From: Thermoplasmata archaeon | Lineage (GTDB): Archaea > Thermoplasmatota > Thermoplasmata > Lutacidiplasmatales > UBA184 | DNA length: 64,000 nt | Reading direction: 5' to 3' | Assembly (NCBI GenBank): GCA_027365105.1 | Contig: DAHXNZ010000006.1 | Coordinates: 1-64,000 of the forward strand | Part shown: in pieces, positions 1 through 64,000 of the stretch | Position numbering within the stretch: the stretch's first letter is position 1 | Layout: each line of letters opens with the position of its first letter | Made by a program: the position numbers and the translations under genes | The notes under the pieces: model-generated | What the model was told of the DNA's origin: nothing | Seen by the model: only the letters and a program-made list of their open reading frames with translations | The model's database searches: none

Positions 1-1
1 G

Positions 2-112
2 GACGGCCCGACAGTAGTCCGCGAGCTGGAGCGATGGAAGGCCGAAGTAAAATCGTGGCCGATCACTCTTGACCCCCAAGACGCCCGAGAGCTACGGAGA
101 CGGCTCCCCTAG
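2..112 (+). CDS. C-terminal fragment of an upstream protein (truncated by window edge)
   Basis: Frame 2 is open from the window edge to TAG at 110-112: DGPTVVRELERWKAEVKSWPITLDPQDARELRRRLP*. No family recognised. Confidence 0.35.
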   Translation, partial: DGPTVVRELERWKAEVKSWPITLDPQDARELRRRLP

Positions 113-240
113 TTTTGTCCCAAGGTCGATGGAGCGGCTCCCGGCCCCGGCACCGGAAGCCACCGGCCGGTGCCTTGGGGTTCGCCGGGCCCCCCGGCCC
201 GAGGGTTGCTCCTTATCTGGGTTGGGTGCAGGGGGGAGCC

Positions 241-1551
241 ATGGGGATCGCGTCCCCTCCTGAGCCACCGGCCACCCGACGGTTCGTCCTGTCCAACGGC
301 CTCAAGGTCCTCCTGGCCCGGTTGCCGGAGAGCCCGACCGTCAGCGTCTGGGTCTGGTACCGCGTGGGATCCCGACAGGAGCGGCCGGGCATCACCGGAG
401 CCTCCCACTGGATCGAGCATCTGCTCTTCCAGGGCAGCCCCCGGTACGGCAAGGGCGAGATGGACCGGGCGATCATCGAGGTCGGCGGGAGCCTGAACGC
501 CTTCACCGACAGCGACTTTACCGCCTACTTCAGCACGGTGCCCCGGGCGCACTGGGCGATCCCCCTCGACATCGAATCGGATCGGATGACCCGCGCCCGG
601 CTGGACGACGACGAGGTCGAGCGGGAACGGACGATCGTCCTGTCGGAGCGCGAAGGCAACGAGAACTGGCCCCAGTTCCGGGTCGAAGAGGAGCTCTACG
701 AACTCGCGTTCCGGGAACACCCCTATCGCTGGGACGCCCTCGGACGCCGGGAGGATATCGAACGGATCACCCCCGGCGAACTCCGGGACTACTACCGGCG
801 GTTCTACGGCCCCCAGAACGCGACCCTGGTCGTGGCCGGGGATCTTGCCCTGGGGCGGCTGCGGACCGAGATCGAACGGCGGTTCGCGGGACTACCGGGT
901 ACCGGAGAGGTGCCGAAGGCCCTTCCGCCCGAACCCGAGGGCCACGGAGAGCGGCGGGCGACGCTCCACGGACCCGGCACCACGCCCTATCTCGAGATGG
1001 GCTGGAGGGCGCCGCCGCTCGACTCCCCCGATACCCCGGCCCTGCTGGTCCTGGACGCTCTCTTGGGCGGCGAAGTGCCGCTCTTCCATCCCGGATGGGT
1101 GGGCGGCCCGGGGTCCGACCACCCCAACTGCCGGCTCTACCGGGCCCTCGTCGATCCGGGCCTCGCCGTCCGGGCCACGAGCCGCTGGCACCCCCGGGTC
1201 GATCCGGGCCTCTTCACGATCCAGGTCCAGGCGGCCCCCGGAGTGACCCCCGAACGACTGGAGGCGGCGGTCCTGAAGCAGATCGACCGGCTCCGTCGGA
1301 CCCGGCCGGCCCCCCGGGAGCTGGCCGAGATCCGCACCCGGGCCCGCCGGGGCTATGCCGCGGCCTACGAGGGAGCGAGCCGAACCGCGTTCCGGCTCGG
1401 CTTCTTCGAGACCCTCGGCGGACGCGCCTTCGAGCGCCGACTCTTCAACGCCCTGAACCGGGTCCAGCCGCCCGAGGTCCGGAGCCTCGCCGAACGCCTC
1501 TTCGGAGTCGAGGCACGCTGCACCGTCGTCTACGAACCGAGGAGGCGATGA
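241..1551 (+). CDS. M16 family zinc metallopeptidase, catalytic subunit
   Basis: HxxEH motif (GASHWIEHLLFQGS) followed by GGxLNAFTDSDFTAYF and a downstream Glu-rich helix, typical of M16. The ATG at 241 is preferred over 115 because homology-like sequence begins at RRFVLSNGLKVLL and a weak TATA-like cttatctg lies ~27 nt upstream. Confidence 0.85.
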   Translation: MGIASPPEPPATRRFVLSNGLKVLLARLPESPTVSVWVWYRVGSRQERPGITGASHWIEHLLFQGSPRYGKGEMDRAIIEVGGSLNAFTDSDFTAYFSTVPRAHWAIPLDIESDRMTRARLDDDEVERERTIVLSEREGNENWPQFRVEEELYELAFREHPYRWDALGRREDIERITPGELRDYYRRFYGPQNATLVVAGDLALGRLRTEIERRFAGLPGTGEVPKALPPEPEGHGERRATLHGPGTTPYLEMGWRAPPLDSPDTPALLVLDALLGGEVPLFHPGWVGGPGSDHPNCRLYRALVDPGLAVRATSRWHPRVDPGLFTIQVQAAPGVTPERLEAAVLKQIDRLRRTRPAPRELAEIRTRARRGYAAAYEGASRTAFRLGFFETLGGRAFERRLFNALNRVQPPEVRSLAERLFGVEARCTVVYEPRRR

Positions 1552-1554
1552 GCG

Positions 1555-2823
1555 ATGGCTGACCCTCGGGATCCGCGGCAGATGTCGTTCCACGAACTTC
1601 CCGGAGGGGCCCGCCTGGTCGTTCAGCCGGCCCCCACCGGAGGGACGAGCTTTGCCGCCAGCTACCTCGGCCCCGCCGGCTCCGGATTTGATCCCCGCGG
1701 CCAGGAAGGTCTGGCCGAGATCACCGCCGAAACGCTGCTGGCCGGAACGACCGGATCCAACCGGCCCCAGCTCTTCCGCCGCCTCGACCGGCTGGGCGGC
1801 GCGCTGACGGTCTCCACCGACCCGGAAGTGGTCCATCTCCGACTGACCGGGCCGGCCGAGGAGTCTTACCGGTTGCTCGAACTGATGGCGGAGGTCCTCC
1901 AGGCTCCCCGATTCGAACCGGATGAGTTTGACCGGATCCGCCGGGAACTCGCCGAGGCCCGGCTCCGCGAACACCGGATCGCTTCGTTGCGGGCCGAGGC
2001 GGAGCTGCGGCACCGCCTGTTTCCGGTCGGGCACCCGTACCGGGAGACCGGAACGGGTACCGATCGCTCGCTCGCCCGGATCCGCCCGGCCGATCTGCAC
2101 TCCTTTTACCGCCGCCATTACTCGGGCCGGGGCGCGGCCGTCGCCATCACCCACCCCGGCCCGGTCGAACCGGTCGTCCGGGCCCTGTCGGAGCTCTTCG
2201 ACCATTGGCCCGCCCAACGCCCACCCGGCCGGCTCAAGTTTCCGGCTCCGCGGGCGGCACCGGGGGGCCCGCGGCGGATCCCCCTACCGGGACAGTCCCA
2301 GGTCGAGATCCGGATCGGTTCGGCCAGCTTCCCGCGAAGCTCGCCGTTCTACCCCGCCGGTGAACTGGCCGACGAGCTCCTCGGCGCCCGCCCCGTGCTC
2401 TCCCGTCTCTTCCAGGTCATCCGGGAGCGCGAGGGACTGGTCTATCATGCCTCGAGCCACCTGACGGCCCTCGCTGGGGGCGGCTATTGGGAACTCCAGG
2501 CCGGGACGGCCCCCCGTCATGCCGCGAAGGTTCTGCGCCTGCTGGAGTCGGAAGTGGAGCGTCTTGCCTCGGAACTCCCGACCGAGGCGGAACTCGCCCG
2601 AATCCGGGAAAGCGCGATCGGCGAGATCCCATTGGGACTCGAAACGGCCACGACGGCCCACGAATGGGCGGTGGAGGTCGCCCGGTTCGGGCTTCCCGAA
2701 ACCCACCTGATCGGCTGGCCGGACCGGATCCGGGCCGTCTCCGCAGCGCAGCTTCGGGAGGCGTGGCAGACAGGGTTTGCGCAAGCTCCAAGAGCTGCTG
2801 TCCTGGCGGGACCCATCCCGTAG
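1555..2823 (+). CDS. M16 family peptidase-like subunit (non-catalytic partner)
   Basis: M16 fold signature (LPGGARLVVQPAPTGGTSFAASYLGPAGSGFDPRGQEGLAEI) but no HxxEH. It directly follows the catalytic subunit. Confidence 0.8.
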   Translation: MADPRDPRQMSFHELPGGARLVVQPAPTGGTSFAASYLGPAGSGFDPRGQEGLAEITAETLLAGTTGSNRPQLFRRLDRLGGALTVSTDPEVVHLRLTGPAEESYRLLELMAEVLQAPRFEPDEFDRIRRELAEARLREHRIASLRAEAELRHRLFPVGHPYRETGTGTDRSLARIRPADLHSFYRRHYSGRGAAVAITHPGPVEPVVRALSELFDHWPAQRPPGRLKFPAPRAAPGGPRRIPLPGQSQVEIRIGSASFPRSSPFYPAGELADELLGARPVLSRLFQVIREREGLVYHASSHLTALAGGGYWELQAGTAPRHAAKVLRLLESEVERLASELPTEAELARIRESAIGEIPLGLETATTAHEWAVEVARFGLPETHLIGWPDRIRAVSAAQLREAWQTGFAQAPRAAVLAGPIP

Positions 2824-2970
2824 CCCTGCCCGAAGTTCCCGAGATGCCATCCCACGGTCCAGAGACTAGGCCAGCACGACGGTAACGCCACCCCTCCATC
2901 CGCTGGGGAAGGCGCCGAAGGAGGAACTGGGCCAATCCTTGACCAAGCCCCCCGCGTGGCTCGGTGCTTC

Positions 2971-3408
2971 CTACCGGGCCCCCACCGTCTGGGTTCCCCC
3001 GCCGCCCGACCCCTCTGAACCCGAGGAGCCGCCGCCGGAGGTCAGCCGCGGGATCACAAACGCCCCGATCAGCAGGAATCCAACCAGAAGCAGGATCGTG
3101 ATGCCGATGATCGACGAATACGGGACAGCGGTCGCCGATGTGTAGGTGAGCCCGTTGCCGATGAGCGGAATCGGGTTCTTCGGAGCGAGGAGGGTAAAGA
3201 TGCCCCAGGTGACGCCGACGAAGATCGCCGTTATCAGCGTATCGCCCGCGCCAAATGGATACCCGTCCGGCAGCGGGTGATAGCGCAGCGCGAGGTAGAG
3301 AAACACCAGGATCAGACAGATCAGCAGGACCCAGACCAGGAACATGCCGACAACCAAGTAGAGAATCCCGAACGCGACCAGTGCCAAGGCGTAGAGCGGT
3401 ACATCCAT
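2971..3408 (-). CDS. Small integral membrane protein with Gly/Ser-rich C-terminus
   Basis: 145 aa with about four hydrophobic segments (LYALALVAFGILYLVVGMFLVWVLLICLILVFLYLAL, ITAIFVGVTWGIFTLLA, IIGITILLLVGFLLIGAFVI). Confidence 0.6.
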   Translation of the reverse strand: MDVPLYALALVAFGILYLVVGMFLVWVLLICLILVFLYLALRYHPLPDGYPFGAGDTLITAIFVGVTWGIFTLLAPKNPIPLIGNGLTYTSATAVPYSSIIGITILLLVGFLLIGAFVIPRLTSGGGSSGSEGSGGGGTQTVGAR

Positions 3409-3450
3409 CTCTTCCTGACCTCCGTTTCGTTTCCGTTTACCTGACCCACT

Positions 3451-6400
3451 CTACTTCTTTGCTGCCGGAGGCCGGTAGATGGTCATGGGTTCGCTTGCCG
3501 GAGTTGTGGACGGCCCCTTGGACGAAGCCGCAGTCGTCGGTCCAGCATTCGATGAGGGAGCCGTCCGGGCCGGCGGTTGGGATCCGCCCTTCCGCTTCGG
3601 TCCCTGCGACCGCCGGATCACGAACGCGACCACCAGGCCGATGACCAGGAGCACGGCAAGCAGCCCGAACGAGACCGCCGCGGTGGTCGTCGCAGTGCCG
3701 GAAGTTGAGGATGAACTCCCCTGGTTGTTGGGCGCGAATCCCGCCAACTCCGTGACCGGTCCCGAGACGGTGAGCGTCAGGGTGGCATTCGTACCGGTGT
3801 AACTCGCGGCCCCGGTACCGGTCCAGTTGGTGAAGTGGTAGCCCGACTGGGCGGCCGCGGAAACGCTGAGGGTCGTCCCGGAGACGACCCACTGGGTCGC
3901 CTGGCTCACGTTGCCACCCGCCGCGGCCTGGAGGGTCACGAGATACTGGGTGACGAAGCTGATCGTCAGGCTGGAGTTTGAGGTCACCGACACGGATGAG
4001 GGGTTGGTGCTCGCCGAGACATACCGGATCCCAGGGCCGCCTGAAACGACGGGGACCGAAAGCGCATAGCTCCCGTTGAGACCGGTGAAGCTGAGCGTGC
4101 CCGAGGTCGTAGACAGGCCCGTAGCGCCCACCACCGCTCCCCATGCCAGCCCCGAGGGGATACCACTGACGCTAACCGTCAGTGTGTAGGTCGCCGGAGC
4201 GGGCGGCACGTAGATCGCGAAGTTTGGCACCTCGTAGGTCGGCCCGGAGAGGTTGAGCGTGAGCACCGCACCGGTGAGGTTGTAGGTCCCGGTCCAACCC
4301 AACGCGTAGAAGCCCGGGTTTGGCACCGCGGTGAGGTTGACGAGGGTGCCCGAATCGTTCCAGTACGTGCCGGCCGAGGGCTGGGAACTCCCGTTCGGGG
4401 TCGATCCAATCTGCAGCAGGTACTGGGTCAGGTAGGTGATCGAGATGTTGCCGTCCGCATTGATCCGCAGTCCCGATGGTGTCAGGACGAAGCCCGTGGT
4501 GATCGAGGACTCAACATACCGAGTTCCGGCGGTGGACGCGTAGATCGTGGGGGTGGAGAAGGCGTAGGTGCCGTTCGTCAGGTTGCCGATCGAAAGCGGG
4601 CTGGGACCGCTATAAGCCAGCGATCCGAGCCGGACCGTAATCGCAGTCCCCGAGGGGAGGCCCACCGCCTGGATGGTCACCGTAAACTGGCTGATAATCA
4701 ACCGGAATGTGGCGACCTCATCGACGACTCCCCGGACCGTTACCCGGATCGTCGCGTTGGTGGACGAGACCGAGCCGGCGCCGGTTCCACTCCAGTGGAC
4801 GAACTCATACCCGGCGGACGGCGTGGCGGTCAGGTTCACGGTGGCTCCGGGGTGCACCCAGAGCAGGTTGGGGGAGACCGAGCCGCCGGGACCTGCACTC
4901 GCGGCAAGCTGGTACTCAGGGGAGTAGGTAATCGAAACGATCGAGGCCACCGAGAAATTCAGGCGGCCCGGGACCGAGTTGACCGTGTAGTTGGCGAAGA
5001 GGTTCCCGGTCTCGAGGGAGAGCACGGCGATGGAGGACGGATAGTAGGCGACGCCGGTTTGGGTGTAGACCGTGCTCGCGTTGAGGGTGTAGCTGCCGGT
5101 CAACATCGTGAGCTGGGTCGAGCCTCCACTGGTCCCTCCGAAGTTCGAGGCGGCGGTGCCTCCGAATCCGAACGACCACTGGGTCCCCTGCGGAAGCCCA
5201 CGCTCTTCGTAGGTGACGTTGACGGAACTTCCGGCGATCGGTTCCAGGCGATACTGAATCGTCACGAAACTACTGGTCAGGACGGAGAGGGGAGACTGGA
5301 CGCTGGGGTAGGGAACGTAGACCTCGGTCTGGTTGTAGTAGACCGACCACGCCGTGAAGTTCACCGGCCCGACACTCCCGCTATAGTCCAGGTAGGTCAG
5401 GTTGGTGAACGAGTTGGTCCCATTGACCGTCAGCCCCCAGAGGGTACCGTTGGGGAGCCCGGTCTCCGTGAAATTGTAGGTGTAGTTGATGGCGGTACAG
5501 ACGCCATAATCGCAGATGTTCAGGAGCTTGAAGTTGGCCGTTTCGTTGATCGGCCCATGCACGGTCGCGGTCCCGTTCGGGCTGGTCGTCGTGAAGCTTC
5601 CATTCCCCGTCCCCGTCCAGGACTGGAAGGAAAGGTTGAAGCAGCCATAACAGGTGGCCATCGACGTGGAGAGCGCCGTCACCGAGTAGGCCAGGGTCGA
5701 GTTAGACAGATACCAACTCACCCCGGGAGTCGGGGTGACCGCCTGATTTGCGCAGTAGGCGTTGTAGGTGTAGGGGCCACACGCGACCAGGCTGGCCTGG
5801 TAGGGGGAGGCCGGGGGAACCGTCGAGACAATGACCTGGAAGGACTCGTTGAAGTCGACCGAAACGTTCGTCGGGGCGGATGACGCGACGAGGACCGGCG
5901 AGCTGGGATGCGGCGTGGGCACGTAGGCGACCCCGTAGCTCACGTTGACCCAGGGCGTGGTGAAGGGGTACGAGTAGTTGACCGGCACCCCGCTCACCGC
6001 GAGGTTGACGCCCGCAGCCCCCTGGCGCTCATTCCCGAGGACGTTGACCGACCAGTTTTGCCCTGACGGAAGGTGAAACTCCTGGAAGTTCAGGGTCGAT
6101 CCGATCCCGGTAAAGAGCTGAGAGATCTCGATGTGGGTATTGCCATAGAGGTAGGGCCAGAAACAGCCCCCGGTCACGTTCCAGACCGGGCAGGAGACCT
6201 GGCTCCAGGCAAGGGTCGGGGTCGAATTGACCATCACCATGCTGGACTGGTAACCGTCCCAGGAGTCGCCCGAAAGCCGGGCCGTCGCCGGAGAAACCAC
6301 GTACGGGCCGGAGAAGCTCGAGGCGTTATTGGTCGAATAGCCGAACAACTGGGTGGTGGCGCCGCAGTAACCGGAGTAGCCGAAGAGCGTGTAGCATCGG

Positions 6401-7998
6401 GTATAGTTCAGGTAGGAAGCCTGAACGTAGACTTCGCCGCTCGGGGAAACAGCGATCGACGGGTTGTAAACCGCGGATTCGATCGAAAAGTCCGCGACCG
6501 ACACGCTCGGATAGACGAGGCGCGCCGTGCCCCAGCTCGACCCGTTGTTCGTAGAACTGTCGATCCAGATGCTGTTGGGGGTCTCGTCGTTATAGCAGTA
6601 AGGAGGATTGGCGTAGTAGTAACAGTACTTCCCAAACAGGCCCCCGCTATAGACCGCATAGAGTTCGTTGTTCGATGTGGAGTAGGCCAGCTTGGGGGCC
6701 GTCATCACGAGCGGGTACCAGTAGCCGATACTGTTGCCGGCCGGCACGACCTGGACCTTGGAGTAGTTGAAAGAGCTGCCATTGTTGGTCGAGCGGGCGA
6801 GCATGACGGTCACGGTGAAGGTCGAGCCGCAGTTGGCCCCCTGGCAGTAGTTGCTCACCACGGTGTAGTTCGTGATGTAGGCCATGAAGAGCTCCCCCGA
6901 TGGGCTCACCAGCATATTGGCTGCTGTCGCTCCGCTGGTCAGTGTGCCGTAGTAGCTTCCGCGCTGGACCGGCAGATTGATCATCGAACCCCAGCTGCTT
7001 CCGCCATCGGTGGAGACGACCATATGGATCTGGGCGGAGACGTAATAGTAAGCGGGATTGGTCAGGTTCTCCCACGCCAGGTAGAGCGTGTCGCCGAAGA
7101 CCGCCAGGTTCGGAGCCTGCGGATCCTGCATGCCGGAATAATTTCGGTTCAGGTTCGAGGCCGATTGGTTGATGATCTGCGGGGTCGTCCAATTGGCCCC
7201 GTTGTTGAAGCTCTCGGTGAAGACCAGGCGGTCAAAGGTCAGGCACTGAAGGCTGTACATTTCAGGGAAAACGTCGTAGCAGCCCGGGACGGTGTAGTTT
7301 CCGACCGACCAGTTGTACTCGATGTAGGCGAGTGCCAACGTGCCGTTCGGCAAGGCAACCATGGTAGGAGACCACGCGCTCGGGTAGTCGTTGGTGTGGG
7401 TCGCGTTCGAGCAGCTCGAATCGGCCAGATAGGTGGGGGTCGACCAGTTGGAGGCGTTACCCTTGGAGACGGAGATGCCGATCTCGCTCGTCGTGTAGGC
7501 CCGGGTCGCGGCGCATCCGCTCTGGTTGGTCATTGCGGTGTAGGCGACCGCATAGTACCCGGTCGAGGTGTGGACCAACACCGGCGAGTTGGTATTGTTG
7601 ACACAGACCCCGGAGTAGTACAGATAGACGTTATTGCAGGTCTGGTTGGCCGGCGAGGGGTTCGCGATCTGGTGCCCCGTCAGGAAGACGCCGCGTCCGG
7701 CCGAGGGCGCCGATCCGACATTTGCAGTGGGGCCGCCGGGGGCGGGGGCCGTGACAACCGGCGATGCGGCCGGCCCGGGAACTGCGGCACCGGGGGCAAC
7801 GGCAGCGATCGGGCGGGTGGCGTTCCCGCTCGACGCCTTCCCATGGAGCTGCGGGGTCGAAGGCGCTGTCGGGCTGGAGAGTTGGACCGTGCTGACCGCC
7901 ATCGAGACCACGACCAGGGCCAGCAAGGCAACAACGGCCCAACGCGGAACGGCTCGTTTCATCTGAAGGGGCGTCCTGAAGAAGTGCGGCATGCTCAT
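3451..7998 (-). CDS. Large secreted/surface protein: sialidase-like Asp-box propeller domain, InlB-like repeats, C-terminal TM anchor
   Basis: N-terminal hydrophobic segment; repeated Asp-box-like motifs (STDGGSSWG, STNNGSSF, SSTNNGSSWG); repeats of the type GYEFVHWSGTGAGS / GYHFTNWTGTGAAS; C-terminal TM plus RRSQGPKRK; many NxS/T sequons. Confidence 0.8.
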   Translation of the reverse strand: MSMPHFFRTPLQMKRAVPRWAVVALLALVVVSMAVSTVQLSSPTAPSTPQLHGKASSGNATRPIAAVAPGAAVPGPAASPVVTAPAPGGPTANVGSAPSAGRGVFLTGHQIANPSPANQTCNNVYLYYSGVCVNNTNSPVLVHTSTGYYAVAYTAMTNQSGCAATRAYTTSEIGISVSKGNASNWSTPTYLADSSCSNATHTNDYPSAWSPTMVALPNGTLALAYIEYNWSVGNYTVPGCYDVFPEMYSLQCLTFDRLVFTESFNNGANWTTPQIINQSASNLNRNYSGMQDPQAPNLAVFGDTLYLAWENLTNPAYYYVSAQIHMVVSTDGGSSWGSMINLPVQRGSYYGTLTSGATAANMLVSPSGELFMAYITNYTVVSNYCQGANCGSTFTVTVMLARSTNNGSSFNYSKVQVVPAGNSIGYWYPLVMTAPKLAYSTSNNELYAVYSGGLFGKYCYYYANPPYCYNDETPNSIWIDSSTNNGSSWGTARLVYPSVSVADFSIESAVYNPSIAVSPSGEVYVQASYLNYTRCYTLFGYSGYCGATTQLFGYSTNNASSFSGPYVVSPATARLSGDSWDGYQSSMVMVNSTPTLAWSQVSCPVWNVTGGCFWPYLYGNTHIEISQLFTGIGSTLNFQEFHLPSGQNWSVNVLGNERQGAAGVNLAVSGVPVNYSYPFTTPWVNVSYGVAYVPTPHPSSPVLVASSAPTNVSVDFNESFQVIVSTVPPASPYQASLVACGPYTYNAYCANQAVTPTPGVSWYLSNSTLAYSVTALSTSMATCYGCFNLSFQSWTGTGNGSFTTTSPNGTATVHGPINETANFKLLNICDYGVCTAINYTYNFTETGLPNGTLWGLTVNGTNSFTNLTYLDYSGSVGPVNFTAWSVYYNQTEVYVPYPSVQSPLSVLTSSFVTIQYRLEPIAGSSVNVTYEERGLPQGTQWSFGFGGTAASNFGGTSGGSTQLTMLTGSYTLNASTVYTQTGVAYYPSSIAVLSLETGNLFANYTVNSVPGRLNFSVASIVSITYSPEYQLAASAGPGGSVSPNLLWVHPGATVNLTATPSAGYEFVHWSGTGAGSVSSTNATIRVTVRGVVDEVATFRLIISQFTVTIQAVGLPSGTAITVRLGSLAYSGPSPLSIGNLTNGTYAFSTPTIYASTAGTRYVESSITTGFVLTPSGLRINADGNISITYLTQYLLQIGSTPNGSSQPSAGTYWNDSGTLVNLTAVPNPGFYALGWTGTYNLTGAVLTLNLSGPTYEVPNFAIYVPPAPATYTLTVSVSGIPSGLAWGAVVGATGLSTTSGTLSFTGLNGSYALSVPVVSGGPGIRYVSASTNPSSVSVTSNSSLTISFVTQYLVTLQAAAGGNVSQATQWVVSGTTLSVSAAAQSGYHFTNWTGTGAASYTGTNATLTLTVSGPVTELAGFAPNNQGSSSSTSGTATTTAAVSFGLLAVLLVIGLVVAFVIRRSQGPKRKGGSQPPARTAPSSNAGPTTAASSKGPSTTPASEPMTIYRPPAAKK

Positions 7999-10900
7999 GA
8001 TTTACCTCCGGCCGGAGGGGTAGGGGGTCGGTTCGGGACCCCGGTGGAGGCGGGAGGGTTTCGGCGGCGGCGGAAGATCAGCAGACCCACCACGAGGCCG
8101 ACGACGAGGCCCACCACGGAGAGTCCCGCAATCCCGGTCGGGGATCCGACCGCGGCGATGAATCCGCTCGAACTGGCCGGCGGAGGGACCTGGGCGAAGG
8201 TCGCGACCTCCGTCATCGGGGAGTTTACCGTCAGCGTCCAGTTGGGAGAGGTCCCCGTGTAGGCGGAACCGCCGGTCCCGACCCACCCGACGAAAAGGTA
8301 CCCCTTTGCCGGAGTGGCGTTGAGCAGAAGCGAGGTGCCGGCGGTGACAAACGAGTCTGCACTCGAAGGCGAGGTGACGACCCCGCCGGGAGTCGACTCG
8401 ATCAGGACCTTGTACTGGGTAGCAAACGAGATCGCGATGGAACTGTTCGATGATACGGACACCGACTTCTGGGGCACTACGGGGACGTACTGGGTCGACC
8501 CGTCAGGAGAGTAGGTCGGGGAAACCGTCAGCGAGTAGGTGCCCGAAAGGAGATTGGTCACGTTGATCCATGGGGTCGTAGACGTGTACCGGATTCCCTC
8601 CCAGGTAATCGACCAGCTTGTCCCGGGAAGGAGCGGCGAGACATCGTGGAGCCCGACCACATACCTCGGGGGAGGCGGGATCACGATCTGCGAGAAGGTG
8701 GCGACCTCACTGACCGGCGATCCAGGGAAGATCGTGGCCAACTGGTTCGGGCCAGTGAAGCTGCCGATCCCCGACCCGATCCAGCCGCTGAAATCGTAGC
8801 CGGAGGCGGGAGTGGCCTGGAGGCTGACGCTGGCCAGGGCGTTGACCCAGGTCGGCTGGCTGGACGTCACACCGTTGATCGTCAGGGTGGCCGTGCCCCC
8901 GTTCCCGGCCACCAGATTGACCAGGTATTGAGTCGTGAACTTGATGTTGATCACAGTGAACCCCGAAGTGCAGGTCGTGGACGGGACCGTCCCAGGCACC
9001 CACCGGGTTCCCGAACTCAGGCTGGAGTTGAGGTAGGCATCCGGAACGCTCAGGGCGTACTGCCCGGAGGTGCCGGCCGAACAGGAGTAGAGGTTGGGAA
9101 CGACGAGTGTGGAGGAGTCCGAGGAGTAACCGGTGGATCCAACCTGGACTGTCCAGTAGGTCCCGTTCGGGATTCCGGTCTCCGTAAAGGTGAGGTTGAA
9201 CCGATTCGCCGGCAGCGCACTGAACCCGGCGGTCTCGGTGATCGGCCCCCCGACGGTCACATTCATGCTGGCGTTGATCCCCGTATACGAACCGATGCCG
9301 CTCCCCTGCCAGCCCGAGAAGGCGTAGTTGGGATGCGCGGTAGCGGTGTAGTGGAGTGTGGTCCCGGGAGCCACCCAGGCACTCGCGGGTCCGCTCACGG
9401 ATCCCCCGAACGCGCCCGAGGCGATCACGTGGTAGGAGAGCGCGAAGGTAATGTTGAAGGTCTGGCTACCCGTGACCGACAGGGTCGGGCCGAACGAGAG
9501 CGGGGCATAGGCGACCGTGTCGTTGGCCGAAGCATCGACCGGATATCCGGCCACCTGGAAAACGCCGGGATGGGTGGTCACGTTGATCCATGGATTCGCC
9601 GAGCTCGCAATCGAACCGTTGAAGCCGATCTGCCAGGAGTCGCCGGTCCGGAGCTGTTGGGCGTGGAAGCTGACCGTGGCGAGCGGCGCGGCCACATCGA
9701 CATAGGCATACGAGAAATTCAGGTCGACGATCGGTGAGGCCGGAATGTTGATCAGCCCACCCGTCGAGGCCTGGCCGAAGTACTCCCAGCCGGCGGTCGA
9801 CGAGTTGGCCTGAATCCCGGAGATGGAGTAGGACCCGGTGTAGACTCCACTGACCGTCACGTTTCCAGGAGAGGTACCGGAGTAGGAGTGCCCGTCCAGG
9901 ACGAACGAGTAGCCCAAGCCGTTGGCCAGTCCCTTCGGGACAAAGGTGACGTTGTAGATCCCGAACGCCCCGAACCAGATCGTCTCATGGATCGGACCGT
10001 CGGTGTGGACGGTGGCGCTGGCTCCGGTCGTGTTGGCGGAACCCACCCCGGTGCCGGTAAAGAGGGAGACCGGATAGCTGGAACCAATGGAGCTGGGGCC
10101 GAGGGAGAGGTTGGTGCCGTTCTCGAAGTACCAGGGGAAGGCGGGATAGGTGTAATTGTAACTGTACGAACCAAACTGATAGTGATAGTAATAGTAGTAG
10201 CTGCTCCCGACCGTGAGGTACAGGTCCGCATTCTGGATTGTCGGTGGGTTGAAGTAGAATTCGATGCCAAAGAATGACTTGAAGGTCACGTTGACCGTAG
10301 TGTTCGTGACGTAGGCGTAGAACCCCGAGACGGGGGAAACGGCAATCATTTGCGACCAGAACCCGACGTCGATCGGCGGGGAAATGTAGAGGACGGCCGA
10401 GTTGTTCGGGAAGTTCAGGATCGTTACCGAGGTCAGGTTGGTCTTAAAGACGTTCCCGGAGAGGCTGAACGACCAGGTCTGGTTGGTGGGCAGTCCGGTC
10501 TCCTGGTAGGTGACCACATGGGTAATTCCATCCCAGAGGTGAGCCACCGTCAGGTTGTCATTGCCGGTATAATTATAGAAGAAGTTGTAGTAGTACACCC
10601 CGCCAACGATCTTGTACGAATAGTAATAGCTGAAGTCGTAGGGTTGGGGCAATCCGAACGCCGACACCGGCAGGTGGTTCGAATCGACGATCGTGGCCGA
10701 GTTGTAACCGGCCCAGGATCCTTCCATACCATAGAAGTTTGCCCCAGGTGAATACGTCACCAGTGTGGGAGATCCCCAAGCGAGGTTGTTGGTGCTGGTG
10801 GTCGCCCAGTAGGAGTAGGCGTAGCTGATCGGCGAGCAGCCCTGGCCGTAGCAGTAGGTGTTGTTCTGGACACCGTAGGTGAGATAGAACTGCCCGTTGC

Positions 10901-12464
10901 CCTCGACCAGTGAGGGGCTGACATAGTAATCACCCATGCCTCCCAAGGGGGTCGGTGCCACCACCGCGGTCGTGTTCCAGGCCCCGCCCGCATCGGTCGA
11001 AACGCCCGAAAAGATCCCCGCCGCGCCATAATAGTAGATGCTGGTGGTCGCGTTCGCGCCGGTCTCGTTGGATCCTTCGCGGTGGATGGGGACGAAGATC
11101 GTCCCGTTCGAGTCGTAGATGTAGGCTCCGCTCCAGGCCACATACATGGCCGAGGGGTTGGTCGATCCCCACTGGAAGGAGACGTACGGCCCCCACTGGA
11201 AGGGACTCCCGTAGCAGTCGAAGTAGATTTCGATTCCCGTAGTGTACTGGCCGCAGAGCACCTCGCCGGCTTCGGTGGGCCCGGCGATCACCGAGAGCGG
11301 CGTCCAAGAGGACCCGTTGGTCGTGGAGGTGGTGCTGACCAGCTGGTAGCCGTAGGCATTGCAGTAGGTCGAGCCGCTGAAGGAGTAGTAGACAAACTCG
11401 GCGCAGCTCAGGTTGGTCGCGTAGACGACGCCGAGCGCACCGGTGGCATTGACCGCCATCGAGGCGGAGGAGACGCTGTAGTTGTAGGCCTTGTTGAGGC
11501 CGGGCATCGTGATCGGCGTGCTCCAGGTCGATCCACCGTTCGATGAATAGATCAGTTTCAGCGTGACCGGATAGGTCGGTGGGAGGTTATAGTAACCGAT
11601 AGACAACGGAGAAGCAGGCAGGGGGTTGGTCGTCGAGTTGTTGATCCCGTAGTAGAGGACGTAGATCGACTGACCGAAGGTGGCGATCTGAGGCCGCGCG
11701 ATGTTCGACCCGTTCAGGATCGTCCGGACCGGCTGGAAGCTGGTGCCGTTGTCCGTCGAGACCGTGAAGCCGAGCGCGTCGGCGCTCCGGTTCATGTAGT
11801 TCACCGAGAGGTTCCAGTAGGAGAAGTTGTTCTGGTTCTCCTCGACGAAGACTCCGTCGATGTTGCCGTGGGGACCCATCGCGAAGTCGGGCTCGATCGA
11901 CTGCAGGTAGCTGCACGTCGCGTTGGCGATCGTCACCGGAGCGCTGAAGTTCGTCCCGTCGTTGCTCGAGACACGGAATGCGACACTGTTGAGGGTATGG
12001 TTCTTCGCGCCCGGGCAGGTGCTGGTCGTCGAGTTGCTCAGGACCGAGTAACCGAGGCCCACATTCCCGTTCGCCAGGTTCAGCAGGGTCGGGTTCTGGG
12101 CGCCCGCCGAGCAGGAACGGTAGGTGAAATTCTCCACGAGGTAGCCAAAGTTATACGAAAAATTCCCGACACTTCCGCAGTCCTGGTGGCCCGCCAAGAC
12201 CGGGTTGACCGAGCCATTCACACCGTAGAAGGTACCGTTGTCGAACGCGGTGGGCAGAGTCCCCCCCGAAGTGCGCGGTCCCGATGATGCCGGCGCCGAG
12301 GGAACGGCGTGGGCGTTGGCCGGCCCCGAGGAACTGCCGCTCGATCCCGCCAGGGGAATCAGCCCCGTTCCTCCCACGACCATCAGGAGGGCGACGGCCA
12401 CTACAATCCAAATCCCAAGGGCACTCCGTCCGACCCAGTCCGGATGGAATCTCCGCAGAGCCAC
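7995..12464 (-). CDS. Large secreted/surface protein, paralogous architecture to the preceding one
   Basis: Asp-box-like motifs (SSNDGTNFS, STDNGTSF, SSNGGSTWS, STDAGGAWN), InlB-like repeats (GYDFSGWIGSGIGSFTG, GYLFVGWVGTGGSAYTG), C-terminal TM plus RRRR. GTG start at 12464 lies 26 nt from a TATA-like element. Its 3' end overlaps the next ORF by 4 nt. Confidence 0.8.
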   Translation of the reverse strand: MALRRFHPDWVGRSALGIWIVVAVALLMVVGGTGLIPLAGSSGSSSGPANAHAVPSAPASSGPRTSGGTLPTAFDNGTFYGVNGSVNPVLAGHQDCGSVGNFSYNFGYLVENFTYRSCSAGAQNPTLLNLANGNVGLGYSVLSNSTTSTCPGAKNHTLNSVAFRVSSNDGTNFSAPVTIANATCSYLQSIEPDFAMGPHGNIDGVFVEENQNNFSYWNLSVNYMNRSADALGFTVSTDNGTSFQPVRTILNGSNIARPQIATFGQSIYVLYYGINNSTTNPLPASPLSIGYYNLPPTYPVTLKLIYSSNGGSTWSTPITMPGLNKAYNYSVSSASMAVNATGALGVVYATNLSCAEFVYYSFSGSTYCNAYGYQLVSTTSTTNGSSWTPLSVIAGPTEAGEVLCGQYTTGIEIYFDCYGSPFQWGPYVSFQWGSTNPSAMYVAWSGAYIYDSNGTIFVPIHREGSNETGANATTSIYYYGAAGIFSGVSTDAGGAWNTTAVVAPTPLGGMGDYYVSPSLVEGNGQFYLTYGVQNNTYCYGQGCSPISYAYSYWATTSTNNLAWGSPTLVTYSPGANFYGMEGSWAGYNSATIVDSNHLPVSAFGLPQPYDFSYYYSYKIVGGVYYYNFFYNYTGNDNLTVAHLWDGITHVVTYQETGLPTNQTWSFSLSGNVFKTNLTSVTILNFPNNSAVLYISPPIDVGFWSQMIAVSPVSGFYAYVTNTTVNVTFKSFFGIEFYFNPPTIQNADLYLTVGSSYYYYYHYQFGSYSYNYTYPAFPWYFENGTNLSLGPSSIGSSYPVSLFTGTGVGSANTTGASATVHTDGPIHETIWFGAFGIYNVTFVPKGLANGLGYSFVLDGHSYSGTSPGNVTVSGVYTGSYSISGIQANSSTAGWEYFGQASTGGLINIPASPIVDLNFSYAYVDVAAPLATVSFHAQQLRTGDSWQIGFNGSIASSANPWINVTTHPGVFQVAGYPVDASANDTVAYAPLSFGPTLSVTGSQTFNITFALSYHVIASGAFGGSVSGPASAWVAPGTTLHYTATAHPNYAFSGWQGSGIGSYTGINASMNVTVGGPITETAGFSALPANRFNLTFTETGIPNGTYWTVQVGSTGYSSDSSTLVVPNLYSCSAGTSGQYALSVPDAYLNSSLSSGTRWVPGTVPSTTCTSGFTVINIKFTTQYLVNLVAGNGGTATLTINGVTSSQPTWVNALASVSLQATPASGYDFSGWIGSGIGSFTGPNQLATIFPGSPVSEVATFSQIVIPPPPRYVVGLHDVSPLLPGTSWSITWEGIRYTSTTPWINVTNLLSGTYSLTVSPTYSPDGSTQYVPVVPQKSVSVSSNSSIAISFATQYKVLIESTPGGVVTSPSSADSFVTAGTSLLLNATPAKGYLFVGWVGTGGSAYTGTSPNWTLTVNSPMTEVATFAQVPPPASSSGFIAAVGSPTGIAGLSVVGLVVGLVVGLLIFRRRRNPPASTGVPNRPPTPPAGGKS

Positions 12465-12526
12465 GAAGTCGCATAGGAGTCACAGCTTATATACCGCTAG
12501 ACCCGGCCACCGGCCGGCAAATCGGA

Positions 12527-15500
12527 TCAGGCTCCGCGCTGGGGAGGTTCCCAGACGATCCGGTCGGTGCCGCGGCTCCTGCGCCTCCGGTAGATGAGCA
12601 CCGCCACGACCGCCCCCGCCGCGAGCAGGACTCCGATCCCCCCGACGGCGAGAAGCCCGACCGACGGGCCGGTGGTCGGGAGCGGGGCGAGGAAGCGATC
12701 CGCGACCGACTCGGCGTGTCCCGAGACCACGAGCAGTCCCGAACGGTGCACCGGAGTGAAGCCGCCCGCCGCCCGGATCCGGTAGGGGTAGCTGCCGTTC
12801 ATGAGCTCGAGCTCGAGGTACGGCGTGGTCACGGTGAAGCTGCGCCCGCCCAGGCTCAGGGACCAACCGGTCCCGTTGGGGAGTCCCGGGGTGGCCCAGG
12901 AGACGGCGTAGGTGACGGGCGCGAAGGGGATCGAGATGGTTCGGGCCTGGCCATCGACCACCCCGAGGCTGGGCAGGGCGCGATACGATCCATTGACCGA
13001 ACCGGCGGAGAGCGGGTAGCTCCCGTTCGGCAGGGAGAAGGTGAGCGGCCCGCCCCCGGATGTCGAACGGTTCACCCCCGGCATGGAGATCCACCAGGCG
13101 GTGCCGGCCGGGAGGCCCGACGGGACGAACCGCACGGCATACGTCGGAAGGCTGAACTCCACCGGTTCGATGACCGGGCGCCCGTCGACCCGGTAGCTCC
13201 CCCCCGGGGCCCCGTACGAGGGGTCGGTCGCCGAGATCGTGTAGGTATAGCTCCCGTTGGGCTCGGCGAACGAGATCGTGGGGCCGGTGCCGGTCAGGGT
13301 CGTCCCGTTCTCGAAGTGGACCGACCAGCCGATGCCGGCAGGGAGCCCGTCCTCCTCGAAGGTGACCGGGCTCTGAAACGGCACGAACCGGATCGAGAGG
13401 GCGAGAGGGACCCCCGCGACCGTGAGGTTGCCGTCGACCGGAAGCCGCCCCTGCGCCGGGGCCGACGCCCGGTACCCGTACGTGCCGTTCACCAGCGCGA
13501 CGCTCAGCGACGGCCCCCCGCTGGTCAGATCGACTCCGTTCGAGAGGTTGAGGCTCCAGGATGCCCCCGGCACGGTCCCGCTGGCAACGAAGGTGACCGG
13601 GTACTGCTGCCGGAACTCGAGGGCGAGGGCGAGGGCCGCGCCGGAGAGGTTGAGCCAACCGGTGACCGGAGCCCGGTCCGGGACGGAGCTCGTCGCAACG
13701 AAGCGGTAGCTTCCGTTGACCTCCTCGAAGGTGAGGGAGCCCTGGTGGGCCTCGAAGCTCTGCCCGTCCGAAAGATTCAGCCACCACGCCGATCCGATGG
13801 GGGTCCCGGTTTCAGTCACCGAGACGTTGAAGGGCTGCCGGAAGAGGAACGATAGGTCGGCGGCCGACCCCTGGACGACGAAGGCGCCGGGCAACGGGTC
13901 GATCCGATCGGGGTACGGCGAAGCGACCGTGTAGGCGTAGCTCCCGTTGGTGGCGTTCCACGTCATCGTAGGCTCGGTCGAGTCGAACGTCGGGCCCCCG
14001 GCGATCGAGACGCTCCAGAGCGTCCCGCCCGGGAGCCCGAACTCCCCGGCCGTCACCGCGTAGAGCTGGGGGACGACGACCGTCAGCGAGGCGGCGCCCA
14101 GGTTGACCACGTAGATCGTCCCGGTCTCGGGATCGACGAGCGCCTGGGTCGGGTCGGAGCCGACGCCCAGATGCTCCTCGACCGTGCCGTTGACCGCGGA
14201 GACGAACGCGAGTCGGTCGGAGTCCTGGTCGACCGTGGCCCAGACGCCGGTCGAGGCATCGACCGCCACCGAGACGGGAGCCGCCCCCACGCTCGCCGCC
14301 GTGAGGTTCCCCCCCGTCAGGTTCTCGGCCTCCAATTCGCCCGAGAGCGCATCGGCGACGACGATCTGGCCGGTCTCGCCATCGAAGACCACCCCGGCCG
14401 GATACAGCCCGCCCGGTAGGGTCTTCACGACCCGCAGGGTCGTGAGATTGATGAGGCTCAGATTGTCGGAGTAGCCGTTCGCGACGATCGCGAGGGGCCG
14501 GCCGGGGACCAGGGCGATCGAGTCGGGGTAGGTGCCGACCGTAAGGTTCGCCACCGACGCGCCGTCGGACGCGTTGACGATCGAGACGGTCCCCGAGCCG
14601 GCGTCCGCCACGATCCAGTCGCCCGGGTCGGAGGCATACGCGACCGCATCGGGGTCCGACCCGACCGGGATCTGGCCGACGAGGGTGGAGTTGCCGCCGG
14701 AGATCACCGCGAGATCGCTTCCGTTCGATTCGGCGATCGCGAGCTCGTCGAGGCTCGGATCGAACGCCCCGGCCGACGGAGTGTCGGGGACCGAGATGTT
14801 CTGGACGATCGAGGGCCCGGTCAGGTTGACGACCGAAACCAGGTCCGAGCCGCTGTCCCCGATGAAGAGCTCGTTCTGGAGCGGGTCGAGGGTCGCGCCG
14901 ACCGGCTGGAGGCCGAGGAGGTAGCTCGGTCCGACCGCCCCGGTGGAGGCGTTGACGAAGGTGATGGCATTGCCGGAGCCCTCGGCCACGTAGAGGGTCG
15001 GTCCGGATCCCCCGAGGGCGAGCGCATCGGGCCCCGCGCCCACGGGGACCGAGGCGACCACCGAGCGGCGAGAGACGTTGAGCAGGGTCAGGTTGTTGGA
15101 GTTGCCGTTCGCCACAAAGACCGTCCCGGTCGCCGGGTCGTACTGGACCGCGTCGGGGAGCGACCCCACGGCGACGGAGGCGACGACCTTACCCGAACTC
15201 CCGTTGAGGAGGGTCACGTTGTTCGAACCCTCGTTCGCGACCACCACCTCCCCGCTCGGGCCGGCGGCGGTCGCGACGTACGGTGAGGTCCCGACCACCT
15301 GGGTGGTCCGGAGCGTGAGGTTGCCCGCATCGATGAGAGAGACGCTGTTGATCGCGGTGAGGACGACGATGACCTCGTTGAGCCACGGGTCGTAGGCGAT
15401 CCCCCACGCCGTCGACGGGACCGACACGTTGGCCGTAGGGGTATCGGTGGTGGCGTTGATGACGGTGACCGTGTTGGCGCCCGAGTTGGCCACGAAGACC

Positions 15501-16143
15501 TCCTCGTTGGTGGGATCGTACGCCACCGCATTGGGCTCGGCCCCGGTCGGGATCGCGGCGCCCTGATAGGTCGTGTCGTTGATCGCCCAGATCGAACTCT
15601 GGCCGGTGGAGACCGAGGCATAACTCCCGTTGGCCACGTAGATGGTCCCCCGGGAGGCGTCGTAGGCGAGCGATGCCGGTTCGGGCCCGACGGCCACCGT
15701 TCCGACGATCCGGCCGGTCGTGCCGTTGACCACACTGACGGAGTTCGACATGGTGTTGGCCACGAAGAGTTCGCCCCGTCCCGAATCGTACACCAGGGCC
15801 TCGGGGTTGAGGCCGTTCGAGGCGTCAAATTCGCCGGAGCGAAGCGAGTCGTTGGGGAGCACCAGCGTCTGGGCAACCCGATACGCTGGACCGGGCGCAG
15901 CCCCCGAGGGCGGGGCCGCCGGGCGGGCCGGGGCATCGGCTCCAGCTCCATGATCCGGGTCCGAGAGGCCGGCCCACGTCGAGGGCCCGGAACGGAGGCC
16001 TTCGGGACGGGACCCGGGGATCCCGGGGAGGCCCGCGAGGCCCGACGCGAGCAGGACGACCGTCACGAGGAGAATCGAAGCGCGACGCCGCCCCTCGGCG
16101 AAGCGGGTTCCGGCACGGCGCGGATTCAGCAGTGCGCCCACAC
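12527..16143 (-). CDS. Surface-anchored YVTN-type beta-propeller protein with Ig-like repeats
   Basis: Repeated YDPTNEEVFVANSGANTVTVINATT / YDPATGTVFVANGNSNNLTLLN units (YVTN propeller), then ~80 aa GTxWSLNLSNG repeats and C-terminal TM plus RRRRSR. The ORF extends to 16231, but GTG 16143 is preferred: it precedes the signal-like segment and lies ~25 nt from a TATA-like element. Confidence 0.75.
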
Positions 16144-16227
16144 CTACCGGTACGCGCCGCCGGCTATTTTTTGCTTCCGGGGTCGCCGATCCCGGAGCCG
16201 CCACGGCCCGGCCGCAATCCCGGGTGA

Positions 16228-17685
16228 TCACTGGAAGCCCGCCGCCCGGCGGGCGGGGCGGCGCGGAGCGACCCGCTCCGCCGCCAGGACGGGTCCTTTG
16301 AGATCGAAGACCAGCTCCGAGAGCGCCTCGAAGGCCCGGGGCGCATCGGCCTGCTGGACGACAAAGGTCGACTCGGTGTTGAGGCTCATCAGTTCGACGC
16401 AGTTGATCCGCTGGCGGGAGAGGGTACCGGCCAGGTAGGCGACGACGCCGGGCGTCTCGTAGACCTCCCGGGGACTCTCGACCGTGATCGCGGTCAGCCC
16501 GTCCCAGACCACCGGGACCTCCCGCCGGCTCTGGGCCAGGGTCCGAAGCTGGGCGACGTACTCCGATTCACAGAGGATCGTGACCTGGGAAGGACCCTGG
16601 AGGACCTGGAAGAGACGCCGCTGGCTGCGGGCTTCCGTCGCCTCCCGCGAGAGGATCGTCCTCATGAGCTCGGTCGAGGGAGGGATGGTCACCAGGGCGA
16701 CCCGGGTCCGGACCTCGACGCGGCTCGCTCCGACGACCTCCAGCAGCCGGTATTCCAGCGTCTCCGACGGAGCCTTCGGGAGCGGATACCGACGGATCGC
16801 CATCTCCAGCGCATCGACCCGGGGATCCCGGGTCTCCTCGGAGATCCGCCGGGCGAGGAGCGTGACGTTCACGACCCGGTAGGCGAGGCAGTCGGCGACG
16901 CTCGGGTGCCGTTCGATGTAGTCGCGGGCGACCTCGGCCGCGCTCGGGACTCCGTCCGCCCGCTCCTTGGTCGCCATGCCCTTCGATCGCCGGTACCGTG
17001 CGGCGACTTTAGCTCCTTCCGGCACGTCGGCGAAGCCGTGACGGATCGCCCCTTCAATTCCCCGGGCAGATTCGGCCCGACCGACCCAGCGGAACTCGCG
17101 TCCCGACCCGACCATCAACCGCGGGATGAGACCGGCCCGTGCAAGAAGATCATCCAGGGTCGAGATGACCCCGGGGGTCTCGGGCGCCACCGATTCGAGG
17201 TCGATGCCGGCCACGCTGAGTTCCGGCCAAAGCCCCTGCCGCAGTTCGGCCGGCACCGCAGCCAGGATCGGCGCGAGGCGGCGAGCGGGGGCCAGGATCA
17301 GCAGGTTCGGAGCCCCCTGCTGGATCGCCATGAAGGCCCGGGGCGAGTTCAGGGCCGCCTCCACGGCCGCCGCCTGGCGGTCCAGGACGCTCCAGGTCGA
17401 CGGGTCGTCGCGGAACTGGGCGAGGGCGTACTCCGGGTACAGGATGGGTCGGGCATCGCGGAGCGGGACCTCTCGGATGGCGGCCCGGCGCTCCTCCTTC
17501 AGTCGGCGCTCCGCCCGTCGGATCCCGACCGAAAGCGCTTCGCGCGAACTGGGTCCCAGCTGCGCCGCGCCGATCCACTGGGCGAGCGCGGAGGCGCTGA
17601 CGATCCCCTCCTCCAGCCCACGGCGCAGGCTCGGATGCCGCAGGACGTATCGGTAGACCTGATCGGCGGTCCGGCCTCGGAGCAT
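16228..17685 (-). CDS. Putative regulator with two tandem HTH/ACT-like halves
   Basis: C-terminal half ends in an ACT-like region (VAYLAGTLSRQRINCVELMSLNTESTFVVQQADAPRAFEAL). The N-terminal half shows the same order of segments (see findings). Confidence 0.6.
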   Translation of the reverse strand: MLRGRTADQVYRYVLRHPSLRRGLEEGIVSASALAQWIGAAQLGPSSREALSVGIRRAERRLKEERRAAIREVPLRDARPILYPEYALAQFRDDPSTWSVLDRQAAAVEAALNSPRAFMAIQQGAPNLLILAPARRLAPILAAVPAELRQGLWPELSVAGIDLESVAPETPGVISTLDDLLARAGLIPRLMVGSGREFRWVGRAESARGIEGAIRHGFADVPEGAKVAARYRRSKGMATKERADGVPSAAEVARDYIERHPSVADCLAYRVVNVTLLARRISEETRDPRVDALEMAIRRYPLPKAPSETLEYRLLEVVGASRVEVRTRVALVTIPPSTELMRTILSREATEARSQRRLFQVLQGPSQVTILCESEYVAQLRTLAQSRREVPVVWDGLTAITVESPREVYETPGVVAYLAGTLSRQRINCVELMSLNTESTFVVQQADAPRAFEALSELVFDLKGPVLAAERVAPRRPARRAAGFQ

Positions 17686-17747
17686 CGTCCCCTCGCCTCC
17701 GGCCCTGGGCGCTCAGACGGCCTCGGCCCCGGGCCGGAAAAGGGTCG

Positions 17748-20700
17748 CTACCTCCCCGGACCCGGAGGGCTCCCGACCGGAGGGGTTCCGGAAGGGGAGG
17801 CCGGCGGAGGAGGTGCAGGGGAGTTCGGGCGGGGCGGGGGGGGACGGCGCCGCACGAGCAGGATCACGGCGAGGGCCACGACCAGCGCGACGATCACCCC
17901 GACCAGGATGAGCAGGGTGGAGCCGGCGAACGAGAAGCCGCTCGAGGCCGCCGCGGCGACCGAGAAGGCGACGATGCTGGTGGCCGTGACCCCGTCGGCA
18001 TCGGTGACGGTCACACGGACCACGTACGTGCCGGGCGCTTGCGGGGTACAGTTCAGGTTGGAGGTGTTCTGGCTCGCGCAACCGGCGGGCAGGCCGGTGT
18101 AGGCGTACGTGAACGGAAGCGTGCCTCCGTTCACATTGACGGTCAGCGCGATCGGCGATCCGACGCTCACCGAATCCGGCAGGGCGAGGAAACTGGCGAT
18201 GGCCGGAGCCGGATTCACGTGGATGACCAACGACCCATTCGCCGATCCGCCCCCCGCGTCGCTTGCGAGCAGGCCGATGGTGTAGATGCCGGCCACCCCC
18301 GGGACGCACGCCAAAGTGGCGGCATCGACGCTGTGGCAGCCGGTCGGGAGGTTCAGGTACTCGTACCGGTAGGGCACAGTCCCGGCCGAAAGCTGGGCGG
18401 CCAGGTGGAGCGAACCCCCCAGCGTCAGGGCCGCCGGGGAGGCCGAGAAGGCCAGCAGCCTCAACGCCGGGTTGACCTGGACCGGGAGGCTCTGCGTGAG
18501 GCTCAGGCCGTTGGCCGAGCGGGCGGTCACCGTGAGGTTGTACGCGCCCGGCGAGGTCGGAATGCACGTCGCCACGGCCGTCGCGATCGCCGTACAGCCC
18601 GGAACCCCGCTGTACTGGTAGCTGTAGGGGGTCGTGCCCCCGGAAACGACGACCTGGACCGAAAGGTTCGAACCCACGTCCACCGTATTCGGGCTGACCG
18701 TGTAGGTGACCATCTCGAACGGGGTCACCACCTGGACCGGCCGGGAGACGGCAAAGGCGCCGTCGGTGAACGCGTCGGTCACATACGCCGTGACGCTGAA
18801 GTTCCCGGCGGCCGTGGGGGCGCAGACGAAGCTCGGACCCGAGGTCCCGACGCACCCCGGAAGCCCCGACCACGCGACGCTGAGCGGCCCCGAGCCGGAG
18901 GCGTTGACCCTCAGCGTGACGTTGGTCCCGACCGAAAGCGGACCGGTCGTGTTGACCGACACCGATCCGGCGGCGAGCGGAATTCCGCGCTCCAGGGCCA
19001 GGAGGGTGCCCGGGCCGGCCACATCGACCTGGGAGCTCGTCGAGCTCGGGCTCACCACCGACAGGTCGCCCAAAGCGACCCATCCGAGGAACGTGGTGTT
19101 CGTCGGCAGGGTGACCGAAATGCTGTAGTTGCCGAGATCCAGGGGGGTCGAGGTGCCGGTGCCCACCGTGGCCCCGTGGAGGGCGAGGGTGCCGTACCCC
19201 ACCATCCCGACCACCACCGGTCGGGTGACGAAGAGCGCGGTCAGGGAACCGGTCCCGCTTCCCGAGGCGATCGTGGCCAGGTTGCCGTTCACCGTGATGC
19301 CGCCCCGTGCCGACCAGCCGGCGAAGAGATAGCCCACGTTCGGGATCGGGAAGGCGGTATACACGCCGGCGCCGACCGAACTGTTCGATTGCCCGTTGGA
19401 GTAGAACTGGTAGTTGAACAGGATCCGGCCCCCGGCGGCGGCGGTGTCGTTCAGCCAGAGTTCAAGCCCGGTTCCGGTCATCGACGCGAAGTTGGCCGTC
19501 ACCGTGCCGGACTGGTTCACGACCAGGGCCGTGACGGCCCGGTCCGGGGCGGTCGCCCAGAGGGCCGACCGGCTGCTGACCGACCAGGAACTGAAGACGT
19601 ACGTCGAATTGGGGGCGGCCGCCAAGGTGTAGGTCCCGGGCGCCATCAGGTAGCTCACGCCTGACGGCAGGGGGAGATCGCCCTGGCTCGCGAGCGCGAC
19701 CTGACCCCCGGCCGCGGGCGAGTCGACGATCTTGACCGACGGGGAGAAGAACGCGGCGACGATCCCATAGAACTGGGTGCCCTCGAGAACGAAGTTGGTG
19801 GTCGAGCCGAAGGTGATCATCCGGATCCCCGACGTCGACCCCCAGCCCGCAAAGGACCAGCCGGAGGCCGGCTGTTCGATCACCGTATAGTTTCCGACCC
19901 CGGTGTAGAAGGTCTCGTAGCCGGTGGTGAAGGTGCTCCCGAGGGTGGTCAGCCGGATCTGCCCCTGCCCCTGGTAGACTTCGATCAGCAGATACCCCTT
20001 CAGGGAGGTGGAGGCAAAGGTGGCGCTCAGTTGGACCTTGAGGGCCGAGCTCCCCGAGGCATCGATCGTCAGCAGCGTATAGGGGAGATCGGGGGCCGCG
20101 ACCGTGGCGAACCGGGAACTGTTGAGCGCCCAGCCGGTGAAGTTGTAGCCGGCCGTCGGCAGGGCCAGGATCGAATAGACTCCCGGCGAGAGGCTGGCCA
20201 GGCTGCCGTTCCCGTACACGGTTCCGGTCCCGGTCCCGAAGAGCTGGCCGGCGACGACCTCGATCTTGCCGCCTCCCGGCTGATGGTCGACCATGGTGAC
20301 CTGCGTCGGGGTGACGACCGCCGCGAAGTTCGGCGTCACCTGGCCGCTTCCCTGGACGTCGAGCGAGGTATACGGGCTGTAGGGATCGAGGACCGAAACC
20401 GAGCCCGAGGTGGTCCAGGAGGAGAAGAGGTATCCGCTGGCCGGGATCGCCGAGAGGGCGTACTCGCCCGGGGTGAGGTTGGCGTAGGTCGCTCCGGTGC
20501 CGACCGACTGAGAGAGGAAGTAGGCGCTCCCCACACCGCCCCCGGAACCGATCGTGAGGGTGTCGGAGGAGCGACCGCAGTTGGGCACCGAGAAGTTCTG
20601 GGGCGGATAGAACCCGAGCCCGGCCGCGTTCTTCTGCACGGTGGAGGAGTACTCCGAGTCCATGCCGAAGTCGACCGAGGTGGCAGGATAGTTCGTGGCC

Positions 20701-22211
20701 CCGAAGTTGAAGGCGTTCTCCGAACAGGAGAACGTATAGTACGGATAGGTGCACCACGGGGTGCTCGACCGGTTGGTGCAGGCCGTATAGCTCGAGGTCG
20801 CCGTTCCGTTGAGGTAGCCGAGCCCGCCGATATCCTGGGTGTACCCGACCTGGGCCGGGGTCATCCGGGCGGTGGCATTGAAGTACGTCGGCACCGAGAT
20901 CTGCCACGGGGAGGCCGTATCGTTCATCCACGACCCCGGATCGTAGCTGGGGCACGGGACCGCGGGGTTCGCGGGCGTCGAGGGGGGAGGCCCGCCGCTG
21001 CAGCCGTTGTAGCTGTTGTTGTTGGGGTACGAGGGATTCCCCGAGTGGCCGACCTCGAAGGCAAAGCTGTTGGGGTACTCGCCGCCGGGGGTCCAGGCCA
21101 GGGCGTTCTCGTAGCTGTTGGTGAGGTACGCCGGGTCGAGCGGGTAGTTCTTGTGCCCGAGGATGTACCGGTTATTCTGGTTGTACATGTTGCTGTACTG
21201 ACCCGTGCGGTTGTAGAGGTTGAGGAAGCTCCGGTTCCCGTTCGAGAGATCCTGGATGGTCAGGTTCTCCCCGTAGGGACTCCCGGCCCATCCGCTCATC
21301 TGGATCTCGATCCGGTTGCCCTGGCTCATGTTGAAGTAGTCGGACCCGGCGGTGCCGTTCGCGAAGAGCGGGCTTATGAAGCAGGGGTCCTCGACACCGG
21401 TCGACGACTGGATCTGCCAGGCGACCGCCTCCCCGACCCACATCCCAGGAACGGTGGAGTTGGGGTTGCCCGGCCCCGGGACCGTCCAGCTCGAGTCGGG
21501 GTAGAACTGAAGCTCGAGGAAGCAGACTCCCATCCAAGCGTACGGGTCCACGAGGGTCATGCCGAACCAGATCGCGCTGTAGAGGTCGGACTGGTTGTGG
21601 GTCAGCGACCGGTCGATCGGGAGCGTCACGTTCCAGGTCACGTTGCCTCCGCTGCCCACCAGCGGGGAATAGAAGTCGGCCCCGGGCTCATCGTGCCCGT
21701 AGCAGTTGGCGTAGTAGCCACCCTGGCCCGAGATGCTCGGCCAGATGCCGTTGCAGTACTTGATTGAGTTCGACCCGTTCGACCCCCCGCCCCAAGAGTC
21801 CGGCGCGGGGAGCCCCGCGCCCGAGGGGCTGAGCACGGAGGCCGAGGGGGCCACCGAGGTCAGCGCTTCCGCCCCGGGCGGCAGGGGACCCCCCCACGAC
21901 TGGGGGTGGGGCCCGGTCGAGGTGACCTCGGGAAGGTGGACCGAAGGGAGAGCAAGCGGAGCGTTCGAGGCGGAAGGCGCGGGAAGCGCCGGCGGGGTCG
22001 GGGCCGGTAGGGCGGCCGGGAGCGACGGCGCCGAGGCGGCGACCGAGGTCGATCCGGCACCGGCCGCGCCCGAAGTCGGGGAGCTGACGCCCACGATCCC
22101 GGCGCCCGAGAGCACCATGAGGAGGCTCACGACGGCCACAAGCCCAATGATGACCGGTCTACGGGGACGAAGGACGGCGGCGCCCGGGGTTGACCTCGCG
22201 ATTTCCGACAT
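17748..22211 (-). CDS. Surface-anchored protein with InlB-like repeats and C-terminal PKD/Ig-like Cys-pair repeats
   Basis: Repeated AAGGQVALAS...YVFSSWSV units; four C-terminal units with LPxGC...C (YSGVPGCTAIATAVATC, YLNLPTGCHSVDAATLAC, YTGLPAGCASQNTSNLNC); C-terminal TM plus RRRPPPPRP. ATG 22211 is preferred over 22232 (TATA-like element centred at 22242). Confidence 0.75.
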   Translation of the reverse strand: MSEIARSTPGAAVLRPRRPVIIGLVAVVSLLMVLSGAGIVGVSSPTSGAAGAGSTSVAASAPSLPAALPAPTPPALPAPSASNAPLALPSVHLPEVTSTGPHPQSWGGPLPPGAEALTSVAPSASVLSPSGAGLPAPDSWGGGSNGSNSIKYCNGIWPSISGQGGYYANCYGHDEPGADFYSPLVGSGGNVTWNVTLPIDRSLTHNQSDLYSAIWFGMTLVDPYAWMGVCFLELQFYPDSSWTVPGPGNPNSTVPGMWVGEAVAWQIQSSTGVEDPCFISPLFANGTAGSDYFNMSQGNRIEIQMSGWAGSPYGENLTIQDLSNGNRSFLNLYNRTGQYSNMYNQNNRYILGHKNYPLDPAYLTNSYENALAWTPGGEYPNSFAFEVGHSGNPSYPNNNSYNGCSGGPPPSTPANPAVPCPSYDPGSWMNDTASPWQISVPTYFNATARMTPAQVGYTQDIGGLGYLNGTATSSYTACTNRSSTPWCTYPYYTFSCSENAFNFGATNYPATSVDFGMDSEYSSTVQKNAAGLGFYPPQNFSVPNCGRSSDTLTIGSGGGVGSAYFLSQSVGTGATYANLTPGEYALSAIPASGYLFSSWTTSGSVSVLDPYSPYTSLDVQGSGQVTPNFAAVVTPTQVTMVDHQPGGGKIEVVAGQLFGTGTGTVYGNGSLASLSPGVYSILALPTAGYNFTGWALNSSRFATVAAPDLPYTLLTIDASGSSALKVQLSATFASTSLKGYLLIEVYQGQGQIRLTTLGSTFTTGYETFYTGVGNYTVIEQPASGWSFAGWGSTSGIRMITFGSTTNFVLEGTQFYGIVAAFFSPSVKIVDSPAAGGQVALASQGDLPLPSGVSYLMAPGTYTLAAAPNSTYVFSSWSVSSRSALWATAPDRAVTALVVNQSGTVTANFASMTGTGLELWLNDTAAAGGRILFNYQFYSNGQSNSSVGAGVYTAFPIPNVGYLFAGWSARGGITVNGNLATIASGSGTGSLTALFVTRPVVVGMVGYGTLALHGATVGTGTSTPLDLGNYSISVTLPTNTTFLGWVALGDLSVVSPSSTSSQVDVAGPGTLLALERGIPLAAGSVSVNTTGPLSVGTNVTLRVNASGSGPLSVAWSGLPGCVGTSGPSFVCAPTAAGNFSVTAYVTDAFTDGAFAVSRPVQVVTPFEMVTYTVSPNTVDVGSNLSVQVVVSGGTTPYSYQYSGVPGCTAIATAVATCIPTSPGAYNLTVTARSANGLSLTQSLPVQVNPALRLLAFSASPAALTLGGSLHLAAQLSAGTVPYRYEYLNLPTGCHSVDAATLACVPGVAGIYTIGLLASDAGGGSANGSLVIHVNPAPAIASFLALPDSVSVGSPIALTVNVNGGTLPFTYAYTGLPAGCASQNTSNLNCTPQAPGTYVVRVTVTDADGVTATSIVAFSVAAAASSGFSFAGSTLLILVGVIVALVVALAVILLVRRRPPPPRPNSPAPPPPASPSGTPPVGSPPGPGR

Positions 22212-22289
22212 AGGACCCGGGGCGAGAGCCATCTGTCCTTAAATACCTCCGCACTTGAGTCGCTCGGATTTCCGCGCGGCGCGGGAAGC

Positions 22290-25200
22290 TCACGCCCGGG
22301 TTTTCGGCGGCCGGCGGGAGCGATACCAGGCGGTCCCCAAGAAGACTCCCGCCACGACCAGCGCCGCGATGCCGATCGCGATCAGGCCCGGGAGAGACTG
22401 GGCGAGGGCGGGGCCCCCTCCGGCGACGACCACGATCGTGGTGGTCGCGTTGGCCCGATGGTGATAGGGATCGATGACCTCGAGGTGGACCGTGTAGGTC
22501 CCGGGGGACCCATAGACATGGGTGGTGCTCCCGGTCGTCGTGATGTTGCTGCTGCCGTCTCCGAAATTCCAGATGTACTGGTAGGCGCCCGGTTGGGGGA
22601 CCGCCACCTGGGCGACCAGCACCACCGATTGCCCGGGATAGCCCGCGCCCGGCCCGGAGATCGAAACCTGCGGGGGGACCGGCAGGAACGTCGCGACCAG
22701 CTGCCCGCTGCCGTTGACGGTGAGTGTGGGACCGGAGATGCTCAGATTGCCGGTCGCATTCCATCCGGCGAAGAGGCTCGTCGAGCACGGCCGGGCCGAG
22801 ACGGAGTAGTTGCCGGCGACGAACCGGACGGTGCCGCCCGCCGAGTAGGTGTTGGGGCCCAGGCCCACGGTTCCGCAGCCCGGCCCGGCCACCAGGAGCG
22901 TGATCGGGTAGGCGATCGGGCCAAAGACGACCACCAGGGTCGCCGAACTCGCCAACGAGAGCGAACCCTGGGTGATGTTGGCCCCGGAGGAGGTCTCAAA
23001 GGAAACGACCCGGTAGTGCGGACAGGCGGTCGGCTGGATCGGGTAGCTGGGGCCGGCGATCAGGCTGGCCGTGCTCCCGTTGACATAGCCCTGACCGGCG
23101 ATCTCGAGGACCCCGCACTGGGCCGGTTCGAAGTTGATGAAGAGCGAGACGACCGGTCCGAACTGCGCGGTGACGGATCCCGAACTGTTGGCCCACAGTG
23201 TGGAGCCCGAGACCTGGACCCCTCCCGAGAGTCCCCAGCCAATGAACCCATAGTTGAGGCAGGGCACGGCCGCGATCGAGACCGCGGTGCCCGGCGGGAG
23301 GCTCACGTACCCGCCGTCGGTGTAGGTCGCCCCGTCGAAGTTGATCGCCCCGCAGTTGGCGGGATCGGTGAGGAATCCGACGAACACCGAGGGGGATCCG
23401 GCCTGGGAGGCGACGGTGATCGTCCCGGAACCGTTGACCGTCAGGAGGGTCCCCTGGAGCGAAAGGTTGCCCTGGGCGGTCAGGGCCTCCAGGTAATGGC
23501 CCGGACAGGAAAACCCGCTGATCGTGTACGCCGACCCGTTGGTGCTGACGACCGTGGCCCCGCCGCGGTAGGTCACGTTCCCCAGGACGACCCCGCCGCA
23601 CCCGGACGGTACGGTCAGGATGTGGATCTCGGTGAGTTCGTAGTTGTTCTCGACGATCGTGCCGGGGCCGGCGACCGTCAGATTGCTGCCGGCCACCGTC
23701 AGGCTGCCGGAGACCGTGAAGTTGGAGAACCCCCAGTTGGCGCACGGCAAGGGGGTCAGCGTGTAGTTTCCCGACGCCACCGCGATGCTCTGCCCGCTCA
23801 CGTAGCCGGCCCCTCCGAGGCCGATCCCTCCGCAGGTCGTCGGCGTGGTCGAAAAAGCGAGGCTGTAGGTGGAGGCGGACGCCAGGTAGTGGGCCGTCAA
23901 GGTTCCGTTGCCGTTGACGGTCAGGGCCGACCCGAGCACCGAGAGGTTGCCCGTCAGGGACCAGCCCGCGAACGCGTCTGAATTGCAGGAGAGGCTCTGG
24001 CTGAGGGAGTAGGTGAACTGGTAGAGCAGTTCCAGCGTGGTCCCGTTGCTGGCGAGGGTCCCGTTCACGCTCACGAGCCCGCAGCTGGCGGGGGTGACCA
24101 GGATCAGCACATGGTCGGTCGGGCGCACGAACTGGAACGCCGCGCTCACCGATCCGTTCCCGGTCACGGTGAGGTTGGTCGCCGACGAGATCGTCGAACT
24201 GAAGGCGACCGACCCGGTGCCCTGCCACTGAGAGAACCGGTAGGGGTAGCAGCCGGTCGCACTGAGCGGGTACTGACCCGGGGGAAGGGAAGCCACCGTC
24301 CCGTTCGCGTACAGGGTCCCGTTCAGGTCGACCTGGCCGCAGGGGATCGGGAGCGTTCCCATCTGGATCTGGAAGGTGGGGATCGGCCCGCGCACGACGC
24401 TCTCGAGCCCGCTCGAGATCGTCGCCCCGGCCGCGTTGGTGCCGTTCACGTAGAAGCTCAGCTTTCCGTTGGCCCCGGCCGGGATGGTCCCGTTCCAGTC
24501 GGAGACGGTCCCCGAGGCCGAATCGAGCTTAAGGGGCGAGCTGGTCCACGCGCCACCGGCGAGCGACCAGGCGACCGAAACCGAACGGACCGACCCGAGA
24601 TCGACGATCTCGGCCGAGAGGTTGAGCGGGAGCCCGGGGCCCAGGAAGCCGGCTCGGCTCGAGTCGGTCAACCGGTGGAAACCGAACGGGGTCAGATCAT
24701 GGGCGACCGCCGTCGCGGCGTACTGGAACGTCGCGCCCCCGAAGCTGTCCAGCGTCCAGCCGTAGGAACCTCCCAGGTTCAGGCCGGTCGAGTTGAGGGA
24801 GTTGTACGGGTAGAAGCCGGTGCCCCCGTAGGTGGTGAAGTCGTAGCAGTTCGCGACGATGACCGAACCGGGCGGATTCCCATCACAGACGCCCGAGGCG
24901 GAGAGCGGGGCCACGTAGCGGTAGTTGCCCGCGTAGGCGGTGCCGTTCCAGAAGAGGGGGATCCCGAAGCCGATCGGGTACGACCCCGCCCAGGCGGTGC
25001 CGTTGTAGGTGTTGCACTGCGGGTACACCGCATTCCCTTGGGGGCATACATTCAGCCCGTAGCCCAACCCATACGGGAGCGCCCATTGGAGGTTGCAGGA
25101 GCTGTCGCAGGAGGCCGAGTAGGCCGGCTCGAATGCGACGGTGTTCGTGGTGGTGGAGTTGAGCTGGTCGAACGCCGACTGCGAGGTTCCGACGCTCCCG

Positions 25201-25946
25201 TTGAGCCAGAGGTCCATCCCCTCCGTGCTGCCGACGGTCCCCGCCATCGTGAGGTTGTAGGTGGCGCCGGGAACGGCCGAGGGAATGAGCGTGATCGGGT
25301 TGCCGCCCAAGAGGTCGTCCCACTCGCAGAAATAGGAGTTGTTCCAAGTGAGGTTGAGCGACGAGGACGGGCACCCGCCCCCCGAGAAGGTCGAGGCGTT
25401 CGCGAAGGAAAGGACGGCGAGCGACACGGCGTAGCTGAAGTTGCCGAGGGCGCTGATTTGCGGGTCGGCCACGACCTCCAGGTACGACTGGTTCCACTGG
25501 GAGAGGTTGTCCCCGCTCACCACCATCCCCACGTAGAACCCGCTGGAGAGGTTCTCCACCTGCACCGGGCCCCCGGACGGGAGCGTCCAAGGGACGGTCC
25601 AGCGTTCGCCCGAACCCGGCGAGGCGGAGTAGAGGGAGGCATGGACCTCATCCTGCTGGATCAGCGGACACGGTCCCTGGGAGTAGAAGTTCGGGTCCAG
25701 CGGCCAGATGCCGTGGCCGGACAGGGGCCCGTACGCCGGGTAGCCCACGGGGCAGCTCGATATCGGCGGGGCGTGCGGCGAGGCTCGGGGGCCGGCCCCG
25801 ACGCCGATGACCCCCGGGGCCGACGGGGTCGGTGTGGAGGGCGCAGGGGACGCTGCGCTGGGTAGCGGCAGCGGCGCGGTGCCCACGACGACGAGCACCA
25901 CAACCGCCAGGAGGGCGGCGGCGGCTCCGGCTCGATCGAATCTCAT
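22290..25946 (-). CDS. Surface-anchored protein with multiple Cys-pair InlB-like repeats and a PKD domain
   Basis: Signal-like N-terminus; repeats of the form CG.(I/V).(...)..C...F.GW...G.L...G..LTVNGSG; PKD domain (YQYIWNFGDGSSNITTTGSTTHVYGSPGTYTVHLEVIDPYHHRANATTTIVVV); C-terminal TM plus RSRRPPKTRA. Confidence 0.75.
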   Translation of the reverse strand: MRFDRAGAAAALLAVVVLVVVGTAPLPLPSAASPAPSTPTPSAPGVIGVGAGPRASPHAPPISSCPVGYPAYGPLSGHGIWPLDPNFYSQGPCPLIQQDEVHASLYSASPGSGERWTVPWTLPSGGPVQVENLSSGFYVGMVVSGDNLSQWNQSYLEVVADPQISALGNFSYAVSLAVLSFANASTFSGGGCPSSSLNLTWNNSYFCEWDDLLGGNPITLIPSAVPGATYNLTMAGTVGSTEGMDLWLNGSVGTSQSAFDQLNSTTTNTVAFEPAYSASCDSSCNLQWALPYGLGYGLNVCPQGNAVYPQCNTYNGTAWAGSYPIGFGIPLFWNGTAYAGNYRYVAPLSASGVCDGNPPGSVIVANCYDFTTYGGTGFYPYNSLNSTGLNLGGSYGWTLDSFGGATFQYAATAVAHDLTPFGFHRLTDSSRAGFLGPGLPLNLSAEIVDLGSVRSVSVAWSLAGGAWTSSPLKLDSASGTVSDWNGTIPAGANGKLSFYVNGTNAAGATISSGLESVVRGPIPTFQIQMGTLPIPCGQVDLNGTLYANGTVASLPPGQYPLSATGCYPYRFSQWQGTGSVAFSSTISSATNLTVTGNGSVSAAFQFVRPTDHVLILVTPASCGLVSVNGTLASNGTTLELLYQFTYSLSQSLSCNSDAFAGWSLTGNLSVLGSALTVNGNGTLTAHYLASASTYSLAFSTTPTTCGGIGLGGAGYVSGQSIAVASGNYTLTPLPCANWGFSNFTVSGSLTVAGSNLTVAGPGTIVENNYELTEIHILTVPSGCGGVVLGNVTYRGGATVVSTNGSAYTISGFSCPGHYLEALTAQGNLSLQGTLLTVNGSGTITVASQAGSPSVFVGFLTDPANCGAINFDGATYTDGGYVSLPPGTAVSIAAVPCLNYGFIGWGLSGGVQVSGSTLWANSSGSVTAQFGPVVSLFINFEPAQCGVLEIAGQGYVNGSTASLIAGPSYPIQPTACPHYRVVSFETSSGANITQGSLSLASSATLVVVFGPIAYPITLLVAGPGCGTVGLGPNTYSAGGTVRFVAGNYSVSARPCSTSLFAGWNATGNLSISGPTLTVNGSGQLVATFLPVPPQVSISGPGAGYPGQSVVLVAQVAVPQPGAYQYIWNFGDGSSNITTTGSTTHVYGSPGTYTVHLEVIDPYHHRANATTTIVVVAGGGPALAQSLPGLIAIGIAALVVAGVFLGTAWYRSRRPPKTRA

Positions 25947-26311
25947 GGCCGTACCTCAGATTCAGGGGCGGGCGGCGGTTCCGCCGGCGCCCGTCGTTCC
26001 GTCCGCCGGGACGCACCGGCCGGCCGGAAGTCGAGCACCGTGACGGTCTTCCCATCGGCCAGATCTTCCAGACGGACTCGCCGGTGCGAAGGGCGGGACC
26101 GGCTGTAGTACGTGAATCCGACGACCAGGAGGGATCCCCCGACGGCGGCGATCGCGACCTCCACGTACGGGCCGGCCCAGACCCCGGCCCAGGCCGGCTG
26201 CCAGATGCCGGCCCCGAAGAGGAGGATGCCCAGGAGGCCGACCACCAGCCAGGTGGAGGCGGGCACCCGGGCCGGAAACGGCGGGTTCCCGGCCCCCACG
26301 ACGCTGCTCAC
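25943..26311 (-). CDS. Small membrane protein (two TM) with cytoplasmic C-terminal domain
   Basis: 122 aa, two hydrophobic segments (TWLVVGLLGILLFGAGIW, VEVAIAAVGGSLLVVGFTYY), basic tail. Overlaps the next gene by 4 nt. Confidence 0.6.
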   Translation of the reverse strand: MSSVVGAGNPPFPARVPASTWLVVGLLGILLFGAGIWQPAWAGVWAGPYVEVAIAAVGGSLLVVGFTYYSRSRPSHRRVRLEDLADGKTVTVLDFRPAGASRRTERRAPAEPPPAPESEVRP

Positions 26312-26351
26312 GAGCTCTTCCTCCGGGCACCGTTCGTCCTCGAGCGTCCCT

Positions 26352-29300
26352 CTATCCGCGGGTTCCGTAGGTCTTGATGAACTCCTCGGCCCACGTCAGG
26401 GTCTCGACGGTCACGGACGACTTGGTCTTCCCGATGGCCTCCACCAGGTCGGTCATCCGGACGCCGACCACCTGAGGCGCCACCTCGGTTCCCGGCGCCG
26501 GAGGTGGAGTGTCGGGCGAGGGCCGAATCGGGCCGAAGCCCTTCTCGATCTCGGTGGAGAGCTGGGAGCGGAGCGCGATCAGCTTCGCCTCGTCCACGAC
26601 CGCCGCGATGTCGGCTCCCGAAAAGCCGGGAGTGCGTTCGGCGAGGAGGGTGTAGTCGACATCGCCGTCGACCGGAACCCCCGCGAGGTGGATCCGGAAG
26701 ATGTCGCGGCGCGCCGTCGAATCGGGGGGCGGCACATAGAAGATCTTGTCGAACCGACCGGGCCGGAGCAGGGCCGGATCCAGCGTCTGGGGACGGTTGG
26801 TGGTCGCGACGATGATCACCTTGTCCTTCGGCCGGATCCCGTCCATCTCGGTCAGGAACTGGCTGACCGCCCGGGAGACTTCGGGCGTGCGCATCGAATC
26901 CTTGCTCGCGATGGCGTCAATTTCGTCGAAGAAGATGATCGATGGCGCGTTCTCCCTCGCCCGGTACAGGACCTCCCGGATCGCCGCCTCGCTCTGGCCG
27001 GCCAGCGCGCTGACCAGTTCGGGGCCGTTGACGATCTGCATCGGGACGTTCAGCTCGTTGGCCGCCGCCCGCATCACATGGGTCTTTCCGCACCCGGGGG
27101 GACCGAAGAGCAGGATGCCCCGGCCCGACTTGATGCGGTAGCTTTCCATGAGTTCGGGGCGCGTCAACGGGAGCTCGACGTATTCGCGGATCGCCCCCTT
27201 GACATTCTCGAGACCGCCGACGTCGTCCCAGCGGACCAGCACCCGGCGTTCCGTCCGGTGGGTCTGGTGCATCTTCCGCTCGTAGTCGAGCTTCATCGTC
27301 TCGTACTCGGCGATGACGCGCATCGAGATCGACGGCTTCATCCGGGGCAGGACCTCGAGGAAGTCCTCCTGGCGGATCGGGGTTACCTGCCCGCTGACCA
27401 TCATGCGTCGGACGGCGATGGTGGCGGCCTCCCGGACCAGGTTCGCGAGGTCGGCGCCGGAGAACCGTTCGGTCTTCCGGGCGATCTCGTCGAGATCGAG
27501 ATTCTTGGCGACCGGGCGGCCCGAAAGATGGACGGCCACGATCTCCTTGCGCTCCTCGAAGTCCGGGGGCGGCACGTAGATGATCTTGTCGAGGCGGCCC
27601 GGCCGCATCAGGGCCGGGTCGATCATGTCCGGCTTGTTCGTCGATCCGACGATGATGACGCCCGACGACTTGTCGAGCCCGTCCATCTCCGAGAGCAGGA
27701 TCGAGAGCAGCCGGGGCGTGACATCGTCGGCCGAGTACATGTCCCGGCGCTTGGCGATCGCGTCGATCTCATCCATGAAGACGATGCACGGCGCCCGCTC
27801 GCGGGCGGTCCGGAGCAACTCGGCGATCTTCCCTTCGCTCTCACCGTACCACTTGGACATCACATCCGAGCACTTGACCGAGATCATCTCGACCCCGAGT
27901 TCGGAGGCGAGGGCCTTCATGGTCATGGTCTTGCCGCAGCCGGGCGGCCCGAAGAGGAGGATCCCCTTCGGGGGCTCGAGACCGAACTGGGAGGTGACGT
28001 CCTTGCGCATGAGCGGGATGATCATTGACTCCTTCACGTCGGCCTTGACGTCGTGGAGCCCGCCGACCATCTCGAAGGTCACCTTCTGGAGACCCTTCAT
28101 CTCGGCGACCCGGGTTCCGACGGCGGTGCCGCCAATCCGGGAGGTGAAGAAGCCTTCGAACGCATCCCGGATGAGGAGCGACCCCAGCACGACGGCGATC
28201 GTTGCCGGAATGAAGAGGATCACGACGGCCGTGGTCCAGTTCTCGTAGCCGAAGACGGTCAGGCCCCCGATCGACGCGCCCGCGAGGAGGGCGCCCGAAA
28301 CGGTCGAGTTCCTGAGCACGCCCCGGGTCGTCTGCTGCTCGCGGTCCCGGGTGAGCCAGGTGACGATCCAGACGGCGAGGCACCAGACGGCGACCTCGGC
28401 GATCGGGACCGCGATGTATCCGATCCCGTTGCCGCTGCCCGCGAACTGGGAGAGGTTGGGGCTCAGCAGCGCCGCGTAGGCATTTCCGAGGGCGTTCGAG
28501 GTGAAGAAGTACGGCAGGGGGATGGTTGGCAGCAGCGGCCCGGCATGGCCCGAGACGAGGCTGATCGACGTGTTGGCCCCCGGTCCCGCGAGATACCCGA
28601 GGACCGGGAAGTTGCCGAGCGTCACGAACAGCGACACGAACAGCCCGCCGGCGATCGCCACGGCAAGTCCGAGGTACAGCGAAAAGACGACCCCAAAGAA
28701 GATCGGCGCCACGAACGAGAGCCCGAAGGGCGCGAGGAGCAGGGTCAGGAACGCGCCGGCCCCGAACCTCCAGTCGATCAGGGAGGCGAACAGGATCGGA
28801 ATCGCCGCGAACAGGAAGACGAGTCCCAACGCGGCCGACTGGTAGCCGACCGCCGGAGCCATCAGGAGCACGAGGAGCAGCAGCGAGAGCTGGGGGAATC
28901 GCCACGCCACGATCATGACCACGCCCGCAATCAGCAGCACGAACGGCCACGGGTAGAACGGCACGAAAGTGCCCCCGAGGAGGCCGAGGAAGCCGAGGAA
29001 CAGCACCGGCAGGTGGTTCGGCTCCTTGGTCTGGCCCTTGAGCCAGCGCTCGATTTGCGGTGCGTAGAGATAACCGATGACCATCAGGGCGGCGCCGACC
29101 GCGATGAGGAAGTAGAACAGGCCGTCATACTGCAGCGCGGGGTAGGATTGGATGTATTGGGGAGCAATCGCGACCGCGGCGGCACCCGAGAGCCCCTGGG
29201 AGATCGCGGTGTACGTGGCGTCAGCCGCGGCATCCAAGGTCGTGTAGGTCTGGGTCCCGTACGGTCCGCCGGGGAGGTGGACCGTCACCACCGTGAAGGT

Positions 29301-29891
29301 GAGGACCGCCTGCGCGCCCGGACTGATGAAGTTGACATCGCCCTTGAGCGTGCCGAAGAGCGCATTGGCGATGAGGGTCTGTTGGGCCCGGGCCCCTCCC
29401 GAGAGACTATTGACCGAGGCGAACGACAGATGCGTCGTATCGGTACTGGCGTTGTAGGTGACCGACTGGACGGTGTCGAGGATGACGACCGTCTGACCGG
29501 CCGAGACGGAGGAACTGGTCAGGGAGACGTACTGAACCCCCTGATTGGTCGAGAGGACGGCGCCGGAGCTCGCCAGGAAGTTTTCCGCGTTCTGGGCGTG
29601 GACGACGTACGGGTACCAGGTCACGGCCAGGCCGGCCCCGGTCCCCGCCACGACCAGCCCGACGATCAAAAAGGTGAGCATCGTCCGGTAGCCTTTGCGC
29701 CGTCGGCCCCCTTCAGGGGGCGGCTCCTCCACCGGTGGGGGCGCCGACGCCTCGGGGGAGATGGCGGGTGGCACGGTCTCAACGGCGATCGCCAACGGAT
29801 CCGCAAGGGGTTCCGGAGCGAGGCTCTCGAAGTTCGTTGCGTCGGGGGCGGCTCGCTGTTCATCCATGGTGCTTTTCTCTTCGTCCGTCAT
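26352..29891 (-). CDS. Membrane-anchored Cdc48/VAT-like double AAA+ ATPase
   Basis: Two AAA modules, each with Walker A GPPGCGKT, Walker B (IVFMDEIDAI, IIFFDEIDAI), sensor-1 (VGSTNKPD, VATTNRPQ) and RPGR[L/F]DK. They are preceded by ~600 aa with a low-complexity cytosolic start, a TM, an extracellular-like domain and many hydrophobic TM segments in place of a Cdc48-N domain. Confidence 0.9.
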   Translation of the reverse strand: MTDEEKSTMDEQRAAPDATNFESLAPEPLADPLAIAVETVPPAISPEASAPPPVEEPPPEGGRRRKGYRTMLTFLIVGLVVAGTGAGLAVTWYPYVVHAQNAENFLASSGAVLSTNQGVQYVSLTSSSVSAGQTVVILDTVQSVTYNASTDTTHLSFASVNSLSGGARAQQTLIANALFGTLKGDVNFISPGAQAVLTFTVVTVHLPGGPYGTQTYTTLDAAADATYTAISQGLSGAAAVAIAPQYIQSYPALQYDGLFYFLIAVGAALMVIGYLYAPQIERWLKGQTKEPNHLPVLFLGFLGLLGGTFVPFYPWPFVLLIAGVVMIVAWRFPQLSLLLLVLLMAPAVGYQSAALGLVFLFAAIPILFASLIDWRFGAGAFLTLLLAPFGLSFVAPIFFGVVFSLYLGLAVAIAGGLFVSLFVTLGNFPVLGYLAGPGANTSISLVSGHAGPLLPTIPLPYFFTSNALGNAYAALLSPNLSQFAGSGNGIGYIAVPIAEVAVWCLAVWIVTWLTRDREQQTTRGVLRNSTVSGALLAGASIGGLTVFGYENWTTAVVILFIPATIAVVLGSLLIRDAFEGFFTSRIGGTAVGTRVAEMKGLQKVTFEMVGGLHDVKADVKESMIIPLMRKDVTSQFGLEPPKGILLFGPPGCGKTMTMKALASELGVEMISVKCSDVMSKWYGESEGKIAELLRTARERAPCIVFMDEIDAIAKRRDMYSADDVTPRLLSILLSEMDGLDKSSGVIIVGSTNKPDMIDPALMRPGRLDKIIYVPPPDFEERKEIVAVHLSGRPVAKNLDLDEIARKTERFSGADLANLVREAATIAVRRMMVSGQVTPIRQEDFLEVLPRMKPSISMRVIAEYETMKLDYERKMHQTHRTERRVLVRWDDVGGLENVKGAIREYVELPLTRPELMESYRIKSGRGILLFGPPGCGKTHVMRAAANELNVPMQIVNGPELVSALAGQSEAAIREVLYRARENAPSIIFFDEIDAIASKDSMRTPEVSRAVSQFLTEMDGIRPKDKVIIVATTNRPQTLDPALLRPGRFDKIFYVPPPDSTARRDIFRIHLAGVPVDGDVDYTLLAERTPGFSGADIAAVVDEAKLIALRSQLSTEIEKGFGPIRPSPDTPPPAPGTEVAPQVVGVRMTDLVEAIGKTKSSVTVETLTWAEEFIKTYGTRG

Positions 29892-31825
29892 AGGGTAATC
29901 CTCTTCTGTTCGGCCTCAACCTGGGCGCGTCGGCTTCGATACATCCGGAACAGTGGGATAGTGATCAGGGCCAGGGCCACGAGCCCGAGCACGATTCCGA
30001 CCGATAGGATCGGCAGGTACGTCGTGGACGTGGCGGAGAACGTGCCCGTGGCGTACGGGATCACGACCGAGACCACCCCACCTGAGTCGAGGGTCAACGG
30101 AACCGAAATCCGATGGCCGTCCAGCGTGACCGACAAGGTGTAGCTTCCGGGGAAGAGGAAGAGATACCCCGTACCGGAGGGCCCCGACAGGCTACCGACC
30201 CCGACGGGGCTCGCGACGGTGGTCTCCGACCAGCTGCGGTTCGAGAGGGTGAAGGTGAAGCCGGTGGCCAAGGTGAGGGTCGACAGATCCTCGGCCTGGA
30301 CGAAGACGAGCCCCGTCCCATTGGGGGGGGCCGGACTGGGCGGGCCGACCACGTAGTAGGTCGTGTTGCCGGACGTCAGCGCGTCCCCGTAGACGTCCTT
30401 GGCCAGGAGGGAGAACTCCAGGGAGGCCCCGCTCGGGAGACCGGGGAGAACGTAGTAGGTGGTGTTCGGCGAGGCAAACAGCATCGGCACGTTGCCCTGG
30501 GCGACGCCGCCCTGGTAGGCGTACGCAAAGTGGACGACCGCCTGGGAGATCGTGACGTTGGGCATCGGCTCATGGAGGCTGATATTGACCGACTGCCCGC
30601 TCGCCAAGGGGCCAGCCCCCGGCGCAAAGATGTTCGGACTCGCGGTGATCTGGGCATTCTCGGCCAACCCTTGGCTGCGATTGGGCCACGCCCCGGCCGA
30701 ACCCCAAGTGAAGTTGTAGGTGGGGCTGAAAATCGGATCGATCTCCCCGCCCCGCCAGACCATCCACGCCGAGATATTGAAGGTGACATGCGTGTCCGGG
30801 TACGGACCCAGCGCGGCGCTGAGATTCTCGAAGGTGTGGTTGACCGGTGAGAAGGAGATCGAATAGGTGCCGGTAAAGTTCCCGGTGAGGTTGAACGTCA
30901 GGAGGGCCTCGGGGATCCCGGGACCCAGCCGCCCATTCGGCCCCGTCGACTCCAGCATGATCCCCATGCTCTGGACCGGGTTGGGAGGATAGTAGGGCGG
31001 GCTGGTGACCGACGGGGTCGTGACGATGTGGATGTCGTTCGAGAAGTTGGTGGACCACCAAGGTCCCTGCACCTGGAACTCCCAGGAAGCGTTGGCCGGA
31101 ATGCCCGGGTAGGGGGCCGGTTCTGAGTACTCGCTCGTCGAGGAGATCACCGACGGGGCCGCATACTGAGACTGTAGGCTGACGTTGAACCAGACCGACG
31201 AGCCCGGGACGAAGTACTTGTAGATGTTGAAGTAAAAGGCGGCCGACTCCGGCGCCGACGGGTTCACGTACATCGGAAGCGACACGGGAGTGCCCTGGTA
31301 GCTGAACCCCGGGAGCGGAGGGTACGCCTGGGAGGGGGTGGGCCACGCGATGCCCCAGATCGTCACAATCCCGGCCAGGATCGGAACGTTGGTGGTCACG
31401 TTCATCCAGAATCCGTTCAGGTAGGTCGGGAGAACGTTCGTGCAGGGAACCGTCTGGAAGTTTCCCTGGGAGAGGTTGGCCTCTCCCGGGACGTTGAAGC
31501 TCACCAGCACATCGTTGAAGAACGAGGCCGAGTTCCAGTCGGGGGCGTTCTGCGGGGTCGGGCAGCGGACCGGCGTGCCGGGCACCGGCGGGGCGGAGTC
31601 CGAGGTGCCGACAGGGTGGGACGCGGTGGAGGGGAGACCCGGAGCCGACGCGAGCGAAGGCGGCGGCAGGCCGGCCGAGGTGACGAGGCCCGGAGATTCT
31701 GCCGCCGACAACGCAGCCGTGCCGGCCGAGGAGGATGCGCCGGGGGAAAGACTGCCCCCCACGCCCATCAGGAGCAGGAGCCCGACCATGGCGAGCGCGA
31801 CCGCCAAACTGTACCGACGCCTCAT
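29888..31825 (-). CDS. Type I-like surface protein, C-terminal TM and short tail ending QKRITL
   Basis: Signal-like N-terminus (SLAVALAMVGLLLLMGVGGSL), sequon-rich ectodomain, TM (YLPILSVGIVLGLVALALITIPLF), tail RMYRSRRAQVEAEQKRITL. Overlaps the AAA+ gene start by 4 nt. Confidence 0.7.
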   Translation of the reverse strand: MRRRYSLAVALAMVGLLLLMGVGGSLSPGASSSAGTAALSAAESPGLVTSAGLPPPSLASAPGLPSTASHPVGTSDSAPPVPGTPVRCPTPQNAPDWNSASFFNDVLVSFNVPGEANLSQGNFQTVPCTNVLPTYLNGFWMNVTTNVPILAGIVTIWGIAWPTPSQAYPPLPGFSYQGTPVSLPMYVNPSAPESAAFYFNIYKYFVPGSSVWFNVSLQSQYAAPSVISSTSEYSEPAPYPGIPANASWEFQVQGPWWSTNFSNDIHIVTTPSVTSPPYYPPNPVQSMGIMLESTGPNGRLGPGIPEALLTFNLTGNFTGTYSISFSPVNHTFENLSAALGPYPDTHVTFNISAWMVWRGGEIDPIFSPTYNFTWGSAGAWPNRSQGLAENAQITASPNIFAPGAGPLASGQSVNISLHEPMPNVTISQAVVHFAYAYQGGVAQGNVPMLFASPNTTYYVLPGLPSGASLEFSLLAKDVYGDALTSGNTTYYVVGPPSPAPPNGTGLVFVQAEDLSTLTLATGFTFTLSNRSWSETTVASPVGVGSLSGPSGTGYLFLFPGSYTLSVTLDGHRISVPLTLDSGGVVSVVIPYATGTFSATSTTYLPILSVGIVLGLVALALITIPLFRMYRSRRAQVEAEQKRITL

Positions 31826-33822
31826 AGCGTGACCCTCTTCATGTCTTCCTGGTGGCGCTTTCGCACCGCCGAGTACCAGCCCACGAGCGGAACGATCAGA
31901 ATCGCGACCGCGATGAGGCCGCCGATGCTTCCCCAGAGAGCTGCGCTGCTGACCGAGGGGGAGGCGACGGGGGACGGGGCGGTGGAGTTGAGCCAGAAGA
32001 TCAGCAGGTTGCCTCGTTGGACCACGAGGTAGTGGGGGGTCACCTTGAGCGAACCGTCGCCCGCCATCCCGTGGGTGGCCACGATCGTCACGTTGGCGGC
32101 GAGCGGGGCGGCGGCCCCGGCCGGAATGAAGCCCGGGTCGTTGATGGTCACCAGGTAGCTCGCGTTGGCCGGCGCCAGGATCGGGCTCATCGACGCCTGG
32201 GCGGAGGTCGGATACGCGAGGCCGTAGGTGGTCCGCGTGCTCACCGAATAGTACCCGCCGAGGGCGCTGATCGAAACCCTCGCACCGGAAACCCAGGCCC
32301 CGCTCCCGGCGTCGTGCACCGCGACGTAAAAGAACGTGCTGTTCTGGGGGATCGACGGAAGGAGGGTCGTGACCGAGGCCGTGGTGTACTCATAGGCCGG
32401 GGAGACTTCGTAGCCTTGGGCGAAATCGTAGGCCCCGACCGTGAAGTTGACGTAGGCCCCGGCCGGAAGCGGCGGAAAGGTCGTGTTGAACTCGATCGAC
32501 GATCGCCGGACCAAGGGGATGACCACGATCGTCGTCGTCCGCAGGACGGGTAGGCTGATCGTCAGGGTGGCCTTCGCGGAAGCGATGGCGCTCCCCGGGT
32601 TCTGGCTGAGGAGCTGCAGACTCAGCGGTGTTCCGGGCGGAAGGATCGTGACATTCCCCAGGTTCGGTGGGGCGGAGATGTTCGGCTGGGTCACGATGGA
32701 CAGGTCGCTCGAGAACTGGCCCGTCAGGAAACTGCCGTTGCCGTTGACGGAGTACGAAAAGACCGGGGAGACGATCCAGTCGCCGTAGGCATCGCTCAGG
32801 AAGACCTGGTAGGTCACGTTCGAACCGGCGACCTGAGCGAGGCCGGCGGGGATCACGAGAACGACGGAATGCAGCTGACCGGATTTGGGCGTCGTGATGA
32901 CTAGGGTGGTCGCGTCGAGACGGGCCCCGGTCGTGGGATCGGTCACGTTGACGTTCACATATCCTTGGCCGATCGAGACGTTCGTACGCTGGTCCAACGG
33001 GGTGGTGCCGATCGAGAGATGGACCGAATCGTTCCAGTTGGGCGCCGTGGGCGTGGCGTTCACCGACGCATCCTGGCCGAAGGCGGAGGTTCCCGCATAC
33101 TGCTGGGAACCGGCATAGGGCGAGTAGGGCCACGCACCGGAGTAGGTATACTTGTACTGTCCGCTCTGGGCGTGGGAGAAGATCCCGGAGTTGTTGAACG
33201 TCAGTCCGATCGACCAGGTCATCGTCATGCCGGGGGCGAAGTTGAGCTGGCCGGTCCGCGAGTAGGCCGAGATGTTGACCAGGTACCACCACGGGTAGGT
33301 CCGGTTGGTCGGGACGTACGACGGGCCCTGCCAATAGGCGAGGGTGGAGGAATGGTAGACCGACCCGTCATAAGGCGAGTAAAACGGGTTCCCGTTCCAC
33401 GTGACCCCCGTGACGTTCAGAACGACCGGAGAATCCGGCCCCGAGTAGGGAGCATTCGTCCAATTGAGGGGAGTGGCCGACTTGATATAGAGGGGAAGGG
33501 CCGTGGTCACATTGGGCTGGACGGACGAGAAGAAGCTGGGGGCGATCGGGACGACCTGCGGCTCACCCGGGCTCGCAATCGAGACGCAGATCCCGGTGTA
33601 AATCGTGAGGCAGGGCGGATTGAACGGCGACGGGGTTCCGGACGAGCCGACCGCCGTACTGGCGGCGGAGCCGGCCGGGCCGGCCACCCGGATGGGAACC
33701 CCGCCCAGGAGCATCCCCACCACGAGGAAGAGACCCAGGCTCAGGCCGAAGATCCAGTTCGGCTTGTGTCGAATTCGATAGTTGTACGATGCGCTCCTAG
33801 CGGGCTTCATTGCAGAATCCAT
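31822..33822 (-). CDS. Type I-like surface protein, C-terminal TM and short tail ending MKRVTL
   Basis: N-terminal TM (FGLSLGLFLVVGMLLGGVPI), sequon-rich ectodomain, TM (AALWGSIGGLIAVAILIVPLVGWY), tail SAVRKRHQEDMKRVTL. Overlaps the next gene by 4 nt. Confidence 0.7.
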   Translation of the reverse strand: MDSAMKPARSASYNYRIRHKPNWIFGLSLGLFLVVGMLLGGVPIRVAGPAGSAASTAVGSSGTPSPFNPPCLTIYTGICVSIASPGEPQVVPIAPSFFSSVQPNVTTALPLYIKSATPLNWTNAPYSGPDSPVVLNVTGVTWNGNPFYSPYDGSVYHSSTLAYWQGPSYVPTNRTYPWWYLVNISAYSRTGQLNFAPGMTMTWSIGLTFNNSGIFSHAQSGQYKYTYSGAWPYSPYAGSQQYAGTSAFGQDASVNATPTAPNWNDSVHLSIGTTPLDQRTNVSIGQGYVNVNVTDPTTGARLDATTLVITTPKSGQLHSVVLVIPAGLAQVAGSNVTYQVFLSDAYGDWIVSPVFSYSVNGNGSFLTGQFSSDLSIVTQPNISAPPNLGNVTILPPGTPLSLQLLSQNPGSAIASAKATLTISLPVLRTTTIVVIPLVRRSSIEFNTTFPPLPAGAYVNFTVGAYDFAQGYEVSPAYEYTTASVTTLLPSIPQNSTFFYVAVHDAGSGAWVSGARVSISALGGYYSVSTRTTYGLAYPTSAQASMSPILAPANASYLVTINDPGFIPAGAAAPLAANVTIVATHGMAGDGSLKVTPHYLVVQRGNLLIFWLNSTAPSPVASPSVSSAALWGSIGGLIAVAILIVPLVGWYSAVRKRHQEDMKRVTL

Positions 33823-33828
33823 GACTGC

Positions 33829-35970
33829 CTACTCCATCCGACCGAAGGCGGGGGAACTCTCGGGCGACTCCTTCGATGCATCGGGCTTCTTCAGGCCCGC
33901 CATGGCCCCGGCCTTCATGGCCACCGGCCGATGCTTGAGTCCGATCCGGGTGAACCCGGCCGCCAGCAGGCCGGCCGCGACCCCTTGGAGGGTGATGTTG
34001 CTGACCACCACCGACTGACCGACCCCGACCTGCTGGGGGACCGTCAGGGGCGGCGAAATCGAAACGGGCGCCGGGGGTGGAGGCGGCGGGGGCGGGGGCG
34101 GCGGGGGCGTTCCGGTGACCAAAGAGACCGCCTGTTCGACCGTGACCTGGGCCAGGGGGAACGACTGCACGATGAAGGTGGTGTTGTCGCTCGATAGATA
34201 CGACGCCCAGGTGAAGCGCGAAGCGACGGCCCCGCTTCCCGAAGCCTCACAGGTGGGGGTCGTGCAGGCGTCCACGGGCACGGTGCTATAGGGGGCTCCC
34301 GTGGCGATCACGTTGAACGACGCTTGCCAGAGATCCCCCACCTGCAGGATGTTCCGGGACGCATTGGTGGACCAGTTCCAGGCCAGGGCCTCGACGCCAT
34401 TCGTGTGGACGATCGTCGGGATCGTCTGGCAGTCCTTGACCGCGACCCCGCCCTCCGTGCACGACGCCGTGGCATTCAGGGAGGGGTCGAGGGCGATGTT
34501 CCCGAAGGGAACGAAGCTGAAAATCGGATGGGAGGTGCCGAGCGCCACATCGACCGCGCGGACCGGGCCGAAGGAGATCTGACGCAAGGCGTTCAGGAGG
34601 TACGGATTGGCGGTGTTGGGAGTTTCGACGTTGTTGCCGAACGGCACGTACTGGAGGTTGCCCGCCTGGCCGTTGGGGCACGTGAAGTATGAAGGGCCGT
34701 TCCAAGATCCGCCCGTGGCGGCCGCCATCGCGCACCCCGCGAGCAGGATGTTGTTGACGTCCTGGATGACGGCCGGGCCGCCGGGACCCCCCCCGGGGCG
34801 GCCGGTCGGCCAGGAGCGACACGTGTAGTCGGTCACACAGTTGGGCAGGTCGATCACGTCGACGGTACAGACACCTCCGACCGATCCGACGCAGGCCGGC
34901 GCCGTGTGGGTCAAGGCGGCGATCGAATCCTGGGGATTCCCGTTCTGGCTCTGCACCCAACCCTCGCCCGCCGGCTGGGTCGCTTCCGGGAAGACGTACG
35001 CCGGTTCACTGGTCGCCCCGTAGCAGGACGGCCCCGTGGGATCCCCATCGTAGAAGTACATCATGCTCATCGACACGCAGTAGTTCTCGGGGTAGCTCGG
35101 ATCGAGGGGGGCCGTGCTGGTCATGAGGACGACCACATGGTGCGTGTTGTTCGACCAGGAAAGCCCGCTCCCAATGATGGTCCCGTAGAGCGAGGTGATC
35201 GAGGAGGAGGTGAGCACATTGTCCGCCGCGTCACTGTCTTCATAGGTATATCCTCCCCCCAGGACGGACTGTTGGAACGTGCTGCGGACCTCGGCCCCGA
35301 AGTACTGGGCCGGAACGAAGTCCTGGATATCGACATGGTACTCGCTCCCATCGCCGTCATTCCAGGCATCGGCGTACTCGGCAAAATAGTCGACCAGGGC
35401 GAACGAGACATGGGAATGGGGGTTTGCCGCCTGGATCGAATTGGCGATCGATTGGGCGTTGGCCACGAAGAAGGGCACGCCGTTGGACTCCTCGCAGTAG
35501 GGGTGGTAAGGCGCCGCTGCGCAGGCGTCCGTACCGAACTCCGCGGTGTTCGGGGTGGCCACCCCGTCGTAGGGCGAAGTCTCAATCACGAACGCCACCT
35601 GGACGTTCGGATAGACGAGTTGGCTCGCGAGGCCCGCGAACGCGGTCATGGTGACCCGGGCCGCCCCGACGCCCGCCGGGCAGGCGAGCGACTGCTGGGC
35701 ACAAATGGCGGTGGGGGCGGCGGTGATCCCCAGCTGGAGTTGAGGAGCGCTGGACGAAAACCCCGAGATGGGGGCCCCGCTGGCCGTGGCCAGTGCCGGG
35801 GAAAAGCTCGACACCGTCGAGGCGGAGCGCGGAGCCACCGTGATCACGCCGTTGGCCTGGCCGATCGCCGATCCGACCACCATGGCCAGTGCGGCCACCA
35901 ACAGCACCGCCACCGGGAGCCGACTGGTCCAGCGCGTCGTTGTCGTCCCTGATTGCCTTCGCTTCATCAT
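33829..35970 (-). CDS. Secreted/surface protein with von Willebrand A-like region (degenerate MIDAS), polyproline linker and C-terminal hydrophobic segment
   Basis: VQVAFVIETSPYDG ... HVSFALVDYF ... NTHHVVVLMTSTAP follows the strand pattern of vWA folds. Polyproline PPPPPPPPPPPP precedes the C-terminal hydrophobic segment. Confidence 0.6.
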   Translation of the reverse strand: MMKRRQSGTTTTRWTSRLPVAVLLVAALAMVVGSAIGQANGVITVAPRSASTVSSFSPALATASGAPISGFSSSAPQLQLGITAAPTAICAQQSLACPAGVGAARVTMTAFAGLASQLVYPNVQVAFVIETSPYDGVATPNTAEFGTDACAAAPYHPYCEESNGVPFFVANAQSIANSIQAANPHSHVSFALVDYFAEYADAWNDGDGSEYHVDIQDFVPAQYFGAEVRSTFQQSVLGGGYTYEDSDAADNVLTSSSITSLYGTIIGSGLSWSNNTHHVVVLMTSTAPLDPSYPENYCVSMSMMYFYDGDPTGPSCYGATSEPAYVFPEATQPAGEGWVQSQNGNPQDSIAALTHTAPACVGSVGGVCTVDVIDLPNCVTDYTCRSWPTGRPGGGPGGPAVIQDVNNILLAGCAMAAATGGSWNGPSYFTCPNGQAGNLQYVPFGNNVETPNTANPYLLNALRQISFGPVRAVDVALGTSHPIFSFVPFGNIALDPSLNATASCTEGGVAVKDCQTIPTIVHTNGVEALAWNWSTNASRNILQVGDLWQASFNVIATGAPYSTVPVDACTTPTCEASGSGAVASRFTWASYLSSDNTTFIVQSFPLAQVTVEQAVSLVTGTPPPPPPPPPPPPAPVSISPPLTVPQQVGVGQSVVVSNITLQGVAAGLLAAGFTRIGLKHRPVAMKAGAMAGLKKPDASKESPESSPAFGRME
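34065..34113. repeat. Low-complexity GGN/CCN trinucleotide tract encoding polyproline
   Basis: gcgccgggggtggaggcggcgggggcgggggcggcgggggcgttcc; minus strand encodes GTPPPPPPPPPPPPAP. Confidence 0.7.
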
Positions 35971-38900
35971 ATCTTTCTCCCCCAGACCAGCACTCCAAGA
36001 ATCCCGACGGCGGCCGCTGAGATGCCAAGCGCCGCCGCGATCCAGGCGCCCGAATTCGAGCCGGCCGGCGACGGTACCGCAGTGAGCGTGTAATTGAGGG
36101 ACAGGGTCGGGGCCGCGACCGTGGCGCCGGGAGAGATACTGTAGAATCCGGGGGCCTCCACGACGATCGTATACTGCCCGTAGTAGACCGAGAGCGTGAG
36201 GCTCCCGAGCGCATCCGCTCGGCCCGAATAGGATACCGCCGCCCCATCGACCGCCGTGCCGTAGACCAGGACCGAAGCGTTCGTCAAGGGTCCGCCCCCG
36301 CCGGCGCTCGAGCGCAGGTCGAGCCCCAGGCTGGAGAGCGGAGGGAAGAGCCGCACCGTGCGGTTGACCGAAGCGCCGGAAATCACGATCTGGAAGATGG
36401 TCGGTGCATACAGCGCCGACGAGTTGGGCGCGGTCGCGGCGAAGACGTAGGTCCCGTTCGGCAGTTCAGTGGAGAACTGGCCGCCGGGACCCGAAGTGGC
36501 CGAAGGACCGGTCAGCGAGGTTTCCATGATGGAGACGTTCGAAAGGACGCTCCCGCTCAGGCCATCGATCGTCTGGCCCTGGAAGAGGTAGAGGAAGGGC
36601 GCCAAGGTGGCGTCAAGACCGGCCACGGCACCCGAGACGGTCAACGGGGTGGTGACCGGGAGGAAGCCCGGTTGCGCAAAGATGACCGCATAGGTGCCCG
36701 GGAGAACCTGCGCCTGGTAGTGGCCCAAGAAGTTCGTCGTCGTGGAGTAGGCGGTGGCGTTCCCCACCTTGAAGATTACGGTCGCCCCGGGGAGGGCCAC
36801 CCGCTGGGTCCCGTTGAGTCGGCTCACCACACCCGAAATGGAGTACGTCACCTCCTGGCTGACCGGGATCAGCAACATCGCCGGGACGGTCCGTGTCGTC
36901 CCGCTCTGGATCGAATACCGGGCGAATCCGGTCTGGTAGCCTGAGGCCGCGATGCTGAGATCCACCCGGCCGCTGGAGGCCGAGAGCCGGTAGAGGCCGG
37001 CGCCCGTGGTCCGGACCGGGGTATCGCAACTCATCCAGAGCAGAACGGGACAGCCCGAGACGATGGCATTGGCCACCGGAGCGCCGGTGACGGCATTCTG
37101 GACCCGCCCCAGCACGATGCCGTACTCCTGGACAAAGAGCGACCCTAGCGAAAGGACCTCGCCGGGGCGGAGGGAGATCGGCAGGTACGTTGAGTTGTAG
37201 AATGGGAAGGAGACCGCCACGACGTACTGCGCCGCCGGGACCGAGAGAGAGAAGGAGCCGTTCGGCGTGGTGTGGTACTGGAACGAACACGGGCCGGTCG
37301 GCACCCCGATCGGTGAGCAGAGGCTGATCGAGGCGTTCGGCAGCGAAAGGCCGATCGGAAGACCGATGACACTTCCGGTCACGAGCCCATACTCCTGCAT
37401 CTCGTAGGGGGGGGCCATGAGATAGCGATCGGAAGATACGGTGACGACCTCCGTGTAGTTGCCGATGTAGTTGACGGCCGTCACGGTGATTCCGACCCGG
37501 CCGGGCGCAACGGCCGCCCAGTAGACTCCCGAAAGGTTGGTGGTGACGGTGACGCACTCGGGCGAGAAGGTCGTGTTCGCCGGGCAGACCGTGACGGCCG
37601 CGCCCGCGACCGGTAGGCCGGAGGGCTCGCCGATGACCAGGCCGGCCAGGACGCCCTCCCCGGTGAGGTTGATCGTGCGGAAGACGGTCATCTGCCCCGG
37701 GAGCACGGCAAAGTGCGCCGTCGTGTTGGTCAGGTAGCCCTCGGCCGAGACCTGGAGGTAGTCCGCAGGTCCGACGGGGGCGTCGACCATGAACTCGCCG
37801 AGGCCGTTGGCCGCCAGTGCCGTGGTGATCCCGTAGGCCGGGTCGGAACTCTGGACGCTGACGGACGCCGCCGCAACGGCCCCATCGTGGACGGGATCCA
37901 CGATCGTCCCGATGTACGACCCCGGGGTCGAATAGTTCAACTCCGAACTCCGGACCCAGCCCCACGGCTGGAGCCCGAGGTCCCCGGTACCATTGGTCGA
38001 GTTCAGGTAGGTGGTCTGCCCGGTCCGGACCTCCGCCACCATGGTGGTGTTGTTGTAATCCCCGGTACCCCCGATCGAGAATCGGACCGATAGCCCCACC
38101 GGTGCGGAGATGTTGACGTAGCCTCCGCCGTTGGCCGAGCCGGAGGTGGAGACGGTCAGGCCGGCCACGGTGGTGAAGGAGGACGAAAGGCCCACGCCTT
38201 GCGCCGGCAGGCCCGTGATCGAGTTGACGATGGTAGCCACCGCCCACCCGAAGGCGGTCAGGTTCACGGTCGGGAAGGTATAGGTCAGGTTCGGCGTCGC
38301 CAAGGAGACGGCCTGGAGGTTATGGAGCGTGACCGGGAAGTACATTTGGGAATCCCCCACCGTGAGCGTAAGCGCGGCCGCCCCGCCGGCCGCCAGGTAG
38401 AGGGCAATCTCACCCGCGCCGTTGGTCACCCCCGAGGCTTGTCCGTTGCGTCCGGATCCCGCGTGGGAAGTGAGGGAGACGGAGGTCCAGATCACCGGCT
38501 GGGTGAAGACTCCACTGGACGCATTGTAGGAAGCGTTGTTGACCGTCGTGACCAGGTAGGCCAGGAAGATGTCCAGGGGGACCGGCGTGGTCACGTTCGT
38601 TTCTGGCGCGCTGGCATTGAAGGAGGTCGAGTTCCGGACAAAGCCCCCGGCCCCGCTCGAGGCGCCCCCCAGGAAGGTCGGAATCACCGTGAGCGTCAGG
38701 TAGGTCCCCGAGATCGTCTGCACCATGAAGAGACCGGCCGAATCGACGGGAGCGGTGTTGCTGCAGAAGGTCAACCCGGTCGTACAGACCTGGGCCTCGG
38801 ACGGAGGGCCCATCAGGATCGAAACATTCGCCAAGCTGCTGGGGTTGACGACCTGAATCGTGTCCCAGGGGTTGATGTAGGCCCGACCGGAGACCCAGTT

Positions 38901-41825
38901 CAGCGGGGTCAACGGGATCACTCCGAGGTCCACCGGAACCCCCAAATTGGCCGCGAGCAGGATCGTCGTCGGATAGTACCCGGACGGGGAGATCGTGAGG
39001 TTGTAGGTCCCGCTGGCGACGCTCCCATTGAAGAACCCGCCGGAGTTGGTTCCCGGGGTGAAGAGCACGCAGGAAAGGTTCGCCGCCGTACAGGCCTGGA
39101 TGGCTGCGGTGACGATCCCCGCCCCCGTCGTCGCGTCGACGACGCGCCCCGTGACCCACGACCCGGTCGTCGGGCTGGAAGGCGGCGAGGGGTGGGAGGC
39201 GAGCGCCGAGGCGGGGCGCCCGGCGACCGGAGCACCTCCCGCGGAGCTGCTGGTGGACCCGATCTGCGGGAGGACGAGGGTGGGGACCACCGTCGTGGCG
39301 TTCGCGGTGGTGTTGATGAGCGTCCAGTCGCTCAGGTACCCGCTCGATTGGGCCATGACGGTGAAGGTCGCCCCGGGGAGCCAGCCGCCGGGCAGGTAGC
39401 CCTCGTAGATCCCGTTCGAAGTGGTCAGGCCGGATCCGAGCTGGTTGTTGCAGGCCGCACCGTGGGACCACGAGGCCACGGTACAGTAGTCGATGCTGAC
39501 GTCGATCAGGCCGGTACCGTTGGGTGCCACCACCTTGCCCTCGGCAAGGGCCAGGGGGGTCAGCGGGATCGGGCCGGCTGTGTTGTTTCCCGGTAGCAGG
39601 TCGGCCCAGATGCTGTTGGGGGAGAAGCCGCCGGCCGAGGCCGTAATCGTCACCCAGCCCAAGGGGGCGGCAGAGATGTTGAAGGTACCGGTGGCGTTGG
39701 CCACACCGTCGGCGCACTGACTGACGGCGGAATGCACGGCGGCGGGGCAGACCTCGACGGCCGCAAATGGGATCGGCTCGGTTCCCCCGACGACGGTCAC
39801 ATTCCCGAGCAGGTTGGCCATGGCGGTCAGGTTGATTGTGCTGATATGGTCGTTGGTGGCATTCCAGAGCGGCAGCGGCTGGTTGGAAGAGTTGAAGCCG
39901 CTCCAGGGCACCGAAATCCAGGTGCCGTTAGAAGGGAAGCCGAGGGCAGTCACGGTCAGGCTGTCGGGGCCCGGTGGGGCAGGGACGCAGAAGGTATAGG
40001 GATAATTCGTACCGGCCCCGCATTCATCCGGAGATCGGCCCTTCGTAAAGGAGTAGACGGCCACGGTGGACGACTCTCGGGAGGCCGCGATCACGAAGAA
40101 GTCCTTCGGGAGCGTCGCTCCGCTCCCGGTAACCCCCACCGTACCAAGGACATAGTCCCCAACGATCAGGTTGACCGTCCCGACGTTGGTCAGTTCATCG
40201 GGAGTGGCATTGGCCCACGTTTCATTCCCATAGACCGGGACGTCACCGGGAATCGGCCAAGTCGGCTGAATTCCGCAGACCCCGGTCGTGTCGGGAACGA
40301 CCTTGATGTCGTTCCGCAGGGGGAAAGCGGCAAGGGCCACGGTGGAGCCCGGGCCCACGCATCCGCCCGTCAGGGTCGTTGTGACAGTCGTATTGTAGGT
40401 GTACGTCGACGGGTTCAGTACCGATATCCCCATCTGCACCCCGTCCAACGAGCTGATCGTGGCGTACCAGAGCCCGGTGGGGTAGCTGGTCGGGGTATTG
40501 AGCCCGACCTTGAGGATGATCCCGGCTTCCGGAATGAGGTTGATCCGGCAGTTGTTGGGCACACAGTAGGTGGATCCGGGTGAGGCGGACGCGAAACCGA
40601 TGTCGGTCTGGTTCAGAAGATAGCCCGGCGCCTCGGCCAGGACATAGTCGTACCCCGGAGGGCCCAGGGCCTGAACGGTGTTTCCCGACGTGGTCGGGGG
40701 TCCCTGGTTGCCGCACTCCCCCGAAAGCAACGAACAGACCGTCAGGGAAAGGGGGTCGTTATAGACCCCGTCGATCGCGGCGCCGGTGACGGCGTCATAG
40801 AACTGGGCCTTGACCACGACCAGGGGCTCCATGTACACCACCCCGATGTTCACCGTCTGACCCGCGAGCGCATAGACGTCGGTAAAGTTCACCGCGAAGT
40901 TGGGCCCGGGGCTGAAGGTGACCATGCTCGCCGCATCGGGAGGCACCGGCACGGTGAACGAACCATTGCCCGCCGTGGTGACCTCCGGCGTAGAGATGAG
41001 CACCGAGTCCCGGGTGGAACCCGTCACGCTGACGCCCGCGAGCGGCGTATGGGCCGCGTCGTCGGCCTGGACCGTACCGGTGATGATCCCATCCGGCAGC
41101 AGGTAGGTGGTCCCGGCCCAGACCGTCTGGTTGTTGGTGCAGGTCTGGTAGGTGAGGTTCTGGGCATACCAGGCCGCCGTGAACAGGATGTAGTCAACCC
41201 CGACCGGACAGGTCACGGAGAAGTAGCCGGTGGCGTTCGAGGTCGAGGGCGCACAGACGTTCTCGGGACAGGGCCCCGTGCCCCCTCCCCCGTTGCTGTA
41301 GGCTTGAATCGAGACCCCCGAAAGGCCCGAACCCCCCGCGCCCGAGGCGTTCACGTAGCCTTGGAACGTCCCGGTGAGATATTTGATGGTATTCGAGTCG
41401 CTCGAGAGGTTGGATGATTGAGCAGATCCTGAGGGAACCGTTCGGGGCGTGCTCGATGTGCCTCCGAGTTCCGAGGGAACCGACGGGTACGACCCGTTGA
41501 CCTGCTGTGGAATGCGGGAGAGGTTCGACCGCAGCTGACTGATGAGGGAAGGGGACATGGGCATTACGTTCGGCCCGCTCGGATCCGATCCCGGCAGTTG
41601 GGAGGAAGGTGACGTTCCGTGACTCGGCGCATGGGGCGCCGGCCCCTCGGCGGCTCCGATAGTGTTCGCCGGACTGGAGGGGGAGACCGCCCCCCCGGGG
41701 CTGCTGGCCGATACCGGGCCCCCGGCCGGCGAAAGGCCCCAGACGACCATGACGAGAACGACCGCCCATAGGAGCCAAGCGCGGGGCGTCCCAGTGACGG
41801 CGCGCCGTGCGAGTCCGGGTTTCAC
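35967..41825 (-). CDS. Giant surface protein (~1950 aa) with multiple carboxypeptidase-regulatory-like (beta-sandwich) repeats and C-terminal TM
   Basis: Repeats such as GTVQADDAAHTPLAGVSVTGSTRD...GNGSFTVPVPPDA, GRVVDATTGAGIVTAAIQACTAANLSC..GGFFNGSVASGTYNLTISPSGYYPT and GRVQNAVTGAPVANAIVSGC. C-terminal WIAAALGISAAAVGILGVLVWGRKI. GTG start at 41825 overlaps the upstream stop (GTGA); the longer ORF to 42320 is not supported as the start. Confidence 0.75.
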   Translation of the reverse strand: MKPGLARRAVTGTPRAWLLWAVVLVMVVWGLSPAGGPVSASSPGGAVSPSSPANTIGAAEGPAPHAPSHGTSPSSQLPGSDPSGPNVMPMSPSLISQLRSNLSRIPQQVNGSYPSVPSELGGTSSTPRTVPSGSAQSSNLSSDSNTIKYLTGTFQGYVNASGAGGSGLSGVSIQAYSNGGGGTGPCPENVCAPSTSNATGYFSVTCPVGVDYILFTAAWYAQNLTYQTCTNNQTVWAGTTYLLPDGIITGTVQADDAAHTPLAGVSVTGSTRDSVLISTPEVTTAGNGSFTVPVPPDAASMVTFSPGPNFAVNFTDVYALAGQTVNIGVVYMEPLVVVKAQFYDAVTGAAIDGVYNDPLSLTVCSLLSGECGNQGPPTTSGNTVQALGPPGYDYVLAEAPGYLLNQTDIGFASASPGSTYCVPNNCRINLIPEAGIILKVGLNTPTSYPTGLWYATISSLDGVQMGISVLNPSTYTYNTTVTTTLTGGCVGPGSTVALAAFPLRNDIKVVPDTTGVCGIQPTWPIPGDVPVYGNETWANATPDELTNVGTVNLIVGDYVLGTVGVTGSGATLPKDFFVIAASRESSTVAVYSFTKGRSPDECGAGTNYPYTFCVPAPPGPDSLTVTALGFPSNGTWISVPWSGFNSSNQPLPLWNATNDHISTINLTAMANLLGNVTVVGGTEPIPFAAVEVCPAAVHSAVSQCADGVANATGTFNISAAPLGWVTITASAGGFSPNSIWADLLPGNNTAGPIPLTPLALAEGKVVAPNGTGLIDVSIDYCTVASWSHGAACNNQLGSGLTTSNGIYEGYLPGGWLPGATFTVMAQSSGYLSDWTLINTTANATTVVPTLVLPQIGSTSSSAGGAPVAGRPASALASHPSPPSSPTTGSWVTGRVVDATTGAGIVTAAIQACTAANLSCVLFTPGTNSGGFFNGSVASGTYNLTISPSGYYPTTILLAANLGVPVDLGVIPLTPLNWVSGRAYINPWDTIQVVNPSSLANVSILMGPPSEAQVCTTGLTFCSNTAPVDSAGLFMVQTISGTYLTLTVIPTFLGGASSGAGGFVRNSTSFNASAPETNVTTPVPLDIFLAYLVTTVNNASYNASSGVFTQPVIWTSVSLTSHAGSGRNGQASGVTNGAGEIALYLAAGGAAALTLTVGDSQMYFPVTLHNLQAVSLATPNLTYTFPTVNLTAFGWAVATIVNSITGLPAQGVGLSSSFTTVAGLTVSTSGSANGGGYVNISAPVGLSVRFSIGGTGDYNNTTMVAEVRTGQTTYLNSTNGTGDLGLQPWGWVRSSELNYSTPGSYIGTIVDPVHDGAVAAASVSVQSSDPAYGITTALAANGLGEFMVDAPVGPADYLQVSAEGYLTNTTAHFAVLPGQMTVFRTINLTGEGVLAGLVIGEPSGLPVAGAAVTVCPANTTFSPECVTVTTNLSGVYWAAVAPGRVGITVTAVNYIGNYTEVVTVSSDRYLMAPPYEMQEYGLVTGSVIGLPIGLSLPNASISLCSPIGVPTGPCSFQYHTTPNGSFSLSVPAAQYVVAVSFPFYNSTYLPISLRPGEVLSLGSLFVQEYGIVLGRVQNAVTGAPVANAIVSGCPVLLWMSCDTPVRTTGAGLYRLSASSGRVDLSIAASGYQTGFARYSIQSGTTRTVPAMLLIPVSQEVTYSISGVVSRLNGTQRVALPGATVIFKVGNATAYSTTTNFLGHYQAQVLPGTYAVIFAQPGFLPVTTPLTVSGAVAGLDATLAPFLYLFQGQTIDGLSGSVLSNVSIMETSLTGPSATSGPGGQFSTELPNGTYVFAATAPNSSALYAPTIFQIVISGASVNRTVRLFPPLSSLGLDLRSSAGGGGPLTNASVLVYGTAVDGAAVSYSGRADALGSLTLSVYYGQYTIVVEAPGFYSISPGATVAAPTLSLNYTLTAVPSPAGSNSGAWIAAALGISAAAVGILGVLVWGRKI

Positions 41826-42205
41826 TGCATCCACCCCTTCAACGCCTGGAAAAGCAGGGAAGACCGTTCCCTTCGAGTGAGGTCGGTATGGGCCTTGGTC
41901 AAGTGAATCTCCAAGCTCTTTCGGGTAGCATAGGGGATTGAACAGGAAGGGCATGGGATTTGCGGCATGCTTCCCATATAGGCGACGCACATACACTTCA
42001 CGACATGACATGGCATGGGGGCGATGGACGAACCCCGGCCCAAGGGGAGCCGTCTCCGCTCGCTGCCGACCGCCACGTAATGACTGGATCGGACATGCCC
42101 ACAGATGAGGCACGTCCGATTCCGAGTCAACCCGTGTTCCTCGGGGTGGAGAATCGGTCCGACAGGGCCCGGACCCCAGGGAACGAAGTTCGCTGTTCGT
42201 GACAC
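41822..42205 (-). CDS. Small zinc-finger protein (CxxCGH ribbon-like module plus C2H2 finger)
   Basis: CLICGHVRSSHYVAVGSERRRLPLGRGSSIAPMPCHVVKCMCVAY then CPSCSIPYATRKSLEIHLTKAH (C-x2-C-x12-H-x4-H). The start is uncertain (GTG 42217, GTG 42205 or TTG further in); 42205 is 27 nt from a TATA-like aaatata. Confidence 0.65.
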   Translation of the reverse strand: MSRTANFVPWGPGPVGPILHPEEHGLTRNRTCLICGHVRSSHYVAVGSERRRLPLGRGSSIAPMPCHVVKCMCVAYMGSMPQIPCPSCSIPYATRKSLEIHLTKAHTDLTRRERSSLLFQALKGWMQ

Positions 42206-42228
42206 TGGAAGTCCCACACCACAGGAGC

Positions 42229-42235
42229 AAATATA
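42229..42235 (-). promoter_or_regulatory. TATA-like element for the zinc-finger/surface operon
   Basis: aaatata (tatattt on minus) centred ~27 nt upstream of GTG 42205. Confidence 0.45.
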
Positions 42236-42623
42236 CGCACTGTCCCCAGGGCAACAAATTGCATAGAAACAGTCGCAATGGAAACACCATCTCCCGGTAC
42301 CTCGCGCGAGACCAACTCACCGATCACCCGGAGACTTCCCGCCCAGATCCAAGCCTGTGACCCGACCCGCTCGGGGGTTTGTACCAGGGGGGTAGAAAAG
42401 GTTCGGACCCGGCGTTCCGTACGTGGGTTGTCGACCCGGGATGTCGCCGGGGCGTAGCTGGGCCGCCGGAGCGCTCGCGCAATGCGCTGGCTGACCAGGG
42501 CCGGCCCGGAGGCAGGCTTCTCTGGGCGGTCTTCGAAGCTCCCGAGCCCATCGTCCAGAGGCCTCCCCCTCGGACCTCCACCACCGACCCGACCCGCGCC
42601 CCGGGCCGGCCGCCACCCAAGCC

Positions 42624-42633
42624 AATATTAAAT
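42624..42633 (+). promoter_or_regulatory. TATA-like element upstream of the his operon leader
   Basis: aatattaaat in GC-rich context, ~31 nt upstream of ATG 42659. Confidence 0.5.
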
Positions 42634-42809
42634 AGGGCCGAGACTCCCGCGGGCCGCGATGCAGCCAGACCGCGTAGTGTGGGATTGCCATCACCTCCCG
42701 ACCCCGCCGACCGGCTGCGCCGGGACCTGTATCGATCGGTAAATCCGGGGCCGAGCTGCCCGAGGTTCACTCCTCGGACTCCGCTCCGGCAACCGCCGAT
42801 CGCCCGTGC

Positions 42810-43658
42810 CGGATCGCGGTCCCCAGCAAGGGGAGGATCGCCGCGGACGCCGCACGGTTGATCGAACGCACCGGTGGCCCCAGCGCTTCGGAGACGTCCC
42901 GCGCGTTGCTGACCCCGGCTCGGGCCGGAGATTTCGAGGTGCTGGGGGCGAATGCCTGGGACATCCCCCGCTTCGTGGCCGAGGGGTGGGCCGACCTGGG
43001 GATCACCGGCCGGGACATCCTGGCCGAAACGGGGGTCCGAGTCCGGGAACTCGCGGCGCTCCCCTTCGGCCACTGCCGGCTGGTCTTGGCTCTCCCCGCC
43101 GAGGGCGCGGCCGCCCGCCTCGAAGGGGTGCGCGCCGGGATCCGGCTCGCGACCTCCCACCCCCGCCTCACCCGACGGCTCCTCCGCGAGCGGGGGCTGG
43201 CCGCGACCGTGGTGGAACTGCACGGAGCGGTCGAGGCTGCGCCCGCCGCCGGTCTGGCGGACGGCATCGTCGATCTGGTCGCGACCGGGCGGACCCTCCG
43301 TGAGAACCGGCTCCGGCCGGTGGCGGAGCTGTTCGACTCGCAGGCGGTCCTGATCGGCCCCGACCCGCCCCGCGAGTTCGGCGCCCGGCTCGAACGGGAT
43401 CTGGTCGCTGCCGCCCGGGCCTTCGGCCTCCGGTTCGTCTCGGCCCGGGTGCCGCCCGGGGTCGGCCCGCTCGCCCTACCGACGGCAGGCCGCGAGAATT
43501 GGGTCGGGGTTTCCCTGGTCGCACTCGCCAATGCACCCGGAGTCCTCGGGTTCTCGGCGGCGGTGCCGGCCGAAGAGCTGGACCGGTGCGTCGAGATGCT
43601 CGAGCGGGGCGGAGCGCAGGAGATCCTCGTCCTTCCGGTCGATCGGGTGTTTCGATGA
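42810..43658 (+). CDS. hisG: ATP phosphoribosyltransferase, long form (start not resolved)
   Basis: RIAVPSKGRIAADAARLIERTGG...ADLGITGRDILAE...DLVATGRTLRENRL plus C-terminal ACT-like domain. The conserved N-terminus begins at 42810 with no ATG/GTG/TTG in frame; the ORF caller uses TTG 42858. Confidence 0.85.
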   Translation, partial: RIAVPSKGRIAADAARLIERTGGPSASETSRALLTPARAGDFEVLGANAWDIPRFVAEGWADLGITGRDILAETGVRVRELAALPFGHCRLVLALPAEGAAARLEGVRAGIRLATSHPRLTRRLLRERGLAATVVELHGAVEAAPAAGLADGIVDLVATGRTLRENRLRPVAELFDSQAVLIGPDPPREFGARLERDLVAAARAFGLRFVSARVPPGVGPLALPTAGRENWVGVSLVALANAPGVLGFSAAVPAEELDRCVEMLERGGAQEILVLPVDRVFR

Positions 43659-44962
43659 TCCCCGTACTGGACGGCCGGGGCCGACCCCCCGAGGAGCTCG
43701 GGCGGGCTCTCGAAGGCCGACGCCCCAAGATGCACGACGCCGCCCGGGTCGCGCGCCGGATCGTCGAGTCGGTCCGTCAGGGAGGGGATCCGGCGGTCGC
43801 GGACTGGCAGGAGCGGTTGGGCGGAGTGCGGCCCGAACCGCTCCGGCTGGATCGGCGGCAACTCCGGCAGGGACGACACCAGATCGACACCGCGCTCCTC
43901 GACGCCCTCGGCCGGGCCCACGAGCAGATCCGCCGGTTCCACGAGCGGCAGGCCCGCTCCGGCTTCGAGATCCGACTCGATCGGTCCGGCTCCCGGGCCG
44001 GGCAACGGTCGGTGCCCCTCGACCGGGCCGGGATCTACGTTCCCGGGGGACCGTACGGGTACCCCTCGACCGTCCTCATGGGGGCGGTCCCGGCCCGGCT
44101 GGCCGGGGTCCGGGAGATCGTGGTCGCGACCCCGCCGGCCCCCGGTTCGGCCGGCCCCCCGGCCCACGTCCTCGCGGCCGCCGACCTCGCGGGAGTCTCG
44201 GAGATCCTGGTCGCGGGAGGCGCCCAGGCGATTGCCGCCCTTGCCTACGGGACCGAAACGATCCGCCCCGTCGACCGGATCGTCGGCCCCGGCAACGCCT
44301 ACGTGACGGCGGCGAAGCTCATCTGCCAAGGCCGCACCGCGATCGACGGGATCGCGGGCCCGAGCGAGGTGGTCGTCCTCGCCGACACGAGCTGCCCCTC
44401 GGACTGGGTGGCGGCCGAGCTGATCGCCCAGGCGGAACACGCCCCGGACGCCTGGGGCGGCGCGGTACTGATCGGGGACCGGGCCGCGGAGGAGGTCCAG
44501 TCGGCCGTGGAGGGGCGCCTCCGGCGCCACCCCGAATCGCGCCGGGTCCGGGCGACGCTCCGGCGGTACGGATGGATCGTGACCGGTCTCGACCGGGAGG
44601 CGGCGATCGACCTCGCCAACCGGATCGCTCCGGAACACCTGGCGCTCGGGATCCGGCGGGCCCGCTCGGCCCTCGGGCGGATCCGGTCGGCGGGGTGCGT
44701 CTTTCTCGGCCCCCGGACGCCGGTCCCGATGGGCGACTACGGAGCGGCGACCAACCACATCCTGCCGACCCTGGGGTCCGCCCGGGCCCGGGGCGCGCTC
44801 GGGGTCGAGGACTTCCTCCGGACGATCAGCTACCTGGAGTTGGGTCCCCGCTACCTGGCCCGGCGGGCCGCCCCGGCGATCCGGCTCGCCCGGTCGGAAG
44901 GGTTCTGCGGTCACGCCGAGGCGATCGAGGCCCGTCAGCGACGGCGCCGGAGGGACCCATGA
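43655..44962 (+). CDS. hisD: Histidinol dehydrogenase
   Basis: IYVPGGPYGYPSTVLMGAVPARLAGV, VAGGAQAIAALAYGTETI, GPGNAYV, GPSEVVVLAD, EHLAL motifs. ATGA overlap with hisG. Confidence 0.95.
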   Translation: MIPVLDGRGRPPEELGRALEGRRPKMHDAARVARRIVESVRQGGDPAVADWQERLGGVRPEPLRLDRRQLRQGRHQIDTALLDALGRAHEQIRRFHERQARSGFEIRLDRSGSRAGQRSVPLDRAGIYVPGGPYGYPSTVLMGAVPARLAGVREIVVATPPAPGSAGPPAHVLAAADLAGVSEILVAGGAQAIAALAYGTETIRPVDRIVGPGNAYVTAAKLICQGRTAIDGIAGPSEVVVLADTSCPSDWVAAELIAQAEHAPDAWGGAVLIGDRAAEEVQSAVEGRLRRHPESRRVRATLRRYGWIVTGLDREAAIDLANRIAPEHLALGIRRARSALGRIRSAGCVFLGPRTPVPMGDYGAATNHILPTLGSARARGALGVEDFLRTISYLELGPRYLARRAAPAIRLARSEGFCGHAEAIEARQRRRRRDP

Positions 44963-45945
44963 GATCGTCTCCGACGGTCCGGCTCGACCTCAACACGGTG
45001 CCCCGGCTCAATACCGGCGCGCTCGATGCGGCCTGGCGGGCGAGCCCGCCCGACGTCCTCGCCCAGTACCCGGGTCCCGAGGAGCGGGCCCTCAAGCGGG
45101 CGATCGCCGGCCGGCTCGGGCTGCGGGCCGGGATGGTGGGGATCGGCCACGGATCCGACGAGCTGCTCGATCTCGCGGTCCGCGCCCTAGTCCCGTACGG
45201 TGGTTCGGCGGTCGGGATCGAACCCAGCTTTTCGATGTATCCCCGGTGCCTCGAGGCCCACGGGGGCCGGTTCGTGGGGATCCCCTGCCGACGGCGGCTG
45301 CCCGTCGACCAGTTGGCCCGGAGCCCGGCGGACCTGACCCTCCTCGCCTCCCCCAACAACCCGACCGGCACCGCCTTCTCGTTGGGTTCGCTCGAGCGGC
45401 TCCTCCAGCGCACCGACCGCCCGATGCTGCTCGACGAAGCGTATGCCGAGTTCGCCGGCCACGACGCGATCCCGCTCTTGGCCGACTACCCCCAGCTGCT
45501 GATCCTGCGCACCTTCTCGAAGGCGTACGGGCTGCCGGGGATCCGGGTCGGCTACGCCTTGGGCCGGCCCGCGCTGATTCGCCGGCTCGAGCGGCTGAGA
45601 GGACCCTACAGCGTTTCGACCTTCAGCCTCCGCGCCGCCCGGGCCGCCTGGGACGCGCCGGAGTACTGCCGGGACCGGATCCGGGAGGCCCGGACCGAGC
45701 GGCGCTGGCTCTTCCCCCGGCTCCGCGCGCAGGGCTGGCCGGTCGCGCCCTCGTCCGCCAACTTCCTCCTCCTCGGACCCGTGGCGTCGGCGGCCCCGCT
45801 CGCCGAGCGCCTGGAGGCGGCCGGACTTCGGGTACGGCGGCTGCCGCCGTTCCCGAGCCGCCCGGGGGAGCACCTCCGGGTCACGCTCGGGACCCGGGAG
45901 CAGAACCTCCGTCTCCTCGCCGAGCTCGGAGAGCACCGCCCATGA
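44959..45945 (+). CDS. hisC: Histidinol-phosphate aminotransferase
   Basis: PLP aminotransferase motifs (SPNNPTGT, DEAYAEF, TFSKAYGLPGIRVGY) and position between hisD and hisH. ATGA overlap. Confidence 0.93.
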   Translation: MRSSPTVRLDLNTVPRLNTGALDAAWRASPPDVLAQYPGPEERALKRAIAGRLGLRAGMVGIGHGSDELLDLAVRALVPYGGSAVGIEPSFSMYPRCLEAHGGRFVGIPCRRRLPVDQLARSPADLTLLASPNNPTGTAFSLGSLERLLQRTDRPMLLDEAYAEFAGHDAIPLLADYPQLLILRTFSKAYGLPGIRVGYALGRPALIRRLERLRGPYSVSTFSLRAARAAWDAPEYCRDRIREARTERRWLFPRLRAQGWPVAPSSANFLLLGPVASAAPLAERLEAAGLRVRRLPPFPSRPGEHLRVTLGTREQNLRLLAELGEHRP

Positions 45946-46550
45946 GCTCGGTCGCGATCGTCGATACCGGCGCCGGCAACTTCTTCGGCGTCCGGCGGGG
46001 GTTCCGGCAGATCGGGGTCCGGGCCCGGGTGACCCGGGATCGGGCGACGCTCCGGGCCGCCACGCTCGTGGTGATCCCGGGCGTGGCCTCCTTCTCCGCG
46101 ACCTGCCGGGGCCTTCGGGACCTCACCTCGCTGCTCCTCGACCGACACGACCGCGGCCGGGCGATCCTCGGGATCTGCGCGGGCTTCCAGGCCCTCGCCG
46201 AGCGGAGCGACGAGGGGGCGGGGCGGGGGTTGGGGCTCGTCCCGCAGCGCGTGCGGGCGCTGGGGACGGCCCGGTGCCCCCACATCGGCTGGAGCCGCCT
46301 CGTCCGGCGGACCGATCCGCTCCTCGACCGGCTCGGGACCGACGATCCGTGGGTGTTCTTTGCCCACTCGTATGCGCTGCCCGCGACGGGCCGGGGCATC
46401 CTCGCCTCGGCGGAGCACGATGGGGTGCGGTTTGCCGCCGCCGCCCGTTGGGGGGCGACGGTCGGGGTCCAGTTCCACCCCGAACTGAGCGGACCGGTCG
46501 GTCGACGATTCCTTTCCAACATGATGGCGTCCGCGGAGGGTACGGGATGA
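45942..46550 (+). CDS. hisH: Imidazole glycerol phosphate synthase glutaminase subunit
   Basis: VAIVDTGAGNF, GICAGFQAL (nucleophile Cys), VGVQFHPELSG. Confidence 0.95.
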   Translation: MSSVAIVDTGAGNFFGVRRGFRQIGVRARVTRDRATLRAATLVVIPGVASFSATCRGLRDLTSLLLDRHDRGRAILGICAGFQALAERSDEGAGRGLGLVPQRVRALGTARCPHIGWSRLVRRTDPLLDRLGTDDPWVFFAHSYALPATGRGILASAEHDGVRFAAAARWGATVGVQFHPELSGPVGRRFLSNMMASAEGTG

Positions 46551-47254
46551 GGGTCTACCCGGCGATCGATCTCTGGGGGGGCGAGGTCTGTTTCCTCGAT
46601 CCCGAACCGGGGCTTCCCCCGAGGCGGGTCAGTGCCGACCCGCTCCGCACCGCGCGGAGCTGGGCGGCCGCGGGGGCGGCCCGGATCCACCTGGTCGATC
46701 TGGACGCGGCCCTCGGTCGGGGGGACAACCACCGGGTGGTCCGAACGATCCTCGAAAGCGGCCTTGTCCCGGTCCAGGTCGGCGGAGGGGTCCGGGAGGA
46801 GGACCGGGTCGCCGAGCTCTTCGACCAGGGGGCCGAACGGGTGATCGTTTCGACCAGGGCGGTGCAGGATCCGGCCTGGCTCCAACGCGTGGCCCGGCGC
46901 TGGCCGGGTCGGATGATCCTCGGCCTCGATCGGAAGGGGGGCGAGACGCTCATCGCCGGTCGCACCGCGCGGGCCGGGCCCTCCTCGGGGTCGGCCGGCC
47001 CTGTCGGGGCCGGCCGGCCGCTCGGCGGGATCCTGGTGACGAATGTGGACGCCGAGGGCCGGGCGGCCGGGGTCGGAGCGGTCATGCCGGTACCCGAGGG
47101 TCCGACCGAGCCGGAGTGGATCGCGGCCGGCGGGGTGAGCTGCCGGGCCGATCTCGCCACCCTGCAGGCCGCCGGATATGCCTCGGCCGTCGTGGGGATC
47201 GCGGCCTACCGGGACCCGGCGCGGTGGACCCGGGGCGGGGAGGAGCTTCCGTGA
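46547..47254 (+). CDS. hisA: ProFAR isomerase
   Basis: MRVYPAIDLWGGEVCFL, HLVDLDAALG, VQVGGGVREEDRV, (beta/alpha)8 pattern, operon context. Confidence 0.9.
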   Translation: MRVYPAIDLWGGEVCFLDPEPGLPPRRVSADPLRTARSWAAAGAARIHLVDLDAALGRGDNHRVVRTILESGLVPVQVGGGVREEDRVAELFDQGAERVIVSTRAVQDPAWLQRVARRWPGRMILGLDRKGGETLIAGRTARAGPSSGSAGPVGAGRPLGGILVTNVDAEGRAAGVGAVMPVPEGPTEPEWIAAGGVSCRADLATLQAAGYASAVVGIAAYRDPARWTRGGEELP

Positions 47255-47811
47255 CCGGGCCCGGGGTGCGACGCAGCCGCCGGACCGCCGAGACCCGGGT
47301 CGATCTCGAACTGCGGCTCCACGGCGCCGGCCGGCTCCACTGGGAGCCGCCCGAGCCGTCGGTCGCCCACCCGGTGGACGCCCTGACCCGGTACGCCGGC
47401 TGGGATCTTCGGATCGTGGCCCGGGGCGACGATCCCCACCACCGGACCGAGGATGTGGCGATCACCCTGGGCCGGGCGTTCCGCGGCGCCCTCCCGGCGC
47501 GGGGGATCCAACGGTTTGCGAGTGCCCTCGTGCCGATGGACGAGACGCTGGTGGAGGTCGCCCTGGATCTGATCGACCGGCCCTACTATCGGGCCGACCT
47601 GTCGCCGACGACCCTCGCCGAGCACTTCCTGCGCTCCTTTGCGACCGAGGCCCGGATCACCTACCACCAGCGGATCGTCCGGCCGGGGGAGCCCCACCAT
47701 CTCTTGGAGGCCACGTTCAAGGCGACCGGGGTCGCCCTCGCCGACGCGGTGCGGCCGGCCCGGCGTCCGATCTCGACGAAGGGGCGGGTGCGGTGGGGGC
47801 GGGCCCGATGA
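47251..47811 (+). CDS. hisB: Imidazoleglycerol-phosphate dehydratase
   Basis: RRTAETRVDLEL, HHRTEDVAITLGRAF, RFASALVPMDETLVEVALDL, HHLLEATFKATGVAL. GTGA overlap with hisA. Confidence 0.94.
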   Translation: MTGPGVRRSRRTAETRVDLELRLHGAGRLHWEPPEPSVAHPVDALTRYAGWDLRIVARGDDPHHRTEDVAITLGRAFRGALPARGIQRFASALVPMDETLVEVALDLIDRPYYRADLSPTTLAEHFLRSFATEARITYHQRIVRPGEPHHLLEATFKATGVALADAVRPARRPISTKGRVRWGRAR

Positions 47812-48584
47812 GCGGCGCGCTTCGGATCCTCCCCTGCCTCGATGTCCGGGCCGGCCGGCTGGTGAAGGGGGTCCGGTTCCAGGACCTCGTCGACCGGGGC
47901 GATCCGGTCGAGGCGGCGGTCCGGTACGAGTCGGAAGGCGCCGACGAGATCGTGCTCCTCGACGTCGCGGCGACGCGGGAGCGTCGGGGCCCGTCGTTCG
48001 GCCTGGTCCGTGCCGTGGCGGCCCAGCTCTCCATCCCGCTGACGGTGGGCGGCGGGATCGGCTCGGTCGGTGCCGCGGGCCGGCTCCTCGGGGCCGGCGC
48101 CGACAAGCTCTCGGTCAACTCCGCCGCGCTGCGGCGCCCGGCCCTCCTGAAGGAGCTCGCCCGGGAGTTCGGGCGGCAGTGCGTCGTCGCCGCGATCGAT
48201 GTCCGGAGGGAACCGGCCGGCTGGATGGTCCGCTCGTCGGCCGGGACCGCGGCCACCCGATGGGGAGCCGTCGCCTGGGCCCGGAGAGCCGCCCGGGAGG
48301 GGGCCGGGGAGCTCCTGGTGACCAGCATCGACCAGGACGGGACCCGACAGGGGTACGACCGGCCGCTCTATGCCGCCGTCCGGGAGGCGACCGCACCGCC
48401 GCTGATCGCCTCCGGCGGCTGCGGTCGGCTGGACCACATCCTCGACCTGGCCCGGGACGGCCGGGTGGAGGCGGTTCTCCTCGCCTCGCTCCTCCACGAA
48501 CGCCGGCTCACGATCCCCCAGATCAAGCGCGCACTCCGGCGCCGGGGCTTCCCGGTCCGGCCCGAGGGGCTCCATGCCGGATGA
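47808..48584 (+). CDS. hisF: Imidazole glycerol phosphate synthase cyclase subunit
   Basis: [64 protein letters not shown]. Confidence 0.95.
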
Positions 48585-49152
48585 GCCGCTGATCCCGGTC
48601 GTCGTCCAGGACGCGACGACCCAGGCCGTCCTCATGGTCGCCTGGGCCCATGCGGAAGCGCTCCGGCGGAGCCTGGCGACCGGCCGGATGCACTTCTGGT
48701 CGAGGTCCCGCCGGGAGCTCTGGGAGAAAGGGGCGACCTCGGGCCACCGGCTCGATCTCCTCGCCCTCCGCTGGGACTGCGACCACGACACCCTTCTGGC
48801 CCGCGTCCGCCCCACCGGTCCCGCCTGCCACACGGGAGCCACGAGCTGCTTCGGCGAACCTCCCCGGAGCCTGGCCGCCGCCCTGGCCGACCTCGACCGG
48901 ACGATCGAGGAGCGGGACCGTCTCCGCCCCGAAGGATCGTATGTCGCCCGGCTGCTCAAGGATCCGGTCCTCCGGGCCCAGAAGGTGGGCGAGGAGGCGA
49001 CCGAAGTCGCCGTCGCCGGGCTCGCCGAAGACCGGTCCCGGCTCGTCGCGGAGACGGCCGATCTGGTCTTCCACCTGGCCGTCCTGCTCCGCGCCCGGGG
49101 GATCGGATGGGACGAGGTCGGCGAGGAGCTCGATCGGAGGCGATCCCGATGA
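48574..49152 (+). CDS. hisIE: Bifunctional phosphoribosyl-AMP cyclohydrolase / phosphoribosyl-ATP pyrophosphatase
   Basis: HisI part ([40 protein letters not shown]...DCDHDTLL) fused to HisE part ([27 protein letters not shown]). Confidence 0.93.
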
Positions 49153-49820
49153 TCCGCCGGGCCGACTTCCACACCCACACCCTGATCAGCGACGGGTCGC
49201 TGACCCTCCCCGAACTGGTCCAGCGGGCCCGGGCGCTCGACCACCGGTTTTTGGCCGTCACCGATCATGTCGGGCTCGGGGACATCGAGTCGACGATGGC
49301 CCGACTCCAGGCCGCCTCGGATCGCTGCTCGACCCCCGAGCTCGAGGTCATGGTGGGCGTCGAGATCACCCACGTGGCGCCCCGCCACCTTGACGAGGCG
49401 GTGCGCCGGGCCCGCCGTGCCGGAGCCCGCATCGTCCTCGTCCACGGGGAGACGGTCGCCGAACCGGTCGCCCCCGGCACCAATCGGGCGGCGGTCCAGA
49501 ACCCCGAGATCGACCTGCTGGCCCACCCGGGGCTCCTCGAGCGGAAGGACGCGGAACGGGCCCGGGCCCACGGCATCTTTCTCGAACTCTCCGGCCGCAC
49601 GACCCACGGCCTGGCCAACGGCCGGGTCGCGAGGATCGCCGAGTCGAGCGGGACCCCGACGGTCGTCAACAGCGACGCGCACGAACCGTCGCATCTGCTC
49701 ACGCAGGCGGAGGCGTTCGGTGTGGCCCAGGCGAGCGGGGCGACCCGGCCCCGGGCCCGGCGGTCGGTCTCCACCTACCCGGAGGCGCTGCTGCGCCGGC
49801 TCCGTCAGGGGGGGCGGTAG
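49149..49820 (+). CDS. PHP-domain phosphoesterase, probable histidinol-phosphatase
   Basis: [30 protein letters not shown] metal motifs. Overlaps hisIE by 4 nt at the end of the his operon. Histidinol-phosphatase role is inferred from context. Confidence 0.75.
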
Positions 49821-49844
49821 GCTACGCGACGGCGCCCGGCGGCG

Positions 49845-49852
49845 GGTTTATC
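49845..49852 (+). promoter_or_regulatory. TATA-like element for the Lrp/AsnC gene
   Basis: ggtttatc centred ~26 nt upstream of GTG 49875. Confidence 0.35.
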
Positions 49853-49874
49853 CCCCCCTCGCCTTCCCCCCGGC

Positions 49875-50390
49875 GTGGACCGGTACGACCGGGAGATCCT
49901 GCGGTGGCTGCGGGCCGACTCTCGGATCACCAATGCCCGCCTGGGCGCCGCGATCGGCCTCACCGAGGGCGCCGTCCGCTACCGGATCTCCCGCCTGCTG
50001 GAGGACGGCACGATCCGGCAGTTCACCGTCCGAACCGCTCCGCTCGGTTCGGAGGGCCTGGTCCTCGTCCGGCTCGCCCCGGGCGCCGGCCCCCGGGTCC
50101 TCGGGCGGATCGGCACGATTGGCTCCGACCTGTTTGAGACCACGGGGGAGTTCGACGCCGCCGTCGCGATCGAGCGGGAGTCGGTCGAGGAGTTCAACCG
50201 GGCGCTCGACGAGATCCGCTCGATCCCCGGGGTCGAGGGGACCGCGACCCTGGTCCGCCTCTCCGGACCCGCGGCCGCATCGGCGGACCGCCCAGCCGGA
50301 TCAGCGCGTCGGAAATCTCCGGCGCCGGGCGGGTCACCGACCAGCGCACGAACGGCGCGCCGGCCGGGCCGAACGCCGCGCCGGGCGTGA
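49875..50390 (+). CDS. Lrp/AsnC family transcriptional regulator
   Basis: MDRYDREILRWLRADSRITNARLGAAIGLTEGAVRYRISRLLEDGTI (HTH_AsnC) followed by a RAM-like domain. The tail after ATLVRLS is antisense to the convergent aminotransferase. Confidence 0.8.
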   Translation: MDRYDREILRWLRADSRITNARLGAAIGLTEGAVRYRISRLLEDGTIRQFTVRTAPLGSEGLVLVRLAPGAGPRVLGRIGTIGSDLFETTGEFDAAVAIERESVEEFNRALDEIRSIPGVEGTATLVRLSGPAAASADRPAGSARRKSPAPGGSPTSARTARRPGRTPRRA

Positions 50391-51456
50391 CCAGGACCCC
50401 GAATCGGGTGAGCCAGCGCTCCGCCTCCTCGGCGCCGGTCCGGAGCCGGGCGCGGTGCCACACGTAGAGCCCGCCCTTCGGCGGCGCCACCGGATAGCCC
50501 AGCCGGCCGAGGCCGCGGCAGAGCTGGACGGCACGCTTCCGATACACCTCGACCCGGCGCTCGATCTCGGGGGGCCGGGTGGGGCCGCGGTACAGGGCGA
50601 GCCCGGCGATCGCCGCCTTTTGGAGCGGCAGCGCCGGGCCGGAGTCGACCTGGCTCTTGTACCGGACCATGGCCGCAATCAGTCGCCGGGGGCCGAGGGC
50701 GAAGCCGAGCCGCCACCCGGGGATCCCGAAGGTCTTGGAGAACGAGTGGAACTCCACCGCCACCTCCCGGGCTCCGGGGATCTCCCAGATCGACGGCGCC
50801 GGCCGATCGCCGAAGCTGATCTCCGAGTAGGCGTTGTCGTACGCCAGGCAGAAGCCGCGGTCCCGGGCCTCCTCGACGGCCTCGCGGAGCCGGAGGCGAT
50901 CGGCGACCTGTCCGGTCGGGTTGTTGGGGTAGTTCAGGTAGACCAGCCGCGCCCCCTTCGGAAGCCGGTCCCAGTCCGGCGCGTAGCCCCGGTCGGCGTC
51001 GAGCGGCCATCGGGCCGGGCGCGCCCCCGCGAGTCCGACCGCCGACGCGTAGGCCGGGTAGCCCGGATCCGGGAGGGCGACCGGCCGGTGGCGCGTGTCG
51101 AGGAGCCGGGGCATCAGCGTCAGCCCCTCCTTCGAGCCGAGAAGGACCGCCACCTCCTGGTCCGGGTCGGCGGTGACGCCGAACCGGAGCCGGAGGAACC
51201 GCGCAATCGCCTCCCGGAGTTCCGAATCTCCTTGGGAGGAGGAGTAGCGGTGGTCCGATGCCCGGGCGGCGGACGAGCGGAACGCCCGGAGGAGCGCCCG
51301 CGGCGGCGGGAGGTCCGGCTCGCCGATCGCGAAGCGGAGGACCCGGACACCGCCCCGGTCGGCGGCCCGGGCCTTCCGCTCGAGGGCTTCGAACGGGTAC
51401 GGGGGGATCCTGCGGAGGTCGGGGTTCACCGGCCACCCGATCCCGGAGCCCCTCAT
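50194..51456 (-). CDS. Class I/II PLP aminotransferase, probably LL-DAP/N-succinyl-DAP aminotransferase type
   Basis: NPDLRRIPPYPFEALERKARAADRGGVRVLRFAIGEPDLPPP, NYPNNPTGQ, YDNAYSEISF, SFSKTFGIPGWRLGFALG. Follows lysA with ATGA overlap. Specific substrate inferred from the operon. Confidence 0.8.
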   Translation of the reverse strand: MRGSGIGWPVNPDLRRIPPYPFEALERKARAADRGGVRVLRFAIGEPDLPPPRALLRAFRSSAARASDHRYSSSQGDSELREAIARFLRLRFGVTADPDQEVAVLLGSKEGLTLMPRLLDTRHRPVALPDPGYPAYASAVGLAGARPARWPLDADRGYAPDWDRLPKGARLVYLNYPNNPTGQVADRLRLREAVEEARDRGFCLAYDNAYSEISFGDRPAPSIWEIPGAREVAVEFHSFSKTFGIPGWRLGFALGPRRLIAAMVRYKSQVDSGPALPLQKAAIAGLALYRGPTRPPEIERRVEVYRKRAVQLCRGLGRLGYPVAPPKGGLYVWHRARLRTGAEEAERWLTRFGVLVTPGAAFGPAGAPFVRWSVTRPAPEISDALIRLGGPPMRPRVRRGGPGSRSPRPRGSSGSRRAPG

Positions 51457-52763
51457 CCCCGCTCCCGGTCCGGCCGCTCCGGCACCTGGCACAGCAGATC
51501 GTCGGTCGTCTCCCGGCGCCGGATCAGCCGGGCCCGCCCGCCGTCGACCAGGACCTCGGCCGGCCGGGGCCGGTTGTTGTAGGGGCTCGCCATCGAATAC
51601 CCGTAGGCGCCGGCCGTCGCGACGGCCAGGAGGTCGCCGACTTCGAGCGGCGGAAGACGCCGGTCCCGCCCGAGAAGATCGGTGTTCTCGCAGATCGGGC
51701 CGGTCACCGTGACCCTTCGGCGGGTCCCGGGCCGCACCGGCCCGGCGGGATAGATCGCGTGGTAGGCCCCATAGAGCGCCGGCCGCAGGAGGGTCTGCAT
51801 CCCGGCATCGGTCCCGACGAAGGCGGGCCGGCCGGGTTTCGTGTCGGTGACCGTGCCGAGGAGGACGGTCGAATCGGCGACCAGGTAGCGGCCCGGCTCC
51901 ATCCACAACTGCACGTCGGCCGGGGACGCGGCCGAACGGAGCCCGAGGACGAGCCGCGAGATCGCGAGGTCGAGGTTGAGTTCGGTTTCGGTCGGCCGGT
52001 ACGGGACCCCGAGACCTCCGCCCGCATCGGCAAAGGTCGGGGGCCGCCCCATGACCCTCTGGAGGCTCCGGATCGCCCGGCCGAGGAAGTCGCCGACCCG
52101 GCCAAAGTGGTCGGGGGCCAGGATGTTGGACCCCGGCATCGTGTGGATCCCCCAGTCCCGGACCCCGGCCCGATGGGCCGCCTCGAGGCCCTGCCGCACC
52201 GATGCGAGCGAGCTCCCGAACTTCGAATCCCGTCCGGCGAACCGGAGCCCCTCCGGACCGGCCGCCGAGCGGCCCGGATTGAGCCGGAACGAGAGGAGCG
52301 GGGGACGGCCGGCCCGCAGGAGGCGGGGCAACAGCCCCGGATGGTCCAGGTTGACCGCGACTCCGGCCTCGATCGCCCCGGCCAGTTCCGCGTCGGAAGG
52401 ATACGCGGCGGTGTAGAGCGTCTCCCGGCGGGGAAAGCCGGCGGCCTGGGCGAAGACCATCTCGGCCGGTGAGGAACAGTCGGCGCCGCATCCGAGCTCG
52501 CGCAGGATCCTGAGGATCGCCGGATTGGAGTTCGCCTTGATCGCATAGAGGATCCTCGAGTTGGGCCAGCGGGTCGTCAGGGCGGAGCGCAACCGCAGGA
52601 CGTTGTCGCGGATCCGGAGCGCGGAGGTGACGTAGAGGGGACTACCGAAACGGTCGGCCAGGTCGGCGAGCCCCAGCCCGTCGACCCGGATCCCGTCCGG
52701 CGCGAACTCGAACGGCGGGGGGAGTCGGGAGGGCTCCCCGGGAGGGAGACCGGTCGGGGTCAT
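51453..52763 (-). CDS. lysA: Diaminopimelate decarboxylase
   Basis: YAIKANSNPAILRILRELGCGADCSSPAEM (PLP Lys), GSN, GGGLGVPY, EPGRYLVADS, GPICENTDLLGRDRRLP, GAYGYSMASPYNNRPRPAEVLV. Confidence 0.95.
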   Translation of the reverse strand: MTPTGLPPGEPSRLPPPFEFAPDGIRVDGLGLADLADRFGSPLYVTSALRIRDNVLRLRSALTTRWPNSRILYAIKANSNPAILRILRELGCGADCSSPAEMVFAQAAGFPRRETLYTAAYPSDAELAGAIEAGVAVNLDHPGLLPRLLRAGRPPLLSFRLNPGRSAAGPEGLRFAGRDSKFGSSLASVRQGLEAAHRAGVRDWGIHTMPGSNILAPDHFGRVGDFLGRAIRSLQRVMGRPPTFADAGGGLGVPYRPTETELNLDLAISRLVLGLRSAASPADVQLWMEPGRYLVADSTVLLGTVTDTKPGRPAFVGTDAGMQTLLRPALYGAYHAIYPAGPVRPGTRRRVTVTGPICENTDLLGRDRRLPPLEVGDLLAVATAGAYGYSMASPYNNRPRPAEVLVDGGRARLIRRRETTDDLLCQVPERPDRERG

Positions 52764-53827
52764 GGGGGGCCTCCGTGAACGCCGGAGGCCGGAGGCGGGG
52801 ACCCGGGCGCCCGGACGGCGAGGGCCCGGATCCGACCGGACGACTGGAGATGATCGATGAGCCGGTCGAGGTCTTCGGGGGGCACCACGAAGGCGAGCGG
52901 GCGCCGGCCCGCCGCCTCGTCGCTCCCGAGGGCGGGAGCATCGCCCGAGGGCCGGACCGGTCCGGCCGGGTCGGGCAGGGTGACGACCGAGCTCCAGCCG
53001 GCCCTCCGGGCGACTTCGACCGCCCGTCGCACCCGAGCCCGATCCAGGGCCGGATCCGACTCGGCCCCGGGGTCCAGGACGATCCGGGTGCCCCCGGGTT
53101 GCTCCAGGTCCGCGCCGAGCCCGACGACCCGCAAGGTCATCCCGGACCCCAGGTAGCCCAGGGCCCGGGGCGCGACCACCCCCGCGCCTCCTTCCGCAAG
53201 CCAGGCCATCTCCCGGACCGTCAGTTCGGGAAGGACCGTGGTCCGGGGCATCCGCTCCGGATCCCCCGAAAGCACCCCGGGGACCTCCTTGACGAGCGTG
53301 ACCTCGCTGCCGGGAAGACAACGGCCGAGGGCCACCGCGGTCACGTCGCTGCCGCCCCGCCCGAGGGCCGCCCAGTGCCCCGACCGGGGGTCGACCCCGA
53401 CGTACCCGGGAATCACCCAGATGAACGGGTCCAGCCGGTCCTGGAGCTCCCGGAGCCGGGCGGCGGTACGGTCCCGGTCGACCTCGGCCTCCCAGCCCTC
53501 GCCCTTCGTGAGCACCGGCCACTCCTCCGACCCGGGGAGAAGGAGCCGGGCCGGAAGGCCCTGGGCGACGAGTTCCGCCGCCAGGAGCGCCGCGCCGACC
53601 GCGTCGCCGAGCCCCACGGCCCGGACGGCTTCGGGCGAGTCCCGGCTCGACCCTTCAGGGTGGGTCAGTTCCCAGAGGCGATCGGTGGTAGCCCCCGGGG
53701 CGCTCGCCACCACCGCCCGGACGGTCGATTGGACCGCGCCGACCATCTGGGCCGCCTGACGGAGCCGCTCGGGAGCCCCCAGGGTGCTCCCGCCGAACTT
53801 GAGGATCCGGAACCGGGAGCCGATCAT
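52760..53827 (-). CDS. lysC: Aspartate kinase
   Basis: ILKFGGSTL (KFGG), IPGYVGVDPRSGHWAALGRGGSDVTAVALG, LVKEVPGVLSGDP. ATGA overlaps on both sides. Confidence 0.88.
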   Translation of the reverse strand: MIGSRFRILKFGGSTLGAPERLRQAAQMVGAVQSTVRAVVASAPGATTDRLWELTHPEGSSRDSPEAVRAVGLGDAVGAALLAAELVAQGLPARLLLPGSEEWPVLTKGEGWEAEVDRDRTAARLRELQDRLDPFIWVIPGYVGVDPRSGHWAALGRGGSDVTAVALGRCLPGSEVTLVKEVPGVLSGDPERMPRTTVLPELTVREMAWLAEGGAGVVAPRALGYLGSGMTLRVVGLGADLEQPGGTRIVLDPGAESDPALDRARVRRAVEVARRAGWSSVVTLPDPAGPVRPSGDAPALGSDEAAGRRPLAFVVPPEDLDRLIDHLQSSGRIRALAVRAPGSPPPASGVHGGPP

Positions 53828-54645
53828 GGCGACCCCCCGAGCCAGGGCCACAGATCGGCGAGCGACCGGCGTCCCGGAGTCGGATCGGCCTGCTCCCACA
53901 GGGCGGAGGCGGCCAGGAACATCCCGCGGGCAAAGACGTCGCGGTCGAGGACCACGTGCTCGATCCGGATCATCTCGCCGGCCCCGGTGAGCCACACCTG
54001 GTGGACCCCTGCGACTCCCTCGATCCGGAGGCTGGCCACCTCGGCCGGCGGCTCCGCCGGCCTTCGGGTCCCGGGCGAATCCCCGTCGGTCGGACCCAGG
54101 GCGTGGGCCAGGCTCCGGGCCGACCCGGACGGACGATCCGCCTTGCCCCGGTGATGGACCTCCACGATTCCCCGATCGAAGCCCGGGGGGAGGCGCCCCC
54201 GGAGGAAACGTCCGGCCAGCCAGTTCATGCCGATCGAGAAGTTCGGCTCCCAGACGAAGGGGATCCGATCGGCGATCCGGGCGATCCAGCCCGCATCGGA
54301 AGCCTCCAAACCGGTGCCCGCGACCACGGCCGGAATTCCCGCCTCGGCGACCTGGGGAAGAAGCTCCCGTTCGACCGGCCCCGGGACGGCACTCACGTAG
54401 AGATCCGCCTCTCGGAGCAGCGCCGCGAGCCCGTCGGGATCCACCGAGGGAATGATCCCCTCCGCCGCGACGGCGGGCGGGCCGGACCGGCCACCGGGGG
54501 TGGTTCCTCGCCGCCGGACAGTTCCCTGGATCGGCCAGCGGTTCTGGGCCGCGATCTCGCAGAACCGGCGGCCGAGCCGCCCCCGGGCCCCCGCGACCAC
54601 GACCCGGGGGGCCGGGCGATTCGCGCTCGGTTCAGTATTCGGCAT
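53824..54645 (-). CDS. dapB: 4-hydroxy-tetrahydrodipicolinate reductase
   Basis: VVVAGARGRLGRRFCE (nucleotide-binding), EPNFSIGMNWLAGRF, VEVHHRGKADRPSGSA. Confidence 0.92.
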   Translation of the reverse strand: MPNTEPSANRPAPRVVVAGARGRLGRRFCEIAAQNRWPIQGTVRRRGTTPGGRSGPPAVAAEGIIPSVDPDGLAALLREADLYVSAVPGPVERELLPQVAEAGIPAVVAGTGLEASDAGWIARIADRIPFVWEPNFSIGMNWLAGRFLRGRLPPGFDRGIVEVHHRGKADRPSGSARSLAHALGPTDGDSPGTRRPAEPPAEVASLRIEGVAGVHQVWLTGAGEMIRIEHVVLDRDVFARGMFLAASALWEQADPTPGRRSLADLWPWLGGSP

Positions 54646-55675
54646 ACGCCCACGCCTCCCGGGCCCGTTCCGTGCACGCAGTCGCGGACGGGGAGCCTCC
54701 GAACGCCGACCGGATCTCCTCGAAAAGCTCGGGAGACTCCGCTTCGGCCCGCTGAAGCTCCTCGGCGAGCCGCGCGAACGCGACCGGTGGGAGTCGACCC
54801 AGGGGAGGTCGGCACGGGCCCTGCGGAATGCCGAGGAGGGCAAAGGCCGCCTTGATCGGCACCGGATTGCGGATCTTGAGTTCGACCGGCCCAAAGGGGG
54901 TCGGCTCCCGGCTCGCGAACGACACCCAGCCCCCCAGGCGGCGGAGGAGTTCGACCTCCCCCGCCGAGTCGCCGGGGCGGCCCTCGAGAGAGCTCTGGAT
55001 GGCCCGGACCACCAGGTTCGGGGCCAGGTTGGCGACGACCGAGACGACGCCGTCGGCCCGGATCCGGGGATCCCGGACCATGTCGACCGCGCGCCCGTCA
55101 TCCCCCGCGAGGATCGAGAAGGGCGGGGGGAGGAGGGCCCGGGCCCGGATCCCGTACGCGTCCTCCCCCGTCGCGTCCTTGACGCCCAGCAGGTTGGGTG
55201 CGTCGCGGTGGGCGAGCGCGAGATCCTCGGGCAGGATCCGGGTCCCGGTACGCCCCGGCACGACGTAGGCTAGGAACCGCACTTCGGGAAAGCGACGGAG
55301 GAGGGGTCCCAGGTACTCCCGACGGATCTCCGCCGAGCTCGGCGCGTTGTAGGCCGGATCGACGAGCATGATCGACCCCACACCCTGGTCGACCGCCCGG
55401 TCGACCAGATCGCGCGCCTCCGCGATCGAGCTGCGGCCGGCCCCCACGATCAGTTCGATCCCCGAGGGAAGCCGGTCGGCGGTCCGCCGCACCAGTCGGT
55501 CGAATTCGGCCCGGGAGATCGTCGGGGACTCCCCGGTGGTGCCCCCGACGACCACCCCGGCGACCCGGGCCGCCGCCTGGGCGTCCAGCAGCGTATCGTA
55601 GCGGACCCAGTCGATCTCCCCGGTCTCCGAAAACGGCGTGATCAGGGCGGTGTACGTCGCGCGAAACGGCCGCAT
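54632..55675 (-). CDS. dapA: 4-hydroxy-tetrahydrodipicolinate synthase family
   Basis: GVVVGGTTGESPTISRAEFDRLV, FLAYVVPGRTGTRI, LLGVKDATGE (Schiff-base Lys). First gene of the lysine operon. Confidence 0.88.
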   Translation of the reverse strand: MRPFRATYTALITPFSETGEIDWVRYDTLLDAQAAARVAGVVVGGTTGESPTISRAEFDRLVRRTADRLPSGIELIVGAGRSSIAEARDLVDRAVDQGVGSIMLVDPAYNAPSSAEIRREYLGPLLRRFPEVRFLAYVVPGRTGTRILPEDLALAHRDAPNLLGVKDATGEDAYGIRARALLPPPFSILAGDDGRAVDMVRDPRIRADGVVSVVANLAPNLVVRAIQSSLEGRPGDSAGEVELLRRLGGWVSFASREPTPFGPVELKIRNPVPIKAAFALLGIPQGPCRPPLGRLPPVAFARLAEELQRAEAESPELFEEIRSAFGGSPSATACTERAREAWAYAEY

Positions 55676-55697
55676 CGCGGCGCGCTACCGGAGGGAG

Positions 55698-55705
55698 ATT
55701 ATAAC
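55698..55705 (-). promoter_or_regulatory. TATA-like element for dapA operon
   Basis: attataac (gttataat on minus) centred ~27 nt upstream of ATG 55675. Confidence 0.45.
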
Positions 55706-55950
55706 GATTACGTTTTTCGGCATTGTTTTTCGATTTCCTCGCCCGACCCGGCGACCGTTCGGCTCCGCGACGGGTCGGGTCGGACCCCCGAGGCCCGGGA
55801 ATCGGGCCGTCCTCGGGGCCATGGCGGGAGGGCCGACCCCGACCGCCCGAGGTCGCCCGCGCCCCGGCCGGGCCCGCTCCCCGCATCCGCTGAGCCGCGC
55901 CCGACGGGCCATCGATCGAGGGCGGGATCATCCCCGAGAAACTTCCCGGG

Positions 55951-57144
55951 TCACTTCCGCGCGACGATCCGCACCACCGAGTTGGCCTCGAGCTCGTGGT
56001 CGGCCGCAAGCGCCCGGTGGCTCCGGCCGTCGATCGCCCGGATGAAGTGTTCCCCGAGGTCGGTGTGGACCCGGTAGGCGAGTGCCCGGGCCGTCGTGCC
56101 CTCCGGGACCAGCAGGGCATCGGGGAGGACCCGGCCCCGCGAGTCGGTCCAATGGTTCTCGTCCTCCACCGGGTAGATTACGATCTGGTGGAGCCGACCA
56201 AAGACGGTCGCCTCGAGGACAGTCTGGACCCCGGTCCCGCCCCAGGTCGAAAGGATATGCCGGATCTCGTCGAGCGCCCGCCGCTGGGGAGCCGAGAGGC
56301 GGGCAGGATCCGGCACGTCGAACTGGGCCGCTCCCGGTTGGTAGCGGACGAGGCCGGCCCGGTTCGCCCGGCGCAGCGTGAGTTCCGCCTCGGCGCACAT
56401 CGCTTCGACCGGCAGCGGATCCAGGGCGGCCCTGAGTCGGTCCCGTTCGGCGGGGTCCGAGCGGTCGCATTTGTTCGCGGCCACGATCCGGGGCTTGGCC
56501 GCCCGCAGGAGCTCCCGGGCGAGTCGGGTCCGGTCCTCGGGAGTCCACCTCGACGGGTGGTCGAGGTCGATCGACAGCGACCGGCGGGCCGCCGCAATGG
56601 CCGACGGGGAGATCGAAAGCCCCGTGAGCCGGCGCTGAAGGAACTCCTCGAGCTTCTTGCCTTCCAGTTCGACCGATCGGGCCTCCCGGTCGAAGTTCCG
56701 GCCCAGGATCTCGTCGATCCAGGCGACCAACTCTTCGGCCAGCCACTCGACCTCGCGGGCGGGATCGGTCGAGCCGGCGGCCGCAAGCGTCCCGTCGTCC
56801 GCCGCCGAGCCGGAGAGGTCGACGACCTGGATGAGACCATCGGCCGCGCGAAGATCGTCCAGGAACTTGTGTCCGAGGCCCCGTCCTTCATGAGCGCCGG
56901 GGACCAAGCCCGGGACGTCCACAAGGTTGACCGGCACCCATCGGACTCCGTCCACGCAGCGGGCGTTGCCGGGCGTGCACGGGCTCTCCGCCCGGTGCGG
57001 GCAGGGCGCCCGGACGGTCGCCACCCCTCGGTTCGGGTCGAGAGTCGTGAACGGATAGGGGGCGATGGGGACATCGACCAGGGTGAGCGCCGCAAAGAAG
57101 GTCGACTTTCCGACGTTGGGCTTTCCGATGACGCCGATCTCCAT
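55951..57144 (-). CDS. YchF/OBG-type GTP/ATP-binding protein with TGS-like C-terminus
   Basis: MEIGVIGKPNVGKSTFFAAL (P-loop), VDVPGLVPGAHEGRGLGHKFLDDLRAADGLIQVVD, AANKCDRSD, C-terminal TGS-like ARALAYRVHTDLGEHFIRAIDGRSHRALAADHELEANSVVRIV. Confidence 0.93.
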   Translation of the reverse strand: MEIGVIGKPNVGKSTFFAALTLVDVPIAPYPFTTLDPNRGVATVRAPCPHRAESPCTPGNARCVDGVRWVPVNLVDVPGLVPGAHEGRGLGHKFLDDLRAADGLIQVVDLSGSAADDGTLAAAGSTDPAREVEWLAEELVAWIDEILGRNFDREARSVELEGKKLEEFLQRRLTGLSISPSAIAAARRSLSIDLDHPSRWTPEDRTRLARELLRAAKPRIVAANKCDRSDPAERDRLRAALDPLPVEAMCAEAELTLRRANRAGLVRYQPGAAQFDVPDPARLSAPQRRALDEIRHILSTWGGTGVQTVLEATVFGRLHQIVIYPVEDENHWTDSRGRVLPDALLVPEGTTARALAYRVHTDLGEHFIRAIDGRSHRALAADHELEANSVVRIVARK

Positions 57145-57152
57145 CTCTGCCT

Positions 57153-57713
57153 CTACACCGAGTAGTTGGGTGGTTCTTCGGCGACCCCGAGCCGGTGGTT
57201 GGCGTAGAGGGCCCCGGCGAACAGCAGGTCGCTCAGCCGGTTGATCCACACCAGCAGCTCGGGACGCACCGGTTCGATCCGATGGAGGGCCCAGAGCTCC
57301 CGCTCGGCGCGGCGAGCGACCGTCCGGGCCATGTGCAGGGCGGAGGCGGGCCGGCTGCCCCGCTCGAGGACAAACGACTTGAGGGGGCCCACGGCATCCG
57401 AGAGCCGGTCGATTTCCCCTTCGAGGGCGGTCACATGCCGCGCCTCGATCCGATGCTCCGGCACCGGCAGATGGGGGGCCCGGGCGAGCTCGGATTGGGC
57501 CACGAAGAGCTCGTGCTCGAGCCGGTGGACCACCGCCCGAAGATCCGCCAGGGGCTCGGGGAGTTCGGCTTCGACCCACCCGAGGAGGGCCCCGACCTCG
57601 TCGAGGGTACCGTAGGCCCGGATCCGGGGCGAATCCTTCGCTACCCGATGACCACCGGCGAGGCCGGTCTCTCCGCGATCGCCCGTCCGGGTGTAGAGCC
57701 GCGTGGTAGCCAT
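57153..57713 (-). CDS. PduO-type cob(I)alamin adenosyltransferase
   Basis: TRLYTRTGDRGETGLAGG, RIRAYGTLDEVGALLGW, FVLERGSRPASALHMARTVARRAERE, WINRLSDLLFAGA. Confidence 0.93.
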   Translation of the reverse strand: MATTRLYTRTGDRGETGLAGGHRVAKDSPRIRAYGTLDEVGALLGWVEAELPEPLADLRAVVHRLEHELFVAQSELARAPHLPVPEHRIEARHVTALEGEIDRLSDAVGPLKSFVLERGSRPASALHMARTVARRAERELWALHRIEPVRPELLVWINRLSDLLFAGALYANHRLGVAEEPPNYSV

Positions 57714-57868
57714 GCCTCCCGCCGCCCGGGCAACTGATCCAGGGGGGAATTCAGTCCGTGGACGGGGCAGAAGGAGATGTGCAGCACCTCATTATGCTTC
57801 GCGTCCTGTCGGCACAGTCGGCAGATCAACCCGCTCCGTTCGCTCCACGCAATTCCCACCGCTTCCAT
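57641..57868 (-). CDS. Small putative zinc-binding protein
   Basis: MEAVGIAWSERSGLICRLCRQDAKHNEVLHISFCPVHG... has a C-x2-C-x13-C-x2-H arrangement. 3' end overlaps the PduO start by 73 nt. Confidence 0.4.
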   Translation of the reverse strand: MEAVGIAWSERSGLICRLCRQDAKHNEVLHISFCPVHGLNSPLDQLPGRREAWLPRGSTPGRAIAERPASPVVIG

Positions 57869-57890
57869 TTCGGATCCATCCCATTGCGGC

Positions 57891-58289
57891 CTACCGGCGG
57901 AGGAGGCCGCGGCCCTCCCGATCCGCACCCTTTCGGACCTCGCGTCGCTCCCGGCCGGCCCGGGCCTCTCGGCGCAGGGCCGGCAGTCGCTCCGTGTGGA
58001 TCCGGCTGAGCTCCGCTAGCCCGAGGGTGAGTGCCAGCACCATGGCACCCGATCGGTCCGCGGCGTACCCGTCCTCCACGACCTGGTCCAGTTCGGCCTC
58101 CAGCGAGACCGGCAGGGGACCCGTCGATGGTGGGCGCTCCAGCGACTCCGCCACCAACTGGCGAACCGCTTCGGAGCGGCTCGCGAGGTGTCGGCGCTGC
58201 TGGAGCTGTCCCAGCGCTTCCAGTTCCAGCGGGGTGAGCCGGACACCGAGGAACAGGCTCGCAGTGGGTTCAGCTTGGGGGGTTCGCAC
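57891..58289 (-). CDS. Ribbon-helix-helix-like transcriptional regulator
   Basis: SLFLGVRLTPLELEALGQLQQRRHLASRSEAVRQLVAESL fits beta-strand/helix/helix RHH. GTG start 26 nt from a TATA-like element with an overlapping palindrome. Confidence 0.6.
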   Translation of the reverse strand: MRTPQAEPTASLFLGVRLTPLELEALGQLQQRRHLASRSEAVRQLVAESLERPPSTGPLPVSLEAELDQVVEDGYAADRSGAMVLALTLGLAELSRIHTERLPALRREARAGRERREVRKGADREGRGLLRR

Positions 58290-58309
58290 GCGTTTAACAC
58301 AGTTTTACA

Positions 58310-58325
58310 CATATTTAATAATATG
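58310..58325. promoter_or_regulatory. Operator-like inverted repeat overlapping TATA box of the RHH gene
   Basis: CATATT-TAAT-AATATG, flanked by near-identical gtttaacaca/gtttaacaga copies (58292-58301 and 58325-58334). Confidence 0.5.
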
Positions 58326-58557
58326 TTTAACAGACGAGCGCCCTGCAAGGGGACCCGATACCGACCACGACGAGGCAGTTGTTCGACCGACGGTCCCTTC
58401 TGCCGTATCGAAGGTCCGACCTCGAAGGAATCCGGACCCCCCGCGGTCCACCCGACCCGATCGGGTACGAGGCCCCGGGTCCGGCGGGGAGACGGCATCG
58501 GGTTCGGAGCAACCCTTATGAATCGCGCCCTCTCGCCCTCGATGCGAGGCGCGACTT

Positions 58558-58944
58558 ATGGCATGGACCACGCTCGAAGTCCGAGAGCTGAAGGAAGGTC
58601 GGTACATGATGATCGACGAGGAACCGTGTCGGATCCTCAGCATCCAGACCTCCAAACCGGGAAAGCACGGTGAAGCGAAAGCCCGGATCGATGCGGTCGG
58701 TCTCTTCGACGAGTCCAAGAAGAGCGTCGTGTTTCCCGTCAAGCACAAGGTGCAGGTTCCGATGATCGGCAAGCGCCAGGCGCAGGTGCTCTCGCTGTCC
58801 GGTTCGGAGGTCCAACTGATGGATCTCGAATCCTACGAGACTTTCTCACTCGGCGTCGACGACGAAACCAAGGCTCTGCTGAGCCCGGGCGGTGAGGTCC
58901 AGTACCTCGACGCCATGGGTCGGCGGCGGATCTCCCGGACCTGA
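58558..58944 (+). CDS. eif5A: Translation initiation factor aIF5A
   Basis: MAWTTLEVRELKEGRYMMIDEEPCRILSIQTSKPGKHGEAKARIDAVGLFD includes the hypusination loop SKPGKHG. Confidence 0.96.
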   Translation: MAWTTLEVRELKEGRYMMIDEEPCRILSIQTSKPGKHGEAKARIDAVGLFDESKKSVVFPVKHKVQVPMIGKRQAQVLSLSGSEVQLMDLESYETFSLGVDDETKALLSPGGEVQYLDAMGRRRISRT

Positions 58945-58959
58945 ACGGGGAACCGCGTC

Positions 58960-59415
58960 TCAGCCACTGCCGAGGACCCCCGGGGTCGAGGGGACCGGGA
59001 ATCCCGGAGGCGTTCGTGCCGGTCCGAGGAACAGCCGGTCGTATTCAACGGAGTGCTTGATTCCACGACGCCGGAGCATGACCGAGACCTGCTCCGTGAT
59101 CTGGACGACCTCCTGGCAACGGAAGGGCTTGGTAAAGTAGAACTCGACCCTTCTCTCTTCGAAGATCGGAAAGACCAGCCGCATCCCAAAGGCATCCGGA
59201 CGGCAGTGGCCGGCCGGTTTCCGCCCGGCCCGGAGGTCCCGAAGGTTCTCTTCGAGGAGGACCGCGGGGAGCGTGGTCTCCCCCTCCTTGGCGAACGGGC
59301 GGTTGAGGTCCATGACCTTCTGGTGGATCTCGGGAAAGACCCGGACCAAGTCGCGGTACGATCGGGCCGCCTCCAGAAGGATGTGGCCGCTCTTGGCCTT
59401 CACTGGGGGCGTCAC
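58960..59415 (-). CDS. Conserved-looking hypothetical protein
   Basis: 151 aa ORF convergent with aIF5A, well-mixed composition (FGMRLVFPIFEERRVEFYFTKPFRCQEVVQITEQVSVMLRRRGIKHSVEYDRLFL). No family recognised. Confidence 0.55.
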   Translation of the reverse strand: MTPPVKAKSGHILLEAARSYRDLVRVFPEIHQKVMDLNRPFAKEGETTLPAVLLEENLRDLRAGRKPAGHCRPDAFGMRLVFPIFEERRVEFYFTKPFRCQEVVQITEQVSVMLRRRGIKHSVEYDRLFLGPARTPPGFPVPSTPGVLGSG

Positions 59416-59501
59416 GTACTCTCCACGCGGAGATCGGTATTAGCCGTTTACGTCCGGCCGCTCGAAAGGCTCAAAGAGGGGGTAGGCTACCGACCCCCGG
59501 C

Positions 59502-59603
59502 GCTCCCGTAGTCTAGTGGTCAAGGATAGGGGCCTCTCGAGCCCCTGACGCGGGTTCAAATCTGCCCGGCGGTCGTCGGGCAGGGAAACTCCCGCCGGGA
59601 GCA
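59502..59603 (+). tRNA. tRNA-Glu(CTC) interrupted by a 29-nt intron at 59561-59589 (T-loop, position 59/60)
   Basis: Acceptor GCTCCCG/CGGGAGC, D-arm GTCT-AGTGGTCAA-GGAT, anticodon arm GGGGC-CTCTCGA-GCCCC, T-arm GCGGG-TTCAAA[intron]T-CCCGC, discriminator A. Removing the intron gives a perfect 73-nt cloverleaf; CCA not encoded. Confidence 0.88.
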
Positions 59604-59653
59604 CCTCGACTTATGGCTAATACCATTACGCAGCGGTAGGCCCTCCCCCGTCA

Positions 59654-61065
59654 ATGGCCGAACGCCCGGGGACCGTGGAGAAGCGGCGCCGGCTCGAGGT
59701 TCCCGAGGTCCGTCGGTGGTACGAAAACGTCGCTCGGGGCTCCCAAATCCCGGCCGACGACTACCTCGAGGCGTTCCTCGCCCTCTTCCATCCCGAGTGG
59801 TCCAGCCGATCGCCCGGGCGTCGGGCTCCTCCGACGGCACCGCAAGCTCGATCCCGTCGCCTTCCTCTACACCCTCGCCGTCGAGACCGGTCCTCAGCTC
59901 CAGCAGACCGTCGGGGCCCTCCGCGAGGCCGACAACCGACGGGCCCCGGATCCGATCCTCGGCATGGGAGGGTTTTACTAGCGGTCCCCCCCGAACTTGT
60001 CGAGTTCCTCCGTCAATGTATCGCCTGCGGCCTCACCCAGCTTCGCGCCACTCCCGCGAACCGACTCACACCCAAGCTGGCCCGCTTCACCGGCCTCCTC
60101 ATCCAGGATTCCACCGTGATCCGACTCTTCGCCGCCCTCGCCAAGGTCTACCCGCCGACCCGACTCGCGAAGGACACAAAGTCGAACCGCACCGCCGGGG
60201 TCAAGGTGGCGACCCTGTTCAGCGCCCGGGCCAACGGCCCGGCCCGCCTCGAGCTGTTCCCCGAGACCACCTCCGAGGTCGACACGCCGAAGATCGGCCC
60301 GTGGGTCCAGGGCGCGGCCGTCCTCACCGACCTGGGCTTCTGCAAGCACCAGGGGTTCGCCCGTATCGAGGAGAACGGGGCTACTTCCTCTCCCGTCTCA
60401 AGGGCAACGCTAACCCGATCCGGATCGGCTCCAACCTCGCTCACCAGGGTCGTGCCATCGACCTCGAAGGGAAGCGGCGTTCGGAGATCGCTTCCCGACT
60501 CCACCGGGGGGTGCGCGATGCCGAGGTAAAGCGGTCGTTCCAGCGGCGCGAGCATCGCGGGAAGCGCCGAGGGGACACCCTTCGCGCCCGACGGGTCGCG
60601 GTCTGGGACGAAGAGCATCAGATGTACCACGCCTACGTCACCAACCTCCCGGTCGATGCTCTGTCGGCGGAGGGCGTGGCCGAACTATACCGAACCCGCT
60701 GGTCCGGGAATCTACTATTCAAAGAGGCGAAGGGATCATTCCATCTGGACCGTGTGGCGACCGGAAACCGCTACGGCGCGGAATCGCTGATCTGGACGTC
60801 GTGGCTGGCCCTGTTGGTCAGCCGCCGAGGGCACAGCGTGCTGCTCGAGCACCTCCCACCCGAGAGCGGTTCCGGCATCCTCCGCTGGGGTGGTCTCGGG
60901 TATTTCACGGCGAGTCAAGGGGGGTTCCCTGGCGCGCTATTTCAACGGCTGCGGCGGCGAAAAGTGGTACCGGACCCCATCGACGAGTTCGTGGGTTGGC
61001 TCGATGTTCGAGCCCGAGACCCGCACATCACCCGAGAGAGGTTCCGGGAGGGCTGGTTCGGCTGA
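59654..61065 (+). pseudogene. Decayed IS4-like DDE transposase
   Basis: Transposase-like sequence runs through three frames (HPEWSSRSPG / RHRKLDPVAFLYTLAVETGPQLQQTVGALREADNRRAPDPILGMGGFY* / PPELVEFLRQC...LLIQDSTVIRLF...VLTDLGFCKHQGF / YFLSRLKGNANPIRIG...ELYRTRWSGNLLFKEAKGSF), with stops and frameshifts. Confidence 0.75.
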
Positions 61066-61209
61066 ATCGAAGCCGCATGAAGGCCTCTCCAGGCGCAAGG
61101 TTCGCCCGTCGAAGTCGAGCTTCATCGAGGCGATCCCTCGCAAGGGAGCCCGTCATTCTCCTGCGGGCCCTGAGCGCCCAGGATCCTTTCGGGCTGGACG
61201 GCCCGGGCG

Positions 61210-62190
61210 TTACTGTTCCGGCGCCACGAGAGAGGCCCCTCGAGACGACGGGCGGACGATGTACGGCACACCGCCCGCTCGGGCGATCCGTCGGGCGAGC
61301 TCCAGTTCGCGTCCGGGGAACGGCAGAGCGACGATCGATCCGCCGCGGCCGGCCCCGGTGAGCTTGCCTCCGATCATCGACGGCCGGGCCGCCTCCAGGA
61401 GGGCTTCGAGCCGCGGGTGGGAGACTCCCACCTCTCGGAGGACCCGGTGGTTTTCGGTCAGCCGCGCACCCACCTCTTCGCGGTCTTCCCGGAGGAGGGC
61501 CCGGATCCCCGCTCGGGCGACCGCCTCAAACTGTCGGAGGAGCTCCGGGCCGTCCGGCTGCTCGAGCCGCTCGCGGACCGACCGGATTGCCTCCGGCGCG
61601 GCTCTCGGGATCCCGGAGTAGGCCACGACCCAGATCCAGCCGGGGTCGGGGATCCGACGGGCCGTCCACTGGATCTGCCCGTCCTCCAGCGTCCACAGCT
61701 CCGTACCCGACGCGTCGTTGAGCGCGACGTAGCCGCCGGCCACCGACGCGGTCGTGTCCCCCGGGCTTCCGATCCCTTGGGCATGCTGCTCGATCCCGAA
61801 GCTCCGACGCGCGAGGGTCGGTCGATCGATTCCCCCCGTGGCCGCGCCGAGACCGGCCGCCAGGGCCGCAACGAACGCCGCCGAGGATCCCAACCCGGAG
61901 CGTCGGGGGACCCGGGAGGTCGTGCGGACCGCCAGCGGACGACCGAGGGCCCACATCTCTTCGAGCGCGGTGCGGAAGTAGCCGGGGGCGGTCGCCGCGT
62001 CGCCGTGCCCGTTGAGCTGGGTGTGCTCGGCGGCCTGGACCACGACCTGGGTCTCCAGATCGAGGGCGAAGAGAAGCTCGGGCGTCCCGCGGACGACGCC
62101 GTGTTCTCCAAAGAGGATGCACTTGCCCGGTGCCCGGGCCGTGACCGGAAGGGGCGTCGCCGGGACCGGAGCGGGCTCGGGGTCGGTCAT
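61210..62190 (-). CDS. mvk: GHMP kinase, mevalonate kinase family
   Basis: APGKCILFGEHGVVRGTPELLFALDLE, SRVPRRSGLGSSAAFVAALAAGL, IGSPGDTTASVAGG, IGGKLTGAGRGGSIVAL. Specificity versus mevalonate-3-kinase not resolved. Confidence 0.88.
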   Translation of the reverse strand: MTDPEPAPVPATPLPVTARAPGKCILFGEHGVVRGTPELLFALDLETQVVVQAAEHTQLNGHGDAATAPGYFRTALEEMWALGRPLAVRTTSRVPRRSGLGSSAAFVAALAAGLGAATGGIDRPTLARRSFGIEQHAQGIGSPGDTTASVAGGYVALNDASGTELWTLEDGQIQWTARRIPDPGWIWVVAYSGIPRAAPEAIRSVRERLEQPDGPELLRQFEAVARAGIRALLREDREEVGARLTENHRVLREVGVSHPRLEALLEAARPSMIGGKLTGAGRGGSIVALPFPGRELELARRIARAGGVPYIVRPSSRGASLVAPEQ

Positions 62191-62765
62191 GGCAAGGCCT
62201 CCTTTTCCACCACCCGTTTGCCCCGGGGGGAGGGCCGGATCCGGACCGTTCCGCCGGCAAACCGCCGCGCGGGGATGGGCCCGACGAGCCGGTCGAGGGT
62301 CAGCGCGAGCGCCGCGACCTCGCTGTGGGGCTGCGCGCCCACGGCGACGTTGTAGTCGGCCCGTTCGTAGAGCTCGAACGGGACCTTCGCTCCGCCGATC
62401 ACCAGGAGGACCCGGGGGGCGTCCCGGATCCGGTGCGCGACTCGTTCCAGGGGGAGGCCGTACATCGTCAGGTGGACCACCGTCCCGGCAAACTCCCGGA
62501 GGAGACGGCGCCAGTCGTCGATCCCCTCGACCTCAAAGTTGCCTCCCCAACGGCGCGCCACGGACCGGATCCGATCCGCGAGATCGGGGTCCGGAGGGTG
62601 AAGGTACATCCGATCGGCTCCCAGGGCCCGGGCGGCCAGAGCCGCGTGGGTCGTCAGCCTAGGGTCCCGACCGGCCCGATGCCCGAGGCGGAGCACCGAG
62701 ACCCGGGGCGTCGGCCGCCTACTCTTCGGATTCCGACGGCTGGAATCGTTCGACTCGGTGGCCAC
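62187..62765 (-). CDS. trm56: tRNA (cytidine(56)-2'-O)-methyltransferase
   Basis: SVLRLGHRAGRDPRLTTHAALAARALGADRMYL, VVHLTMYGLPL, VLLVIGGAKVPFELYERADYNVAVGAQPHSEVAALALTLDRL. Confidence 0.92.
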   Translation of the reverse strand: MATESNDSSRRNPKSRRPTPRVSVLRLGHRAGRDPRLTTHAALAARALGADRMYLHPPDPDLADRIRSVARRWGGNFEVEGIDDWRRLLREFAGTVVHLTMYGLPLERVAHRIRDAPRVLLVIGGAKVPFELYERADYNVAVGAQPHSEVAALALTLDRLVGPIPARRFAGGTVRIRPSPRGKRVVEKEALP

Positions 62766-63246
62766 GGTACTCCAGGTTCTGGGATCGCTTGACCAGCGAC
62801 TTGAGCCGTGTGGGGGTCATGCCGAGTTCCTCCGCGACGTCGGAGAAGAACTTTCCCTCGACCCCGACCGCCTCGAAGATCTTGCGCTCCAGCTTCTCGT
62901 ACTCCTTGGGCGGCATGGCCGCGATGGCCAGGACCTCCGAGATCTCGGCCAGGGGCGAGGTGATCGCGATGTTCATCGTCGAGTAGTAGAAGTGGTAGCT
63001 GCGGACCGGCTGGCGCCGGCCCTCCCGGGTCACCCAGCGGGTGTCGATGAGCTTCATCTTCTCGAAGGAGGTCAGCGCGCGGGCTCCCTCGGCCCCGAAC
63101 TCCTTCTGGATGTCGTCGAGGGTGAGCCAGGTTTCGGCCAGCCGCTGGACGAGTTGGAGCTTGACGGGGCTATCGACCGCCCGGAGGATCGGGACAAGGT
63201 CGCTGATGTCATTGATGACCTTGATGCGGTGGACGGTGGCGGCCAT
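62719..63246 (-). CDS. Winged-helix/ArsR-like transcriptional regulator
   Basis: LVPILRAVDSPVKLQLVQRLAETWLTLDDIQKEFGAEGARALTSFEKMKLIDTRW and a second HTH-like FFSDVAEELGMTPTRLKSLVKRSQNLEYRGHRVERF. 5' of and overlapping trm56. Confidence 0.75.
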   Translation of the reverse strand: MAATVHRIKVINDISDLVPILRAVDSPVKLQLVQRLAETWLTLDDIQKEFGAEGARALTSFEKMKLIDTRWVTREGRRQPVRSYHFYYSTMNIAITSPLAEISEVLAIAAMPPKEYEKLERKIFEAVGVEGKFFSDVAEELGMTPTRLKSLVKRSQNLEYRGHRVERFQPSESEE

Positions 63247-63253
63247 CTAATGC

Positions 63254-63439
63254 TCACTCCGACCCTGGAGCCGGTCGACCGACCGCATCCTGGAGCTTTC
63301 GGCGGTAGACCCCCCATCGGTCGCCCGGGCGGTACCGCCCCGGGTGCGGCGTTCGGGTGGGCTTCCCGCAGGCGGGGCACTGGATCCGGAGACTGTATCG
63401 GTCGCACGCGGCGCACCGGTACAGCAGGTGGTCGCTCAT
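63254..63439 (-). CDS. nop10: H/ACA RNP protein Nop10
   Basis: MSDHLLYRCAACDRYSLRIQCPACGKPTRTPHPGRYRPGDRWGVYRRKLQD. Confidence 0.93.
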   Translation of the reverse strand: MSDHLLYRCAACDRYSLRIQCPACGKPTRTPHPGRYRPGDRWGVYRRKLQDAVGRPAPGSE

Positions 63440-64000
63440 GGTCGGGCGAACGATCCTTTGCCGCCGGCGGCGGTGATCGACCGGAGGGCGGCCTCGGAGG
63501 CCTTCTTGAGGATCTCCTCGGCCTGCTTGTACTGGGCCGCGGAGACGCGGAGCCGGTAGCGGGGGGCGCCCACATACTGGATGGTGATCGACTGCCGGTC
63601 GACGCTCTCGGCGGCCAGCAACGCCTCCCGGACGTGCTGAACCCCATCCGGTGCGGCATCGGTGACTTCGAGGATCCCGAGGATTTCGACCGAGGGGGGA
63701 ACGATGTTGTCGTGGGCGACCTGGACGAACTCGTGGGCCCATGGCTCCTTGGGATTTTCCTTCGCGAACCGCTTCGGCTCGGCCGAGGCGACCTCGAAGG
63801 CGTTGAAGAGGGATCCGTACCGCTTGACCAGGCCGACCGCGAAGAGCGGGTAGGTTTCCTCCGGTTTGAGATGGAGAGCGGCGGCCACCTGGTCGAGGAG
63901 GCGCAGGGCGCGCTGCTCGTTCTTCCACGCCTGAACCTTTTCCCGGCGCTGATGGTCGTTGATCCGCTTGAGGGAAAGATCGATCTGGTTCTTGCCGAGG
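63436..64000 (-). CDS. Translation initiation factor aIF2 subunit alpha (5' end beyond window)
   Basis: Frame open to the window edge: LGKNQIDLSLKRINDHQRREKVQAWKNEQRALRLLDQVAAALHLKPEETYPLFAVGLVKRYGSLFNAFE...; ends ATGA-overlapped with nop10. Confidence 0.93.
   Translation of the reverse strand, partial: LGKNQIDLSLKRINDHQRREKVQAWKNEQRALRLLDQVAAALHLKPEETYPLFAVGLVKRYGSLFNAFEVASAEPKRFAKENPKEPWAHEFVQVAHDNIVPPSVEILGILEVTDAAPDGVQHVREALLAAESVDRQSITIQYVGAPRYRLRVSAAQYKQAEEILKKASEAALRSITAAGGKGSFARP

Follow-up and report, generated by a model that had tools for sequence, protein, structure and literature searches.

The window analysed here (64,000 nucleotides of a Thermoplasmata archaeon, contig DAHXNZ010000006.1 of assembly GCA_027365105.1) contains at positions 59502-59603 of the forward strand a tRNA-Glu(CTC) gene whose T-loop is interrupted by a 29-nt intron (59561-59589), at tRNA position 59/60. 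The 5' exon (59502-59560, with the anticodon CTC at 59536-59538) extends from the acceptor stem to T-loop position 59 and is readable through TTCAAA; the insert comes next, followed by TCCCGCCGGGAGCA. The 3' exon (59590-59603) is composed of T60, the T-stem strand CCCGC, the acceptor strand CGGGAGC and the discriminator A. Deletion of 59561-59589 in silico yields a standard tRNA-Glu(CTC), with a T-stem paired at 5/5 positions, a normal T-loop and an acceptor stem paired at 7/7. ARAGORN and Rfam both call a tRNA-Glu(CTC) at this place, and both set its 3' end to 59574, leaving a poor 3' side for the T- and acceptor stems. Upstream lies a gene for the translation factor IF5A (58558-58944). Downstream, at 59654-61065 and starting some 50 to 110 bases after the tRNA gene, two overlapping transposase-like reading frames, one of them with a DDE_Tnp_1 domain, are probably the remains of a broken insertion sequence.

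The interrupted structure is not due to chance: a rule combining the full T-stem, a central helix and an inner helix (described below) has one match in the window, at 59502-59603, for 0.03 expected in Markov-simulated windows. A covariance model of the T-arm gives E = 2.4e-11 at this locus, the sequence of which was part of its training set, and its next-best match within the window reaches only 16.8 bits.

The exon-intron junction takes the symmetric bulge-helix-bulge (BHB) form. Its outer helix is the T-stem itself, GCGGG/CCCGC (59550-59554 with 59591-59595, 5/5 pairs), as supported by in-silico folding, by register and by the T-arm model. The exon strand of the central helix is UUCA (T-loop positions 54-57, at 59555-59558) and its intron strand GGAA (59584-59587), an assignment based on register, on orthologues and on covariation in a set of 91 introns. 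Register also places the two 3-nt bulges, AAU (59559-59561, predicted cut after 59560) and ACU (59588-59590, predicted cut after 59589), and the inner helix CUGCCCG/CGGGCAG (59562-59568 with 59577-59583) is paired at 7/7 positions in the fold and recurs in orthologues. Both bulges are thus in register and helices flank them on both sides (hBHBh'), as the initial annotation had proposed when it described a BHB-like fold with three of four central pairs. The fourth central position, A57.G, is not a Watson-Crick pair, and with three such pairs the Glu-CTC junction departs from the textbook BHB with its 4-bp helix. In the minimum-energy fold the central helix is open, the fold in which it is closed being weaker by about 2.3 kcal/mol. 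In the same genome, the corresponding helix is fully paired (4/4) in the T-loop introns of Gly-TCC, Gln-CTG, Arg-TCG, Asp and His.

These belong to a larger set. A full-length model and the T-arm model together identified T-loop introns in 13 genes of this genome, those for Glu-CTC, Gln-CTG, Ala-GGC, Arg-TCT, Arg-TCG, Asp-GTC, Gly-TCC, His-GTG, Ser-CGA, Ser-GGA, Ser-GCT, Asn-GTT and Leu-TAG. Asn and Ser-CGA, although not used to train the full-length model, were matched by it; Ser-GGA, Ser-GCT and Leu-TAG were first found with the T-arm model, to which they were new. About one third of the tRNA genes, counted at some 41 in a set that was assembled from searches and may be incomplete (Trp, for example, is missing), therefore carry such an intron. 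Introns at 37/38 are present in three genes, Met, Tyr and Leu-TAA. Leu-TAG has a further insert in its D-loop, that is, two introns, and a tRNA-Arg(GCG) gene (G000:C146:24534-24602) has an insert between the acceptor stem and the D-arm. For most of the sister genes, too, splicing the T-loop intron in silico restores a standard tRNA.

The initial annotation had expected simple finders to overlook the Glu-CTC gene. They detect it, if with the wrong 3' end, but the expectation is justified for four of its sisters: at the Asp-GTC, Gln-CTG, Ala-GGC and His-GTG loci, the four to which it was applied, ARAGORN found nothing, and the Rfam search listed none of these four, nor Ser-GGA, Ser-GCT or Leu-TAG. 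ARAGORN also called a tRNA-Asp at another locus, which we discarded, since the real Asp gene is Asp-GTC with its T-loop intron. At ARAGORN and Rfam thresholds, such genomes can consequently seem to be devoid of tRNAs for Asp, His, Gln-CTG and Ala-GGC.

The trait is concentrated in one family. When 400 genomes sampled across the class were searched with the T-arm model at E <= 1e-5, with 15 candidates scored per genome, all 95 genomes of the family had at least 3 to 11 matches each; among the 305 others, 43 had 1 to 4 matches and the rest none. A sample of the phylum gave one match each in 10 genomes outside the family, and with fuller scoring single genomes reached up to 14 T-loop introns. Since T-loop introns in Arg-TCT are shared with three other families (f5, f21 and f22; some isotypes come from the intron mode of ARAGORN), this particular intron may be older.

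Which enzyme would process these introns? The genome has one gene for the splicing endonuclease EndA; the absence of an endonuclease able to cut a relaxed BHB had been named as an objection in the initial annotation. RtcB is encoded as well. Relatives of this EndA come from Thermoplasmata metagenome-assembled genomes, including the UBA184, AcS and SubAcS genomes, which are Ca. Lutacidiplasmatales (PMC9287336); the EndA of FK3.bin132 has 89% identity to it. By this kinship, rather than by a species tree, the host is a soil archaeon of the Lutacidiplasmatales lineage, in line with the Thermoplasmatota origin first guessed from the letters. EndA has 354 aa and two PF01974 domains, as in six relatives, and its triad Tyr292, His300 and Lys331 (numbered as in L126) is invariant in 34 sequences, aligns with that of A. 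fulgidus and belongs to the C-terminal one of two fused units. At the place of the Crenarchaea-specific loop (CSL), no insertion was found in EndA, which has the length of wild-type A. fulgidus there, in contrast to 3p1y with its inserted CSL; the ARMAN-specific loop (ASL) occupies an analogous place (PMC12397907). Judged from its sequence, EndA is thus devoid of both loops. The fold predicted for the closest relative, a monomer model with a pLDDT of 93, is nearest to 5x89 and 2gjw, with TM-scores (normalised to query length) of 0.87 for the M. kandleri fusion, 0.74 to 0.78 for full-length A. fulgidus chains and 0.63 to 0.64 for ARMAN. Given the two units in 354 aa and the lower score to ARMAN, we rejected the three-unit epsilon2 architecture; we take EndA to be an alpha'-type enzyme, which would be expected to act as an alpha'2 dimer.

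Published accounts describe alpha'2 enzymes as strict. The Glu-CTC junction could be spliced as a relaxed motif, requiring an endonuclease with a specificity loop, recognition of the full-length pre-tRNA or an unrecognised cofactor. The central helix of Glu-CTC does have only three Watson-Crick pairs, and the A. fulgidus alpha'2 enzyme cuts a bulge-helix-loop (BHL) in a full-length pre-tRNA, homodimeric enzymes being said to cut BHL-like motifs. However, nothing is inserted in EndA where the CSL would be, the junction has its two bulges and the helices on either side of them, and all four central pairs are formed in other T-loop introns of this archaeon. We regard this route as unlikely. Some BHL motifs are nevertheless open to cleavage by alpha'2 enzymes (PMC6379350, PMC8707768), whose strictness is therefore not absolute.

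Orthologues, which the initial annotation had suggested examining, were searched in 103 genomes of the same family, most of which gave full-length matches. In 74 of the 85 orthologues readable to the 3' end, an intron is found at the identical phosphodiester, and this, together with the in-silico splicing, bears out the position, the length and the boundaries first assigned to the insert. The Glu-CTC copy taken by itself leaves a one-nucleotide ambiguity of the cut site (T59561 = T59590); it is resolved by the orthologues, in which T60 is constant while the first intron base varies (T, G or A in 33, 21 and 19 cases). The exons are almost invariant, whereas the introns have diverged to 73 distinct sequences of 26 to 32 nt among the 74 loci, the hairpin being kept by compensatory changes. 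The two strands of the inner helix pair in 86.7% of cells, versus 66.3 +/- 1.6% (maximum 73%) when strands are re-dealt among loci and 24 to 55% when they are slid. In one of the final alignments, the hairpin loop was padded with N. Positions 54-56 are paired in nearly all orthologues; the base opposite position 57 is mostly G or U and only rarely a different one. The remaining 11 orthologues are cleanly intronless and come from other genera of the family (g2-g5): GCGGGTTCAAATCCCGC. The intron is thus present in genera g1, g6 and g7 and absent from g2-g5, a distribution that suggests that it was gained or lost as the family diversified. In one relative there are two Glu-CTC genes, whose introns are related yet different.

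A wider set of 91 T-loop introns from 19 genomes extends the pattern. The T-stem is always paired at 5/5 positions, and 54-56 are paired in all. The intron base facing position 57 (i-6) is C in 38 of the 42 genes with G57; in the 49 genes with A57 it is G (39 genes) or U (8), together 47. This covariation has a Fisher p of about 7e-20 for C, calculated on sequences that are not independent. The A.G combination of Glu-CTC at the fourth central position is therefore found in 39 of 91 introns. The two bases preceding the 3' cut, which have no pairing partner, are mostly AC, AA or AT, possibly reflecting a sequence preference of the endonuclease.

Could the hairpin instead stay in the mature tRNA, giving it an unusual, extended T-arm? 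Its stability and conserved shape would fit, but the sequence and length of its loop drift freely among orthologues, the 3' end of the intron is constrained by bases 54-57 in the way that splicing requires, and intronless orthologues exist. A T-loop of more than 30 nt would be unable to dock with the D-loop. We consider a retained hairpin very improbable, and rejected it on the evidence of the orthologues. On the same evidence we rejected a pseudogene or an assembly artefact, the chance of which is negligible: the transposase-like frames close downstream could be invoked in its favor, but the exons are nearly identical at 74 loci in separately assembled genomes, and searches of the 97.5% complete genome revealed no second intact tRNA-Glu(CTC), which the initial annotation had named, together with a lack of transcripts from this locus, as a possible refutation.

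With high confidence, we read the locus as a functional tRNA-Glu(CTC) gene whose T-loop holds an archaeal intron spliced by proteins, an endonuclease and a ligase. The intron must almost certainly be spliced out. In the precursor, T-loop bases 54-56 or 54-57 would pair with GGAA near the 3' end of the intron, forming a bulge-helix-bulge that may be seen as a geometric copy of the junction at 37/38: like canonical introns, it combines a 5-bp stem, a 7-nt loop whose first four bases enter a 4-position central helix, two 3-nt bulges and cuts after the second bulge base, and it differs from them in having the T-loop as host. A single alpha'-type EndA, presumably as the alpha'2 dimer, would cleave both bulges, and RtcB would ligate the exons into UUCAAA-U60. 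The same design recurs in many tRNAs of the lineage, whose T-loop introns share GAA near their 3' ends because UUC(R), which is near-universal, supplies the exon strand of the central helix. Given that the motif is nearly canonical even though its position is not, a strict enzyme should suffice. Against this spliced-intron reading we count the A.G at the fourth position, the absence of the central helix from the minimum-energy fold and the published strictness of alpha'2 enzymes.

As to how the introns spread, those of different tRNAs within one genome are no more similar (0.291) than unrelated pairs (0.289), so that nothing supports a recent copying of introns from one tRNA gene to another inside a genome; for the same tRNA across genomes, similarity is slightly higher (0.353). 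These values fit old gains followed by vertical descent. In Thermoproteales, by contrast, similar introns have been reported across tRNAs.

Position 59/60 is a listed site of non-canonical archaeal introns (PMC4090602), and T-loop introns as such are not new, most of them coming from Crenarchaeota. Within that group, introns at 59/60 and other non-canonical positions are reported chiefly from Thermoproteales (PMC4090602, PMC3218864). The crenarchaeal 59/60 introns resemble ours in position, BHB junction and otherwise normal tRNA gene; they differ from ours in that the present host is a Thermoplasmatota with an alpha'-type EndA, in which nearly all non-canonical introns found lie at the single site 59/60. 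Atabeyarchaeia and Freyarchaeia (Asgard, PMC11291895) likewise combine many non-canonical introns with a soil habitat, but 92 to 95% of their tRNA genes have introns and over half several, whereas here about one third do, mostly with a single T-loop intron. Reviews associate non-canonical introns with endonucleases of the (alpha beta)2 or epsilon2 type that carry special loops (PMC4090602, PMC4033280), and Euryarchaeota with alpha4 or alpha2 enzymes are described as having introns in less than 10% of tRNAs, one each and at the canonical position (PMC4090602), three thermophilic methanogens being noted as exceptions (PMC3218864). Korarchaeum, described as unique among archaea with an alpha2 enzyme in having non-canonical introns (PMC4033280), shares both the enzyme type and such introns with our lineage, but its enzyme has a specific loop where the present EndA has none. 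The literature searched contained no report of tRNA introns in the lineage (the word 'intron' is absent from the Lutacidiplasmatales paper, PMC9287336); some may already be on record in GtRNAdb or in the output of tRNAscan-SE 2.0, which includes models of the BHB.

The Glu-CTC intron is a real T-loop intron, very probably spliced; its kind is known, and the surprise lies in its host and its abundance. What is new is the lineage-wide concentration of T-loop introns at one site outside the anticodon loop, in Thermoplasmatota with a supposedly strict alpha'2 enzyme. We think it likely that this lineage has specialised in T-loop introns, which interrupt about one in three of its tRNA genes, and that it does so with an alpha'2 endonuclease devoid of the special loops. 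If so, the position of an intron would not be coupled to the specificity of the enzyme: a near-canonical BHB could be hosted by any loop of 7 nt that closes a 5-bp stem, and non-canonical introns need not imply an enzyme of broad specificity. In position, the lineage contradicts the 37/38-only rule for Euryarchaeota with alpha4 or alpha2 enzymes, and it offers a direct test of whether the motif or its position is limiting for the enzyme.
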